Shown here in pieces: positions 1-64,000 of a stretch of DNA of 64,000 nt. The notes below the pieces were generated by a model. It had not been told where the DNA came from and ran no database searches. It was given only the letters and a program-made list of their open reading frames with translations. Each line of letters starts with the position of its first letter. Position 1 is the stretch's first letter. The DNA comes from Pseudoalteromonas spongiae UST010723-006. Lineage in GTDB: Bacteria; Pseudomonadota; Gammaproteobacteria; Enterobacterales; Alteromonadaceae. Both the position numbers and the translations under genes were made by a program. The stretch is taken from positions 669,001 to 733,000 of the forward strand of contig NZ_CP011039.1 of assembly GCF_000238255.3 (NCBI RefSeq). The letters run 5' to 3'.

Positions 1-2043
1 CATTTCTACCATAAAGGTTGAGCGACCTGATGCAAGGTCATCGCTCGCGCCAATACGTGTAAAAATACGGTCGGTAATGCCTATGCTCGCAGATTGCGCT
101 GGAATATAACAACCAATATGTGCCATTAAGACGATTAACGCAGTTTGACGCATATAGGTTGATTTACCACCCATATTTGGCCCAGTAATAATTAACATTT
201 TGCGCTTATCATCGAGGTAAGTTGGGTTGGCAATAAATGGTTGTTGCATAACAAACTCAACCACAGGATGACGGCCGCCTTTAATATCGATGCAGTTGTC
301 TTCGCTAAGGTTGGGCCTAACATAATCGAGAGACTCAGCACGTTCAGCAAGATTATTAATGACATCCAGTTCACTAAGCGCCGCAGCCATTTTTTGCAGT
401 ACATCAATTTGCGGCGAAATAATATCGAACAATTCTTCATACAGACGCTTTTCAAGTGCCAATGCATTTGATTGGCTGTTAAGAACCTTGTCTTCGTGCT
501 CTTTCAGTTCAGGAATAATATAGCGTTCGTTATTTTTCAGTGTTTGACGGCGTACGTAATCTGCCGGTACAAGGTTAGCGTTGGCCTTACTGACTTCAAT
601 GTAATAGCCATGCACTTTATTGTAGCTAATTTTTAAGGTTGCAATGCCTGTGCGCTCGCGTTCGCGAATTTCCATTTGCTCAAGAATATCGGTTGCACCT
701 TTGCTAAGGTTGCGCCACTGGTCGAGTTCGGCGTTATAGCCTGGGGCAATAACACCACCATCGCGAATTAGTACCGGAGGGTTGTCGATAATAGCGTGTT
801 CAAGTAGCTCTTGAAGTTCAGTTAAAATCGGTGTGGCATGCTTGATTTGTTTTAAGCGCGTGCTATTCGCATCATTTAATAAATCGTGAATAGGGTGCAG
901 TGTTTGCAGCGCTAAACGTAAACGCGATAAATCACGTGGTCTTGCTGAGCGCAGCGCTAAACGCGCAATAATGCGCTCCAAATCGCCAACTTGTTTCAAT
1001 GTGTCGTGCAGTTCATGGTTAATTGCCAAGTCGTGGATTTCACCGAGTGCATCAAGGCGGTTATTAAGCTCTTGTTGGTCGCGAATAGGGCTATGCAGGC
1101 GACGCTTTAACAAGCGAGAGCCCATAGGCGTTGCTGTTTTATCAAGTACTTGCGCCAAGGTATTGTCAAACCCGCCCGATAAATTGACGGTCAGTTCTAA
1201 ATTTTTACGGGTTGCCGCATCCAGAATGACATTTTGCTCATTTTGCTCCAGACCAATCGCATTAAGGTGCGGCAGTGCAGTGCGCTGAGTGTCTTTCACA
1301 TATTGCATTAAACAGCCTGCAGCTTGTAATGCTAAATGTGCGTTTTCAACGCCAAAACCAACAAGATCTTTGGTACCAAACTGCTTATTAAGCGATGTTT
1401 TGGCGCTGTCTAAATCGAACTCCCAAATAGGGCGACGACGCAGGCCATTACACTGTTCAATCAGCGCTAAATTTTCAAAGGTTTCAGGGTAGAGTAGTTC
1501 AGCGGGTGAAATGCGTTGTAAGCTTGAATTCAGCGCTTCGTCGGTATCGACTTGTAAAATGCGAAAACGACCTGAGTTGATATCCAAATAAGCAATGCCG
1601 TATGCACCTTTGTCGTTATGCGATACTGCGCATAACAAGTTGTCTTGACGCTCTTTTAATAAGGCTTCATCAGAAATGGTACCCGGCGTAATAATGCGTA
1701 CGACTTTGCGCTCTACTGGTCCTTTGCTGGTGGCAGGATCGCCAACTTGCTCACATATGGCAACAGATTCGCCCATTTGCACTAGGCGCGCTAGGTAGTT
1801 TTCAACTGCATGATAAGGCACCCCCGCCATTGGAATAGGGTCGCCTCCGGCTTTGCCGCGATGAGTTTGCGAAATATCGAGTAATTCTGCGGCACGTTTG
1901 GCATCATCAAAAAACAGTTCGTAAAAGTCACCCATGCGATAGAAGACTAATATATCCCGATGTTCAGCCTTAATTTTTAAGTATTGCTGCATCATTGGCG
2001 TTTGTTGGCTGATAGTATGGTCTGAATATAAATCTAACGGCAT
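1..2043 (-). CDS. mutS: DNA mismatch repair protein MutS (3' end outside window)
   Basis: The reading frame is open from an ATG at 2043 to the left edge, giving 681 codons of a protein that is usually about 855 residues. The N-terminus carries the mismatch-wedge motif GDFYELF (about residues 39-45, the Phe-x-Glu that stacks on the mispaired base). The ATPase P-loop GPNMGGKS lies at residues 621-628, followed by the [14 protein letters not shown] region at the cut. Walker B and the C-terminal dimerisation part lie outside the window. MutS recognises mismatches and recruits MutL in methyl-directed repair. It is divergent from pncC with only 35 bp between the start codons. No frame damage is seen in the part present. 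Confidence 0.97.
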
Positions 2044-2078
2044 AATTGACTAATAGTTGTTATGTAAAAGGTGTAAAA

Positions 2079-2567
2079 ATGATATTACCCGCTCATATTT
2101 CTGAGCTAGCGGCAAAGTTAGGTGCTAGTTTAACGAATAAAAAGCTTTGGATCACTACTGCTGAATCGTGTACTGGTGGTGGTATTAGTTATGCGTTAAC
2201 CGATACTGCGGGAAGTTCAGCTTATATTGATCGTTGTTTTGTCACTTACAGTAATGATGCTAAGCACGAGTTACTTGGGGTTAAGCAAGAAATACTTGAA
2301 CAATTTGGTGCAGTAAGTAAAGAAACTATCGAGCAGATGGCAGATGGGGCAATAAATGCAACTAACGCCGACGTTGCTATTGCTGTTTCTGGCATCGCAG
2401 GCCCAGGAGGTGGCACAAAAGATAAACCAGTTGGTACTGTATGGATTGCGGTAAAAGTACTGGATAAACTATCAGTTGAACACTGTTTGTTCGCAGGCAA
2501 TCGTAGCGAGGTTAGATTGCAAGTTATTGAATATTCATTGAAAAAAGCAATTGAGCTAATTAATTAA
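2079..2567 (+). CDS. pncC: Nicotinamide-nucleotide amidohydrolase, PncC/CinA C-terminal family
   Basis: This 162-residue protein consists only of the CinA C-terminal domain. The family motifs TTAESCTGGG near the N-terminus and VSGIAGPGGGTKDKPVGTVW in the middle are clear. The family deamidates nicotinamide mononucleotide in the pyridine nucleotide salvage cycle. I chose the ATG at 2079 because AAAGGT lies 7 bases upstream; an in-frame TTG at 2046 has no ribosome-binding site. The position directly before recA matches E. coli ygaD-recA. The N-terminal MoCF-like domain of full-length CinA is absent, as in E. coli PncC. Confidence 0.9.
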   Translation: MILPAHISELAAKLGASLTNKKLWITTAESCTGGGISYALTDTAGSSAYIDRCFVTYSNDAKHELLGVKQEILEQFGAVSKETIEQMADGAINATNADVAIAVSGIAGPGGGTKDKPVGTVWIAVKVLDKLSVEHCLFAGNRSEVRLQVIEYSLKKAIELIN

Positions 2568-2577
2568 TAAAAAACAC

Positions 2578-2605
2578 TTGATACTGGTAATCTATACAGT
2601 ATACT
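2578..2605 (+). promoter_or_regulatory. recA sigma70 promoter
   Basis: TTGATA (2578-2583) and TATACT (2600-2605) are separated by 16 bases and lie 30 bases before the recA start. The spacer contains the LexA box, so repressor binding would block polymerase directly. Confidence 0.8.
2582..2601 (+). promoter_or_regulatory. LexA (SOS) box of recA
   Basis: The 20-mer TACTGGTAATCTATACAGTA has the CTG-N10-CAG core of the gammaproteobacterial SOS box with near-symmetric flanks. It sits between the -35 and -10 elements of recA. This is the expected place for SOS repression. Confidence 0.88.
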
Positions 2606-2635
2606 TTGCTGCATAACACAGATTCGGAGAGTCAA

Positions 2636-3685
2636 ATGGACGATAATAAACAAAAAGCCCTAACAGCTGCGCTATCACAAATTGAACGCCAATTTGGTAA
2701 AGGCTCAATTATGAAATTAGGCGATAGCCAAGCGCTAGATGTTGAAGCTATTTCAACAGGTTCACTGGGTATTGATATTGCACTTGGTATAGGTGGTTTA
2801 CCAACAGGTCGTATCGTTGAGATTTATGGTCCAGAATCTTCAGGTAAAACAACATTAACACTACAGGTAATTGCGGCAGCGCAAAAAGAAGGCAAAACAT
2901 GTGCTTTCGTTGATGCTGAACACGCACTAGACCCTGTTTATGCTGAAAAGCTAGGTGTAAATGTTGACGAGTTATTAGTTTCTCAGCCAGATACCGGTGA
3001 GCAAGCGTTAGAAATCTGCGATATGCTAGTACGTTCAGGTGCTGTTGATGTAGTGATTGTTGACTCTGTAGCTGCACTAACACCGAAGGCGGAAATTGAA
3101 GGTGATATGGGGGATACTCACGTTGGTCTTCAAGCTCGTCTAATGTCGCAAGCATTACGTAAATTAACTGCGAATATCAAACGCTCAAATACACTGTGTA
3201 TTTTCATTAACCAAATCCGTATGAAAATTGGTGTTATGTTTGGTAACCCAGAAACTACAACAGGTGGTAACGCACTTAAATTCTATTCATCAGTACGTAT
3301 TGATATTCGTCGTACCGGTTCGGTGAAAGAAGGCGATGAAATTGTTGGTAATGAAACACGCGTTAAGATTGTTAAGAACAAAGTTGCACCGCCGTTTAAA
3401 CAAGCTGAATTCATTATCATGTATGGCCAAGGTATCTCGAAAGAGGGCGAGCTAATTGACTTAGGTGTTAAGCATAATCTAGTTGATAAAGCGGGTGCAT
3501 GGTTTAGCTACAAAGGCAGCAAAATTGGTCAAGGTAAAGCAAACTCTATTAAGTTCTTAAAAGAGAATGTGGAAATTGCCAATGAAATTGAGCAGAAACT
3601 ACGTGAAATGTTATTACTACAAGCGACAATTAAACCTGAAGAAGGTGAAACGCAAAGTTTAGCTGCGGATGACGCTGAACTATAA
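2636..3685 (+). CDS. recA: Recombinase RecA
   Basis: This 349-residue protein is a full-length RecA: Walker A GPESSGKT at residues 65-72, the VDSVAAL Walker B region, the L2-loop segment [21 protein letters not shown], and an acidic C-terminal tail. It forms the ATP-dependent filament for homologous recombination and stimulates LexA self-cleavage. The ATG at 2636 follows GGAGA with 5-base spacing; an upstream TTG in the same frame lies inside the promoter and is discounted. It is transcribed alone, ending at the hairpin at 3702. The usual downstream recX gene is absent here. Confidence 0.98.
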
Positions 3686-3701
3686 AATAAGCTAAACGAC
3701 G

Positions 3702-3726
3702 AAAAAGGCCACTAATGTGGCCTTTT
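3702..3726 (+). terminator. recA rho-independent terminator
   Basis: A perfect stem of AAAAAGGCCAC and GTGGCCTTTTT with a TAAT loop ends in a T run. It starts 17 bases after the recA stop. Confidence 0.92.
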
Positions 3727-3835
3727 TGCATTGATGTTTACAATTTTTTGCTAACATTAAGTGTCTTAAATTACAAAAGCAGCTAAAATAGCCGCCTTTT
3801 TGCAGCTTACCCAAGAACGGACGCACACACAGTCT

Positions 3836-5224
3836 ATGAAAATGCTCAATCGTATGATTAAGTTAGCACTGTTTTCATCAGTGATGACTCAACCTCTTTT
3901 TGCTAACCAGGAAGAGCAAAAACAGTTAAATACCCAGCTTAAAGATGACATTACGTCGGTTGAAGTTAAAACCTATAATTTACCGAGTAATAGCGATTGG
4001 AATCTAAAAGATATTCCCGATGACTTTTATCAGTCACCTTATCAAATAAATTTATTTTCAAACAACTATGGTCAAGACCGAGAGCGCTTATGGTCACAAA
4101 CTAAATCTGTGATGGGGTATGGCTTTGGTGTTGCTGGCTTAATTTTAATGTTGCCAGAAGATATCTCGAAATGGGATAAGGAAAACGGCGTATTTTCTAA
4201 GTGGACTGACAATGTAAAAGAAGGCCCAACATGGGACCGCGACGTTTGGTGGTTAAACTGGATTGGGCACCCGTATTTTGGTGGTGTTTATTACCAAGTT
4301 GCACGTAAGTCAGGCTACCGCCAGTGGGATTCGTTTTTATACGCATTCACTATGAGCACATTTTATTGGGAATACGGTATTGAAGGGTTTGCTGAAGTGC
4401 CGTCAATGCAAGATTTAGTGATTACACCAGTATTAGGTTGGGCTTACGGCGAATGGGCATACCAAACAGAAATGGAAATTCGTAGCACCGGCGGAGAAGT
4501 GTGGGGCTCGAAAACCTTAGGTGATGTGTCGCTATTTTTACTTGATCCAATTGATGCTGCGGGTAAAGGCATTAACAACTTGTTTGATATGGAAGTGGTT
4601 AAAGCGGGTACCGGTGGTATTAACTTTGCGAAGATGCAACTACCAACGGGTGAGTATGAAGATCAAGTGCAACTTAATGTGCACTATCAACTTGGTTCAG
4701 GTAAAGCACAGCAAGCGCCTACTTATCAAAAAAACTATATTAGTAAAAAAGACCCAGTCGATATTGGCGTAATAGGCTTTGGTCTAAATTACGGCAGTTT
4801 AAATCCAGGTGAGCATTGGGGTTTAGAGCAAGATGTTGCCAATGGCTGGAATTTAGGTCTGTATTTTTCACCGCGATTCTCTATGAAGCTTGATTATTTA
4901 AAAGGTCAACTACCGCGAGAAATTGGTTCAGGTGACCAAACATTTGAACAATTTAATGTCGGTGCAAACTATTACTTTAACAGCGATAGTAGCTTTCGCC
5001 CGTTTGTTAGCGCAGGCGCTGGTGAAATGTTGTATGCAAAGAATAATGAAGATGATGGTGACAGTACATTTGCGTTAAATGCAGGCCTAGGTATGCATTA
5101 CCAAATTAACAATAATTTTGCTCTTCAGTTAGACGCTAAACGTTTTTTCAATAGTAAGTACAGTAACAACGACACTGCATATAACTTTTCGCTAATTTAC
5201 TTTTTTGGTGAAGGTCAAAGGTAG
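3836..5224 (+). CDS. DUF3943 family outer-membrane protein
   Basis: The 462-residue product starts with a signal peptide (basic MKMLNRMIK, a short hydrophobic stretch, cleavage likely after the Ala in PLFA). The family core around residues 110-220 includes WWLNWIGHPYFGG and an aromatic-rich stretch. The C-terminal third alternates like beta strands (FNVGANYYF, FALNAGLGMHY, YNFSLIYFF) and ends in an aromatic-rich strand, as in outer-membrane beta barrels. The function of DUF3943 is not established. The ATG at 3836 is preferred over an in-frame TTG at 3800 because it opens the signal peptide, although the ribosome-binding site is weak. It occupies the place after recA where many relatives carry recX. 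Confidence 0.75.
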   Translation: MKMLNRMIKLALFSSVMTQPLFANQEEQKQLNTQLKDDITSVEVKTYNLPSNSDWNLKDIPDDFYQSPYQINLFSNNYGQDRERLWSQTKSVMGYGFGVAGLILMLPEDISKWDKENGVFSKWTDNVKEGPTWDRDVWWLNWIGHPYFGGVYYQVARKSGYRQWDSFLYAFTMSTFYWEYGIEGFAEVPSMQDLVITPVLGWAYGEWAYQTEMEIRSTGGEVWGSKTLGDVSLFLLDPIDAAGKGINNLFDMEVVKAGTGGINFAKMQLPTGEYEDQVQLNVHYQLGSGKAQQAPTYQKNYISKKDPVDIGVIGFGLNYGSLNPGEHWGLEQDVANGWNLGLYFSPRFSMKLDYLKGQLPREIGSGDQTFEQFNVGANYYFNSDSSFRPFVSAGAGEMLYAKNNEDDGDSTFALNAGLGMHYQINNNFALQLDAKRFFNSKYSNNDTAYNFSLIYFFGEGQR

Positions 5225-5338
5225 CATCAACTTTACTTATTAGGTGGTTTTTTTAGCTAAGCAAACACTTGCTTAACTGTATTGAAAAATACTGTGTCGT
5301 TTTTCTCAGGCAGGAAGTGGCTGTTAATTAACTAAAAA

Positions 5339-5364
5339 AATAAGCGACCAATTGGTCGCTTATT
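5339..5364. terminator. Bidirectional terminator between the DUF3943 gene and the porin
   Basis: A perfect 26-base palindrome (arms AATAAGCGACC, central AATT) is preceded by a run of A and ends with T, so it can end transcription from both convergent genes. Confidence 0.85.
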
Positions 5365-5415
5365 ACTGACAACAACTTAGGAAGCAATCTAAGTTATAAA
5401 GTTCGCAAGTAGGCT

Positions 5416-6573
5416 TTAGAAAGCATACTTAGCTGAAAGCTGTAAGCGGTTGATATCGCCATCAACACCACTTTCGGTTTCGCGCTCGCCTACTTTGTAT
5501 TCAACACCAAAAGTAAGTTTTTTCTCAGGAGAATAAAGCAAGTTTGCACTGTAACTCATTGATGTTTTTGTTGGGTCACCAGTGATATTTAACAAGTTTT
5601 GGTTATTATCAGCACTAAAATATGACGCGAGGAAAGTTGAACGTAACTTTTCATTCCAGTGGTGTTGATAACCAACAAAGCCCGAAACTGAATCAATTGC
5701 ATCTAAATCATTGCCATCAAGCACTGCACCATGTGCGACGTTTAAACCAACGTAACGCCCTAAACCACTACCTGCTGTGACCATGTATTTTAAATTATTC
5801 TTACCAAAGTTAACGCGACCCGACGCGCTCACACCAAATGATGATGTTGATGCGTCTGCACCGCCTGCTTTATAAGTAAGTTGTCTTGCAAGACCCGCAA
5901 CAGTGAAGTGACCCCAATCGCCTTTAAAGGTATAACGAGCTGTGATATCTGGTAGGCTAGAGTCGTCGGTTTCGTTGCGCACACCACCTGCTGTGGTAAT
6001 CGTGCTTTCAGGATTTTCTGCCGATACAGAAAAGCCGCCTGAAGTGTACTTAATCATCGCTTGACGCACGAACACAGTACCTTCAGCAGGGCCGACGAAA
6101 TCAAGTGTTTCTGGTAATGCGCTAACATTTTGGAAGTTTGACCACGCTTGACCAAACAAGAAGCCATTATACGTTACAAATGCTTGACGAATACGCGGCG
6201 CATAAGAATTTGAAACACGCTCATTACCACCTGGCGATGCAATAAAATCGAGCTCAATTTTGGTGTTAATTGATTCGCCGTTGTCTAATTTAGTTGATGT
6301 TGCCAAGTTAAAGCGTGATTGACGTGCATGCATATCAAATACAGGATCTGTATCTGCGTCACCACCCACCGGAGTGGTGCTTGGTACATAAAAATCACGA
6401 CCAATGCTCGTGCCACCTACCGTACCAGCAGACCAATCACTCCACATTGCATCAAGCTTTACATAACCGCCATATTTTACATCTGTAGACTCTAATACAC
6501 CCGCTTGGGCTGAAGTACCGAACAATACTGCTAAAACGCTGAGCGCTGTTGTTGTTAGTTTATTGTTTTTCAT
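5416..6573 (-). CDS. DcaP-like trimeric outer-membrane porin
   Basis: This 385-residue protein has a signal peptide cleaved after about residue 24 (TSAQA). The mature part begins with a strand containing KYGGYVKLDAMWSDW and ends in LSAKYAF with a terminal Phe, the outer-membrane insertion signal. The features VFDMHARQSRF and the Gly-rich FLFGQAWSNF region match the DcaP family, which takes up small carboxylates and other organic anions in Acinetobacter and relatives. Its divergent position relative to acs suggests a role in acetate or related carbon uptake; that is inference. The specific substrate cannot be read from the sequence. Confidence 0.85.
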   Translation of the reverse strand: MKNNKLTTTALSVLAVLFGTSAQAGVLESTDVKYGGYVKLDAMWSDWSAGTVGGTSIGRDFYVPSTTPVGGDADTDPVFDMHARQSRFNLATSTKLDNGESINTKIELDFIASPGGNERVSNSYAPRIRQAFVTYNGFLFGQAWSNFQNVSALPETLDFVGPAEGTVFVRQAMIKYTSGGFSVSAENPESTITTAGGVRNETDDSSLPDITARYTFKGDWGHFTVAGLARQLTYKAGGADASTSSFGVSASGRVNFGKNNLKYMVTAGSGLGRYVGLNVAHGAVLDGNDLDAIDSVSGFVGYQHHWNEKLRSTFLASYFSADNNQNLLNITGDPTKTSMSYSANLLYSPEKKLTFGVEYKVGERETESGVDGDINRLQLSAKYAF

Positions 6574-6980
6574 AACTGTATCCCGATTAAGTTAACATCT
6601 TCACTGTTGGCTATGTTCAGATTTTGCTCAATTACCCATTGGTCTATACGACTAAGGTATAGCTAAACGGGCTTAAGCAGTGTGTTTATTCCATTAAAAC
6701 TCATGAAATTAGTTGTTTTGTGAATAATTCGTTAAAAAATATAGTCGTGGATAGCGATAAATCGCAAAATAAAAATTTAATATTATGAATAATAAAAGTA
6801 ATTGAGATAGCAGTAATAATTGAAGTTGTTAAAAAGATGATCTTGATTAAGTACTCTCTATATTTAAATTAAGATGCTACTAAGGTCTAATTCTTTATAC
6901 CACCTAGCTGAGTAATGCTTGAGGGTATTGGTCTAGGTTGCATTTAGGCGACTAGCAACAAAGTTAAGAAAGGGGCACTC
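6574..6980. promoter_or_regulatory. Divergent regulatory region between the porin and acs
   Basis: This 407-bp gene-free region is very AT-rich. It contains a perfect dyad CTATAC-N7-GTATAG at 6644-6662, about 70 bp upstream of the porin, and an imperfect dyad GGTCTA-N6-TATACC at 6884-6901, about 80 bp upstream of acs. The 9-mer ATTGGTCTA occurs at 6638 and again at 6927, and ACTAAGGT at 6651 and 6879. The repeats near both genes suggest shared control. I could not assign core promoter elements with confidence. AAAGGGG before the acs ATG is its ribosome-binding site. Confidence 0.6.
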
Positions 6981-8921
6981 ATGTCACAAGAAATTTACCC
7001 AGTACCAGCGTCTGTTAAAGAAGCAGCGTTAATTGACGAAGCAAAATATAACGAACTATATCAATGGTCGATTGACGACCCTGAAGCATTTTGGGGTGAG
7101 CAAGGTAAGCGACTAGACTGGATTAAGCCGTATACCAAAGTTAAAAATACCTCATTTGATAAAGGCCATGTTGATATCCGTTGGTATGAAGATGGTCAAC
7201 TGAATGTGTCTTATAACTGTATTGACCGTCACTTAAAAGATAAAGCCGATAAAGTTGCGCTCATTTGGGAAGGTGATAACCCTGAACATTCTGAAAATAT
7301 TACTTATCAGCAACTTCATGATGAAGTGTGTAAGCTAGCAAATGGTTTACGTAAGCTAGGCGTGCAAAAGGGCGATCGCGTTGCGATTTATATGCCTATG
7401 ACGCCACAAGCAATTTATGCAATGCAAGCGTGTGCTCGTATAGGTGCAGTGCATTCAGTTGTGTTTGGTGGTTTTTCTCCTTCAGCAATTGCAGACCGTA
7501 TTCAAGATTCTGGTGCGAAAGTGGTTATCACATCTGACCAAGGTCGTCGCGGTGGTAATGCCGTTCCATTAAAAGCAAACGTTGATGAAGCATTAACGCA
7601 AGCTGGCGTTACAAGTGTTGAACACGTTGTTGTGCACCAGCTTACAGGTGGCGATGTTGCATGGAATGATGTAGACGTTTGGTGGCATGATTTAGTTGCT
7701 GACCAAGCAACAAATTGCGAACCAGAAGTAATGGATGCCGAAGACCCATTATTTATTCTTTATACCTCAGGTTCAACAGGTCAACCTAAAGGCGTTGTGC
7801 ATAGCACGGCAGGTTACTTAGTTTATACTTCGCTTACGCATCAATATGTTTTCGATTTACAAGAAGATGACGTTTTCTGGTGTAGCGCAGATGTGGGCTG
7901 GATCACCGGTCACAGTTACATTGCCTATGGGCCACTGGCGAATGGTTGTACTCAGGTTGTATTTGAAGGTGTACCAACCTATCCATCATCAGGTCGTATG
8001 GGTGAAGTGGTTGATAAGCATAACGTTACTATACTATATACCGCACCAACAGCCATTCGTGCATTAATGGCGAAAGGCGATGAGCCAACAGCTTCTTCTA
8101 CACGTGAATCACTGCGTATTTTAGGTTCAGTAGGTGAGCCAATTAACCCAGAAGCATGGGCTTGGTATTATGAAAATATCGGTAACAGCAGTTGTCCAAT
8201 CGTTGATACATGGTGGCAAACTGAAACTGGCGGTATGATGATTACACCACTACCAGGTGCAACAGATTTAAAACCAGGCTCAGCAACACGTCCATTCTTT
8301 GGTATTTTGCCGGCGCTATTCGATGCCGAGGGTGAAACATTACAAGGTGCAACAGATGGTAACCTAGTTATTCTTGATAGCTGGCCGTCACAAGCGCGTA
8401 CTGTTTACGGTGATCATGAACGCTTTGAGCAAACTTATTTCTCAGCGTACCCGGGCGTTTACTTTACAGGTGATGGTTGTCGTCGTGATGAAGATGGTTA
8501 TTACTGGATCACAGGCCGCGTAGATGACGTACTAAATGTTTCAGGTCACCGTTTAGGTACAGCTGAAATTGAAAGCGCGTTAGTAGCACACGAAGCGGTT
8601 GCTGAAGCGGCGGTTGTTGGCTTCCCACATGATATTAAAGGCCAAGGTATTTACGTTTACATTACGCCGAATGACGGCATAGCAGTAAGCGACGAATTAA
8701 CCAAAGAGGTACGCAATTGGGTTCGTAAAGAGCTTAGTCCAATAGCAACACCAGATATGATCCAATGGTCACCAGGTTTGCCAAAAACACGCTCTGGTAA
8801 GATTATGCGCCGTATTTTACGTAAGATCGCTGCAAATGAATACCAACAGCTAGGTGATACATCAACACTTGCCGATCCAAGTGTTGTAGAGGAGCTAATT
8901 GAAAACCGCCTAAACCGCTAA
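6981..8921 (+). CDS. acs: Acetyl-coenzyme A synthetase
   Basis: This 646-residue AMP-forming synthetase converts acetate, ATP and CoA to acetyl-CoA through acetyl-AMP. The adenylation P-loop [10 protein letters not shown] is at about residues 262-271. The acetate-pocket region [10 protein letters not shown] and the hinge/ATP motif [17 protein letters not shown] follow. The C-terminal [11 protein letters not shown] carries Lys607, the conserved catalytic lysine that is regulated by acetylation in this family. The length matches E. coli Acs (652). It is followed by a terminator and then a CrbR-like regulator, which fits the acetate-switch control known for acs in Vibrio and Pseudomonas. Confidence 0.97.
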
Positions 8922-8956
8922 AAGGTTTGTGAATCAATTAAACTCACAGTAACATT

Positions 8957-8985
8957 AAGGCTGTTATCAGGGATAACAGCCTTTT
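8957..8985 (+). terminator. Terminator between acs and the response regulator
   Basis: AAGGCTGTTATC pairs perfectly with GATAACAGCCTT across a 3-base loop and is followed by TTTTATT. It lies 16 bases before the next start codon, so downstream transcription needs read-through or an internal promoter. Confidence 0.85.
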
Positions 8986-9000
8986 TATTAGGAGTCATAT

Positions 9001-9651
9001 ATGAGCAAGTTTTTGATAGCGGATGATCACCCTTTGTTTCGCGAAGCACTTAAAGGGGCTTTAAATGGCAGTTTCGATGATTTAGAGATATTTGAATCTG
9101 AGAGCTTTGATACAACGCTGCAAGTACTAGAACAACAACAAGAGCTCGATTTATTATTACTAGACCTACACATGCCCGGTAGCGGCGATTTATATGGTCT
9201 AATTCGTATTCGTGAAGATTACCCCGATTTACCGATTGCCGTTGTTTCTGGCACCGAAGACATTCAAATCGTTTCAAAAGTAATGAGTTATGGTGCCCTT
9301 GGTTTTATTCCAAAATCGTCATCGTCAGCACAAATTGCCGCTGCAATCGAAGAGATTCTAGATGGTGAAACCTGGTTGCCAGAATCAATGGCTGATAAAG
9401 TTGAAGAAGTGATTGAACAAGACGCAGAGCTTGCGCAGCAAATTGCATCACTCACACCGCAACAATACAAAGTGCTCAGCTATTTACACGAAGGTTTGTT
9501 AAACAAGCAAATTGCATACGAACTGAATATTTCGGAAGCGACAGTGAAAGCACATATCACAGCAATATTTAGAAAACTGGGTGTTTACAACCGCACGCAA
9601 GCGGTATTAATTGCCAGTAAGCTGCAGTTAGAGCCAGTTGACTCTAATTAG
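9001..9651 (+). CDS. crbR: LuxR-type response regulator, CrbR/ErdR-like
   Basis: This 216-residue protein has a REC domain (acidic pair at residues 8-9, phosphoacceptor Asp55 in LLLLDLHMPG, Lys in IPKSSS) and a C-terminal LuxR helix-turn-helix (NKQIAYELNISEATVKAHI). The sequence pattern and the position after acs match CrbR/ErdR, the regulator that with the sensor kinase CrbS/MxtR activates acs. No kinase gene is nearby, as is usual for this system. A TAGGAG ribosome-binding site precedes the ATG. The assignment to this subfamily is from recognition and context, not from a tree. Confidence 0.82.
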   Translation: MSKFLIADDHPLFREALKGALNGSFDDLEIFESESFDTTLQVLEQQQELDLLLLDLHMPGSGDLYGLIRIREDYPDLPIAVVSGTEDIQIVSKVMSYGALGFIPKSSSSAQIAAAIEEILDGETWLPESMADKVEEVIEQDAELAQQIASLTPQQYKVLSYLHEGLLNKQIAYELNISEATVKAHITAIFRKLGVYNRTQAVLIASKLQLEPVDSN

Positions 9652-9665
9652 CACATTAAAATAAT

Positions 9666-9695
9666 AAAAAACCGAGCAAATATGCTCGGTTTTTT
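9666..9695. terminator. Terminator between the response regulator and yfhL
   Basis: The stem AAAAACCGAGCA / TGCTCGGTTTTTT with an AATA loop has A and T runs on both sides and lies between convergent genes, so it can act in both directions. Confidence 0.9.
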
Positions 9696-9723
9696 CTTTC
9701 CAAAGTAACTGTAATTGCCGTTA

Positions 9724-11344
<1,621 letters not shown>

Positions 11345-11577
11345 TGACGTGTCCTCATACATCGAACTGGGTGCTGGCCAGTTGCATGATTAAAAAAGCG
11401 GGCAATTCTAACGCACAGACAAATTGAGAATTTTGATATAGATCAAATTAGCCTAGGTGTTTTGTTTCGCTGTATTGAATTAGTGCTGAGGTGATTATGT
11501 TTGTATATTTTTCTTACTTTGTTGGAAAAGTAATCAGATTATTTTCGGTTTTAATAGGATTTTCACACAAATATGCG

Positions 11578-11583
11578 TATAAT
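11578..11583 (+). promoter_or_regulatory. ndk -10 element
   Basis: A perfect TATAAT preceded by GCG lies 43 bases before the ndk start. The -35 region is weak (TAGGAT at 11555), so this may be an extended -10 or factor-dependent promoter. Confidence 0.55.
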
Positions 11584-11625
11584 TCGCGGCCGTTAAAATC
11601 ATTAATTATTTATGGAGCATAAAAG

Positions 11626-12057
11626 ATGGCTTTAGAGCGTACTTTTTCTATCGTAAAACCTGATGCAGTTGCTAAAAACCACATCGGTGCTATCTACAAC
11701 CGTTTCGAAACTGCTGGTCTTAAAATCGTTGCAGCTAAAATGGTTCACCTTTCAAAAGAAAAAGCTGAAGGTTTCTACGCTGAGCACAGCGAGCGTCCTT
11801 TCTTCGGTGCTTTAGTTGAGTTCATGACATCTGGTCCAGTAATGGTTACTGTTCTTGAAGGTGAGAACGCAGTACTTAAAAACCGTGAAATCATGGGTGC
11901 TACTAACCCTGCTGAAGCACTAGCTGGTACTTTACGTGCTGACTACGCAGACAGCATTGACGAGAACGCAGTACACGGTTCAGACGCTGTAGAATCAGCT
12001 GCTCGCGAAATCGCATACTTCTTCTCTGACGAAGAAATCTGTCCACGTACTCGTTAA
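11626..12057 (+). CDS. ndk: Nucleoside diphosphate kinase
   Basis: This 143-residue kinase transfers the gamma phosphate of ATP to NDPs through a phospho-histidine. The active-site motif [12 protein letters not shown] places the catalytic His at residue 117, the same number as in E. coli (143 aa). The N-terminal [12 protein letters not shown] and the middle GATNPAEA are family signatures. A GGAG ribosome-binding site precedes the ATG. Codon usage looks strongly biased, as expected for a highly expressed gene. It stands upstream of rlmN as in many gammaproteobacteria, but a terminator separates them. Confidence 0.98.
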
Positions 12058-12104
12058 TTTTAACGACGTAGACAAACATGCATTAGCTTAGGTTAATGCA
12101 GTAG

Positions 12105-12126
12105 AAAAGGGCTCTTTAGCCCTTTT
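12105..12126 (+). terminator. ndk terminator
   Basis: AAAAGGGCT and AGCCCTTTT form a perfect stem with a CTTT loop, ending in a T-rich tract. A second hairpin (TGCATTA / TAATGCA, 12079-12100) lies just before it. Confidence 0.88.
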
Positions 12127-12139
12127 CTTGTCATTTTGA

Positions 12140-12241
12140 ACTAAAACAGCCTGTTTTAGTCACAGTGTCAACTTTGCTTTAAATTTACGGTACTTGGCTT
12201 AATGCGCCGGCTGCACAAATGTAAAAGTAAAGCAAAGTTGA
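12140..12241. repeat. Intergenic dyads between ndk and rlmN
   Basis: Two inverted repeats fill the gap. The first is a compact dyad with 10-bp arms around a single base (ACTAAAACAG-C-CTGTTTTAGT, 12140-12160). The second has perfect 14-bp arms TCAACTTTGCTTTA (12168-12181) and TAAAGCAAAGTTGA (12228-12241) enclosing 46 bases. The CAACTTTG/CAAAGTTG arm ends recur in the larger inverted repeat at 62517-62618, which suggests a dispersed element. Confidence 0.6.
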
Positions 12242-12286
12242 TATATCAGCTAATATAAAGTTGTATTACGTACTAGGGTCTGAGTT

Positions 12287-13420
12287 ATGAGTGCTGCGGA
12301 AAAGAAAATTAATTTATTAGATTTAACCCGTGAAGGAATGCGAGAGTTATTTGTTTCATGGGGTGAAAAGCCGTTCCGTGGCGATCAGGTAATGAAATGG
12401 ATGTACCATTTCGGCATTGATAACTTTGATGAAATGTCGAATATCAACAAAAAGCTAAAAGCTAAACTACACGCAGAATGTGAAATTAAAGCGCCTGAAA
12501 TTTCAGTTAAGCAAGTGGCTTCAGATGGCACAATTAAGTACGCATTAGTGCTTGAAGGTGGTCAAGAAGTTGAAACAGTGTGGATCCCTGAAAAAGATCG
12601 TGCAACATTATGTGTTTCATCACAAGTTGGTTGTGCACTTGAGTGTACTTTCTGTTCAACAGCGCAACAGGGCTTTAACCGTAACTTAAAAGTGTCTGAA
12701 ATCATTGGCCAAGTTTGGCGTGTTGCAAAAGATATTGGTTTACATGGCGATTCAACGAAGCGACCAGTTACCAACGTGGTAATGATGGGCATGGGTGAGC
12801 CACTACTTAATCTCAACAATGTTGTTCCAGCAATGGAACTGATGATGGATGATTGGGCATTTGGTTTATCTAAACGTCGCGTTACTTTAAGTACCTCAGG
12901 CGTTGTTCCTGCACTGGATATCTTAAAAGAAAAAATCGACGTTGCATTAGCTATTTCACTTCACGCGCCGAATAATGAATTGCGTGACGTACTTGTACCA
13001 ATCAACAAGAAGTACCCAATTGAAGAGTTCTTAGCTGCGTGTCGTCGCTATATTGACGGCTCTAAAGCAAACAAAGACATCACTATTGAGTACGTTATGC
13101 TGCAAGGTGTGAATGACAGCACAGATCATGCACACGAGCTAGTTAAAGTGTTAAAAGGCACGCCATCAAAAATTAACTTGATTCCATTTAACCCGTTCCC
13201 GGGCAACGAATACGGCCGTTCAAGTAACAGTCGTATTGACCGTTTCTCTAAAGTGTTACAAGCAGCTGGTTTAACTTGTATTGTACGCCGTACACGTGGT
13301 GATGATATCGATGCCGCATGTGGTCAGTTAGTGGGTGATGTTGTGGATCGTACTAAGCGTGTAATGAAGAAAAAGCAACTCGACGATAATAAAATTAGTG
13401 TCAATACGGTAAACCCGTAA
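12287..13420 (+). CDS. rlmN: Dual-specificity 23S rRNA/tRNA adenine-C2 methyltransferase RlmN
   Basis: This 377-residue radical-SAM enzyme makes m2A2503 in 23S rRNA and m2A37 in some tRNAs. The CX3CX2C cluster motif is at Cys116, Cys120 and Cys123 ([12 protein letters not shown]). The C-terminal Cys in DAACGQL (near residue 346) is the methylated catalytic cysteine. GMGEPLLN and the ISLHAPN segment are family motifs. It opens the conserved rlmN-pilW-rodZ-ispG-hisS cluster. Confidence 0.97.
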
Positions 13421-13485
13421 AGGATCTAGAAAAAATAAGATGATCCCGAGGCTAATTCGGGTAGAATTGAGATAATTGTCAGAAA

Positions 13486-14874
13486 ATGAGTATAACTATG
13501 CGTCGTTCAATATTAGTAGGTGTTGCGCTATTAGCAACAACAGGATGTGTAACCGAAAGTGTTTATGTTGGTAGTGATAAACCAGTTGTCGAAAATCGAA
13601 TTGATAACGATGAAGCGGCAAGAACACGCATTTCATTAGCATTAAAATACTTAGCTTCTGGCGATAGCACACAAGCAAAATATAACTTAGAGCGTGCCGC
13701 TAAATTTGCGCCTAAATTACCTGAGGTTCATTACACCACTGCGTATTATTATCAGCAAGTGGGTGAAAATGAACTTGCTAAAGAATCTTATTTACGCGCG
13801 ATTGATATTGCCCCAGACGATCCAAATACACTAAATAACTATGGTGTATTTTTATGTGGTTTAGGTGAGTACGATGAAGCGTCAGAATACATTTTGCGTG
13901 CAATCGAAATTCCAAGCTATCTGCGCGTTTCGCAAAGTTATGAAAACCTAGCGTTATGTGCGATTGAAAATAACGAGTTTGATGAGGCGGAAGAATATCT
14001 TGAAGCTTCAGTAAAACACAGCCCATCACGCGGCTCTTCACTGGTTAACTTGTCTGCGATTTATTATGCCAAAAGCGATTTACATCGCGCGCAAACATTT
14101 ATGAATCGTTATGAAAAATCAGGTCGTATCTCTTCGCGCTCGTTAATGTTGTCATACTTAATTGAAAACCGTATGGGGCATATCGAAAAAGCCAACACAT
14201 TGGCATTAACGCTACAGCAAACCTACAGTAACTCTATTGAAGCGCAACAGATCAAACTTAAGAAAACATCTGACAGTGAATTTGAGCGTCTACGCGAAAA
14301 ATACCGCAAAAATGAGTTAAGCAAGCTTAAAAAAGAGCTTAACCCAGATGGTAAATCGGTGGTTGCTAAGCCACAAGTAAAAGTGGTTAAACGTAAAGCG
14401 CAACCAGAAGTAACTCCAAGCAAAGCCGAGATTGAACCACAAGTAAAAGTGGAAGTTGCTAAGCCAACTACACAAGTTGCAAAAAATGAAGTGGTTGTTG
14501 CGCAAACTAAAGCACAGCAACAATCAGCAGATCCACAGCGTCTTCCGCTTAAGCTGGTTGAAACGCCGTATCACGTGATGAAAGGTGGTGAAAACCTGTT
14601 CTCGGTATCGGTTAAATACAATGTTAAATTAGCTAAGTTACTTGAATGGAATGGCTTAACAGAAAACGATCCGGTTTTTGCTGGCACAAAAATTTATCTC
14701 AATAATCCGAATATTTACCACTTGGTTAAAGATGGCGACACTTTATTTAGTATTTCTGTGAAGTACAACTTACGCATGAAGTCGCTTGCTGAGTGGAACG
14801 AGATTCAAGAATCGGCAACATTAAGCCCAGGTAAAAAAATCTTGTTAGTAAATCCTAAAACTTACGCACTATGA
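13486..14874 (+). CDS. pilW: PilW/PilF-like TPR lipoprotein with two C-terminal LysM domains
   Basis: The N-terminus is a lipoprotein signal with lipobox LATTGC (Cys about residue 21). TPR units follow from about 45 to 250 (PKLPEVHYTTAYYYQQVGEN, PDDPNTLNNYGVFLCGLGEY), as in PilF/PilW, the pilotin that assembles the PilQ secretin of type IV pili. A Lys/Val/Gln-rich linker (about 275-355) leads to two LysM repeats (YHVMKGGENLFSVSVKYNV and YHLVKDGDTLFSISVKYNL). Standard PilF is about 250 residues, so the 462-residue form is a fusion likely to bind peptidoglycan. The stop overlaps the rodZ start (ATGA). An in-frame ATG at 13498 is an alternative start. Confidence 0.88.
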   Translation: MSITMRRSILVGVALLATTGCVTESVYVGSDKPVVENRIDNDEAARTRISLALKYLASGDSTQAKYNLERAAKFAPKLPEVHYTTAYYYQQVGENELAKESYLRAIDIAPDDPNTLNNYGVFLCGLGEYDEASEYILRAIEIPSYLRVSQSYENLALCAIENNEFDEAEEYLEASVKHSPSRGSSLVNLSAIYYAKSDLHRAQTFMNRYEKSGRISSRSLMLSYLIENRMGHIEKANTLALTLQQTYSNSIEAQQIKLKKTSDSEFERLREKYRKNELSKLKKELNPDGKSVVAKPQVKVVKRKAQPEVTPSKAEIEPQVKVEVAKPTTQVAKNEVVVAQTKAQQQSADPQRLPLKLVETPYHVMKGGENLFSVSVKYNVKLAKLLEWNGLTENDPVFAGTKIYLNNPNIYHLVKDGDTLFSISVKYNLRMKSLAEWNEIQESATLSPGKKILLVNPKTYAL

Positions 14875-15758
14875 CCGAAGAAGTATTAGCTCAAGAACCA
14901 ACAACAGGTTTAGGTGAGCAGTTAGCAACTGCTCGCGAGCAACACGCTGTTTCAATTGATGAAATGGCACACAAGTTAAAGTTAACAGCAAAACAAATTT
15001 CAGCCATTGAATGTGACGATTACAGCCAGTTAGGGCCCGTCACTTTTGTAAAAGGCCATATTCGCAGTTACTGTCGCGAATTTAACCTAAACGAAGCGCA
15101 ACTAATGTCGCAGTTTAGGCACCAAAGGGAAGAAACCGAAAAGCGAATGCAGAGCTTTTCAAGACGCACGGAACGCGAAGCAAAAGATAACCGATTAATG
15201 CTTTTTAGTTACGCAATTATTGCGCTAATACTCGGTTCATCGTTGTTTATCTGGTGGCAAAACCGCGAACCAGCGCCAACGGAAGCTGAGACAAGCAAAA
15301 CGGTGGTTGAAACGCCGAGTCAAGAAAACAGTAATGTACCGGTCGTAACTGAGCGTAAAGCCGCAAACCAAATAAACCTTGCTGAAATATCGCAATTAAG
15401 CGATGACGAACCTCAGCAAACGAGCAGTCAAGAACCTGAAACCACGTTAGCTGAGCAGCCAGAAGTAACTAAACCGGCGGTGGCTGAAAAGAAAAGAAAT
15501 ACTAAGAAAAACGTCAGTACTATTGTGATGACGTTTAAAGATGATAGCTGGGTCGAGATTTTTGATGCCGATGGCGAGCGTGTCGCATTTGGTGTTAAGA
15601 AAAAAGGCTATGTCATGACATTAGATGGTAAAGCGCCATTTAATGTGGTGCTGGGCAAGCACTATATTGTTGATGTTGAGTTTAATGGTGAGTTAGTTGA
15701 TATGTCACATTTCCCAACTAATCGACTCGCCAAATTTAGCCTGCCGTTGAGTGAGTAA
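14871..15758 (+). CDS. rodZ: Cytoskeleton protein RodZ
   Basis: This 295-residue protein has a Cro/CI-type helix-turn-helix at about residues 13-80 ([40 protein letters not shown]). One membrane helix lies at about 109-130 ([20 protein letters not shown]), then a low-complexity periplasmic linker and a C-terminal DUF4115 domain ([18 protein letters not shown]). RodZ links MreB filaments to the cell-wall elongation machinery. It is translationally coupled to pilW by a 4-base overlap and followed after 5 bases by ispG, the order found across gammaproteobacteria. Confidence 0.94.
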
Positions 15759-15763
15759 AAAGT

Positions 15764-16882
15764 ATGTTTTCAGAATCTCCGATAAAACGCCGCAAATCAA
15801 AACGCATTTATGTAGGTAACGTGCCAATTGGCGATGGCGCACCGATTGCCGTGCAGTCAATGACCAATACCGAAACTACCGATGTCGCGGCTACGGTTGC
15901 GCAAATCAATGCAATTCAAGCAGCAGGTGCGGATATTGTACGTGTTTCTGTGCCAACAATGGACGCGGCTGAAGCATTTAAAGAAATTAAACAGCAAGTT
16001 GATATTCCGCTGGTAGCGGATATTCACTTCGATTACCGTATCGCGCTAAAAGTTGCTGAATATGGTGCTGATTGTTTGCGTATTAACCCAGGTAATATCG
16101 GCAGTGAAGAGCGTATTCAAGCGGTTGTTGATGCTGCACGCGAAAAGAACATTCCTATTCGCATTGGCGTGAATGGTGGGTCGCTAGAGCGCGATATCCA
16201 AGAAAAATACGGTGAGCCAACACCTGAAGCATTGCTTGAATCAGCGATGCGTCATGTCAATATTTTAAAGCGTCTTAATTTCGATAACTTTAAAGTATCG
16301 GTAAAAGCGTCAGATGTATTTTTGGCGGTGGGTGCGTATCGATTGCTTGCGAAAGAAATTGAACAGCCGTTGCATTTGGGGATTACCGAGGCCGGTGGTT
16401 TTAGAGCGGGCTCAGTTAAATCTGCGGTTGGACTAGGCATGTTACTAGCCGAGGGTATTGGTGATACGTTACGTGTCTCACTTGCAGCCGACCCAGTGCA
16501 AGAAATCAAAGTAGGTTTTGATATCTTAAAATCTTTGCGTATTCGCTCTCGCGGTATTAATTTTATTGCCTGCCCAAGCTGTTCACGTCAAGAATTTGAT
16601 GTGGTAAGCACGATGAATCAGCTCGAAGAGCGTTTAGAAGACGTTATCGAACCCGTGACTGTTTCGGTTATTGGCTGTGTGGTAAATGGTCCGGGCGAAG
16701 CACTGGTGAGCGATTTAGGTTTAGCGGGAGCCAATAAGCGTTCTGGATTGTATATCAATGGTGAGCGTCAAAAAACGCGTATTGATAATACGCAAATTGT
16801 TGACCAACTAGAAACGCAAATTCGCGATTACATCGCAAAAAAAGACACTGAACAACAAATAGACGTTAAGTTAGTTGAGTAA
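15764..16882 (+). CDS. ispG: 4-hydroxy-3-methylbut-2-en-1-yl diphosphate synthase (flavodoxin)
   Basis: This 372-residue iron-sulfur enzyme catalyses the penultimate MEP-pathway step, converting MEcPP to HMBPP. The N-terminal TIM-barrel motifs ([35 protein letters not shown]) are intact. The C-terminal cluster cysteines lie in [10 protein letters not shown] and [10 protein letters not shown]. The length equals E. coli IspG. It follows rodZ closely in the same operon. Confidence 0.98.
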
Positions 16883-16901
16883 GTAGTCTCGTTGAGTATA
16901 A

Positions 16902-16939
16902 TTGACAATCTTCTTTTTTCTGGGGCGATATTCGCCCCA
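16902..16939 (+). promoter_or_regulatory. Possible hisS promoter and hairpin
   Basis: A consensus -35 TTGACA (16902-16907) is followed about 18 bases on by the weak -10 candidate CGATAT. This overlaps a hairpin TGGGGCGA-TAT-TCGCCCCA (16921-16939). There is no T run after the stem, so it is not a typical terminator. Confidence 0.4.
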
Positions 16940-16970
16940 TGCATTTAATTAGCAATAGGGTAAAAGCAGC

Positions 16971-18245
16971 GTGGCAAAACAAATCCAAGCAGTTCGCGGC
17001 ATGAATGATTGTGTACCGGGTGATACTCAGGTATGGCAAAAAGTTGAAAGCATTTTACGCGAAACAGTTGCATCGTATGGTTATCAGGAAATTCGTTTTC
17101 CAATTGTTGAATCAACTGATTTGTTTAAACGCTCAATTGGCGAAGTTACCGATATCGTTGAAAAGGAAATGTACACCTTTGAAGATCGTAATGGTGACAG
17201 CCTAACATTACGCCCTGAAGGTACTGCGGTATGTGTGCGAGCAGGTAACCAAAATGGGTTACTGTATAATCAAGAGCAGCGCCTTTGGTATATGGGCCCA
17301 ATGTTCCGCCACGAAAGACCTCAAAAAGGTCGCTACCGTCAGTTTCACCAGTTTGGCTTAGAAGTTTTTGGCTTTGAAACTGCGGACATCGATGCTGAAG
17401 TAATTATTTTGACGGCACGTTTATGGAAAGCATTTGGTATTAGTGACTACGTTCGATTAGAGCTTAACTCACTTGGCTCAAATGAAGCACGCGCGCAATA
17501 TCGTGATGCACTTGTGGCTTACCTTGAGCAAAATATTGATGCATTAGACGAAGATTCAAAACGTCGTATGCACTCAAATCCATTACGTGTACTCGACAGT
17601 AAAAACCCAGACGTGCAAGCAGTTTTAGTTGATGCACCAAAGCTATCTGAACACTTAGACCCAGAGTCACAACAGCATTTTGCAAATTTATGTGAACGTT
17701 TAGATGCTGCAGGCATCGAATATCAGGTTAATGAAAAACTGGTACGTGGTTTAGATTACTACAACCGCACTGTATTTGAATGGGTTACTGAAAGTTTAGG
17801 TGCACAGGGTACAGTGTGCGCTGGCGGTCGTTACGATGGCTTAGTTGAACAACTAGGCGGTAAAGCGACACCTGCAGTGGGTTTTGCAATGGGCATGGAA
17901 CGTTTAGTGCTGATGTTGCAAGAGCTTAACTGTGTAGGCGAAATTCGTCGCACCAGTGATGTTTACATTGCGGCAATGGGGGATGCAGCAAGCATTCAAG
18001 CACCTGTTATTGCCGAGAAGTTACGAGAAAAAGTACCAGGAATACGCATTACAGTGCATGCCGGTGGCGGTAACTTTAAGAAACAATTAAAACGCGCAGA
18101 TAAAAGCGATGCTGTATACGCACTGATTATCGGTGACAGTGAACTTGAAAATAACCAAGTGACTGTAAAACACTTACGCGAGCATCAAGAACAACAAACA
18201 CTAAATTTAGATCAAGCAGCCGAGTTGCTAACAGGCTTGGTATAA
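16971..18245 (+). CDS. hisS: Histidyl-tRNA synthetase
   Basis: This 424-residue class II synthetase has the same length as the E. coli enzyme. Motif 2 ([19 protein letters not shown]), the histidine-A motifs ([23 protein letters not shown]) and motif 3 ([13 protein letters not shown]) are present, followed by the anticodon-binding domain. It charges tRNA-His. The start is GTG at 16971 with an AGGG ribosome-binding site upstream. YfgM and BamB genes follow in the conserved order. Confidence 0.97.
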
Positions 18246-18254
18246 GAGGTTAGA

Positions 18255-18887
18255 ATGGAAGTTTATTCAACAGAAGAACAACAAGCAGAAGCAATAAAAC
18301 GATTTTTCCGTGAAAATGGCACATCTCTGATTGCCGGTGTAGTGCTAGGTTTAGGTGGTTTATATGGCTGGAAAGCATATAACCAATCGCAAATTGATAG
18401 CGCTGAAGCAGCGTCGGATGCCTACACGCAATTAATCTCGACGGCAGGTCAAGAGAACTCTGACGTACTTGCAAAGTCAGACGCATTTTTAACTGAGTAT
18501 AAAGATTCTAGCTATGCTGTATTAGCAGCGTTTGTAAGCGCACGTGAAGCAGTTGATGCAAAAGACTACAGTGCAGCAAAAGAAAAGCTAGAGTGGATTG
18601 TAACAAATGCACCAAAAGCTGAGTTGAAAGCTATTGCTACAACACGTATTGCACGTATTGAACTTGCTGAAGGAAACTTTGACGCGGCACTTGCAAAACT
18701 AAACACAACGTTGCCAGAAGCGTTCAAAGCACAAGTAGAAGAGCTTAAAGGTGACATCTACCTTGCTAAAGACGATAAAGACAATGCACGTTTAGCATAC
18801 CAAGCAGCACTTGATGCGGCAGGTGAAACGCAAAATCAGCTTCTTCAAGTTAAATTGGATAATCTAGCTGTTGCTCAGACGCTGTAG
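18255..18887 (+). CDS. yfgM: YfgM family inner-membrane TPR protein
   Basis: This 210-residue protein has the YfgM N-terminus (MEVYSTEEQQAEAIKRFF), one membrane helix at about residues 24-42, and a periplasmic TPR-like helical domain. In E. coli YfgM is an ancillary SecYEG/PpiD partner that helps periplasmic chaperoning. It starts 9 bases after hisS with AGAGG as ribosome-binding site and is followed by bamB after 7 bases. Confidence 0.93.
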   Translation: MEVYSTEEQQAEAIKRFFRENGTSLIAGVVLGLGGLYGWKAYNQSQIDSAEAASDAYTQLISTAGQENSDVLAKSDAFLTEYKDSSYAVLAAFVSAREAVDAKDYSAAKEKLEWIVTNAPKAELKAIATTRIARIELAEGNFDAALAKLNTTLPEAFKAQVEELKGDIYLAKDDKDNARLAYQAALDAAGETQNQLLQVKLDNLAVAQTL

Positions 18888-18894
18888 GTGATTT

Positions 18895-20082
18895 ATGAAA
18901 AAAATTACCTTAGCAACCTTGTTGCTGTTAACACTTGGCTTAACTGGCTGTTCATCAAGTGATGATGAAGAAGACGAGTTAACACTGCCTGAAATCGTTA
19001 ATCAGTTTGAAGCTGATAGCGTATGGCAAACTAGTGTCGGTTCTGGTGTTGAACATTATTTTTCGCGTCTTTCGCCAGTGGTTTACAAAGACACAGTATT
19101 TGTTGCGTCACGTCGTGGTGAAATCAAAGCAATTGATATTAACAGTGGCAAAGAACTTTGGCGCAGTGATGTACGTAAAAACCCTGCATTTTGGCCATGG
19201 GAAGATGACGATAGCGCTAAGCTATCGGGTGGCTTAAGCGAAGCGTACGGCAAGATTTTTGTGGGCACAGAACGCGGTGAAGTGATTGCACTTGATCGTG
19301 AAACCGGTGAACTTGCTTGGCGCAAACAAGTGCCAGGCGAAGCACTTTCAGCACCTGCTGCAGGCGATGGCTTAATTTATGTGAATTTAGGTTCAGGTAA
19401 GTTAGTTGCACTACATCCAGATGAAGGTGAACAGCGTTGGGTGTATGAGCATGAAGTGCCAGCACTTACGTTACGTGGCATTAGCTCTCCGCAATCAGCA
19501 AACGGCGGCGTTATCTTTGGTGAAGAGAACGGTAAGCTGTCAGTAGTTATCGCAGAAAACGGCTTTTTAGCGTGGCAAGCTGACGTTGCAATTCCACAAG
19601 GTGCATCAGAGTTTGAACGTTTGGCGGATGTAGATACGCAACCAGTTGTACAGGGTTCAACGGTTTATTCACTGGCGTATAACGGCAACTTAGTAGCTGT
19701 TGATATTCGCTCAGGTAATGTGCTTTGGAAGCGTGAATACAGTGGCTACCGCGATTTTACCGTTGATGGTCGCAATATCTATTTGGTAGATAGCCAAGGT
19801 TCTATCTATGCTTTAGATGCAAGCTCAGGTATTGAACGTTGGAGTCAACCAGCTTTAAATGGTTGGTTTTTGACTGGTCCAACAGTATTTGGCAACTATC
19901 TAGTAACGGGTGACCAAGAAGGTAACCTACACTGGTTAGATAAAGAAACCGGCGATCTTGTATCGCGCAGTGAATTCGATAGTTCAGGTTTCTACGTCGA
20001 GCCAATTACAGCGGGTGATAAACTAATTGTTATCACACGTGATGGTGAACTGAGTTTAGTTAACTTACCACTAGCGAATTAA
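18895..20082 (+). CDS. bamB: Outer-membrane assembly lipoprotein BamB
   Basis: This 395-residue lipoprotein starts with a signal ending in LTGC (Cys about residue 19), followed by an acidic SSSDDEEDE stretch. The rest is an eight-bladed PQQ-like beta propeller with recurring A-x-D-x-x-x-G-x-x-x-W blade motifs (AIDINSGKELWR, ALDRETGELAWR, AVDIRSGNVLWK). BamB supports BamA in beta-barrel insertion. The position between yfgM and der is conserved. Confidence 0.96.
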   Translation: MKKITLATLLLLTLGLTGCSSSDDEEDELTLPEIVNQFEADSVWQTSVGSGVEHYFSRLSPVVYKDTVFVASRRGEIKAIDINSGKELWRSDVRKNPAFWPWEDDDSAKLSGGLSEAYGKIFVGTERGEVIALDRETGELAWRKQVPGEALSAPAAGDGLIYVNLGSGKLVALHPDEGEQRWVYEHEVPALTLRGISSPQSANGGVIFGEENGKLSVVIAENGFLAWQADVAIPQGASEFERLADVDTQPVVQGSTVYSLAYNGNLVAVDIRSGNVLWKREYSGYRDFTVDGRNIYLVDSQGSIYALDASSGIERWSQPALNGWFLTGPTVFGNYLVTGDQEGNLHWLDKETGDLVSRSEFDSSGFYVEPITAGDKLIVITRDGELSLVNLPLAN

Positions 20083-20112
20083 TATTTATTGCCAAGTGTG
20101 ACTTGGTAAATT

Positions 20113-20150
20113 AAAGGCTTCGTTACGGCTTGCTCTGGACGAAGCCTTTT
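20113..20150 (+). terminator. bamB terminator before der
   Basis: AAAGGCTTCGT pairs with ACGAAGCCTTTT over a 15-base loop, ending in T residues. A small extra hairpin (CCAAGT-GTG-ACTTGG, 20092-20106) precedes it. Partial read-through into der is possible. Confidence 0.8.
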
Positions 20151-20173
20151 GTTGTTTATTTAAGAGGTTGAAT

Positions 20174-21652
20174 ATGCTTCCTGTGATTGCCCTTGTGGGC
20201 CGTCCTAATGTTGGGAAATCAACATTGTTTAATCGCTTGACGCGAACGCGTGATGCACTTGTGGCAGACTTTCCGGGTCTGACACGCGATCGTAAATATG
20301 GTCAGGCGAGTTATGAAGATTACGAGTTCATTTTAGTGGATACTGGCGGTATCGACGGGTCTGAGCAGGGCATTGAATCTGAAATGGCTGAGCAATCGCT
20401 GTTAGCGATTGAAGAAGCCGATATTGTAATGTTCTTAGTTGATGCTAGAGCGGGCTTAACCGCATCTGATATTGGCATTGCAGATCACTTACGTAAACAG
20501 CAAAAGAAAGTATTTGTTGTTGCCAACAAGATTGATGGTATTGATGCGGATTCAAACTGTGCTGAGTTTTACCAATTAGCACTTGGCGAAGTATATCAAA
20601 TCGCTGCAGCTCATGGCCGTGGTATTACATCATTACTTGATACGGCACTACAGCCGGTAATTGCTGAATATGCTGAGGCGTATCGTGAAGCAAACCCGGA
20701 AGAGTTTGAAGATGATCTAGTTGATTCACTTTACGATGATGAAAACGAAGGTGAAGAAGTTGATGGTGAGCACTCAGACAAACCGGTTAAGCTTGCGATC
20801 ATTGGTCGTCCAAATGTAGGTAAATCAACTCTTACAAACCGTATTTTAGGTGAAGAGCGCGTTATTGTATACGATATGCCAGGTACCACTCGTGACTCTG
20901 TGTATATTCCAATGACACGCAATGAGAAAGAGTACGTACTGATTGACACCGCAGGTGTGCGTAAACGTAAAAAAGTATCTGACGTTGTAGAAAAGTTCTC
21001 AGTAATTAAAACACTGAAAGCGATTGAAGATGCAAACGTTGTATTACTGGTAATTGATGCACGTGAAGGTATTAGTGATCAAGACTTAAGCTTATTAGGC
21101 TATACGCTTAACGCGGGTCGTTCATTAGTGATTGCGGTAAACAAGTGGGATGGCTTGGATACCGATGTAAAAGATCGCATTAAATCAGAGCTCGATCGTC
21201 GTTTAGGTTTTATTGATTTTGCGCGTATTCACTTTATCTCGGCGCTGCACGGTACTGGTGTTGGTCATTTATTTGAATCAGTAGATGAAGCCTATGAATC
21301 GGCAACAAAACGTATCAGTACTGCGATGTTACGCCGTATTATGGATATGGCACAAGCTGATCACCAGCCACCGTTAGTACGTGGTCGTCGTGTTAAGTTA
21401 AAATACGCGCACGCAGGGGGATACAACCCGCCAATTATTGTTATTCACGGTAACCAAGTTAAAGACTTACCTGATTCGTACAAGCGTTATATGATGAACT
21501 ATTATCGTAAAGCGCTTAAGGTTATGGGTACGCCAATCAAGATTGAATTTAGAGAAGGCGATAACCCGTATGCAGGTCGCACTAATAAGATGACCTTGTC
21601 GCAGCAGCGACAGCGCAAACGTATTTCTAAAATGTATAGCAAAAAGCCTTAA
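20174..21652 (+). CDS. der: GTPase Der (EngA)
   Basis: This 492-residue protein has two tandem GTPase domains, each with [10 protein letters not shown]-loops at about residues 8 and 211. Each also has DTGG/DTAG G3 motifs and NKxD G4 motifs (NKID, NKWD). The C-terminal KH-like domain ends in a basic tail ([15 protein letters not shown]). Der is essential for 50S ribosome maturation. The ATG at 20174 sits 6 bases after AAGAGG; an in-frame TTG six bases upstream overlaps that ribosome-binding site. Confidence 0.97.
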
Positions 21653-21666
21653 TTTTAGATTTGTTG

Positions 21667-21693
21667 AAAAAAGCACCGAATAGGTGCTTTTTT
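21667..21693 (+). terminator. der terminator
   Basis: AAAAAAGCACC and GGTGCTTTTTT form a perfect stem with a GAATA loop and a T tail, 15 bases after the der stop. Confidence 0.93.
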
Positions 21694-21779
21694 CGTATGT
21701 GATGATGGAAATAGCTGCAATTACCAGCAGTTATGTGCTAATAATTAGACAATAAGAATAATTAACCATCATGTCATAA

Positions 21780-22157
21780 ATGGATTACTTAAAAACAGTT
21801 ATCTACGTTGATAATGTTGAAGAAACGTTAGATTTCTACTTCCAAGCATTTGCCGTCAGCACGGCTCAGCTCGATGAAGACGGGCAATATGGCGAGCTGG
21901 ACTTCCAAGGTGCGTGTATTGCCTTCGCGGCGCATCCCTTAGCGCAATCTCACTTTAAGCAGAGTTATATTCGCGCGCAGCCAAAACAACCTGCACTTGG
22001 TTTTGAGTTAGTCTTAAAGGTTGATGACATTAATTTAGCATTTGCAAAAGCGGTAGATGCAGGCGCAGAACCACTTTCTGCACCGCATGAAATGGAAGGT
22101 AAAAATTTGGCGTATGTACGTTCTATTGAAGGTACACTTATTGCGCTAAGCGAATAA
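21780..22157 (+). CDS. VOC (glyoxalase/bleomycin-resistance) family protein
   Basis: This 125-residue protein has the two beta-alpha-beta-beta-beta modules of the vicinal-oxygen-chelate fold. It begins MDYLKTVIYVDNVEETLDFY and has the second-module pattern LVLKVDDINLAFAKAVDAGA. Such proteins may be lyases, dioxygenases or antibiotic-binding proteins; the substrate cannot be told. It has no clear ribosome-binding site. Its end overlaps the end of the convergent hydrolase gene by 12 bases. Confidence 0.8.
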   Translation: MDYLKTVIYVDNVEETLDFYFQAFAVSTAQLDEDGQYGELDFQGACIAFAAHPLAQSHFKQSYIRAQPKQPALGFELVLKVDDINLAFAKAVDAGAEPLSAPHEMEGKNLAYVRSIEGTLIALSE

Positions 22158-22988
22158 ACTTTGCTTCATAAACTGCCAAGTTTCTTCAGAATTTATAATG
22201 CGACCGTGACCAAGTTTATTAACAGCTTTTAAGTTGATATGACTGTGCTGACTTGCTTGCTGGTTGGTTAGTTCAAACTTCGCAAATCGGTCTTTTTGGT
22301 CGTGAATAATATGAATCGGGTGGGCGTGACCTGCAACGTGTAATTCAGGCAAAATCTCACCAAAACGCATATCGTGTTCATCTTCAACACTTTTTAGCAC
22401 GCCACTAAATAAGTGTTGATGAATGCCCGTATTTAAAATACGTTCTTCAAAAGAGTCGTAAAAGCCAAAGGTAGGCGCAATTAAAAAATGAGGTACATCT
22501 TTACTCACATTAAGCGCTGCAATTGTTCCCATAGAATGACTGACAATTGCTTTGGGCTGCTCAATGCTTGCCATTACAGATTTTAACCCTTTAATAAAAA
22601 GCGGTAAATTAGCAAACTTACCATCGCTTTCACCATGACCGTAATGATCAAATGCCATCGCTTTAAAACCACTTGCCGCTACTTTCTCCATAAGTGGTAA
22701 AAATTGGCGGCTACTACCAGACCAGCCATGGGTAAAAACAACAGCAGGACCTTCACCAATTGAGGTAAGGTGTAAGTCACCGTGCTCGGTTGCTAGTTTT
22801 TGTTGCGTAAACTGAGCTGACAATGTTGTTCTTTTACGGTTTTTTACCGGCGTTAACAGTAATTTTCTCGTTTGATTAAAGGCAAACTTTGGAGCAATTT
22901 TAAGCGCGGTAGTCGATGCCGCTTTAATCAAATAATAGGCAAGCGGTTTTCTTTTTGCCGATGATGAAAAATAGATTTTACTGCTCAT
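22146..22988 (-). CDS. Alpha/beta-hydrolase
   Basis: This 280-residue protein has an alpha/beta-hydrolase core. The oxyanion region is VVFTHGWSGSSRQFLPL, the nucleophile elbow is SHSMGT (Ser around residue 152), an Asp candidate lies in IHDQKDRF, and a C-terminal His is in LGHGRII. Substrate unknown. The basic N-terminal 60 residues precede the core. It is translationally coupled to the TetR gene (the hydrolase ATG overlaps the TetR stop by 4 bases), so the TetR protein probably controls it from the operators at 23586-23629. Confidence 0.85.
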   Translation of the reverse strand: MSSKIYFSSSAKRKPLAYYLIKAASTTALKIAPKFAFNQTRKLLLTPVKNRKRTTLSAQFTQQKLATEHGDLHLTSIGEGPAVVFTHGWSGSSRQFLPLMEKVAASGFKAMAFDHYGHGESDGKFANLPLFIKGLKSVMASIEQPKAIVSHSMGTIAALNVSKDVPHFLIAPTFGFYDSFEERILNTGIHQHLFSGVLKSVEDEHDMRFGEILPELHVAGHAHPIHIIHDQKDRFAKFELTNQQASQHSHINLKAVNKLGHGRIINSEETWQFMKQSLFA

Positions 22989-23581
22989 ACAGATTCCTCT
23001 GCGCGGTGGCGCTCAATTAATTGGTTTAGGGCTGTTTTAAAACGGCTATGCTCAGCGTCTTCAACACCTAGCCACGACATGCTTTGGCTGCCCAAATAAA
23101 GTGCGTAGAGTTCAAACACAAATTGCTCTGCGCTTACGTTTTGTTTGAATTGCCCAGCACTTATCACTTGCGTAACTTTGTGAGTTAAATAGCCAAGCCA
23201 ATTTGCAAGATCTTGCTTAACTCGGTCGTGTATAGCGCCGGGTTGGTCATCAAATTCCACTGCCGCGGAGATAAAAATGCAGGTTTTTGCTTGGTTTTCA
23301 TACCAATCTAGCCAGTTCTCACACAAGCTAAGTAATTGACCAAGAGGATCAAGCTCGCGGTTGATTGGCTGAATAACCGTGCTTTGAAAAAGTTCATTGG
23401 CGAATGTTAGTACATTTAATTGCAGCGTTTCTTTTGATTTGAAATGCGAAAACAAGCCCGATTTTGACATGCCTGTGGCAACTGCAAGGCCGCCAATAGT
23501 GAGGTTGTCTAAGCTTGACTGTGTAGCAATTTTTAACGCGGTTGCGAGGATCTGCTGTTTTGTTTCTTGACCTTTACTCAT
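22985..23581 (-). CDS. TetR family transcriptional regulator
   Basis: This 198-residue regulator has an N-terminal TetR helix-turn-helix (ILATALKIATQSSLDNLTIG, GLAVATGMSKSGLFSHFKSK) and a helical ligand domain. It is first in a two-gene operon with an alpha/beta-hydrolase. The start codon lies 6 bases from a large dyad operator, so autorepression is very likely. No strong ribosome-binding site is seen before the ATG. The inducer is unknown; a hydrolase substrate such as an ester is a guess. Confidence 0.9.
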   Translation of the reverse strand: MSKGQETKQQILATALKIATQSSLDNLTIGGLAVATGMSKSGLFSHFKSKETLQLNVLTFANELFQSTVIQPINRELDPLGQLLSLCENWLDWYENQAKTCIFISAAVEFDDQPGAIHDRVKQDLANWLGYLTHKVTQVISAGQFKQNVSAEQFVFELYALYLGSQSMSWLGVEDAEHSRFKTALNQLIERHRAEESV

Positions 23582-23585
23582 AAAA

Positions 23586-23629
23586 GTACGCTCGTGCTAT
23601 TATTGGTGTGATAATAGCACGAGCGTGCT
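23586..23629. promoter_or_regulatory. Tandem TetR operators and promoter
   Basis: A perfect inverted repeat with 16-bp arms (23588-23603 and 23611-23626) and a 7-base centre lies just upstream of the TetR start. It resolves into two copies of one operator: AGCACGAGCGTGCT (23616-23629, perfect) and AGTACGCTCGTGCT (23586-23599, one mismatch), with centres 30 bp apart. On the minus strand a TTTACT-16-TATTAT promoter has the perfect copy in its spacer. Confidence 0.85.
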
Positions 23630-23718
23630 AAAAGTAAATGTTTCAATTAGCTGTTTGCGAACACCGCATTTAATTCAATGTTGCCTATACTGTGTGTAAT
23701 GCAATATGAGAGTTCACT

Positions 23719-24663
23719 ATGCTAACCCCCGATTTACCAGCCAATGAAAATACAAGAATTAAAACCCTACAAAGCTTAAATGTGCTCGATACACCGCCTG
23801 AGCAAAGGCTCGATAGAGTTACGCAAATTGCAGCTAAAATGTTTAACGTACCTATCGCATTGGTATCATTAGTTGATAAAGAACGACAGTGGTTTAAGTC
23901 TTGTGTTGGTTTAACGGCAAGTGAAACACCGCGAGATATTTCCTTTTGCGGCCATGCGATTTTAAGTGAGCAAGCATTGGTTGTAACAGATACTTTAGCG
24001 GATGAGCGTTTTGCAGATAACCCGTTGGTACAGGGCGAGCCAAATATTCGCTTTTATGCGGGGATCCCTCTTGAGCATGAAAATGGATGCCGTTTGGGTA
24101 CCTTGTGCATTATTGATAGCAAACCTCGTAATTTTAATACAGACGATATTGCCTTATTGAAAGAGCTTGCGATACTTGTGGAACTTGAGTTAGTAAATAA
24201 ATTACCAAATACCACAGACCCCGTAACAGGGTTATCAAACAAAGTTGGTTTTAAGTTATTAGCGCCGATTAGTTTAAAGGTGTGTCAAAAATTAAATCTT
24301 AAAGTTTCGGTAGTGTATTTGTTTATGAAAGGGCTGCTTAGTTATCGTCATGATCGACAGAAGTATACGACTATTTTAAAGACAACAGCTGAACTTTACA
24401 AAACCACATTTAGAGCGACTGATTTAATCGCCCGTTATGATGAAAATGGATTTGTTGCGCTACTAAGTAATGCGGACAAACACAATACGCAAGAGCTACT
24501 TGATTGTTTGATCACGCAAATGAATGACGTTGATTTTGACGTGCACCATGATAGCCCTATTGAGTTGATAACGGGTGTCATCGACAGCTCACCATTTTGT
24601 GATATTGATGAGCTGATCTTTAACGCCTTTATTAAGCTGCATGAGCAAGGCGAGGGGCTTTAG
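23719..24663 (+). CDS. GAF-domain protein with degenerate GGDEF domain
   Basis: Residues about 20-155 form a GAF domain with the FCGHAI and YAGIPL signatures common in GAF-GGDEF proteins. Residues about 165-310 look like a GGDEF domain ([12 protein letters not shown] opening), but the catalytic motif reads [11 protein letters not shown] in place of R-x-GGDEF. Diguanylate cyclase activity is therefore not expected. It may act as a ligand sensor or regulatory partner. The stop overlaps the end of convergent argE by 4 bases. The ATG at 23719 follows a GAGAG sequence. Confidence 0.82.
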
Positions 24664-25817
24664 AAACAGGATGCGACAATAAGCTGCTTAATCATCTCTT
24701 GGCTTGGTTTTATTTTTTCCATCGCTAAAAATTCATCGGGTTGGTGGGCTTGTTGTATTGAGCCTGGACCCATTACGATTGTTTCGCAACCGAGTTGTTG
24801 TAAAAAAGGCGCTTCGGTGCAATAGTTTACTGCTTGTGCTTTTTCACCAGACAGCTTTTCAGCAAGCTTTACTAAACTGCTATCGGTGCTGCCTGAAAAC
24901 GCAGGAATAGGTTCGTGCAAATCATGTACCGCCACCGCGTTTGGATATTGATCATTTATCGGCGCTACCGCCTGCAACAGCATTGCTTGAAGTTCTGGAA
25001 TACTAATGCCGGGAATTGGGCGCATATCAATATGTAACTCGCAACAACCACAAATGCGGTTGGCATTGTCACCACCATGGATGTGTCCAAGGTTTAAAGT
25101 TGGGTAGGGTATTTTAAAATCTGTTAGTGAATATTTATTCTTTATGTCTTCTTTTAGTTTTAATAGCTGGCTAATCACAAGCTGCATGACTTCTATCGCG
25201 TTTAAACCCGCATCAGGATCAGAGCTATGACCTGCTTTACCTGTTACACGAATTGCCGTCGACATATGTCCTTTATGAGTATAAACAGGCACCATGTCGG
25301 TAGGTTCACCAATAATACAACGAGCCGGCTTTAGTTTATTCTGTTTGGCGATTTCAATTGCGCCAGCCATTGTAGTTTCTTCATCTGCGGTCGCTAAAAT
25401 TGTAATAGGCTGTTTTAGATTAGCGAGTCCAGTATCGTTATCTATTTCTTGTAATGCATTTAAAACAAAAGCAAAAAAGCCTTTCATATCGATACTGCCT
25501 AAGCCATAAAACTTATTGTCTTGTTCGCTTAATTTGAACGGGTCGAATTGCCAACGACTATCGTCAAATGGCACTGTGTCTGTATGTCCTGCCAGCATTA
25601 AACCGCCTTCACCCGTACCTAACTTTGCCGCTAAATTGTATTTTCCCAGATTATTATCAAGTTCTGTAATTTCGACTGCAAAGCCAAGTGATTCACACCA
25701 AGTTGCCAATAAATTGATGACTTCGCGGTTACTCATGTCGAGTGATGGCACCGTTGCGCTAATCGACGGTGCAGCAATAAGTGCACCATACATATCAAGA
25801 AAGTGTAATTGCGACAT
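24660..25817 (-). CDS. argE: Acetylornithine deacetylase
   Basis: This 385-residue M20-family zinc hydrolase releases ornithine from N-acetylornithine. Metal and catalytic residues are visible in [11 protein letters not shown] (His78, Asp80), [18 protein letters not shown] (Glu-Glu) and GEPTDMVP. The dimerisation domain follows in the middle, and the C-terminal metal His is in [13 protein letters not shown] precedes the ATG. It is divergent from argCBFGH(A) across a region with ARG-box-like sites. Confidence 0.95.
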
Positions 25818-25858
25818 GATTACCTCAAAATATTTAATAAATAATTATGCAAAAAAGT

Positions 25859-25899
25859 TGAATATAAATTTACATTGGTTTATTCTGCATTTCAATTCA
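25859..25899. promoter_or_regulatory. ARG-box-like sites between argE and argC
   Basis: Two sequences resemble the ArgR consensus TGAAT-N4-ATTCA: TGAATATAAATTTA (25859-25872) and TGCATTTCAATTCA (25886-25899), each with one mismatch in one arm. Their centres are 27 bp apart, wider than the roughly 21 bp seen in E. coli pairs. They lie in the argE/argC divergent region, where ArgR control is expected. Confidence 0.6.
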
Positions 25900-26010
25900 T
25901 TATTTTGAAATAATTAGTACCGAGACTAACAGCATGCAGAACTCAATTTTACGACGATAACACTTTTTGAAAACTTGTCTTTATACCCTTAATAGTTTTT
26001 TGGAAAAAAT

Positions 26011-27027
26011 ATGAATATCGTTATCGTTGGTGCAAGCGGTTACTCAGGTGCTGAGCTTGCCAAATTAATCTCTCTACATAACTCACTAAAGTTAGTGGGT
26101 ATGTATGTGTCTGAAAATAGCTTAGATAAAGGTAAATCGCTTGCTAGTCTTTACCCTGAACTAAATGGCATTGTTGCAGGTGAAATAGCGCCGTTAAATA
26201 GTGAGGCATTTTCAGTAATCGAACAAAATGCCGATGCCATTTGCCTATGCACAGAACATTCAGTCAGTGTCGAACTTGCCCCTCAGTTTTTAGCAATGGG
26301 CAAAAAAGTATTTGATTTATCTGGAGGCTTTCGCCTGTCATCAAATGATGACTATGAAACCTATTATGGCTTTAAACACACTAGCCCTGAGCTATTAGAA
26401 CAAGCTGTTTATGGTCTTGTTGAATGGCAAAAAGATCAAATCAAAAATGCACAGTTAGTAGCAGTACCTGGTTGTTACCCAACCGCTGCACTAAATGCGC
26501 TTAAACCATTAAAACAAGCCGGCTTACTTACTGATGATTCTGTGATTATCAATGCGGTTTCTGGTGTTACTGGCGCTGGGCGTAAAGCCAATGTGGCAAC
26601 GCATTTTTGCGAAGTGAGCCTAAAACCGTACGGTTTATTTAATCATAGACACGGCCCTGAAATTGAAAAATACCTTGACCACAAGGTGTTGTTCACACCG
26701 CATTTAGGTAATTTTAAGCGCGGTATTCTTGAAACTATCTATGTCAAAGTAAAACCAGGCACGACTGCAAAGCAAATTGCAGAGTCATATCAAGTGCTTG
26801 CTGATGAGCCTTTAATTCGCTTACTTGGTGATGTTATTCCATCAATTAAAGGTGTTGAGAACACGCCGTTTGTTGATATTGGTTGGCAGTTACAGGGTGA
26901 ACAACTCATTGTTATTTCTGCGATTGATAATTTACTTAAAGGCGCGTCAGGTCAAGCACTGCAATGTATTAATTTAACTTTAGGACTGCCTGCTCATACT
27001 GGCTTTCAAGGAGTGAATCATGGCTAA
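26011..27027 (+). CDS. argC: N-acetyl-gamma-glutamyl-phosphate reductase
   Basis: This 338-residue NADPH enzyme reduces N-acetylglutamyl phosphate to the semialdehyde. The Rossmann start IVGASGYSGAEL and the active-site Cys155 in VAVPGCYPTAA are clear. HRHGPEIEKYL is also typical. It leads the arg operon and overlaps argB by 8 bases, which implies translational coupling. Confidence 0.97.
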   Translation: MNIVIVGASGYSGAELAKLISLHNSLKLVGMYVSENSLDKGKSLASLYPELNGIVAGEIAPLNSEAFSVIEQNADAICLCTEHSVSVELAPQFLAMGKKVFDLSGGFRLSSNDDYETYYGFKHTSPELLEQAVYGLVEWQKDQIKNAQLVAVPGCYPTAALNALKPLKQAGLLTDDSVIINAVSGVTGAGRKANVATHFCEVSLKPYGLFNHRHGPEIEKYLDHKVLFTPHLGNFKRGILETIYVKVKPGTTAKQIAESYQVLADEPLIRLLGDVIPSIKGVENTPFVDIGWQLQGEQLIVISAIDNLLKGASGQALQCINLTLGLPAHTGFQGVNHG

Positions 27028-27781
27028 TTGGGTAATTAAGCTAGGTGGCGCGGTATTAAATAATATTGACGCTGCAAAAGCGTTAATTGATGTGCTGCAT
27101 CAAAAGCCAAAAGACAAATTTATTTTAGTGCATGGCGGTGGCTCATTAGTAGATAGCTGGTTAAGCGATGCGGGCTTTGTTACGTCAAAGCACCTTGGTC
27201 TGCGTATTAGTCCGCGTGAACAAATGCCTTACATTGTTGGTGCGCTTGCGGGCTGTGCAAATAAGCAATTAATGGGCGCGGCAATTAGTAATGGTTTTAA
27301 GCCTGTTGGTTTAAGCCTTTATGAAGCGGGTCTTGTTAGTGAACAAAAGCTAAAAGCCCTTGGCCAAGTCGGTACCTGCATTGAAAACGATGCCAGTATT
27401 CTTAAATCATTGCTAAATGCGGGGTGTTTTCCAATTGTGAGCTCGATTGGTTTTGACTTAGAAGGAAATTGGTACAACGTAAACGCCGATGAAGCAGCAG
27501 CTGGTATCGCTCAATTGCTTGATGCGGAGCTTGTTTTTATGACAGATGTAGAAGCTGTATTAGATCACAAGCTTAATCCGTTACATCAGTTATCAAGTGC
27601 TGATATCAGCACATTAATCGAAGAGGGAGTCATTAAAGGCGGCATGCAGGTAAAAGTAAATACCAGCTTGCAAGCTGCTCAACATTTACGACGTGGCGTG
27701 TATATCTCGAGCTGGCAAAAGCCAGATAACTTAATCGCATTGCTCAATGGTGAGCATGTGGGAACCAAGATTACGCCATAG
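27020..27781 (+). CDS. argB: Acetylglutamate kinase
   Basis: This 253-residue amino-acid kinase phosphorylates N-acetylglutamate. The N-terminal KLGGAVLNN and the LVHGGGSLVD glycine loop bind phosphates; NVNADEAAAGIAQ and KGGMQVKVNTS are C-domain motifs. The short form resembles E. coli ArgB (258) and lacks the N-terminal helix of arginine-inhibited kinases. It overlaps argC and is followed 8 bases later by argF. Confidence 0.96.
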   Translation: MANWVIKLGGAVLNNIDAAKALIDVLHQKPKDKFILVHGGGSLVDSWLSDAGFVTSKHLGLRISPREQMPYIVGALAGCANKQLMGAAISNGFKPVGLSLYEAGLVSEQKLKALGQVGTCIENDASILKSLLNAGCFPIVSSIGFDLEGNWYNVNADEAAAGIAQLLDAELVFMTDVEAVLDHKLNPLHQLSSADISTLIEEGVIKGGMQVKVNTSLQAAQHLRRGVYISSWQKPDNLIALLNGEHVGTKITP

Positions 27782-27789
27782 GAAAAACG

Positions 27790-28710
27790 ATGACTCAACA
27801 ATTTATTACGGGCTTAGAGCTAAACAAAGAAGCCAACTTAAAATTACTTAACTTAGCATTACAAATTAAAAATAACCCAATGGATTTTGCCGATGCTCTT
27901 AAAGGGAAATCGGTTGTTACGCTATTTGAAAAACCAAGTTTACGTACTCGCCTGTCGTTTGATATCGGCATTAACAAACTCGGTGGTCATGCGGTTTATC
28001 TTGACCAGCAAAACGGTGCTATGGGGCAGCGTGAATCGGTAAAAGATTTTGCCTTGAATATTTCCACGTGGGCGGATGGCATTGTGGCGCGTGTAATGGC
28101 GCATAGCACATTAACTACGCTTAGCGAATTTTCGTCTGTGCCGGTTGTAAATAGTTTGTGTGATTTATATCACCCATGCCAAGCACTCGCTGACTTTTTG
28201 ACATTGACTGAAATTTACGGCGACGTAAGCCAACTAAAATTGGCTTATTTAGGTGAAGGTAACAATGTTACGCACTCACTAATGCTGTTAGCAGCAAGCT
28301 TAGGTACTGACTTTGTTGCGGTATGCCCTAAAGGCGCATCACCTGATGCACAAATTGTAAAACAAGCTGAAGCAATAGCAGCACAAAATGGCGCATCGGT
28401 CTCGGTAAGTGACCGCGTAGAAGCTGCAGTTGGGTCGAATGCACTCTATGCCGATACTTGGGTATCAATGGGCGATAACACACCATTAGAGCTGGTCAAA
28501 GAAAAGTACATGCCGTACCAAATTAATCAAAAACTGCTTGATATGACAGGCGCATCAAGTGTGCTTCATTGTCAACCAGCGCACCGTGAATTTGAGATTA
28601 CCTCTGAGGTAATGGACGGTGAAAAATCATTCATAATACAACAAGCTGAAAATCGTATGCATGCGCAAAATGCTCTGCTTGTAAGTTTATTAAACCCAAA
28701 TTTTGTGTAA
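27790..28710 (+). CDS. argF: Ornithine carbamoyltransferase
   Basis: This 306-residue enzyme makes citrulline from ornithine and carbamoyl phosphate. The carbamoyl-phosphate motif KPSLRTRLSF, the LYHPCQALADFLT region and the C-terminal VLHCQPAHREFEI (Cys in the ornithine site) are all intact. It lies inside the arg operon between argB and argG with short gaps. Confidence 0.96.
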   Translation: MTQQFITGLELNKEANLKLLNLALQIKNNPMDFADALKGKSVVTLFEKPSLRTRLSFDIGINKLGGHAVYLDQQNGAMGQRESVKDFALNISTWADGIVARVMAHSTLTTLSEFSSVPVVNSLCDLYHPCQALADFLTLTEIYGDVSQLKLAYLGEGNNVTHSLMLLAASLGTDFVAVCPKGASPDAQIVKQAEAIAAQNGASVSVSDRVEAAVGSNALYADTWVSMGDNTPLELVKEKYMPYQINQKLLDMTGASSVLHCQPAHREFEITSEVMDGEKSFIIQQAENRMHAQNALLVSLLNPNFV

Positions 28711-28722
28711 GGAATCGGTAAC

Positions 28723-29925
28723 ATGAGTTCTATTAAAAAAGTTGTACTAGCATACTCAGGTGGTCTTGATACATCGGCTATCGTGCCATGGTTAAAAGAA
28801 AACTATAACTGTGAAGTAGTGGCATTCGTTGCCGATGTAGGCCAAGGCGCTGAAGAGTTAGAAGGCGTAGAAGCAAAAGCAATTGCATCGGGCGCATCTG
28901 AGTGTCATATCGTTGATTTAAAAGACGAGTTAGTTGCCGATTATATTTATCCAACGCTTAAAACTGGCGCAATTTACGAAGGTACATACTTACTAGGTAC
29001 GTCAATGGCGCGTCCTATCATTGCTAAAGCACAAGTTGAAGTTGCGCGTAAAGTAGGTGCTGATGCACTTTCTCACGGCTGTACCGGTAAGGGGAATGAT
29101 CAAGTACGTTTTGAAAGCTGCTTTGCAGCTCTTGCACCCGATTTAAAAGTAATAGCGCCTTGGCGTGAATGGGATTTATCAAGCCGTGAATCATTACTTG
29201 ATTATCTTGCTGAGCGTAATATTCCGTGTTCAGCGTCGGCGACTAAAATTTACAGTCGTGATGCAAACGCGTGGCACATCTCACACGAAGGTGGTGAGCT
29301 TGAAGATCCGTGGTGTCAACCGAGCGATCAAGTATGGACATGGACAAACTCGCCAGAGCAAGCGCCAAATGAGTCACAATTTGTTCAGCTTAGTGTTAAA
29401 AATGGTGAAGTAGTTGCGGTAAATGGTGAGCAAATGTCACCGTTTCAAGTACTCACTACGCTAAACGAAGTTGCAGCACTTCATGGTATTGGGCGTGTTG
29501 ATATCGTTGAAAATCGTTTAGTAGGTATGAAGTCGCGTGGTTGTTATGAAACACCTGGAGGCACTGTAATTATGGCGGCACTTCAAGCGATTGATGAGTT
29601 AGTGCTTGATAAAACCAGCCGCAAGTGGAAAGACACTTTAGCGAATGAGTTCTCGCACCTTGTTTATGACGGTCGTTGGTTTACGCCACTAAAAGATTCA
29701 ATTTTAGCTGCAGCAGAAGCGTTTTCGACTCTTGCAACCGGCGAAGTGGTATTAAAGCTTTATAAAGGCCAAGTTACCGCAGTTCAAAAGCAGTCTGAAA
29801 ACTCGTTATATAGTGAAGACTTTGCAACGTTTGGTGAAGATGATGTGTACGACCAATCACATGCAGAAGGCTTTATTCGTCTATTTTCATTAAGCAGTAG
29901 AATTTCTGCAATGAATAACAAGTAA
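28723..29925 (+). CDS. argG: Argininosuccinate synthase
   Basis: This 400-residue ATP-dependent ligase joins citrulline and aspartate. The N-terminal pyrophosphatase loop [17 protein letters not shown], the [15 protein letters not shown] aspartate/citrulline region and GCYETPGGT are conserved. Of the two known types, its length matches the common approximately 400-residue form rather than the longer E. coli form (447). AAGGA precedes the ATG. It lies in the arg operon. Confidence 0.97.
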
Positions 29926-29956
29926 TCTTGCCGATAATTAGTGAGAGGATAGAGTT

Positions 29957-31822
29957 ATGGCACTGTGGGGCGGACGTTTTTCTTCGGGACCAGATCACGC
30001 ATTTAAGCAATTTAATGACTCACTGCCATTTGATTATCAAATGGCAGAAGAAGACATTATTGGTTCTGTGGCTTGGGCTGGTGCGTTACAACAAGTTGAT
30101 GTGTTAACAGCGGACGAACATCAAAAATTAGTAGCAGGTTTAAACGAACTTTTACATGAAGTTCAGCAAAACCCAAATGCAATTGCAACGGCTGGGGATG
30201 AGGATATTCACTCGTATGTAGAGGCAAAGCTAATTGAAAAAGTGGGCGATCTTGGTAAAAAGCTGCACACAGGTCGTAGCCGAAATGACCAAGTAGCTAC
30301 TGATTTTCGCTTATGGAGCCGAAAAACTGCGAAGCAATTACTTGCGGCCATAGCGTCATTAAAAAATGCCTTAGTCACCCTTGCGGAAAAAGAGTTTGGT
30401 ACCGTGCTACTTGGGTATACTCATCTACAGCGTGCGCAACCTGTGTTGTTTAGTCATTGGTGTATGGCATATTTTGAAATGCTAGAGCGCGATGAAGCGC
30501 GTTTAGAAAGTGCGCTTAGCCGCATTAATGTCTGTCCGCTAGGTTCCGGCGCGCTGGCAGGTACTGCCTATGCCATCGACCGTGAACAACTGGCTGCTAA
30601 TTTAGGTTTTGATAGAGCAAGCCGTAATAGCCTTGATGCCGTGTCGGACCGTGATTTTGTGGTAGAGCTTTTAAGCTGTGCGTCAATTTCAATGATGCAC
30701 TTATCACGCCTTGCAGAAGATATGATCTTCTATAATTCGGGTGAAGCAGGCTTTATTGAACTGGCAGACAGTGTGACGTCTGGCTCAAGCCTGATGCCGC
30801 AAAAGAAAAACCCAGATGCGCTAGAACTTATTCGGGGTAAAACTGGCCGTGTATTTGGCGCCTTTAGCGCCATGATGATGACCTTAAAAGCATTGCCGCT
30901 TGCGTATAATAAAGATATGCAAGAGGACAAAGAAGGGCTTTTTGATGCAATGCCAACTTGGCTTGCTTGTATTCATATGGCTGAAGCTTGCATTAAAGGT
31001 GTTAAGGTTAATGCAGAGAAAACCAAAGCTGCGGCACAAGGTGGCCATGCTAATGCCACAGAGCTTGCAGATTACTTAGTTGCCAAAGGTATTCCGTTCC
31101 GTGAAGGTCATCACATTGTTGGTGAACTGGTACAAGTGGCAATTTCAGAGGGTAAAAACCTTGAAGATTTATCACTAGCGCAGTTTAAAGCAGTTTGCGA
31201 TGTAATCGCAGAAGATGTGTACCCAGTGCTTGAACTACAAGCGTGTTTAGATGCGCGTTTAGCACTTGGTGGTACATCGCCGACGCAAGTTCAATTTGCC
31301 ATTAGCAACGCAAAAAAAAACGCTGAATTTACGGTAAGAGATGCCACGCTTAATGATGTGGAAGCAATTGCTGAACTTATTCAGTATTGGGCGCGCGAAG
31401 GTGAAAACCTACCGCGCGCAAAAAGCGATATGATCCACAGCATCAATGAATTTGCAGTAACGGAAGTCAACGGTAAAGTGACAGGTTGTGCATCGCTATA
31501 TATTTACGATACAGGCCTTGCTGAAATTCGTTCGTTAGGAGTTAATCCTGAATCGAATGTGAAAGGGCAGGGACGAGCGTTGGTAAATCACCTAATTGAA
31601 AAAGGTGGTAAGTTGGCGCTAGGGCGCATTATCGTGCTGACTCGTGTGCCTGGTTTTTTTAGTAAGTTAGGTTTTGCTGACAGCCATAAATCTCAATTAC
31701 CTGAAAAGGTGATGAAAGATTGTGAGTTGTGCCTCAGAAAAGATAACTGTGATGAGGTTGCTATGGACTATTTGATTGCACGGCCAAATTCGTTGCGTAT
31801 CGATTGTCGCAATGTAGCCTAA
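29957..31822 (+). CDS. argH: Bifunctional argininosuccinate lyase/N-acetylglutamate synthase, ArgH(A)
   Basis: Residues 1 to about 455 are a complete argininosuccinate lyase: [12 protein letters not shown], the TH of [10 protein letters not shown], and the mobile signature [15 protein letters not shown] with the catalytic Ser. Residues about 465-621 are a GNAT acetyltransferase ([20 protein letters not shown], acetyl-CoA loop [14 protein letters not shown]). The 621-residue fusion corresponds to the ArgH(A) type of marine gammaproteobacteria, where the GNAT part supplies N-acetylglutamate. Paired with argE it fits the linear pathway. No separate argA is seen. Confidence 0.96.
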
Positions 31823-31847
31823 ATCCATTTCAAATTTAATCGCCATT

Positions 31848-31880
31848 AAAAGCACAACAGTTATGCTGTTGTGCTTTTTT
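31848..31880 (+). terminator. arg operon terminator
   Basis: AAAAGCACAACAG and CTGTTGTGCTTTT form a perfect 13-bp stem with a TTATG loop, then more T. It ends the argCBFGH(A) operon. Confidence 0.94.
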
Positions 31881-32163
31881 ACGTTTTACACTTTTTGTAC
31901 TTTACTCAATAGAGATGGTGCTATTTAGATTGCAGTTGTTATTCAATTTGATTTTATTGTTATATAAAACAGTAAATTTAACCCTTTATTCGTATATTGA
32001 GAGTAATTCGCATTTATGGATCGCTAATTGCTAAATTTGTGCACCTGATGTTTAGTTGTCAGAAAAATGACAGCTAAAGGCACCTAAGCATGTTAGGACT
32101 ACAAAAAGAATAAAAAGGACGCTTAGGTCATCTTTGAAAATTAGTTTTATAAGGAATAGAAAA
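31881..32163 (+). other. AT-rich, hairpin-containing leader upstream of two small unknown genes
   Basis: No gene is visible. A hairpin at 32051-32078 (TTTAGTTGTCA with TGACAGCTAAA, one G-U pair, GAAAAA loop) is followed by ACCTAAGC (32082-32089), which pairs with GCTTAGGT (32121-32128). Within that outer stem a smaller CCTAA-GCATG-TTAGG hairpin competes. AAGGA at 32151 is the ribosome-binding site of the next gene. The structures could form a structured 5' leader or a small RNA. Confidence 0.5.
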
Positions 32164-32364
32164 ATGCAAATTAACGGTACAAACAGCTTAAATGCTATGC
32201 AATATGCACAAATGCAAAACACTCAAACAAATACTGTTAAATCAGAGTCTTCACAAAACACCCTGCAAAATGATAAGGTAACTTTCTCGGCGGAGGCACT
32301 TGGTATGACTCCTGAATTAAATCGCGGTGGTGGTGCCGTTATCACTAAACGCGAGGAAGACTAA
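32164..32364 (+). CDS. Small hypothetical protein (66 aa)
   Basis: I do not recognise this gene. The 66-residue product is hydrophilic, rich in Asn, Gln, Thr and Met at the N-terminus, and carries a middle segment NDKVTFSAEALGM before a Gly-rich end and an acidic tail. It has no signal peptide or membrane segment. The ATG at 32164 follows AAGGA by 8 bases, which makes it a well-supported small gene; an in-frame TTG 30 bases upstream is less likely. The next gene starts 17 bases later, so the two are probably co-transcribed. Confidence 0.6.
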   Translation: MQINGTNSLNAMQYAQMQNTQTNTVKSESSQNTLQNDKVTFSAEALGMTPELNRGGGAVITKREED

Positions 32365-32381
32365 TCCGTTAAAGGACATGA

Positions 32382-32954
32382 ATGTTTTTTGAGGCGCTTT
32401 CTGCCCACTTTTGGGGCTCATTTATGACATGGGGCTTTTTAATTGCCTTTTTGTTTAATGTATTTGGCAAGGTTGTCGGGTTTAAAGATAGTTACTCAAT
32501 AATTATTTCAGCTTTAGTTGTGTTCATGTCCTATTTTATCAGCGACCATATATTCGAGTTTGATACAACTACGCGTGTTTATTTACAATGGATGGCTCAA
32601 GATATCTTCACTATTGCAACCATTTTTTTAGTACATAAACTTTTTAAAATTAAGCTCCATCGCGCATCATATTACGTTTATCTTGGCCTTTCCTTGAATG
32701 GTTTAATGTTCTATTTAATGTGGGTTGATATTCAAGTCTTGGCTAATCAAGAGCCTTGGTGGTTTTGGACCTTATACTCGTTTGGCGTCAATATTGTTGA
32801 TTATGTGATGGTTATTACTTTAATTGTGGGTCGAGATTGGCTTGGTTTAGTGCGTTTAGCTCGCTTTATTCGCGATAAAGTCATTGCTAAAAAAGAAGGT
32901 TTTATTGAAACCCAAAAAGAAAAGCGTTTGTCACAAGTTATACTTCAAGCTTAA
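32382..32954 (+). CDS. Hypothetical multi-pass membrane protein
   Basis: This 190-residue protein has about five hydrophobic helices (roughly residues 10-30, 38-56, 70-87, 97-115 and 128-150) and a basic, soluble C-terminal tail (RFIRDKVIAKKEGFIETQKE). I do not recognise a family. It follows the 66-residue gene by 17 bases. An 11-bp inverted repeat (GAAAAGCGTTT at 32919, AAACGCTTTTC at 32953) spans its stop codon and may end transcription. Confidence 0.65.
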   Translation: MFFEALSAHFWGSFMTWGFLIAFLFNVFGKVVGFKDSYSIIISALVVFMSYFISDHIFEFDTTTRVYLQWMAQDIFTIATIFLVHKLFKIKLHRASYYVYLGLSLNGLMFYLMWVDIQVLANQEPWWFWTLYSFGVNIVDYVMVITLIVGRDWLGLVRLARFIRDKVIAKKEGFIETQKEKRLSQVILQA

Positions 32955-32999
32955 ACGCTTTTCGTTAGTTCCATTTCCATTTTGTTCTAAATACATAGA

Positions 33000-34903
<1,904 letters not shown>

Positions 34904-34936
34904 TTAGTGATGATGCTGGCATTTTATCAAGCTTTA

Positions 34937-35002
34937 ATTGGAATACCAATCGCCACGCGAGACATTTTGCCAATTGGTATTCAACACTAGATTGTTTATA
35001 CT
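34937..35002 (+). promoter_or_regulatory. TetR promoter with inverted operator copies
   Basis: GAATACCAAT (34941-34950) and ATTGGTATTC (34973-34982) are a perfect 10-bp inverted pair; the first also belongs to a dyad ATTGG-AATA-CCAAT (34937-34950). The promoter TTGGTA (34974-34979), 17 bases, TATACT (34997-35002) has its -35 inside the second arm. This fits autorepression of the TetR gene. Confidence 0.72.
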
Positions 35003-35036
35003 GCGCGGTATTAACGTTAGGCATAATAGGATATTT

Positions 35037-35693
35037 ATGAGTACCAAGGATAAGATAATTCAAACAAGCATTGCACTGTTTAACCACCATGGAGAGCGTG
35101 CGATAACAACCAACCATATCGCATCAGAAATGGGCATTAGCCCAGGTAACTTGTATTATCACTTTAAAAATAAAGAAGACATTTTACGCAATATCTTTAG
35201 CCTTTATAAAAATCACCTTAAAGATAATTTTATCCCAATGGATAAAAACCAAGATGTAATGGAACAACTCGCCGGTTACCTTGATTCACTGGTTGAATTA
35301 ATGTGGCGTTTTAACTTCTTTTATAACAACTTAACCGATATTTTAAGCCGCGATAATGAGCTTAAAGCGCAATATTTAGAACAGCAAGCACAACTGTTAG
35401 AACAAGTAGCGGCGGTTATTGCGGGGCTAAAATACGCCGAAGTGATTGAGATTGATGACAGCGATATCGTTGAACTTGCACATATGGTGAAACTAACCGT
35501 GAGTTTTTGGACGCCTTATGTAAAAGCGCATAGCGAAGATGGTCGTTTGTCAAAACAGGATATTTTTGGTGGTATTGTTAAAGTTATATTACTGTTTAAG
35601 CCTTACGCCAAAGGCGCAGGCTTAGATCAGCTAAAAGAATTACAACAAGAATACATTAATAAGCAACTTGACGTTGAACAGGCGGTTGCTTAA
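35037..35693 (+). CDS. TetR/AcrR family transcriptional regulator
   Basis: This 218-residue regulator has a clear helix-turn-helix (AITTNHIASEMGISPGNLYYHFKNK, N-terminal 55 residues). The long helical C-domain is not one I can assign to a known ligand class. The ATG at 35037 follows AATAGGA; upstream in-frame codons to 34938 overlap the promoter and are discounted. The stop overlaps the end of the convergent DUF1415 gene by 4 bases. Its target beyond itself is unknown; coaD is divergent and shares the intergenic region. Confidence 0.88.
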   Translation: MSTKDKIIQTSIALFNHHGERAITTNHIASEMGISPGNLYYHFKNKEDILRNIFSLYKNHLKDNFIPMDKNQDVMEQLAGYLDSLVELMWRFNFFYNNLTDILSRDNELKAQYLEQQAQLLEQVAAVIAGLKYAEVIEIDDSDIVELAHMVKLTVSFWTPYVKAHSEDGRLSKQDIFGGIVKVILLFKPYAKGAGLDQLKELQQEYINKQLDVEQAVA

Positions 35694-36235
35694 CGGTCTT
35701 TTTGGCAGTGCGTTAACAGTTGCTGCCAAAACGCGATACCTTTTTCTCGCGCGAGATTAATGTTCGTCTCTGGAATACCTTCCGGATCAGGGTGAATATC
35801 AAGTACCCTTGCCATTGAAGCTTCTCTTATTAAATGTAATGTAGGATAAGGTGCTCTGTTGGTGTAGTTTGCTGCATCTTGCTCATCACTATCGGCAAAT
35901 ACATAGTCTGGGTGGAAATTGGCGATTTGAATAAAGCCTTCATAACCGCTTGATACCAACATCGCATTGGCTAAATCAACCAAATCTAAAAAATCGTCAA
36001 AATTTTGAAAGCCTTCGCTAAAAATATGTAAACAGGTTTCAATATCGTCGTTTTCACGCATTTCTTGTATTAATGAGAGCATTTCAATTACCGCATCTTC
36101 ATGCGACTTTGTTTTGCTATCTACATAGTTAATTGTATTGTTTACCACTTCTTTTTTGGCAAAAGGGCAAAAGTTATACCCAACAATAACGCGGCTAACC
36201 CAGTTTTTAGTTTGTACAATCGGTGATAATGTCAT
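35690..36235 (-). CDS. DUF1415 family protein
   Basis: This 181-residue protein matches the DUF1415 family through VIVGYNFCPFAKKE near the N-terminus and IANFHPDYVFADSDEQDAAN in the middle, followed by RAPYPTLHLIREASM. Function is unknown; the conserved Cys and His suggest a metal or redox role, which is speculation. Its start lies 29 bases inside the waaA 3' end in another frame, so it is probably translated from the same transcript. Confidence 0.85.
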   Translation of the reverse strand: MTLSPIVQTKNWVSRVIVGYNFCPFAKKEVVNNTINYVDSKTKSHEDAVIEMLSLIQEMRENDDIETCLHIFSEGFQNFDDFLDLVDLANAMLVSSGYEGFIQIANFHPDYVFADSDEQDAANYTNRAPYPTLHLIREASMARVLDIHPDPEGIPETNINLAREKGIAFWQQLLTHCQKDR

Positions 36236-37484
36236 GAGAAATCTCGTTTTCGATAAGCGTTATTGTGCGTTTAACCGCGCCACTGTTAGCATTCAATATA
36301 GCTAACGCATTGTCACCTAGTTCTTTTTGCTTGCTAGGGTTGTTTGCAATTGAAAGCAGGCTTTTACAAAGCGCATCGGCACTATCAACACACAAGCAGG
36401 CATTACTGTCTAGTAATTGCGGGTAGACATGTAAAAAGTTGGTGTAGCTTGGTCCGGTAATAATTGGAATACCAAATGCCGCTGCCTCAAGCGGATTATG
36501 ACCGCCGCGCTCAATTAAACTACCGCCAATAAAAGCAATGTTTGCGGCCCCAAACAGTGTAAGCATTTCCCCCATGGTATCTGCGAGTAGTACTGCTTGC
36601 CCATTGTGTGGCGCTTTACTGCGTTGGCTAAAACTAATATTTTGTTGTGTTAAATAGGCTGCTACTTTGGCAAATTGCTCAGGATGGCGCGGAGCGATAA
36701 TCAGTAGGGCGTTTGGCTGTTGCTCTAACAGTGATAAATGTGCAGCAATAACCTGTTCATGTTCGTTAGGATGAGTTGAACCTGCAACCCAAATAAAATC
36801 ATGTGTTGTAAGCTCAGATTGAAACTTTGCTACGTTGTTTGTTATTTCATTATTTAGCGTAATATCAAACTTAATCGAGCCAGTCACATGCGCATTTTTG
36901 GGGTTTAAACCGAGAGCTAAAAAACGAGCCGAATCGTCTTTATTATGCGCTGCTAGCAAGCCAATGTTATGCATGATTTGTTTGCTTAAAGGCTTTATGC
37001 GCTCATAGCCTTTTTGCGATTTTTCAGATAAACGCGCATTAATAACACACACTGGTATGCCATGTTTACTTGCTTTAATAATCAAATTTGGCCAAAGCTC
37101 AGTTTCTAAAATAACAACGGCTTTTGGTTTTAATTGTTTTATAAAACGTGAAACAGCGCCAGGAAAATCAAGTGGCAAATACACATGTTGCACGCTGTCT
37201 TTAAATTGCTTTTTTATTTCCGCTGAGCCCGTAGGTGTATTGCAGGTTATAGTGACAAGGTGAGTCTGTTTTAATGTGTTAATTAATTTACTTGCGGCCA
37301 TTAACTCACCGACAGACGCGCAGTGAATCATCAAGCTGTTTGGCTTTAAATTATCATCATAAAAACCAAGACGTTCAGCCCAACGTTTACGATATTCAGG
37401 CGCTTTTTTTCCGCGTAACCATAAGTGCAAAAACACCAGCGGCGATAAAAGATATAAAACAAAACTGTAAATGATGCGTGCCAT
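36207..37484 (-). CDS. waaA: 3-deoxy-D-manno-octulosonic acid (Kdo) transferase
   Basis: This 425-residue GT30 enzyme attaches Kdo residues to lipid IVA. The N-terminal membrane anchor (FVLYLLSPLVFLHLWL) and the catalytic Glu60 in IHCASVGE match E. coli KdtA (425 aa). The C-terminal GGSLIERGGHNPLEAAAFG motif binds CMP-Kdo. A GAGGT ribosome-binding site precedes the ATG. A Kdo kinase gene (kdkA) 5 kb away suggests a single phosphorylated Kdo in this LPS, as in Haemophilus and Vibrio; that is inference. Confidence 0.96.
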   Translation of the reverse strand: MARIIYSFVLYLLSPLVFLHLWLRGKKAPEYRKRWAERLGFYDDNLKPNSLMIHCASVGELMAASKLINTLKQTHLVTITCNTPTGSAEIKKQFKDSVQHVYLPLDFPGAVSRFIKQLKPKAVVILETELWPNLIIKASKHGIPVCVINARLSEKSQKGYERIKPLSKQIMHNIGLLAAHNKDDSARFLALGLNPKNAHVTGSIKFDITLNNEITNNVAKFQSELTTHDFIWVAGSTHPNEHEQVIAAHLSLLEQQPNALLIIAPRHPEQFAKVAAYLTQQNISFSQRSKAPHNGQAVLLADTMGEMLTLFGAANIAFIGGSLIERGGHNPLEAAAFGIPIITGPSYTNFLHVYPQLLDSNACLCVDSADALCKSLLSIANNPSKQKELGDNALAILNANSGAVKRTITLIENEISHDIITDCTN

Positions 37485-37595
37485 ATCGACCTCACGAGAT
37501 AGAGCGGCGAGTTATAACATATTTATACAATTTTTGCTGCGCTATGTGATGGCGTTTTGTTATCATGAATGGATAATTCTATAACGACTTCGCCT

Positions 37596-39008
37596 ATGAA
37601 ACTCAGTAATTTACTTATTATTGCAGGGGCATTTGTTGCAACAGAAAGTGCTGCAAAACCTACTGTATATTTGCCTTTGGGCATAGACGCCCACTTAGAA
37701 ACCCAACTTGATCGCATGTTTGCACTTACCAGTGGTACGCCTATGCATAAGCCGTATGCGTTAAGTGAAGTCGACCTTGCACTTAGGAAACTAAAACAAA
37801 AAGATAGTAGATTGTATCGTTACTTAGTGGGTGAGCTGAAACGTTATCGTGGTGAAGACAAAATTAGCCGTTATGGTCTACGAACTACAGCAAGCAGCGG
37901 TGATACGATGCCGATTGCTAACCAGCGCGGTTTAACAACCGATGAATATGCGCAAGGTTTTTTCGAAGGTATTTGGCGCCCTAATGACTTTATGTTGGCA
38001 CAAATAGGCGTAGATTACCGCGTTAAAGGTCAAGACTTAGTCGCTTATAATTCGACATTGAGCATGGCTGCAGCAAACCTACAGCTTGATATTGGTTACA
38101 GAGATCATTGGTATTCACCATTTAAAAATTCGGCGCAAATTATGTCGAATAACGCACAAATGCCAATGAGTATTTCACTAGGCACGGTTGAGCCGCTTAA
38201 TAACTGGTGGAACCTCGATTTTGAATTGTTTTATACCGAACTTGATGAAGTGAAAAATGGTATTCAGTATCAAGGTGAATGGCACGACGGTAGCCCTGAA
38301 CTTGTTGGTATGCATGGTTCAATTGAACCGCTACACGGCTGGAAAATAGGCTTTAACCGTGTGATGCAGTTTGGTGGTGGTCCGCGTGAGACGGATATCA
38401 GTGATATCTTTAAAGCATTTTTTGACCCATCAGGTAACGATAATGCTGATAATGACTTGAGCACAGACGATGAATTTGGTGACCAAATGATCTCGTTTAC
38501 CTCTAGCGTTTATTTTGATTGGGTAACACCAATTGAAATTTACGCAGAATATGGTGCTGAAGATACCTTGCATGGCAGCAATTTTAAATTTGGCAATCAA
38601 ACCATTTCATTTGGTACGTACTTACCAAAATTAACTAACAACTCTTCATTAAGATATGAATATAACAAGTGGAATACACTTTGGTACGTTCACCACTTAT
38701 ATAAAAATGGTAATACTAATGAAGGTTTCGCATTTGGTCATTTTGCTGCTGATAATCGTAATTTCGGCGATGGTGTACCAGCTGATGTACACACCATTAA
38801 TTATGACTATTTTGAATCGGTATTGAGCTCTTGGCAGTTTAAGCTAAGCACGCAAAATAACGACAGCGACGAGTATCAGCGCGCTTATTCGTTATCTGTG
38901 CTTAACAGTCGTAAAGTCGGTGATTACCGTGTTGAAACTAGTTTAATGGGTGGGAAAAACGTTTACGATGAAAGTTATGGTTATTTATCTGTAACCATGT
39001 TTTGGTAA
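37596..39008 (+). CDS. Capsule assembly Wzi family outer-membrane protein, second copy
   Basis: This roughly 470-residue protein has a signal peptide (MKLSNLLIIAGAFVATESAA). Wzi-type features include YLPLGIDAHLETQLDRMFAL, RDHWYSPFKNSAQIMSNNA and LEPLHGWKIGFNRVMQFGGG-like segments. It ends YLSVTMFW, an aromatic barrel end. It is only weakly similar by eye to the Wzi-like gene at 33-34.4 kb, so they look like distinct family members rather than a recent duplication. The ATG at 37596 is chosen to open the signal peptide; an ATG at 37569 is possible. Confidence 0.83.
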   Translation: MKLSNLLIIAGAFVATESAAKPTVYLPLGIDAHLETQLDRMFALTSGTPMHKPYALSEVDLALRKLKQKDSRLYRYLVGELKRYRGEDKISRYGLRTTASSGDTMPIANQRGLTTDEYAQGFFEGIWRPNDFMLAQIGVDYRVKGQDLVAYNSTLSMAAANLQLDIGYRDHWYSPFKNSAQIMSNNAQMPMSISLGTVEPLNNWWNLDFELFYTELDEVKNGIQYQGEWHDGSPELVGMHGSIEPLHGWKIGFNRVMQFGGGPRETDISDIFKAFFDPSGNDNADNDLSTDDEFGDQMISFTSSVYFDWVTPIEIYAEYGAEDTLHGSNFKFGNQTISFGTYLPKLTNNSSLRYEYNKWNTLWYVHHLYKNGNTNEGFAFGHFAADNRNFGDGVPADVHTINYDYFESVLSSWQFKLSTQNNDSDEYQRAYSLSVLNSRKVGDYRVETSLMGGKNVYDESYGYLSVTMFW

Positions 39009-39018
39009 CCATTGATTA

Positions 39019-39042
39019 TGGCCTAGAGCTCGCACTAGGCCA
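39019..39042. terminator. Hairpin between convergent wzi-like and GT9 genes
   Basis: TGGCCTAG and CTAGGCCA form an 8-bp stem with an 8-base loop between two convergent genes. It has no long T run, so it is a weak terminator candidate. Confidence 0.45.
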
Positions 39043-40153
39043 ACTTCAGAATATTCTCAGCAGCAACGACGACTTCCGAAGCAGCAATATTATCAACTCG
39101 CTTTTTCCCTTCAAGAACTGAATTAGCCTTAAGTGGGCGCCAGCTTGATGCCGACTCTCTGATCAATGCGATTTGTGGCAGTGATAAGCTGCTTGCGATA
39201 TGCATAATCGCAGTTTCAACAGAAATCACTAAGTCGCAGGCTTGCATAACACTCGGCAGCTCAAAGAAATCCTTAGTTGCTGAAAATGCTTCTACAGCAA
39301 TGTTTGTTTGCTGTGCACACCAGTTAGAAACTTCATCAAATTTATGTGGCGGTGCGTTTAACACAAACAGTGTATTAGGTGACTTTTCAGTTAGTTTTGC
39401 TGTTAATTCAGCTAATTGCGATAGTTGCCAGTCACGTTTTTCATTAGTCGAAATATGATTAATGAAAATAGTCGGCCCATTACTTAAGTTCTTAGAGTTA
39501 CGCCATGCGTTAATTTGTTGTTTGCCTTGTTCACCCAATGAGTTTGTGACCAAAATTTCGCGAGAGCGCTGTTGTTCGTCAAGCGACACAGCAAACAGGC
39601 GAGAAAAAATATGGTTATAAAAATCACTAATGTGCTGGCTGGTAGCTAATTCAGACAGTGCAATTGTAGTACTTAATGATTTGTACTGGTTGCGATAAAA
39701 CAAACGCGACAAAAGGCTTTTAGGCTCAGTGCCAACTATGGTGGCATTTGCGTTGATAGCCTGTGCCACTTTTAAATAGGCCGGTGCGCGTGTAGTGGCA
39801 ACAAATACAATAAAATGATACTGCTGATTTTTTGCATCAGCGATTAATTGTTCTCTGTGCTCGTTACTACTGGCAATGGGGTATATGGTATTTAGGTGGT
39901 TTTCTTTTGCTAGCCACTGCTGCAAAGTAGAATTCCTGCCTGAATGCCAAGATTTTTTCTTATTGCGACAATCATCAATCCACACGTCAATTTGCACATC
40001 AGGGTACTGCTTTGATAGGGCTTTTAGAAACGCGCCCTGATAGACATAATCACCTAATGCAAGGTGAGTCATGTACAGTACTTTACTGCCTTTTTTGAGA
40101 GTCAGTTCAGGAACTTGTATTTGAGTTGTGGTTGAATGCTTGCTTTGATGCAC
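39035..40153 (-). CDS. Glycosyltransferase family 9 (heptosyltransferase-like)
   Basis: This 372-residue protein has the GT9 layout: an N-terminal Rossmann-type half (VLYMTHLALGDYVYQGAF) and a C-terminal half with INHISTNEKRDW and DLVISVETAIMHIASSLSLP, the nucleotide-sugar region. It resembles LPS heptosyltransferases but is divergent in the N-terminal active-site loop, so donor and acceptor are uncertain. The start is GTG at 40153 with AGGGAG upstream. It is divergent from gmhA. Confidence 0.8.
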   Translation of the reverse strand: MHQSKHSTTTQIQVPELTLKKGSKVLYMTHLALGDYVYQGAFLKALSKQYPDVQIDVWIDDCRNKKKSWHSGRNSTLQQWLAKENHLNTIYPIASSNEHREQLIADAKNQQYHFIVFVATTRAPAYLKVAQAINANATIVGTEPKSLLSRLFYRNQYKSLSTTIALSELATSQHISDFYNHIFSRLFAVSLDEQQRSREILVTNSLGEQGKQQINAWRNSKNLSNGPTIFINHISTNEKRDWQLSQLAELTAKLTEKSPNTLFVLNAPPHKFDEVSNWCAQQTNIAVEAFSATKDFFELPSVMQACDLVISVETAIMHIASSLSLPQIALIRESASSWRPLKANSVLEGKKRVDNIAASEVVVAAENILKLA

Positions 40154-40336
40154 TTAAATCTCCCTGCGCATGAACGGGAATTGTAACAAACAACCCTGCT
40201 GCAAGGGTAGTAAATTTAAAGATTCTTAAAAGTTTAACAAAGCCATTTGTTAAGATTGGTTAACAAGCCTCGCCATTTTAAGACGATTCGTTATAAAATG
40301 AAGTTAACTATTTATAGATGCAATAAACAAAGACCT

Positions 40337-40918
40337 ATGGAAGCGATTACAAACTCATACTTAGCAAGCTTAGAACGTCACCGCAAAGTGTTTGCTATTA
40401 TGGAGCAATACCAACAACAATCACTATTACTGCTACAAGCTTGCCAAGAAACCTTAGATAAAGGCGGCAAAGTAATTTGGTTTGGTAATGGCGGCAGTGC
40501 AGCCGACTCGCAACATTTAGCCGCTGAGTTTGTAGTGCGTTATAAGAATGAACGTGGTCCTTTAGCATCCATTGCACTTACAACGGATACGTCAATTTTA
40601 ACCGCGCATGCTAATGACTATCACTTTGATACGGTATTTGAACGCCAAGTTCAGGCACTTTGTAAACCAGAAGATTTAGTGATTGGTTTAACAACTTCAG
40701 GCACCAGTGCCAATATTAATCTCGCACTAGAAGCAGCAAACAAAATTGGTGCCTACACGGTAGCATTAACCGGTCGTGATGGCGGTAAGGTAAAAGACAT
40801 CGCACGTTTACCAATTATTATTGCAAACGATGAAACTGCGCGTATTCAAGAAGCGCATATGTTTATTGGCCATTGGTTGTGTGAAGCAGTTGATATGCTA
40901 GTTGCCGAAAAGAGCTAA
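40337..40918 (+). CDS. gmhA: Phosphoheptose isomerase
   Basis: This 193-residue SIS-domain enzyme converts sedoheptulose 7-phosphate to heptose 7-phosphate. The phosphate loop GNGGSAADSQHLAAEFVVRY, the second loop TTSGTSANI and the C-terminal His/Gln metal-site region (EAHMFIGHWLCEAVD) match GmhA. The related DiaA has a similar fold, but the hldE neighbour supports GmhA. The ATG at 40337 gives the family length; upstream extension to 40247 is not supported. hldE follows 9 bases later. Confidence 0.92.
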   Translation: MEAITNSYLASLERHRKVFAIMEQYQQQSLLLLQACQETLDKGGKVIWFGNGGSAADSQHLAAEFVVRYKNERGPLASIALTTDTSILTAHANDYHFDTVFERQVQALCKPEDLVIGLTTSGTSANINLALEAANKIGAYTVALTGRDGGKVKDIARLPIIIANDETARIQEAHMFIGHWLCEAVDMLVAEKS

Positions 40919-40927
40919 GTGTAGATT

Positions 40928-42373
40928 ATGGATTTATCGTATTTTAATCAGTTATCAAACAGCAAAATTTTAGTTGTTGGCGATGTAATGTTAGATCGTT
41001 ACTGGCATGGAGATACTGGGCGTATTTCACCTGAGGCGCCGGTGCCAGTGGTAAAAGTCAGTGGTCTTGAAGATAAAGCCGGTGGTGCGGCAAACGTTGC
41101 AAAAAATATCGCACACCTTGATGGCAAGGTAAGTTTGCTTGGCATTATCGGCGATGATGATAACGGACAAAGTCTTGAGGCGTTACTAAAGTCAGAGAAC
41201 ATTGATTCTCAGCTTATTCGCCAGTCAGAAGCGCCAACAATCGCAAAAATGCGTGTGATTAGTCGTCACCAACAAGTCGTGCGCTTAGATCTAGAAGAGC
41301 GTTTTAGTGAAGCCCATTCACAGCTTTTGCTTGAGCAGCTTAAAACCCTGATTAACGATTTTGACCTAGTGGTATTTTCTGACTACAACAAAGGCTCACT
41401 GCATTTAATTGCGGATATGATTGCCGTTGCAAAAGACGCAGGCAAAACGGTTTTAGTTGACCCGAAGTCAAAACAGCTGGCAGATTACCGTGGCGCGGAT
41501 TTTATTACGCCAAATCTTACAGAGTTTAAAGCAGCTGGTGGTGTTGTAGGTGATGAGGCAACCATCACGCAAAGTGCGCGCGATATTATTGCTGAGTGTG
41601 GTTTAGGTAGCATGCTGCTAACGCGTTCAGAGCAAGGTATGTCGTTAATTACGCCGAATGATAAACACGATTTTGCAGCGCAAGTATTAGAAGTGTCAGA
41701 TGTAACGGGTGCCGGTGATACGGTAATCGCAACATTGGCGGTAATGTTAAATACAGGCATGCCAGCAGCGCAAGCTGTTGAAATCGCAAATATTGCAGCT
41801 GGTTTAGTAGTTGCAAAATTGGGTGCTGCCACCGTATCACCAGAAGAGTTAAGCGCTAAACTAACGCAATATTTACGTGACACCGGCGAGCAGTACCAAG
41901 CGCCAGCACAAGAAGTACTGCATCATATTGAGCTTGCTCGTCAGCGCGGCGAAAAAATTGTCTTTACCAATGGCTGCTTTGATATTTTACACGCAGGGCA
42001 TGTGCGCTACTTGGCGCAAGCTAAAGCGCGTGGCGATAAGTTAGTAGTGGGTTTAAACAATGACGAGTCGATTAGCCGTTTAAAAGGGCCAACGCGACCT
42101 ATTAATCCACTTGATGAGCGTGCCACCGTAATCAGTGCGTTAGCATCAGTCGATTGGGTGATCCCGTTTGGTTCTGAAGCTGAAAATGATACTCCAGCTA
42201 AGCTGATTGAACTTGTAAAGCCAGATGTTCTGGTGAAAGGCGGCGATTATAAAGTGTCGGAAATTGCAGGCGCTGATTTTGTACTTGCAAGCGGTGGTCA
42301 AGTTGAGGTGCTGGAGTTTGTGAATGGTTGCTCAACATCGAACGTTATTCATAAAATTCAAAGCGATAGCTAG
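40928..42373 (+). CDS. hldE: Bifunctional heptose 7-phosphate kinase/heptose 1-phosphate adenylyltransferase
   Basis: This 481-residue protein has an N-terminal ribokinase-like domain ([22 protein letters not shown], the DVTGAGDTV anion hole) to about residue 320. The C-terminal cytidylyltransferase-type domain has [17 protein letters not shown] and ends with the GCSTSNVI motif. It performs two steps of ADP-heptose synthesis for the LPS inner core. Gene order gmhA-hldE, with gmhB 1.9 kb on, gives most of the pathway; the epimerase hldD is not in the window. Confidence 0.97.
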
Positions 42374-42390
42374 TAACCACCTCTTTATTG

Positions 42391-42415
42391 GCGCACTAAG
42401 CTGTTTTTAGTGCGC
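42391..42415. terminator. Hairpin between convergent hldE and kdkA
   Basis: GCGCACTAA and TTAGTGCGC form a perfect 9-bp stem with a 7-base loop, overlapping the kdkA stop codon. The T run lies in the loop rather than after the stem, so termination strength is uncertain. Confidence 0.5.
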
Positions 42416-43118
42416 TGTTATACACTTCAATAAATACCTGCCAATCCTTTTCTAACCAATAAAATTGTGCGTTGCGATTAGCTTCTTTATCAAATGAGCG
42501 CTTTAGGCGTGTAATATTACTTTGCGCTTCTTGTGGGTTGAATGCGGCGCGAGTGCCACGGTCAAAATCAATTAAGAAAACGCGTCCATCACTAATTAAA
42601 ATATTATTGATATTAAGGTCGGCATGATTAACGCCGTGATTATGAAAATCGGCAATTGTTTTTGCACAGTCAGCAAGCTCTTTTTGACTTATTGATCGGG
42701 TTTTTAGGATATCGAGCAGGCTTTGCGAGTGTGGTAGTGCCTCAGTAATGATATCTCCACGATAGATTACCCCCGATTTTACTACCTTAGCAGCAATCGG
42801 TTTAGGTACGGGTAGGCCAATAGCTTCAAGCTCTACTAATAACTTGAACTCTTGGTATGTTCTTGTGTTTTCAAAGCCTAAATACAGGTATTGGTCAGAC
42901 AATAGTTTACCAATTAAGCCGCCACGCCAGTAATGGCGAAGTACACCCGTTGTGTTACCACAATCAAAAAAGTAAGTTGTTGCACGGCCACGTTTTTTGG
43001 CGCTAATCAAATCATTACGGCTCAAATATTCAACATCAAATAAATTAGGATCGAACGCGCCCTCCAAATTGCTTGGAGTAATGATCGTGGCTGAACCGTG
43101 TTTTTGAAATGACAGCAT
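42396..43118 (-). CDS. kdkA: 3-deoxy-D-manno-octulosonic acid kinase
   Basis: This 240-residue kinase phosphorylates the 4-position of Kdo on Kdo-lipid IVA. The N-terminal half has GRATTYFFDCG and LRHYWRGGLIGKL, typical of KdkA. The protein-kinase-like catalytic loop NHGVNHADLNINNILI and the metal-binding IDFDRG are intact. The size matches Haemophilus KdkA. It sits among heptose genes, supporting an inner core with a single phosphorylated Kdo. Confidence 0.92.
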   Translation of the reverse strand: MLSFQKHGSATIITPSNLEGAFDPNLFDVEYLSRNDLISAKKRGRATTYFFDCGNTTGVLRHYWRGGLIGKLLSDQYLYLGFENTRTYQEFKLLVELEAIGLPVPKPIAAKVVKSGVIYRGDIITEALPHSQSLLDILKTRSISQKELADCAKTIADFHNHGVNHADLNINNILISDGRVFLIDFDRGTRAAFNPQEAQSNITRLKRSFDKEANRNAQFYWLEKDWQVFIEVYNSALKTA

Positions 43119-43219
43119 GGCGATTTAAACTAAATAGTAATTGCGTGCAAAAAGGGATTATACCAAGTTTTAATTTACGTTAAACTGCACGCATCTATTT
43201 ATATGTTTTTAGGTAAATT

Positions 43220-44272
43220 TTGAGCTTACAAGGGCCGTTCAACGATATTTGTATTTTACGTCTTTCAGCAATCGGTGATGTATGTCATGCCGTTTCCACG
43301 GTGCAGGCAATTCAGCGTCATTATCCAAACGCTAAAATTACATGGGTTGTTGGAAAAATAGAGGCGATGTTATTAGCTGATTTACCGGGAGTTGAGCTGG
43401 TTGTTTTTGATAAAAAACAAGGCAAAGCGGCTTATCACTCACTTAAAGAACATTTTAAAGGGCGTAAGTTTGATGTGTTATTACACATGCAAGTTGCGCT
43501 GCGTGCCAATTTAGCGGCGCGTGTTATTACTGCAAAAGTAAAAGTTGGATTTGACTGGAACCGCGCTAAAGAAGGGCACTTTTTATTTACCAACCACCGT
43601 ATTGCAGCTGAAAAAGAAGCTCATGTACTCGAGGGTTTTCGTGGTTTCGCAAAAGCCATAGGTGTGCCGCATTATGAACCATCGTGGCAGATGCCTGTAA
43701 GTGAAGACGACCGCAGCTACGCAAAAGAAACATTATCGCCACTTGGGGATAAAGTATTGGTGCTTTCGCCTGCTGCAAGTAAAGCTGAGCGCAATTGGTT
43801 ACCGGAGCGCTATGCCGAAATAGCGGATTATGCGGTGCAGCAAGGATTTAGTATTGTTATAACGGGTGGCCCTACAGAGCTCGAGGTCACACTTGCAAAG
43901 CAAATTGAAAATGCGATGAAATCAACAGCACTAAACCTTGTTGGCAAAACAAACTTAAAACAATTGTTATGTGTGTTAGAAAACGCTTCTCTTGTTATTG
44001 CGCCAGATACTGGCCCTGCACATATGGCGGTGACTATGGGCACACCGGTGATTGGGCTATATGCACATTCGAATCCGGCACGCACCGGCCCTTATTTATA
44101 CCAAGATTATGTGGTTGAGGTTTATCATCAAAATCTAAAAAAGCAAACCGGCAAAACAGCAACCCAATTGCCATGGGGTACACGTGTAAAAGGCAAAGAT
44201 CTAATGCACCAAATTAGCGTAGACAGCGTTAAAGAGATGTTTGACCGTGTTGTAAACGAAAAGGCATTGTAA
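43220..44272 (+). CDS. Glycosyltransferase family 9, probable LPS heptosyltransferase
   Basis: This 350-residue GT9 protein has the heptosyltransferase N-terminus ILRLSAIGDVCHAVSTVQAI with the catalytic Asp. C-terminal motifs are LSPAASKAERNWLPERYAEI and APDTGPAHMAVTMGTPVIGLY, the ADP-heptose pocket. It most resembles heptosyltransferase I-type enzymes, although I cannot separate WaaC from WaaF-like roles. It starts at TTG 43220 with AGG nearby and overlaps gmhB by one base (TAATG), so it is coupled to a heptose synthesis gene. Confidence 0.85.
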   Translation: MSLQGPFNDICILRLSAIGDVCHAVSTVQAIQRHYPNAKITWVVGKIEAMLLADLPGVELVVFDKKQGKAAYHSLKEHFKGRKFDVLLHMQVALRANLAARVITAKVKVGFDWNRAKEGHFLFTNHRIAAEKEAHVLEGFRGFAKAIGVPHYEPSWQMPVSEDDRSYAKETLSPLGDKVLVLSPAASKAERNWLPERYAEIADYAVQQGFSIVITGGPTELEVTLAKQIENAMKSTALNLVGKTNLKQLLCVLENASLVIAPDTGPAHMAVTMGTPVIGLYAHSNPARTGPYLYQDYVVEVYHQNLKKQTGKTATQLPWGTRVKGKDLMHQISVDSVKEMFDRVVNEKAL

Positions 44273-44829
44273 TGAGTGATAAGGCTGTTTTTCTTGATAG
44301 AGATGGTGTTGTTAACGTTGACCACGCCTATGTTTATAAAATTGATGATTTTGAATTTATTGCTGGTGTATTTGAGGCATGTCAGTTATTTCAGGCCGCA
44401 GGCTACAAAATTGTGATTGTAACAAATCAGTCAGGTATTGGGCGCGGTTACTATACCGAACAAGATTTTCATACGCTTACCGATTGGATGGTGGCGCAGT
44501 TTAAACAACATAATGTGGAAATCAGTAAAGTCTACTTTTGCCCGCATCACCCAACTAAAGGTGTTGCACAATATAAACAGCAATGTGATTGCAGAAAACC
44601 TAAGCCAGGCATGCTATTGCAAGGTGTGAAAGAGCTCGGGCTGGACCCATCAAAATGCATTATGTTTGGCGATAAAGGCTCAGACATGTTAGCAGCAAAG
44701 GCGGCAGGGTTTAGTAAGAAGATTCTTGTTCAGTCTGGACAATCGATCGACGCGCAAACTATCACGCTAGCTGATGACGTATGGCAATCGCTGAATTGTG
44801 CTAGTGAAAAGTTTAGTGAAAACACCTAG
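44272..44829 (+). CDS. gmhB: D-glycero-beta-D-manno-heptose-1,7-bisphosphate 7-phosphatase
   Basis: This 185-residue HAD phosphatase has the DxD nucleophile motif FLDRDGVVN (Asp9, Asp11), the second motif VTNQSGIGRGY, and the zinc site formed by CPHH and CDCRKP. The third motif is FGDKGSDMLAAKAAG. It removes the 7-phosphate between the two HldE reactions. It is translationally coupled to the upstream glycosyltransferase. Confidence 0.96.
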   Translation: MSDKAVFLDRDGVVNVDHAYVYKIDDFEFIAGVFEACQLFQAAGYKIVIVTNQSGIGRGYYTEQDFHTLTDWMVAQFKQHNVEISKVYFCPHHPTKGVAQYKQQCDCRKPKPGMLLQGVKELGLDPSKCIMFGDKGSDMLAAKAAGFSKKILVQSGQSIDAQTITLADDVWQSLNCASEKFSENT

Positions 44830-44849
44830 GATTAATTAGTGAACTATTT

Positions 44850-44878
44850 AAAATGCAGTTTATTAAACTGCATTTTTG
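44850..44878 (+). terminator. gmhB terminator
   Basis: AAAATGCAGTTTA and TAAACTGCATTTT form a 13-bp stem around one T, with a T tail, 20 bases after the gmhB stop. The remaining gap to kbl shows no gene. Confidence 0.85.
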
Positions 44879-45063
44879 TTTAGTTGTAGTTTTATCTACT
44901 TTTCTAATCGCATTTACTAGTATTAAGTGCATTTATCAACCTAACCTTTTACAATTACCCCTTTAAATATAAGCTACAATTTTAAGGCTTAGCATTCGTC
45001 GTTTTTAACGTATGTGTGGAAAACGCGCGAGCAACCCGTTCTATTAGGCATTGGAGACTTTGG

Positions 45064-46260
45064 ATGAGAGCATCTGCATTTTTTGATCAGCTTAAACAAC
45101 AGATTGAACAAGTAAAAGAAGATGGATTATACAAAAGTGAACGTGTAATCACGTCACAACAACAAGCTGAAATTGAAGTTGCATCTGGCGACTCAGTAAT
45201 CAACTTTTGTGCAAATAACTACTTAGGTTTAGCAAATCACCCAGAGTTAATTAATGCAGCAAAAGCTGGATTAGATGACCACGGTTTTGGTGTGGCATCG
45301 GTACGTTTTATTTGTGGTACGCAAGACATTCATAAAACCTTAGAAGCAAAAATCAGTAACTTCTTACAAACTGAAGATACCATTCTTTATTCATCTTGCT
45401 TCGATGCTAACGCAGGCCTTTTTGAAACAATTTTAGGCCCAGAAGATGCGATTATTTCAGACTCGTTAAACCATGCATCAATTATTGATGGTGTGCGCTT
45501 ATGTAAAGCAAAACGCTTCCGTTATGCCAATAACGACATGGCTGATTTAGAGCAGCAATTAATCGCAGCTGATGAAGCGGGTGTTAAAACCAAACTAATT
45601 GCTACAGATGGTGTGTTCTCAATGGACGGCGTTATTTGTAACTTAGAAGCGTTATGTGATTTGGCTGACAAATACGATGCACTGGTTATGGTTGACGATT
45701 CGCACGCGGTGGGTTTTGTTGGCGAAAACGGTCGTGGTACACCTGAATACTGTAATGTAATGGACCGCGTTGACATTATCACGGGTACACTAGGTAAAGC
45801 GCTAGGTGGTGCATCGGGCGGTTATACGTCAGGTAAAGCTGAAATTGTAGAATGGTTACGTCAGCGTTCTCGTCCTTACTTATTCTCAAATTCTCTCGCG
45901 CCTTCAATCGTTACAGCATCAATCAAAGTGCTTGATATGCTTGCCGATGGTAAAGAGCTGCGCGATACACTTTGGCAAAATGCGGCGTACTTCCGTGAGC
46001 AAATGGAAGCGGTTGGCTTTACTTGCGCAGGTAAAGACCACGCAATTATTCCAGTAATGTTAGGCGATGCTAAATTAGCAGCTGAAATGGCTGATAAGTT
46101 ACTGGCTGAAGGCATTTACGTAACAGGTTTCTCATTCCCTGTAGTACCAAAAGGGCAAGCGCGTATTCGTACACAAATTTCTGCTGCGCATACCCGTGAG
46201 CAGCTAGATAAAGCAATTGCTGCATTTACCCGTATTGGTAAAGAATTAGGTATCATTTAA
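45064..46260 (+). CDS. kbl: Glycine C-acetyltransferase (2-amino-3-ketobutyrate CoA ligase)
   Basis: This 398-residue PLP enzyme converts 2-amino-3-ketobutyrate and CoA to glycine and acetyl-CoA. It has the alpha-oxoamine synthase motifs [27 protein letters not shown] and the PLP-lysine motif [14 protein letters not shown]. The ATG at 45064 follows GGAG by 8 bases and gives the same length as E. coli Kbl; an upstream extension to 45016 is not credible. tdh follows. Confidence 0.96.
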
Positions 46261-46268
46261 TTTGATAT

Positions 46269-46295
46269 TGGCCTGTTATATAACAGGCCTTTTTT
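46269..46295 (+). terminator. Terminator between kbl and tdh
   Basis: GGCCTGTTAT and ATAACAGGCC form a perfect palindromic stem followed by six or seven T. It ends 12 bases before the tdh ATG, so it can attenuate tdh transcription. Confidence 0.88.
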
Positions 46296-46307
46296 GTGAG
46301 TAAAAAG

Positions 46308-47333
46308 ATGAAAGCATTATCAAAACTTAAAGCTGAACCAGGGATCTGGATGACAGAAACGGCTAAACCGGAAGTTGGCCACAATGACTTATTAATAAAA
46401 ATCCGTAAAACAGCGATTTGCGGTACGGATGTACATATCTACAAATGGGACGAATGGTCACAAAATACCATTCCTGTACCTATGGTTGTGGGTCACGAAT
46501 ACGTTGGCGAAGTAGTGGATATGGGCCAAGAAGTACGTGGTTTTAAAGTGGGTGATCGCGTATCAGGTGAAGGCCATATTACCTGTGGCCACTGTCGTAA
46601 CTGCCGTGCAGGCCGAGTTCACTTATGTCGTAACACTACAGGTGTAGGTGTAAACCGCGAAGGTGCATTTGCCGAATACTTAGTTATTCCAGCCTACAAT
46701 GCGTTTAAAATTCCTGACAACATCCCTGATAAATTAGCATCAATTTTTGACCCATTTGGCAATGCTGTTCACACGGCATTGTCGTTTGATTTAGTCGGTG
46801 AAGATGTATTGATCACAGGTGCTGGCCCGATTGGTATTATGGCTGCAGCGGTAGCTAAACACGTTGGTGCCCGCCATGTGGTAATTACGGATGTAAACGA
46901 ATACCGTTTAGATCTTGCGCGCAAAATGGGTGCAACACGCGCGGTAAACGTAGCTAATGAAAAGTTAGAAGACGTAATGAATGAACTTGGTATGACAGAA
47001 GGCTTTGATATTGGCCTTGAAATGTCAGGTGTACCGAGTGCGTTTAACAGCATGTTAAATAACATGAACCATGGCGGTAAAATTGCCATGCTAGGTATTC
47101 CACCATCAGATATGGCGGTTGACTGGAATCAGGTTATTTTTAAAGGGTTAATTATTAAAGGTATTTATGGCCGTGAAATGTTTGAAACTTGGTACAAAAT
47201 GGCAAGTTTGATTCAATCTGGCTTAGATTTATCACCAATTATTACTCACGAATTCCACATTGATGACTTCCAGCAAGGCTTTGATACCATGATTTCAGGC
47301 CAGTCAGGCAAAGTTATTTTAAATTGGGATTAA
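46308..47333 (+). CDS. tdh: L-threonine 3-dehydrogenase
   Basis: This 341-residue zinc alcohol dehydrogenase-like enzyme oxidises threonine to 2-amino-3-ketobutyrate, the Kbl substrate. Catalytic zinc Cys38 is in TAICGTDVH, the structural zinc cysteines in [10 protein letters not shown] plus HLC, and the NAD loop in ITGAGPIG. The ATG at 46308 gives the same start ([10 protein letters not shown]) and length as E. coli Tdh; a GTG at 46296 is an alternative. The ribosome-binding site is weak, directly after the terminator T run. Confidence 0.97.
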
Positions 47334-47354
47334 GCTATCGCTTGATGATATTAT

Positions 47355-47379
47355 AAAGGGAGCATTTGCTCCCTTTTTT
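47355..47379 (+). terminator. tdh terminator
   Basis: AAAGGGAGC and GCTCCCTTT pair with an ATTT loop and a T tail, 21 bases after the tdh stop and shortly before glpE. Confidence 0.9.
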
Positions 47380-47391
47380 ATTGAGGTATAT

Positions 47392-47715
47392 ATGTCATAC
47401 AAACATATTTCAGTGTCGCAAACAGCAGCACTTCTTACAAATGACAATGTTATTATTGCCGATATTCGTGATCCAAATAGTTTCAGCTCAGCACGTATTC
47501 CTGGATCTGAGCGCTTATCGAATGAGAATTTGGCACAATTTTTAAATGAAAAAGATTATGAGCAACCAATAGTTGTTGTGTGTTATCACGGTATTAGTTC
47601 ACAAAGTGCTGCGAACTATCTGGTTGAGCAGGGCTTTGAAGATGTTTACAGCATGGACGGTGGCTTTGCTGCGTGGGGCAGCGAGCAAGCAGACAATGTT
47701 GAGTCAGGTGCGTAA
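47392..47715 (+). CDS. glpE: Thiosulfate sulfurtransferase GlpE
   Basis: This 107-residue single-domain rhodanese has its persulfide Cys64 in the loop VVVCYHGISSQS, close to Cys65 of E. coli GlpE (108 aa). The N-terminal DIRDPNSFSSARIPGS and C-terminal MDGGFAAW are rhodanese motifs. It moves sulfur from thiosulfate to cyanide or thioredoxin. glpG follows 5 bases later as in E. coli. Confidence 0.95.
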   Translation: MSYKHISVSQTAALLTNDNVIIADIRDPNSFSSARIPGSERLSNENLAQFLNEKDYEQPIVVVCYHGISSQSAANYLVEQGFEDVYSMDGGFAAWGSEQADNVESGA

Positions 47716-47720
47716 TCATT

Positions 47721-48548
47721 GTGAAGCAACTTACCACGCTAAGTAACGTAAGGGCTGCACAAGGTTTTTGTGATTACCTCAATAGCATTAATATTCACTG
47801 TGAATCAAAGCCAATTAACAGTGAAACCGTTGTATTGCTGGTGTCAGAAGGTGACTTTGAAGCCGCTGAAAAAGAATTGGCGCAATTTCAAGTCAACCCT
47901 CATCAAGCAAAGTATCTTGAGGCATCTTGGCAGGTTGGTTCTACTAATAGTGGACTAAGTTACGGCGGCAGTTCGCTTAATTTAATACCGCGATTTTTAA
48001 AGCTTTCATTACTTATTCAGAGCGTGTCATTGTTATCCATTTTGGTATATGGGGCGTTTGTTTTAGGCGGTTTTGAGTGGTTGTTCCCCTATCTTCAGTT
48101 TGCCCCTAATGCACCACATACTTGGCTTGCACCCACTATTATGCATTTTTCAGCAATGCATTTAATTTTTAATTTGATGTGGTGGATGTACCTTGGCGAT
48201 AAAATAGCTGAACAATTAGGTAAACGCTTTTTAGTGTTGGTATTTATTGTTACTGCACTTGCCAGTAACTGGCTTCAGTTTGCGTTTGTCGATGCAAATT
48301 TTGGTGGCTTATCAGGCGTGGTGTATGGTTTACTTGGGTTTTGCTGGTTGTATGGTCATATTACTGGCAATAGCAAATTAGCTGTTAGCCCATCCATTGT
48401 TGGCTTTATGTTGGTGTGGCTGGTACTTGGTTTTGCTGACGTGTTGTTTATCAATATGGCGAATTGGGCACATTTAGGCGGATTGATCGCCGGTGCTGTG
48501 CTTGGCGTGTTAGCTGCGAGTAGTCATAAAAAAAGCAAAGTTAATTAA
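47721..48548 (+). CDS. glpG: Rhomboid protease GlpG
   Basis: This 275-residue intramembrane serine protease has an N-terminal cytoplasmic domain (about 1-85) and six membrane helices. The catalytic dyad is Ser198 in GGLSGVVYG and His251 in NWAHLGG. His142 and Asn151 (MHFSAMHLIFN) support the oxyanion. The GTG start at 47721 lies 5 bases after glpE. The stop codon lies in the loop of the downstream terminator. Confidence 0.96.
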   Translation: MKQLTTLSNVRAAQGFCDYLNSINIHCESKPINSETVVLLVSEGDFEAAEKELAQFQVNPHQAKYLEASWQVGSTNSGLSYGGSSLNLIPRFLKLSLLIQSVSLLSILVYGAFVLGGFEWLFPYLQFAPNAPHTWLAPTIMHFSAMHLIFNLMWWMYLGDKIAEQLGKRFLVLVFIVTALASNWLQFAFVDANFGGLSGVVYGLLGFCWLYGHITGNSKLAVSPSIVGFMLVWLVLGFADVLFINMANWAHLGGLIAGAVLGVLAASSHKKSKVN

Positions 48549-48561
48549 CTTTGCTTTTTTT
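48528..48561. terminator. Bidirectional terminator between glpG and the FliL-like gene
   Basis: AAAAAAAGCAAAGTTAA and its complement form a 34-base palindrome with A and T runs on either side. The glpG stop is inside it, and the next gene is convergent. Confidence 0.92.
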
Positions 48562-48570
48562 GTTTTCTAT

Positions 48571-48966
48571 CTAGTAATACAGGTACTTAGTAAATAGCAC
48601 ATCGTGCACAACTTCTTGCCCTGTTTCTTCTTTTAGTAACTCTTTTATTCGCTCGCTGCAACGTTTGCGAATTTCCTCACGGCCAGTTAATGATTTAACG
48701 TGTTCTTCTTGCTCTTTGCTAATAATTTCAACAATTGCGTCGCGTAGTAAAGGTGAGTGGTGTTCAACCACTTCTAAATTGCCCATATCTTTAATCATCA
48801 GTTCAACGGTAACTCGCACATAGCCAAGCTTTTTATTCGATGTCGCAATGTAGTTTGTAATGATATCAGGCTCAAAGCCAAAATAACCAAAGTTAGACGC
48901 AGCATCGGCCTTAGGCGTTGATAGTGATAAAAAAAGTGTAATTAGAAATATCGATAGGCTACGCAT
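48571..48966 (-). CDS. FliL-like protein with signal peptide
   Basis: This 131-residue protein has an N-terminal hydrophobic signal (MRSLSIFLITLFLSLSTPKADA) followed by a FliL-type domain. The features VRVTVELMIKDMGNLEVVEHHSPLLRDAI and the KEETGQEVVHDVLFTKYLYY end match FliL, where the last strand often reads as F-x-x-F/Y. True FliL has an uncleaved N-terminal anchor and lies in flagellar operons; no flagellar gene is nearby here. It could be a paralogue with another membrane partner. Confidence 0.75.
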   Translation of the reverse strand: MRSLSIFLITLFLSLSTPKADAASNFGYFGFEPDIITNYIATSNKKLGYVRVTVELMIKDMGNLEVVEHHSPLLRDAIVEIISKEQEEHVKSLTGREEIRKRCSERIKELLKEETGQEVVHDVLFTKYLYY

Positions 48967-49134
48967 TGCGTGACTAACACCTTGTTTTTCCCATAGTAAC
49001 TTAACAATAATAATACTTGATTATGGGCTTTTTACTAGTCACTTAAACGTAATTTAATTGAAAATTTAATTTACCATTTAGCTCGCTGTTATCCAGTGCT
49101 AAAATGGTGCGATTTTTTTTCGCAGCAGGTTATT

Positions 49135-49668
49135 GTGGTAACTTTCCCTTTAGATATTTCGGCGCAGTGGCATCAAAATTTTACCCAGCTAAATAGTGTG
49201 CAGAGTGAGTGGTTGTTAGAAACCGGTTCGCTTACTGCTAAGTTGAAGCAAACGTTTTCGCAATTTAGTGTGCGCGTGCTAAGCGAAAAGCACATTACGC
49301 TCAGTGCACAGCAAGCCAATGTGTTAGGTGTTGAGCAGCAAACTGCGTTATGCCGCGAAGTTATTTTATATGGCGATGAAAAACCACGGGTGTATGCGCA
49401 AAGCTGGATCCCGCTGGAGCAATTAACTGACAATAGTCTGTTTTTAAATTTGGGGGAGCGCCCGCTCGGTGAGTTTATTTTTCAGCACCCTAATTTAGTG
49501 CGGGAAGATTTAATGATCACCCAGTTTTCGGGCAGTGCACAACTTCACTCGTTATTACAAGACTTGTCACTTGAAATCTCTGATGTTTCAGCTCGCCGCA
49601 GTGTGTTTCATTTAGCAGACCTAAAACTGATGGTGTGTGAAGCCTTTTTACCAGGAGCATTTGAATAA
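49135..49668 (+). CDS. ubiC: Chorismate--pyruvate lyase
   Basis: This protein of about 177 residues cleaves chorismate to 4-hydroxybenzoate and pyruvate, the first step of ubiquinone synthesis. The N-terminal [14 protein letters not shown], central [14 protein letters not shown] and C-terminal [21 protein letters not shown] align with UbiC landmarks. The GTG at 49135 with AGG 5 bases upstream gives an N-terminus close to E. coli UbiC; a GTG at 49096 would add 13 residues. ubiA follows 2 bases later. Confidence 0.88.
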
Positions 49669-49670
49669 CC

Positions 49671-50537
49671 ATGATCCAGCTAACATGGCAAAATCGTGAT
49701 GCCTATAAAGCGTTAATGCGCACTGATAAACCAATCGGTACCTTGCTTTTGTTATGGCCCACATACTGGGCACTATGGCTAGCGAGTTCTGGTGTGCCAG
49801 ATTTAACGATTTTGCTTGTTTTTAGCGCTGGTGTATTTGTTATGCGCAGCGCTGGCTGTGTAATAAATGACTTTGCTGATCGTAAAGTGGATGGTTTAGT
49901 TAAGCGCACTCATATGCGCCCATTGGCATCTGGTAAAGCAACACCTGCAGAGGCAATACAACTTTTTGCTTTACTGATTTTAATAGCATTTATCTTGGTG
50001 CTATTTTTAAATTGGCAAACCGTATTACTGTCGCTTGGGGCATTAGCATTAGCATTTTGTTATCCCTTTATGAAACGCTATACCCATTTGCCTCAAGTCG
50101 TGCTCGGCGCTGCATTTAGTTGGTCGATTCCAATGGCGTATATGGCTGTGCTTGGTGAAGTACCCGAAGAAGCGTGGTGGCTGTATTTTGCTAACCTCGT
50201 TTGGACTGTGGCATACGATACCATGTACGGCATGGTAGACCGCGACGATGATGTGAAAGTTGGGGTTAAATCTACCGCTATTTTGTTTGGTCGTTTCGAT
50301 AAAGCCGCGGTATTTATACTGCAAATCGCTTTTTTACTGACCTTAGTATTTATTGGTTTCAACCGCAATTTGCCATGGCCATTTGATGTTGGCGTGCTGC
50401 TATCAGCATTTTTGTTGGCGCATCAGCAAGTAAAAATTAAGCACCGCGACCGCGATGCTTGTTTTTGGGCGTTCTTAAACAATAACTACGTTGGGCTATT
50501 TGTCTTTATGGGCATATCTGCAAGCTTTATTGGTTAG
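49671..50537 (+). CDS. ubiA: 4-hydroxybenzoate octaprenyltransferase
   Basis: This 288-residue membrane prenyltransferase attaches the polyprenyl tail to 4-hydroxybenzoate. The two Asp-rich motifs [10 protein letters not shown] and [19 protein letters not shown] bind prenyl diphosphate through Mg. About eight or nine membrane helices are present. It is in an operon with ubiC. Its end overlaps the end of the convergent oxygenase gene by 11 bases. Confidence 0.96.
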
Positions 50538-51159
50538 GGTCAACAAAGTTCGCACTTGAATTATTCTTTCTAAACCAACCAGCAATAGAGTAGCGTGTGC
50601 TACCAGCTGCTAATACTTCGTGCGGAAAGCGTTCACTTTCAAAACAAATTAACGTACCAGCCTTAGGTGCTACTTTAGCGAGTGGTTCTTTGCCTTTTTC
50701 AGGGTAAATTAATAACTCGCCGCCTTGGTTTGGGGTATTTAAATAGCAAACTGTGGTAAATACACGGTTTGATTTACCTTTAAACGCATCTAAATGCTTT
50801 TTGTAAAAATCACCTTGCTGATAAATCGCAAAATGGCACTCATAATCAAATAGGCCAAGGTAGAAGCTTTGATTGATTGCTACTCTAATTTGCTCCATAA
50901 GGGCGAGGTAACTCGTTTCGGCAGCTGTGTCACCATTAAACCATTTTGTTTTATCGCTACGAATTGAGCTTGCTTGCTGTAAATCTTGGTGGCGTCCAAT
51001 TTTAGCGTGTTGAAATTGTGCTTCTTGTGCTTCACATTGCTGTTGTAATTGAGTTATTAACTCTGCAGAAATCGCATTTTCGATAATACAATAGCCGTTT
51101 TCCGCTATGTTATCGAGCAGATTGTCGAGGTGTAAAAAGGTCTCGGGTGAGCAGTTCAT
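50527..51159 (-). CDS. 2OG-Fe(II) oxygenase
   Basis: This 210-residue protein has a double-stranded beta-helix dioxygenase fold of the prolyl-hydroxylase-like type. Iron ligands are His122 and Asp124 in YKKHLDAF and His180 in RFPHEV; Arg189 in [10 protein letters not shown] binds 2-oxoglutarate. The substrate is unknown. The ATG at 51159 is chosen because a TTG start at 51171 would lie inside the hairpin at 51161-51191. It follows the LysR gene on the same strand after that hairpin. Confidence 0.85.
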
Positions 51160-51160
51160 A

Positions 51161-51191
51161 AATAACGCCAAATATAAAATTTGGCGTTATT
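51161..51191 (-). terminator. Hairpin between the LysR gene and the oxygenase
   Basis: AATAACGCCAAAT and ATTTGGCGTTATT form a perfect 13-bp stem with a 5-base loop. It lies downstream of the LysR stop and ends one base before the oxygenase ATG on the minus strand, so it could both end LysR transcription and hide the oxygenase ribosome-binding site. Confidence 0.65.
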
Positions 51192-51210
51192 TTAAAGAAC
51201 ATTTAGTCAG

Positions 51211-52122
51211 TTAGAAAGTTGCTTTTGCAAGTTCAATTTCTGGGCGAGCACCCGCTTCTAACGTAATAAAGTTTAAAAGCTCAGAAATATTAGGTGCCGT
51301 TAGATTCGCTTTTGCAATTTGCAGCTCTAAGTTGAGTTTTTCAGATTGCTCAATCATTTCGCTTAAATTTACAAGTTCTTTATTGTTCGTCACTTGCTGC
51401 ATTAAATCGAGTGTAGTGAGTGCTATGTGATTACGGTCGCTTAATTTATTAACCACTTGCTCAAACGTACCTAAGCGCAATGAATCTTGTTTGTTAAGAT
51501 TAGTTGCTGCCTGATTAATTAATTTACCAAGTGCTTGATTAGTACTTACTGTCGCCAACATAGGTAGTTTGGTTATTTGTGATAACTGTACCGGTGAACT
51601 TTGTAAAATAGGGTGGTCTTTATGGCAGAACATCACCACTTGTTCTGGCAGGCAAAACATTTCACCTGAGCTTGTTGTGATAGGCGCATTAATTGCTAAA
51701 TCAAGTTGACCATTTCGAATATTCTGCAATAACGTATCGGTATCTTGTAGTTGCATTTCAATTGAAATGTTCGGAAATTGTTGCATAAATTTGCCACACG
51801 CCTGTGGCACTAGCCCAATAGCTTCTGGGCTATACCCAATAACAATTTTTTCGTTTTTGGCTTCGGTAAATTTACTTAATTTTTGTTTAAGTAATGCATG
51901 ATTATCGAGCGCTTGTTGGCAGTACTGTAAAAATACTTCGCCCGCGGCGGTTAGCTTAACCGAGCGCGTCGAACGTGTTAATAAATTGCAAGCGAGATCT
52001 AATTCAAGCGTTTGAATGCTGCGGGTAAGGGCTGATGTGCTTAAGTTACACACCTCTGCAGCTTTGCGAAAATGTTGATGATGGGCAAGTGCAATAAATT
52101 GTTCAAATTGCTCTATACGCAT
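51211..52122 (-). CDS. LysR family transcriptional regulator
   Basis: This 303-residue regulator has the LysR winged helix at the N-terminus (FIALAHHQHFRKAAEVCNLS, SALTRSIQTLELDLACNLLT) and a periplasmic-binding-like effector domain. The effector is unknown. AGGAG precedes the ATG. LysR proteins often regulate a divergent gene, but no recognised gene starts on the other side here; the 298-bp upstream gap is non-coding or holds only a doubtful small frame. Confidence 0.92.
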   Translation of the reverse strand: MRIEQFEQFIALAHHQHFRKAAEVCNLSTSALTRSIQTLELDLACNLLTRSTRSVKLTAAGEVFLQYCQQALDNHALLKQKLSKFTEAKNEKIVIGYSPEAIGLVPQACGKFMQQFPNISIEMQLQDTDTLLQNIRNGQLDLAINAPITTSSGEMFCLPEQVVMFCHKDHPILQSSPVQLSQITKLPMLATVSTNQALGKLINQAATNLNKQDSLRLGTFEQVVNKLSDRNHIALTTLDLMQQVTNNKELVNLSEMIEQSEKLNLELQIAKANLTAPNISELLNFITLEAGARPEIELAKATF

Positions 52123-52214
52123 GATTACTCCTGTAAACTAAAATCCGTTATTGTTGCTAATGAGAACATAATTAGGGTACAAATACCATTGCTAAAGTGT
52201 AATTAATTATTAGA

Positions 52215-52270
52215 GTTATCATTCTACGTAAATGAATGATAACGAAGTTAAAAGTTACACATTAGAGCAA
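52215..52270. repeat. Dyad and shared sequence blocks, first copy
   Basis: GTTATCATTC (52215-52224) and GAATGATAAC (52234-52243) form a perfect 10-bp dyad around TACGTAAAT. ACATTAGAGCAA follows at 52259-52270. The three blocks TACGTAAAT, GAATGATAAC and ACATTAGAGCAA recur in a different order at 54670-54718. Confidence 0.5.
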
Positions 52271-52420
52271 GACTTTGGACTTAGTAAAACGCTACTTTAG
52301 TTTGTTGTGTTTTTTATTCAGTTTACCGGCGTATTTTTAATATTGGTTAATGCGTCATTAGGAATAGTCGCAACCGTAAAGTTAGAACGAAAAAGTAAAT
52401 AAAACGGCTAACTGTTTTTC

Positions 52421-53938
52421 TTAATCGGGGAATTGATCTCTTATTGCTAAAAATTCATCGAGGTTATCAATAAAAATCTCAATTAGTTTGGGATCAAACT
52501 GCTTACCTTTTTCACCTTTTAACAGTGTAAGTATTTTATCGAGCGGCCAAGCGGGTTTGTAGCAGCGTTCGCTGCCAAGGGCATCAAACACATCTGCAAG
52601 TGCGGTAATACGCCCTGATATATCAATATCTTCACCTGCAAGTTGCTGCGGATAACCCTTGCCGTCCCAGCGTTCATGATGTTCGTACGCAATCGTCGCG
52701 CCTTGTTTTAAAATTTCATTAGTTGAGTTTTTAAGTATGTCATAGCCAATCTCAGCGTGTGATTGCATGATTTCCCATTCTTGCGCGTCATGCTTTCCGG
52801 GTTTATTGAGGATATGATCAGGGATGGAGATTTTACCAATATCGTGTAGCGGTGAAGCAAGCTTGATAATTTCCGCCTGATACGGGGTTAACCCATACTT
52901 AATTGCAAGCAAATAACTATAATGGGCCACACGTTTTACGTGGCTGCCTGTTTCTTTACTGCGTTTTTCAACGGCTTCCCCAAGAATATAAGAGAGCTCT
53001 TTTTGTGATTCTCTAATGAGTTCACGCAACCGTAAGTTGTCGTATGCTAGGGCAATGTTATGAGCAAAAAACTCTAATAGTTGATGGTCTGAAGCGTTTA
53101 AGTCTGACGATTTACTGACGTACAGCATAGTCTCTAAGCCGCCTTTTGTTGGGAAATAGCCAACATATTCCTGCGGTGTTTTAAACGATGACTTCGTATT
53201 GTGTGCTTGCTCAAATAAATTGCCAATTTCGCTTGGTACGTCTTGCTTTGTGTTATCAGCACCAGAGCAAGCTAGTAGTTTAAAATCTGTTGCATTATCG
53301 GTCTGCGAGTTGATTGCTGCGGCACAGTAAATCTCTTTATTGCTGTGGCCAATTACACCTGAAACATGCTCTAGGATCGAAGATGCAAATTCGTTAACCG
53401 TTTCACACTCTAAGAATTTAGCAGAAGCATTAATAATGTTTTCAAGTCCCAATTTATGTTGCTCAATAATGCAAATGTCGCGATAAGAGCGAAGGGCAGA
53501 GTACAACAATGTTTTGAGTTTTATTGCAGTGAGTTCGGTTTTATTTTTGTAATCGTTAATATCGTAATCACGAATCACTGACTCTTCGGGGGCTTCACCT
53601 GGTTGTCCGGTACGTAAAATCAGGCGAATATCGTGATTATCGGCGTCTTCGCGAATATAACGAATGAGATCCAAACCAGCGTGGCTAGTTTCCATCACTA
53701 CATCCACTAACGCTACGGCAACCTCGGGCAGCCCTTTAAGCATTTGCATTGCCTCAGCGGCAGTGTATGCGTGGTGAAAAATTAGCCGTTTATCTTCAAA
53801 CGTAAAGCCGTTTAGAACTAGCTTGGTGACCTGATGAATATCTTCTTCATCATCAACTACCAAAATATTCCAACTCTCGTCGTTTGACGCTTTTGCAATG
53901 TCATCAATTTGCTCGTCGGCAAATAGAAAGTCCGTCAC
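52421..53938 (-). CDS. Response regulator with DUF3369 and HD-GYP domains
   Basis: This 505-residue protein has a REC domain (acidic residues 29-32, phosphoacceptor Asp79 in VALVDVVME), a DUF3369 GAF-like domain (about 175-310) and a C-terminal HD-GYP phosphodiesterase domain. The HD-GYP signatures are present: HDIGKISIPD, HAEIGYDIL and HHERWDGKGYP. It probably hydrolyses cyclic di-GMP under phosphorylation control. The start is GTG at 53938. No cognate kinase gene is adjacent. Confidence 0.93.
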   Translation of the reverse strand: MTDFLFADEQIDDIAKASNDESWNILVVDDEEDIHQVTKLVLNGFTFEDKRLIFHHAYTAAEAMQMLKGLPEVAVALVDVVMETSHAGLDLIRYIREDADNHDIRLILRTGQPGEAPEESVIRDYDINDYKNKTELTAIKLKTLLYSALRSYRDICIIEQHKLGLENIINASAKFLECETVNEFASSILEHVSGVIGHSNKEIYCAAAINSQTDNATDFKLLACSGADNTKQDVPSEIGNLFEQAHNTKSSFKTPQEYVGYFPTKGGLETMLYVSKSSDLNASDHQLLEFFAHNIALAYDNLRLRELIRESQKELSYILGEAVEKRSKETGSHVKRVAHYSYLLAIKYGLTPYQAEIIKLASPLHDIGKISIPDHILNKPGKHDAQEWEIMQSHAEIGYDILKNSTNEILKQGATIAYEHHERWDGKGYPQQLAGEDIDISGRITALADVFDALGSERCYKPAWPLDKILTLLKGEKGKQFDPKLIEIFIDNLDEFLAIRDQFPD

Positions 53939-54047
53939 AGTCGCTGCTCTAATTTATGAACCTTGTTTAAAAGTATAGAAGCAAAAAACTAGAGTAGTGA
54001 AATATTAAATGTCACAAATATTGCGTCGCGTTGTGAGGCTAGGGCTG

Positions 54048-54479
54048 TTATATGGCGCTGTCGTCATTATCAATAACGGGTTTACTTTCGATATTATTGA
54101 GTTCGATTTCGATAGCCTGACAAGAGATATGAATTTCGTAAAGTGACAATACCAAAGAGTACAGCAAGCACGCTAAGCTTAAACCAAATAAGCCTGTACC
54201 CAGCAAGTTTTGTGTGAGAAATACTGCGAACATGGCTGCAGTGCAAAGCAAAAAGGAAAGCACACCAAAAAACTGCATGCGGCGAATCAAATTTAGGCGG
54301 TCGCGAAGGTTGGAAATTTGTGCTTTCACCATAGCGCGAATTTCATTGCCATTTTCACGTGAATTTAGTTGCCTAATAAGCTGTGCAAGTACCAAAAAAC
54401 GGTTGGTATATGCTAGTAAAAGCAATGATATTGCAGGAAAAAGCAGCGCTGGGGTGGTTAAGTTTAGTTCAATTGTCAT
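54048..54479 (-). CDS. DUF2721 family membrane protein
   Basis: This 143-residue protein begins LNLTTPALLFPAISLLLLAYTNRF, the DUF2721 hallmark. It has three predicted membrane helices (about residues 9-24, 70-90 and 95-113) with a basic loop between the first two, and ends in an acidic tail. Function unknown. It lies between the HD-GYP gene and the divergent coiled-coil gene. Confidence 0.82.
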   Translation of the reverse strand: MTIELNLTTPALLFPAISLLLLAYTNRFLVLAQLIRQLNSRENGNEIRAMVKAQISNLRDRLNLIRRMQFFGVLSFLLCTAAMFAVFLTQNLLGTGLFGLSLACLLYSLVLSLYEIHISCQAIEIELNNIESKPVIDNDDSAI

Positions 54480-54669
54480 ACCGTTTTAATAATTTCTTTT
54501 TTAGTAATAAATACTTATTTTCTTTATTTTACAACTAGGTTATTCCATCCGACTATATTGTAGGCTAGACTAAAGCGCAAAAATAACACGATTAAATCTC
54601 ATCGCTATAGTAAGCAGTGCCAGATTTTATTGTCTACACTTATCTTTGATTTTTATTATTCATAACAAC

Positions 54670-54718
54670 GAATGATAACAAAGAAACTTTATACGTAAAT
54701 TGGATTACATTAGAGCAA
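54670..54718. repeat. Shared sequence blocks, second copy
   Basis: GAATGATAAC (54670-54679), TACGTAAAT (54692-54700) and ACATTAGAGCAA (54707-54718) match blocks in the gap at 52215-52270. Here they lie just upstream of the coiled-coil gene and may be part of its promoter region. Confidence 0.45.
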
Positions 54719-54746
54719 TAATAATAAAAAGCTCAAAGGGGGATAC

Positions 54747-56141
54747 ATGGGTGAAAATAAGAGCAAGCAGTTAAATGAAGTGCTGAGTGCTTTAAACAGT
54801 TTATCGCCTAGTGATGTGTTTAATCTTGCAGCAGAAAAAGTGAATGCAAGTCAAGAAAGTATCGAGCAACAGGTTGCTGACGCAATTGAGTTCGAACATC
54901 CGTATATTTCTGAATTAAGTCAAACTTTTACGACGAATATCGCGCCGATATTGCAAACTCTTTTACTGAGCGCGAGTCAACAGGCGCTAGAAAAAGGTCA
55001 TCAAGCGGCAATGGTTCAACATCAAAATGATGAAGATGAGCACATTCAGCAGCTTGAAGCGCAACTTGCCGAATTTAAAAAGAAAGCAAATCAATTAGAG
55101 CTGGATAACGAATCGCTAGAAGAGGCGATTGCAGCGAAAGAAGCTGAGCTTGAAAAAGTAAGTGACGAATTAAGCTCTCAATCAGAGCAGCAACAAGGCG
55201 AACTAAGTGGCAAAATTGCCGAGCTTACAGAAAGTCTTGAACTTGCAGAGTCGCAGCTTCACAAACAAAAAGAACAGAACGAAGCGCAGTCGAACAAGCT
55301 TAAACAGTTGATTGAAGAGCGCAGAACAGAGCATCAAAGCCAAGATCAAAAGCTGGTTGAAGTGAAAAAAGTATTTACTGATGAAATTGAGCTATTAAAG
55401 CAAGAATCAACCAGTAAAGACGAAGTTATCGAGAAATTAAAGCAACAGCTTGATGACGTAAGCGGCGAGCTAGACTCAGTACATGAGAAGCACCAATCAC
55501 TGTCGCAAGAAGCGAATAAAGACAGTGAAACATTGCGCTCGATGTTAGAAGACAAAGAAAAATCACTGCAACAATACGAGAAAGATAAAGCAGAACTTGA
55601 AAGCCAAGTGAAAGAGCAATCAGAGGTTGTTGGTAAACTTGAAGAGCAAAACAAACTGCTTTCATCTGATATTGAACAGCACAAAGAGCAAGTTAGCGAA
55701 CTGTCTGAGAAGTTAACGCAAATCAGTCAAGAAAGTGAAGGTCGCTTCAACGATTTGAAGAAAGACTTGAGCCAAGAAGCAAGCGCGCTTAAAGAAAAAG
55801 TGAAAGCGCAAGCAGATGCTCTTTCTGAAGAAACATCTAAAAACCAAGAGTTAATGGAAAAACTCACACTGCTTGAAAACGCGAAGCAAGATGACCAAGA
55901 TTTGATTTCGCAGTTACGCCGTCAGTTAGAAGCGCAAGACACTGCGCTTAACCGTGAACAAGGCCGTAACTCAAGCTTGCTAAGCCGTATTGAAAAAGAT
56001 ACTCAACAAGCACGTGGTGCTTATGAGTCAATACGTAGCGAAAACATTGGTTTAACGGACCGCGTGGAAGAGCTTGAAGCAAAAGTAACCGAATTTAAGC
56101 TTAAGTTTGAATACGCACAAAAACAGCTTAACCAAGAATAA
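54747..56141 (+). CDS. Long coiled-coil protein of unknown function
   Basis: This 464-residue protein has a short helical N-terminal domain (about 1-90) and an almost continuous heptad-repeat coiled coil from about 95 to the C-terminus, rich in Glu, Gln, Lys, Ser and Leu. It has no signal peptide, membrane segment or ATPase motif. I do not recognise a family; SMC-like coiled coils give false matches by composition. AAAGGGGG is a strong ribosome-binding site and a clean terminator follows, so it is a single-gene transcript. A structural or scaffold role is inferred from shape only. Confidence 0.75.
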   Translation: MGENKSKQLNEVLSALNSLSPSDVFNLAAEKVNASQESIEQQVADAIEFEHPYISELSQTFTTNIAPILQTLLLSASQQALEKGHQAAMVQHQNDEDEHIQQLEAQLAEFKKKANQLELDNESLEEAIAAKEAELEKVSDELSSQSEQQQGELSGKIAELTESLELAESQLHKQKEQNEAQSNKLKQLIEERRTEHQSQDQKLVEVKKVFTDEIELLKQESTSKDEVIEKLKQQLDDVSGELDSVHEKHQSLSQEANKDSETLRSMLEDKEKSLQQYEKDKAELESQVKEQSEVVGKLEEQNKLLSSDIEQHKEQVSELSEKLTQISQESEGRFNDLKKDLSQEASALKEKVKAQADALSEETSKNQELMEKLTLLENAKQDDQDLISQLRRQLEAQDTALNREQGRNSSLLSRIEKDTQQARGAYESIRSENIGLTDRVEELEAKVTEFKLKFEYAQKQLNQE

Positions 56142-56153
56142 TAGTTAGAATAG

Positions 56154-56185
56154 AAAAAAGGCGTGCTAATTAGCACGCCTTTTTT
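56154..56185 (+). terminator. Terminator after the coiled-coil gene
   Basis: GGCGTGCTAATTAGCACGCC is a perfect palindrome flanked by six A and six T residues. Confidence 0.93.
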
Positions 56186-56244
56186 ATGTGTTTTAAGCCG
56201 AATCTTGCTACAATTCGCCTAATTAAATTTTAGACTGAACAATA

Positions 56245-56835
56245 ATGAAAAAACCTAATAACTTTCAGCGTATTCGCGAACTTAACTATGTACAGCAGGC
56301 ATCATTAGCAGCGGCAATGATTGAACGAATGCTGCCCAATTATTTGTTATTTAGTGAAGCGTTAGAGTTTGGTAATGGCACAGAGTTGCGTAATGCTCTT
56401 AACTCATTGTGGGAAAAACTATTATTGCCAAAAGCTAAAATTAGCTTAGAAAAATTAAACGAGAAGGTTGAACAAAATACGCCTGATCTCAACGACTTTG
56501 ATATGTTTGGCGTATACCCTGCAATTGATACGTGTACTGCGTTAATTACTTTAATTAACGGTATGCAGCAAAAAGAAGAAGCTAACTTTGTTGATGTGTG
56601 CAAAATATCACAAGCAAGTGTGGCGAAGTTTATCGAATACCAATTAACATCTGAAGGTGAAATAGCCGATAACGCAGCGCTTCGTGCTCACCCTCTAATG
56701 GCATACGAAATGGAAGTGCTGGCAGAGTTGATTGATAAAGTTGAATCGTTTGAACGTATCGATAAAGATGCAGTGAAAGCGTTAAAACAATTAGCAATTG
56801 CTGATGGTCAAAGCAATATAGGTATTGAAATTTAA
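56245..56835 (+). CDS. yjaG: YjaG family protein (DUF416)
   Basis: This 196-residue protein matches the YjaG/DUF416 family through the N-terminal QQASLAAAMIERMLPNYLLF and the central DFDMFGVYPAIDTCTALITL. It is all-helical and soluble. Function is not established. The ATG at 56245 lies closely after the previous terminator. Its end faces the end of rsmD. Confidence 0.88.
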   Translation: MKKPNNFQRIRELNYVQQASLAAAMIERMLPNYLLFSEALEFGNGTELRNALNSLWEKLLLPKAKISLEKLNEKVEQNTPDLNDFDMFGVYPAIDTCTALITLINGMQQKEEANFVDVCKISQASVAKFIEYQLTSEGEIADNAALRAHPLMAYEMEVLAELIDKVESFERIDKDAVKALKQLAIADGQSNIGIEI

Positions 56836-56847
56836 CGCTTTTATGGG

Positions 56848-57435
56848 CTACTTGGTCGCTAACAAGTAGCTCGTAACCTGACCAAAATTCTTTTCCTTTA
56901 AAATTTGCCAGTCGTCTGGGAAATGCAAGTTTACTAATTCTTTTTCGACTTCCAAATACACAACGGCATCGTTATTTAGCAAGTTATTGTCAGCTAATAA
57001 GTGACAGGTTTTTTCTGCTAAATTTTTGCGAAAGGGGGGATCAATAAATACTAAGTCGAATTTATCAGCTAGTTTGGGCAGAACCTCTAAACTGTTCCCA
57101 TGTTTTAATGTGGTATTTTCTGCTTTAAGTACATTGATATTTTCAGCGATCTGTCGATGTGCTGTTGCATCCAGTTCAATAAACGTTACTTTTTTGGCGT
57201 AGCGAGACAGAGCTTCGAATCCTAAACCACCTGAACCTGCAAAACAATCTAACACATTGGCATTGCTGGTGTATGGCATCAACCAGTTAAATACGGTTTC
57301 CTTCACTCTATCTGTTGTAGGTCTCAAGCCTTCAACATCATGCACTTTTAACTTTCTCGAACGGAACTTGCCGCCAATAATTCTAATTTGACCAGAATTG
57401 TTTGTTGGCTTGTTTTTTTGCTTGTGTGATCGCAT
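56848..57435 (-). CDS. rsmD: 16S rRNA guanine(966)-N2 methyltransferase
   Basis: This 195-residue methyltransferase has a basic N-terminus, then IRIIGGKFRSRKL and LRPTTDRVKETVFNWL of RsmD. SAM motif I is VLDCFAGSGGLGFEAL and the catalytic motif is DLVFIDPPFRKN. It is divergent from ftsY, the conserved arrangement in gammaproteobacteria. Confidence 0.96.
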   Translation of the reverse strand: MRSHKQKNKPTNNSGQIRIIGGKFRSRKLKVHDVEGLRPTTDRVKETVFNWLMPYTSNANVLDCFAGSGGLGFEALSRYAKKVTFIELDATAHRQIAENINVLKAENTTLKHGNSLEVLPKLADKFDLVFIDPPFRKNLAEKTCHLLADNNLLNNDAVVYLEVEKELVNLHFPDDWQILKEKNFGQVTSYLLATK

Positions 57436-57485
57436 TACAAATTTACTTACAGAATTAGACTAAAAAACCAATATGATTTTTTTCA

Positions 57486-57497
57486 TTCACCGGTGAA
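57486..57497. promoter_or_regulatory. Palindrome in the rsmD-ftsY divergent region
   Basis: TTCACCGGTGAA is a perfect 12-bp palindrome lying 50 bp from the rsmD start and 60 bp from the ftsY start. It looks like an operator, but I cannot name a regulator. Confidence 0.35.
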
Positions 57498-57556
57498 AGT
57501 GATACCATATTGAGAATTGTAGTTTATCAGAATTTTGTGATTGGTATTTAACTTAA

Positions 57557-59419
57557 ATGGCAAAAAATAAATTTTTATCTTGGCTTGGCTTCGGCAAAAA
57601 AGACGAGCAACAGCAGCAAGAAGAAGCACGCCTAGCGGCAGAAGAACAAGCGCGATTAGAAGCGGAAGAAAAGGCACGTTTAGAAGCTGAGGCTGAAGAA
57701 AAACGCCAAGCAGAAGAGGCTGCAAGAATAGCAGCTGAGGCAGAAGAAAAACGCCAAGCTGAGCAAGCTGCGCGATTAGCAGCTGAGGCAGAAGAAAAGC
57801 GCCAAGCTGAAGAGGCAGCACGAATAGCCGCTGAGGTAGAAGAAAAACGCCAAGCTGAGCAAGCGGCACGTTTAGCTGCTGAGGCAGAAGAAAAGCGCCA
57901 AGCCGAAGAAGCTGCACGAATAGCTGCTGAAGCGGAAGAAAAACGTCAAGCCGAAGAAGCGGCACGTTTAGCTGCTGAAGCGGAAGAAAAACGTCAGGCT
58001 GAAGAAGCACGTTTCGCAGCTGAGGCGGAAGAAAAACGCCAAGCCGAAGAAGCTGCACGTTTAGCTGCTGAAGCAGAAGAAAAACGCCAAGCAGAAGAGG
58101 CCGCACGAATAGCTGCTGAGGCGGAAGAAAAGCGCCAAGCTGAAGAAGCACGTTTAGCAGCTGAGGCTGAAGAAAAACGCCAAGCCGAGCAAGCGGCACG
58201 TTTAGCTGCTGAAGCGGAAGAAAAACGCCAATCAGAAGAGGCTGCACGAATAGCTGCTGAGGCGGAAGAAAAGCGCCAAGCTGAAGAGGCAGCACGAATA
58301 GCTGCTGAAGCGGAAGAAAAACGCCAAGCAGAAGAAGCAACGCGTTTAGAAGCTGAGGCGGAAGAAAAACGCCAAGCAGAAGAAGCTGCACGAATAGCTG
58401 CAGAAGCGGAAGAAAAGCGCCAAGCAGAAGAAGCAGCACGTTTAGCTGCTGAAGCAGAAGAGCAAGCTAAACAGCAAGCTGAAAAAAGTAAAGAACCTAA
58501 GCTTGGCTTCTTTGGTCGCTTGAAAAAAGGCTTACTTAAAACAAAGCAAAACATCGGTGCAGGTTTTGCCAATATTTTTAGCGGTAAAAAAATCGATGAT
58601 GAGCTATTTGAAGAGCTCGAGACACAACTGCTTACAGCTGACGTAGGTGTTGATACAACGCTTAAACTAATTGATAGTTTAACGGACGCAGCCGATCGTA
58701 AACAGCTAAAAGATGGTGATGCACTATACGGTTTATTAAAAGAAGAAATGTCGTCAATGTTAGCAAGTGCAGACAAACCGCTTGTGATTGAAATCAGCGA
58801 TGGCCCATTTGTTATCTTAATGGTGGGTGTAAACGGCGTAGGTAAAACAACAACCATTGGTAAGCTAGCTAAGCAATTCCAAGCTGAAGGTAAGTCCGTT
58901 ATGTTAGCTGCGGGCGACACATTCCGTGCAGCTGCGGTAGAGCAGTTACAAGTTTGGGGCGAACGTAACGATATTCCTGTTATTGCGCAACACACCGGCG
59001 CAGATAGTGCATCTGTTGTGTTTGATGCATTGCAAGCAGCGAAGGCTCGTAACGTGGATGTATTAATTGCCGATACTGCGGGTCGTTTACAAAACAAAGA
59101 TCACTTAATGCAAGAGCTAGAAAAAATTGCACGTGTGATGAAAAAGCTTGATGTGAATGCGCCACATGAAGTGATGCTAACTATCGATGCAGGTACTGGT
59201 CAAAACGCAATTAGCCAAGTAAAACTATTTGATCAAGCTGTAGGCCTAACAGGGATCAGCTTAACGAAATTAGACGGTACAGCCAAAGGTGGGGTTATTT
59301 TTGCGGTGGCTGACCAATTTAACATTCCAATTCGCTACATAGGTGTGGGTGAAGGTATTGATGATTTACGTACCTTTAATAGCACAGACTTTATCGAGGC
59401 TCTGTTTAGCGAAGAGTAA
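57557..59419 (+). CDS. ftsY: Signal recognition particle receptor FtsY with expanded repeat domain
   Basis: This 620-residue protein ends in a normal NG domain: the N domain from about residue 310 (LGFFGRLKKGLLKTKQNIG), P-loop GVNGVGKTTTIGKLAK (about 424-432), DTFRAAAVEQL, DTAGR, and TKLDGTAKGG. The N-terminal A domain is replaced by a highly charged helical region of 16 tandem Glu/Ala/Lys/Arg/Gln repeats (about residues 45-298). E. coli FtsY has 497 residues. FtsY docks SRP-ribosome complexes at SecYEG. The ATG at 57557 starts MAKNKFLSWLGFG, an amphipathic membrane-binding helix. It is followed by ftsE-ftsX. Confidence 0.96.
   Translation: MAKNKFLSWLGFGKKDEQQQQEEARLAAEEQARLEAEEKARLEAEAEEKRQAEEAARIAAEAEEKRQAEQAARLAAEAEEKRQAEEAARIAAEVEEKRQAEQAARLAAEAEEKRQAEEAARIAAEAEEKRQAEEAARLAAEAEEKRQAEEARFAAEAEEKRQAEEAARLAAEAEEKRQAEEAARIAAEAEEKRQAEEARLAAEAEEKRQAEQAARLAAEAEEKRQSEEAARIAAEAEEKRQAEEAARIAAEAEEKRQAEEATRLEAEAEEKRQAEEAARIAAEAEEKRQAEEAARLAAEAEEQAKQQAEKSKEPKLGFFGRLKKGLLKTKQNIGAGFANIFSGKKIDDELFEELETQLLTADVGVDTTLKLIDSLTDAADRKQLKDGDALYGLLKEEMSSMLASADKPLVIEISDGPFVILMVGVNGVGKTTTIGKLAKQFQAEGKSVMLAAGDTFRAAAVEQLQVWGERNDIPVIAQHTGADSASVVFDALQAAKARNVDVLIADTAGRLQNKDHLMQELEKIARVMKKLDVNAPHEVMLTIDAGTGQNAISQVKLFDQAVGLTGISLTKLDGTAKGGVIFAVADQFNIPIRYIGVGEGIDDLRTFNSTDFIEALFSEE
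57689..58450 (+). repeat. Tandem repeat array inside ftsY (16 units of 48 or 45 bp)
   Basis: Sixteen consecutive units encode variants of EAEEKRQAEEAARLAA. Fourteen are 16 residues (48 bp) and two (units 7 and 10) are 15 residues (45 bp), so all changes keep the frame. Units alternate mainly between RIAA and RLAA ends. Synonymous differences between units (for example aaacgc, aagcgc, aaacgt) show they are not all recent copies. Confidence 0.95.
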
Positions 59420-59440
59420 TTCAACGACATAATTATAATA

Positions 59441-60115
59441 ATGATAAAATTTCAACAGGTAAGTAAAACATACCCAGGTGGCCATAAAGCAATTGAGAAA
59501 GTAAGTTTTCACTTACAACCCGGTGAACTCGCTTTCTTGACTGGCCACAGTGGGGCAGGGAAAAGCACCTTGCTTAAACTGATCAGCTTGATGGAACGTC
59601 CATCTGCTGGTGAGGTATATATAAATGGTGTGCTACTAAATAAAGTAACGGCAAAGCAAGTGCCTTATGTTAGGCGCGATATTGGCGTTATTTTTCAAAA
59701 CCACCGATTGCTCGACCGTTACTCGGTATTCGATAATGTGGCGTTGCCACTGGTTATTGCTGGCAGTCATCGCCGTGATATCGAAAAACGAGTGCATGCA
59801 GCCCTCGATAAAGTAGGGCTGTTAAATAAAGCACGCTGTGCACCAGAAACCCTATCGGGTGGTGAACAACAACGCGTTGGTATTGCGCGGGCAATTGTTA
59901 ATTCACCGCCTATTTTACTAGCCGACGAACCTACCGGTAACTTAGATCCTGAGTTGTCAGTTGAAATTTTAAAACTGTTTGAAGAATTCAATCAACACGG
60001 CACGACTGTGCTTATTGCTACCCACGATTTAGGCTTAATAGCGCGTATGAAGTACCGCAGCTTAACCTTGAAGGCAGGCAATTTAGTCACCGATCCACTT
60101 ATGGGAGGTGCATAA
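59441..60115 (+). CDS. ftsE: Cell division ATP-binding protein FtsE
   Basis: This 224-residue ABC ATPase works with FtsX to activate peptidoglycan hydrolases at the septum. Walker A GHSGAGKSTLLKL, the Q-loop FQNHRLLDRYSVFDNV, the signature LSGGEQQRVGIARAI, Walker B ILLADEPTGNLD and the H-loop ATHD are intact. It follows ftsY by 21 bases and overlaps ftsX by one base (TAATG). Confidence 0.97.
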   Translation: MIKFQQVSKTYPGGHKAIEKVSFHLQPGELAFLTGHSGAGKSTLLKLISLMERPSAGEVYINGVLLNKVTAKQVPYVRRDIGVIFQNHRLLDRYSVFDNVALPLVIAGSHRRDIEKRVHAALDKVGLLNKARCAPETLSGGEQQRVGIARAIVNSPPILLADEPTGNLDPELSVEILKLFEEFNQHGTTVLIATHDLGLIARMKYRSLTLKAGNLVTDPLMGGA

Positions 60116-61101
60116 TGAGTTTATTGTTTAAAGGCCGCAAAAGTCAGGGTGAACAGGTTCAACACTCTTATTTTATGGGGCTGTACTTTGCCTTTATGAA
60201 TACCATTCGCCAAGGTGTACACAGCCTAGGTGAATTGTGGCGAACGCCAGTTGCATCACTGATGACCATTGCAGTACTCGGGCTTAGTTTAACCCTGCCT
60301 ACCACTTTGTATGTGGTAGTTAAGAATGTGCAAAAGGTAAGTAGCGGTTTTGACAATGCAGCTGAAATTTCATTGTTCTTAAAACAAGACATCTCTGACA
60401 AAGAATCAAGTGCATTGATTAAGCGCCTGTCTCTTTATAACGAAGTAAAAGATGTGCGTTTTATTTCAAAGCAAGATGCATTAGAAGAGTTTAAAGTGGC
60501 GTCGGGCTTTGGTGAAGCGCTTAATTACCTCGACGAAAATCCACTACCCAGTGTTGTTTTAGTCACACCGAATAGCCAATTTACCAAACCAGAAGCGGCA
60601 CGGGAATTACTCGATAAACTCGAGCGAGAGAGAGATGTTGATTTTGGTAAACTCGATATTGAGTGGTTAGAAAGACTTAATGCACTACTCAGTTTATTGC
60701 GTGAAAGCGTGCTTACAATTGCATTTTTACTGTTAACCTCAGTGGTGTTGATTGTAGGTAATACTATTCGCTTGTCTATTATGGATAAGAAACAAGAAAT
60801 ACAGCTAATGAAGCTCGTTGGTGCAACCAACCATTTTATTCAAGCCCCGTTTTTGTGGACAGGCATTTGGTATGGCATAGTAGGTGGTTTTATTGCTTTT
60901 CTAGCGGTATTGATGATGTTGCTTTGGCTGGATAATGCCGTTACCCAAGTTGTGGGCGTTTATAACGCTAACTTCAACTTACAGGGACTCAACTTTAGTG
61001 AATTTCTTGTACTGCTTGGGCTTGCTGTTTGTTTAGGTTTATTTGGCTCGTTTTTGTCTGTTAAGCGCTATATCGACGCCATTGAACCAAATGAAGTGTA
61101 A
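60115..61101 (+). CDS. ftsX: Cell division protein FtsX
   Basis: This 328-residue membrane protein has the FtsX layout: a cytoplasmic N-terminus, membrane helix 1 at about 46-66, a periplasmic loop (about 70-190), then three helices near 200-225, 245-270 and 295-315 in the FtsX permease domain. In E. coli the periplasmic loop binds EnvC. It is coupled to ftsE and followed by rpoH, the conserved order. Confidence 0.96.
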   Translation: MSLLFKGRKSQGEQVQHSYFMGLYFAFMNTIRQGVHSLGELWRTPVASLMTIAVLGLSLTLPTTLYVVVKNVQKVSSGFDNAAEISLFLKQDISDKESSALIKRLSLYNEVKDVRFISKQDALEEFKVASGFGEALNYLDENPLPSVVLVTPNSQFTKPEAARELLDKLERERDVDFGKLDIEWLERLNALLSLLRESVLTIAFLLLTSVVLIVGNTIRLSIMDKKQEIQLMKLVGATNHFIQAPFLWTGIWYGIVGGFIAFLAVLMMLLWLDNAVTQVVGVYNANFNLQGLNFSEFLVLLGLAVCLGLFGSFLSVKRYIDAIEPNEV

Positions 61102-61182
61102 TGCCAATATTGCGTTTTACAATAAAACTACATTTAAAATTGTCGATATTTCAGGTCATTAGTTTTTTCTTACAAGTTTCAC

Positions 61183-61211
61183 GGAACTTTAACTTGAATT
61201 CCTGCTCAAAA
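61183..61211 (+). promoter_or_regulatory. sigmaE-type promoter of rpoH
   Basis: GGAACTT (61183-61189) and TCAAAA (61206-61211) are separated by 16 bases, matching the sigmaE (RpoE) consensus GGAACTT-N16-TCNNA. E. coli rpoH also has a sigmaE promoter. The predicted start site is near 61217. A sigma70-like TTGAAT-16-TAAATT overlaps it (61194-61221). Confidence 0.72.
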
Positions 61212-61225
61212 CCTGTAAATTCAGA

Positions 61226-61252
61226 TTAGCACTCTAGTTAAGAGAGTGCTAA
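61226..61252 (+). promoter_or_regulatory. CIRCE element (HrcA operator) upstream of rpoH
   Basis: TTAGCACTC (61226-61234) and GAGTGCTAA (61244-61252) are separated by exactly 9 bases, a perfect match to the CIRCE consensus bound by the HrcA repressor. It lies just after the sigmaE promoter and 36 bp before the rpoH start. No hrcA gene is in the window. Confidence 0.85.
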
Positions 61253-61288
61253 AGTTGAGAAAATTTGTTACTCCACCTGAGGTGAAAT

Positions 61289-62152
61289 ATGACAAAAGAG
61301 ATGAATGCCCTAACACTTAGTATGCCGCAAAACGCAGGTAGCATTGAAAGCTATCTACAAGCTGTAAGCACTATTCCTATGCTAAGTGCGGATGAGGAAA
61401 AGGCATTAGCAGAGAAGCTACAGGACAGTGGCGACCTTAATGCAGCACGTGCGTTAATTATGTCACACCTTAGATTTGTAGCGCATATCGCGAAAAGTTA
61501 CTCGGGTTATGGTTTACCGCAGGCAGATCTTATCCAGGAAGGTAACGTTGGCCTAATGAAGGCTGTAAAACGTTTTGACCCAACTGTAGGTGTACGCTTA
61601 GTATCGTTTGCTGTTCACTGGATTAAAGCTGAAATTCATGAATATGTGCTGAAAAACTGGCGCATCGTAAAAGTAGCAACGACTAAAGCGCAGCGTAAGT
61701 TGTTCTTTAACCTTCGTAAAAACAAAAAGCGTTTAGGCTGGTTTAATCACGAAGAAGTACAAACGGTTGCTAACGAATTAGGTGTATCTGAAAAAGACGT
61801 ACGTGAAATGGAATCACGTATGAGCAGCCAAGATATGGGCTTTGACCTAAATGCTGACGAAGACGACGGCGCAACACAGTCACAGTTTTCACCTGTTCAG
61901 TACTTAACAGACCAATCGTCTGACTTAGCTGAAACAGTTGAAGAAGAGCAGTGGCAAGATAATTCAAACCAACGTTTATTCTCAGCGTTAAATACGTTAG
62001 ATGACCGCTCACAAGATATTATTCGTGCACGCTGGTTAGCTGAAGAGAAAGAAACGCTGCAAGACCTAGCTGCTAAATACCAAGTATCAGCAGAGCGTGT
62101 TCGCCAGTTAGAAAAATCAGCTATGAAAAAGCTACAAAACTTAATGGCGTAA
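61289..62152 (+). CDS. rpoH: RNA polymerase heat-shock sigma factor RpoH (sigma32)
   Basis: This 287-residue sigma70-family protein has region 2 ([39 protein letters not shown]), the RpoH box [20 protein letters not shown], and region 4 ([20 protein letters not shown]). It directs transcription of chaperone and protease genes. GAGGTGA precedes the ATG. Its upstream region joins a sigmaE-type promoter and a CIRCE operator. The length matches E. coli RpoH (284). Confidence 0.97.
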
Positions 62153-62175
62153 TTGCTAATTACAGCCAAAGAGAG

Positions 62176-62200
62176 AAAAGCCGCATCCGCGGCTTTTTTT
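62176..62200 (+). terminator. rpoH terminator
   Basis: AAAAGCCGC and GCGGCTTTT with an ATCC loop are followed by further T, 24 bases after the rpoH stop. Confidence 0.93.
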
Positions 62201-62767
62201 GTGGGTGAAGTTTATGATGCGGACAGGAGTAAATTTAGTTGTGTGATAAATCTAGCCCACATACAAATCCCTTTTAATCATTAAGCCCATCCATTGGCTC
62301 AATGTTACTTTTCTTTATTACAAGGTCCTTCTTTTCATCTAAAGACCGCCTACGGCGTTCTAATTTGTTCCCGACAAATTAGTGCTTCGCCAAAGATAAA
62401 GTAACCACAAATTTATCGGGAATAAATTTGAACAGCGAAGCTGACCCGAAGGGCGAAATACAAGGATGTATTTTGTAATAGAAAGGCGACCGCTCTATCA
62501 AACTTTATCCTCTAAGCAACTTTGAATTTTTAGACAACGCCATGAAGCGGCATCCATGCCTAAGCATGGCTTACTCGACTCGCTGCGCTGCCTGTCTCGG
62601 ATTATCAATTCAAAGTTGATTTTCGGGTTTTATAAAAAGCGGAAGGGAATCTCAGCAACAGCTTTCAAGGTCGCAATTGAGCGAATAGCGGTCGTTGCTA
62701 AAGAAGTATCAAAAATGCAAAATAGAGTGGTTTAACTTTAAAGATGATTATTAAAAGGAATTAAAAA
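62201..62767. repeat. Non-coding inverted-repeat region downstream of rpoH
   Basis: No credible gene is seen in these 567 bases. Two linked hairpins, TAATTTGT-TCCCG-ACAAATTA (62361-62381) and AAATTTAT-CGGGA-ATAAATTT (62409-62429), are near-inverted copies of each other. They lie within or beside imperfect GTTACTTT/AAAGTAAC arms (62304, 62398). A third hairpin AAATACA-AGGA-TGTATTT is at 62456-62473. A second part is bounded by CAACTTTGAATT (62517-62528) and AATTCAAAGTTG (62607-62618) with CCATGC-CTAA-GCATGG inside. The structure suggests a dispersed intergenic repeat or insertion remnant. Confidence 0.6.
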
Positions 62768-63586
62768 ATGCTCTTTGTAGAACTTAATAAACAGCTTGAT
62801 AAATCAGCGTGGCATACGCAAGATCCTCAGTGGCTGAAAGCCCGTAAAAAGCACTGGCAAACCTTAGTTAAATTTTTTAAAGCACATAAAATACTGCGTC
62901 CAGACAGCATTAAATATTATCAAACCTATTTTTTAACTGGTGAGTTACAAAATACTCAAGAAATAGGGTATTTTCCGCGAGAAGTGAATGCATTTTTAAT
63001 TATGATGTTCTACCCAGATCAAACAAAAGAAAGTTTGAGAACCGTATTTAATATATATTGTGAAACATATCACCCACAAAAAGTTATGCCGTGTTGCGAT
63101 GATAGCATCGACTTTTTCGAAAAAAATATAATGACTTTTGTTGAAGACCAAGAGGGGGTGTTAGGTGGCAACGAATCCATTTATTGCGATGTTTTATATG
63201 GTGAAACAAAAGAAGAGCAACTAAAGCGCCATTCATATAGAAACCAATATAACTTTCCGGCGTTATGCAGCAGTTTAAGTAAATTTGTTTTGGATGGTTG
63301 TCATTACAATTATGACTATTTTCAATATATCATTGATTTTTGTTTTCTTACAATAGCACCTGATGAATTAGAATTTGGTAGAACAAAAATAGAGTTACCT
63401 AAACAGCTTGCTATTTTTGCTAACTACGATCAGCTTGACCCATTTAAAGATACTAATCCCGAACGCTACGAAAGCGCTTGGAAAGTGGTTAATAAACTGA
63501 GAGCAAAATTTGACAATGAAGACCTGCCAGAAGAGCTCAAAACATTATGGGCTCAAGCTCAAAATCAAGAGGTCAGCTTAAGCTAA
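62768..63586 (+). CDS. Hypothetical protein (272 aa)
   Basis: I do not recognise this family. The 272-residue product is soluble, rich in aromatic residues and Asp/Glu/Lys, with Cys pairs (MPCCDDS) and no signal peptide or membrane helix. Residues 20-60 (WLKARKKHWQTLVKFFKAHK) look helical. AAGGA precedes the ATG by 9 bases. Its stop overlaps the start of the next gene (TAATG). Composition, the tight pair and the flanking repeat region resemble accessory or immunity-type cargo, but this is only inference. Confidence 0.7.
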   Translation: MLFVELNKQLDKSAWHTQDPQWLKARKKHWQTLVKFFKAHKILRPDSIKYYQTYFLTGELQNTQEIGYFPREVNAFLIMMFYPDQTKESLRTVFNIYCETYHPQKVMPCCDDSIDFFEKNIMTFVEDQEGVLGGNESIYCDVLYGETKEEQLKRHSYRNQYNFPALCSSLSKFVLDGCHYNYDYFQYIIDFCFLTIAPDELEFGRTKIELPKQLAIFANYDQLDPFKDTNPERYESAWKVVNKLRAKFDNEDLPEELKTLWAQAQNQEVSLS

Positions 63587-64000
63587 TGGAATTAGTAATA
63601 AAGTTGGCTGGTAAAACATCAAAGCAATCAGTAACAGGCTTTATAGCAAAGATGCTGAGCGAGGATGCACCTTTGTTTGTAGATGACGTTGATGCAGAAT
63701 ACCACATGGCGTTTGAAGCCTTATCCTACTTTGAACAGCCAGACTATAAAAAAGTGTCAGGGCAAGATTTTATTGCACAGTGGGAGCTCGGTGGAGATGC
63801 CGAATATGAAGAAATATTACTCTCATTAAATGAGGCTGGGTTAGATAAAATTGTTGCTTATATAAATCTTGACCAAACTGAAAAAATTGTAATATGTGAA
63901 AAGGGTGCTTTGTTATCTCTGCCACCCGATTCAATTCAACATTTTAGCAAAGCTGAAAATTCACAAGAGAGGCAATTTGAATTTTTATTGAGCCTTTTAC
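63586..64000 (+). CDS. Hypothetical protein, cut by the right edge
   Basis: The frame is open from an ATG at 63586 to the window end, about 138 codons. The product begins MELVIKLAGKTSKQSVTG and contains an acidic region with LSYFEQPDYKKVSGQDFIAQ. No signal peptide or family motif is seen. It overlaps the previous gene by one base and so is probably translated together with it. The 3' end, and hence the full size, is not visible. Confidence 0.6.
   Translation, partial: MELVIKLAGKTSKQSVTGFIAKMLSEDAPLFVDDVDAEYHMAFEALSYFEQPDYKKVSGQDFIAQWELGGDAEYEEILLSLNEAGLDKIVAYINLDQTEKIVICEKGALLSLPPDSIQHFSKAENSQERQFEFLLSLL

Follow-up and report, generated by a model that had tools for sequence, protein, structure and literature searches.

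A CIRCE operator in the rpoH leader of Pseudoalteromonas spongiae points to control of the sigma32 gene by HrcA

The analysed stretch of Pseudoalteromonas spongiae UST010723-006 DNA (64,000 nucleotides, referred to here as the window) carries on its forward strand rpoH, which encodes the heat-shock sigma factor sigma32 (61289..62152, 287 aa; 415.9 bits against the TIGR02392 rpoH_proteo model, cut-off 323.1). It is preceded on the same strand, at 57557..61101, by three genes which, from their ORF translations, we take to be ftsY-ftsE-ftsX. Within ftsY, a 48-nt unit repeated in tandem about 17 times (57660-58461) encodes an acidic, alanine-rich stretch, so resulting in a very long N-terminal domain.

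The leader between these genes and rpoH contains several closely packed elements. A sigmaE-type promoter, GGAACTT-N16-TCAAAA, occupies 61183..61211 of the forward strand, with the -35 element at 61183-61189, a 16-nt spacer and the -10 element at 61206-61211, and it fits the sigmaE pattern GGAACTT-N15..17-TCnnA. It is overlapped by a sigma70-like pair on the same strand (TTGAAT-N16-TAAATT, 61194..61221, with 4/6 + 4/6 matching letters), the second hexamer of which stops 4 nt short of a CIRCE operator, TTAGCACTC-TAGTTAAGA-GAGTGCTAA, with an N9 spacer (61226..61252, forward strand). This operator, a predicted HrcA site, is exact and conserved in the genus. Counted from the predicted sigmaE transcription start it extends from roughly +8 to +34, and a gap of 36 nt separates it from the rpoH ATG at 61289. 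The initial annotation had described an exact CIRCE behind a sigmaE-type promoter of rpoH, and the letters were confirmed on re-reading. A consensus promoter scan, which needs 9/12 letters, listed no promoter at the rpoH leader; the sigma70-like hexamers have 8/12. An Rfam search of 57000-64000 returned nothing above gathering scores.

The Shine-Dalgarno sequence AGGTG (61280..61284, forward strand) lies in a part of the leader RNA that is predicted to fold into a hairpin, in which the Shine-Dalgarno region is paired (61263-61296). The sequence TCAC(T/C)GAGGTGA surrounds it in 51 of 57 genus leaders, and this exact form is absent from the window. The small hairpin might serve as an RNA thermometer.

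A chance origin of the CIRCE can be ruled out for statistical reasons. At up to 3 mismatches, one match is present in the window while 0.05 would be expected from shuffled sequence, and the whole genome (4,752,413 bases) contains this single site, forward and reverse matches being one palindrome that is counted once. From the base composition of the window, about 7e-5 exact copies would be expected in 4.75 Mb. The earlier judgement that a chance match to both arms is very unlikely is thus borne out, and the recommended search for other CIRCE sites in the genome, run at up to 3 mismatches, recovered the rpoH site alone.

The operator is a constant feature of the genus. It is found upstream of rpoH in all 59 assemblies with a readable rpoH and is exact in 57 of them, which answers the question of whether the dyad is conserved in relatives. 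All 31 CIRCE loci that were read (30 from relatives plus our own) lie upstream of rpoH, and of the remaining 29 genomes, 28 contain a single CIRCE when up to 1 mismatch is allowed. In the last of them, the draft assembly G015, no RpoH was detected at E <=1e-80; it possesses hrcA, and its sole 3-mismatch site is not next to an rpoH motif. Other 3-mismatch sites in the genus genomes represent, among the matches listed, largely one sequence with many copies per genome, perhaps located in rRNA operons.

Two leaders (L017 and L164) have a single changed letter in the right arm, at the usual distance from rpoH, and were left out of the statistics on the 57 leaders. The first belongs to G028, whose hrcA frame (L278), alone among those of 60 genus genomes, is short, with a break between the winged helix and the sensor domain. 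A broken hrcA together with an altered CIRCE would fit joint decay, or may reflect an assembly error. In G016, the source of L164, the arm is altered in the same way although the hrcA frame is open, which speaks against a simple decay link.

The absence of hrcA is rejected. A search of the genome with PF01628, the profile of the HrcA C-terminal domain, identified one gene (33 bits; 32.2 bits in a second search, Pfam cut-off 22.2), so the homologue called for by the initial annotation is present, in a nadK|hrcA-grpE slot (neighbours named from their sequences). It encodes 314 aa, residues 2-85 of which align to the winged helix of Thermotoga HrcA (1STZ, E 5.2e-12). An HrcA match occurs in 60/60 genus genomes, own included, and the gene order is the same in 24/24 other genus loci examined.

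This HrcA is far from typical. It scores 115.4 bits and so misses the TIGR00331 equivalog cut-off of 197.2, for which reason we place it as a divergent subfamily of the HrcA family. Its closest relatives, where records give the organism, are described as HrcA-type regulator of Pseudoalteromonas; among the best 120 of 787 homologues 36 are close, and the score then falls from 243 to 73 bits, marking a subfamily of its own. Compared with four canonical HrcAs from the order, two of which have the same sequence, this HrcA is 35-42% identical in the winged helix and 17-22% over the remainder, the sensor part. The nadK-grpE slot also holds hrcA in three of the four canonical loci, the flanks of the other (L005) showing neither neighbour, and this shared slot points to vertical descent with a fast-changing sensor part. 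Within the genus, dN/dS was 0.00-0.05 in 19/20 domain comparisons (10 pairs) and undefined in one, ratios that are rough because many dS values exceed 1 and are saturated; the broken frame L278 was excluded from these pairs and from alignment A1. The values indicate that HrcA is evolving under purifying selection in the genus.

The link between HrcA and rpoH extends far beyond Pseudoalteromonas. For a class-wide sample, 30/277 HrcA-positive and 30/93 HrcA-negative genomes were chosen, spread by eye along the list; in the negative set, 12 genomes were recorded without a match and 18 were inferred to be negative from their absence among the matches. A protein search for RpoH (E <=1e-50) retained 28 genomes of each kind, and the roughly 260 nt ahead of each rpoH were examined for a CIRCE, allowing up to 3 mismatches. 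It was present in 27/28 HrcA-positive genomes (12 exact) vs 5/28 HrcA-negative ones (1 exact), with a Fisher value of 1.3e-9 when the genomes are treated as if unrelated. In the five HrcA-negative cases hrcA may have been missed or lost. The single HrcA-positive exception, G330, has an exact CIRCE at groES and none at rpoH. An alignment of rpoH upstream regions across the order had also been proposed; in the corresponding comparison, a CIRCE precedes rpoH in 4/4 HrcA-positive genomes (up to 1 mismatch) and in 0/25 HrcA-negative ones (up to 2 mismatches).

Several individual loci deserve mention. Among these 25 HrcA-negative genomes, a 3-mismatch dyad precedes rpoH in L215, from a genome that is 89% complete, and 5-mismatch dyads occur at the usual distance from rpoH in L199 and L216, with no HrcA detected in any of the three; these degenerate dyads are possible fossils of a CIRCE. 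G220 and G399, which represent two further genera of this GTDB family, have neither HrcA nor a CIRCE at rpoH. G128 possesses two rpoH genes, one with a 1-mismatch CIRCE (L224) and the other without (L249, best site 8 mismatches), and the second locus was left out of the genome count.

A scan of GTDB r220 for a CIRCE core followed by an RpoH motif yielded at least 120 stretches, 80 of them with titles, which include Rhodocyclaceae, Halieaceae, Lysobacterales, Burkholderiales, Rheinheimera, Alishewanella, Polynucleobacter and others. As this set was selected for CIRCE, it is uninformative on frequency. One metagenome record (L110) titled Klebsiella pneumoniae has a CIRCE before rpoH and an RpoH start near that of L074, and for both reasons its name is probably wrong.

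The scan and the class sample together rule out an invention specific to the genus. They suggest that a CIRCE at rpoH is widespread in HrcA-bearing Beta- and Gammaproteobacteria and probably reflects an old link. The earlier proposal that HrcA controls rpoH thus fits both the presence of hrcA and the co-occurrence, and the arrangement is not peculiar to the genus; repression is what we infer from this pattern.

A further finding concerns the promoter to which these distant operators are attached. From the at least 120 stretches, 113 rpoH loci outside Pseudoalteromonas were analysed (omitting 5 that were Pseudoalteromonas-like and 2 with <80 nt upstream). The tetramer GAAC starts 10-17 nt before the CIRCE in 82 of these, while 200 letter shuffles of the 80 nt upstream gave a mean of 3.4 and a maximum of 9. 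The fuller pattern GAACnn-N15-17-TCnnA, with its TC at CIRCE positions 8-9, is found in 67/113 loci; because of this position, the left CIRCE arm ends as the first two letters of the sigmaE -10 element. The same holds for the rpoH operators of the HrcA-positive class sample (GAAC in 23/27, TCnnA in 24/27), and groES operators of that sample served as a control (1/27 and 3/27). The latter were found at up to 3 mismatches in 27/30 groES loci, one per genome. Outside the genus, the rpoH CIRCE is thus usually fused to a sigmaE promoter, with GAAC as the -35 core, some 15 nt ahead of the operator, and TCnnA as the -10.

The situation in Pseudoalteromonas itself is less uniform. In the 57 exact-CIRCE leaders the best sigma70-like pair agrees with the consensus at 7-10/12 positions, and in 56 of them its second hexamer stops 3-7 nt short of the CIRCE, so that hexamers similar to those of the window are placed near-constantly; as the fit was confined to the region before the CIRCE, with the best match taken, and as the relatives are not independent, this is a description and not a proof. 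The pattern GAACnn-N15-18-TCnnA, in contrast, occurs in just six of the 57 (our own leader, L021, L040, L170, L175 and L176). The earlier assignment of a sigmaE promoter to rpoH stands for the window, with the restriction that few leaders of the genus show the motif.

This raises the possibility, which we regard as real though unlikely, that HrcA gates the sigma70-like promoter alone, the sigmaE motif of the window being a remnant or a chance match and the junction of sigmaE with HrcA being inoperative. Besides the low count in the genus, the frequency of the motif favours this reading: GAACTT-N16-TCNAA occurs once in the window where 0.23 matches would be expected by chance, and so is weak if taken alone. 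However, the motif begins 39-43 nt before the CIRCE in all six leaders, the placement in the five others being nearly identical to that in the window, and it is visible by eye in L164, which lies outside the 57. The high frequency of GAAC upstream of rpoH operators outside the genus also argues against chance.

It is very unlikely that the dyad functions chiefly at the RNA level, where a 5' stem-loop would govern the stability or translation of the rpoH transcript, instead of as a DNA operator. The CIRCE hairpin forms in 6/6 leaders folded, as expected since any such palindrome would form one, but the exact arm letters seen in 57/59 genus leaders are not needed for a hairpin alone, and the presence of CIRCE follows that of hrcA. 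That HrcA and its last site merely persist as relics of a lost regulation, as might be suspected from the very divergent repressor, the lack of a second CIRCE (up to 3 mismatches) in the genome and the altered arm letter of G016 despite its open hrcA frame, is extremely improbable given the low dN/dS of HrcA, the exactness of nearly all arms, and the imperfect CIRCE of G028, the one genome whose hrcA frame is short.

The operator, hrcA, their conservation and co-occurrence, and the promoter geometry can all be read directly from the genomes. The best explanation, which we hold with considerable confidence, is that the element is an HrcA operator of rpoH and that HrcA would lower rpoH transcription. 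The divergence of this HrcA from canonical members, the five HrcA-negative genomes with a CIRCE at rpoH, and G330, which lacks one, form a counterweight to the interpretation as an HrcA operator. Judged by sites with up to 3 mismatches, rpoH is most likely the only detectable target of HrcA in this genome.

The chaperone genes are consistent with an indirect role of the repressor. The 3.3 kb around groES are free of CIRCE-like sites even when up to 6 mismatches are allowed, and the closest match in the 10 kb spanning hrcA and grpE has 5 mismatches and is distant from both starts; HrcA would therefore act on chaperones mainly via sigma32. A sigma32-like site for grpE (CTTGAAA-N13-CCCCATAA, 14/15 consensus letters) is located at the hrcA end. 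One for groES (CTTGGGA-N13-CCCCATAA, 12/15 letters) lies about 100 nt upstream and is weak, as several chance-looking sites in the scan reach 12/15.

HrcA binding, repression, chaperone sensing and an AND-type gating are what we infer from these observations. Bound to CIRCE, HrcA would cover the starts of the sigma70-like and sigmaE promoters, or would block the polymerase just past them. In Bacillus, GroEL keeps HrcA active and is needed for its binding. By analogy, unfolded proteins would occupy the chaperone that keeps HrcA active, HrcA would be released, and sigma32 would rise and in turn activate chaperone genes such as grpE, with its near-perfect site, and perhaps groESL, with its weaker one. 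This would form a feedback loop in which a chaperone supports HrcA, HrcA represses rpoH, and sigma32 restores the chaperone. Input from sigmaE would be possible only while the operator is free, and the arrangement in the window may be how Pseudoalteromonas realises a wider Beta/Gammaproteobacterial circuit, one where the sigmaE -10 element is built into the CIRCE.

On balance, we favour a broader reading, although with clear reservations. In most HrcA-bearing Gammaproteobacteria (in the GTDB sense, Betaproteobacteria included), rpoH would be as constant a target of HrcA as groESL, by way of a composite element in which an HrcA half-site and the sigmaE -10 element share letters, such that envelope stress could raise sigma32 only while HrcA is not bound. 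In Pseudoalteromonas the regulon would have shrunk to one site and the sensor domain would have been re-shaped, leaving HrcA as a dedicated repressor of rpoH.

As for novelty, which the initial annotation had left undecided, searches of open full-text literature brought up no report of HrcA acting on rpoH in Pseudoalteromonas, and none of a CIRCE fused to a sigmaE promoter; subscription papers were mostly outside their scope, and Permina and Gelfand (2003), on this ground by title, may already list a CIRCE at rpoH. An operator at rpoH is, however, not new in itself. In the available part of one study, an exact TTAGCACTC-N9-GAGTGCTAA was predicted at -51 of rpoH in Geobacter sulfurreducens (Rodionov et al. 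2004, PMC545781). Unlike the P. spongiae genome, that species also has a CIRCE at groESL and hrcA-grpE-dnaKJ, and the same part mentions no sigmaE overlap for the rpoH site (PMC545781). In the portions available, this was the only paper to mention a CIRCE at rpoH, which is not the case for PMC3224663, PMC11764788, PMC10490939, PMC10696704, PMC3989490, PMC4989314, PMC8762339 and PMC3557214. For Xylella, HrcA action was suggested for the groESL operon, according to the accessible text of PMC3224663.

The system shares its operator and repressor family with Bacillus and many other bacteria, where HrcA and CIRCE act at groESL and dnaK operons, but its target is the sigma32 gene, and in this genome a CIRCE is missing at both groESL and hrcA-grpE. 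In Escherichia coli, rpoH is controlled by sigmaE and sigma70 promoters and by an RNA thermosensor, and the likeness is that sigmaE feeds sigma32 by transcription. The view that this enteric model lacks HrcA was upheld, as PF01628 gave no match in an E. coli control genome. Repression by HrcA and activation by sigma32 are commonly presented as separate heat-shock systems that work in parallel. Should HrcA indeed occupy the sigma32 gene in almost all Beta- and Gammaproteobacteria that possess it, one system would instead act through the other in a cascade, and about 40 bp of fused sigmaE/CIRCE sequence would connect cytoplasmic with envelope protein stress. Pseudoalteromonas, the HrcA of which appears to have a single target, offers a clean test of this connection.
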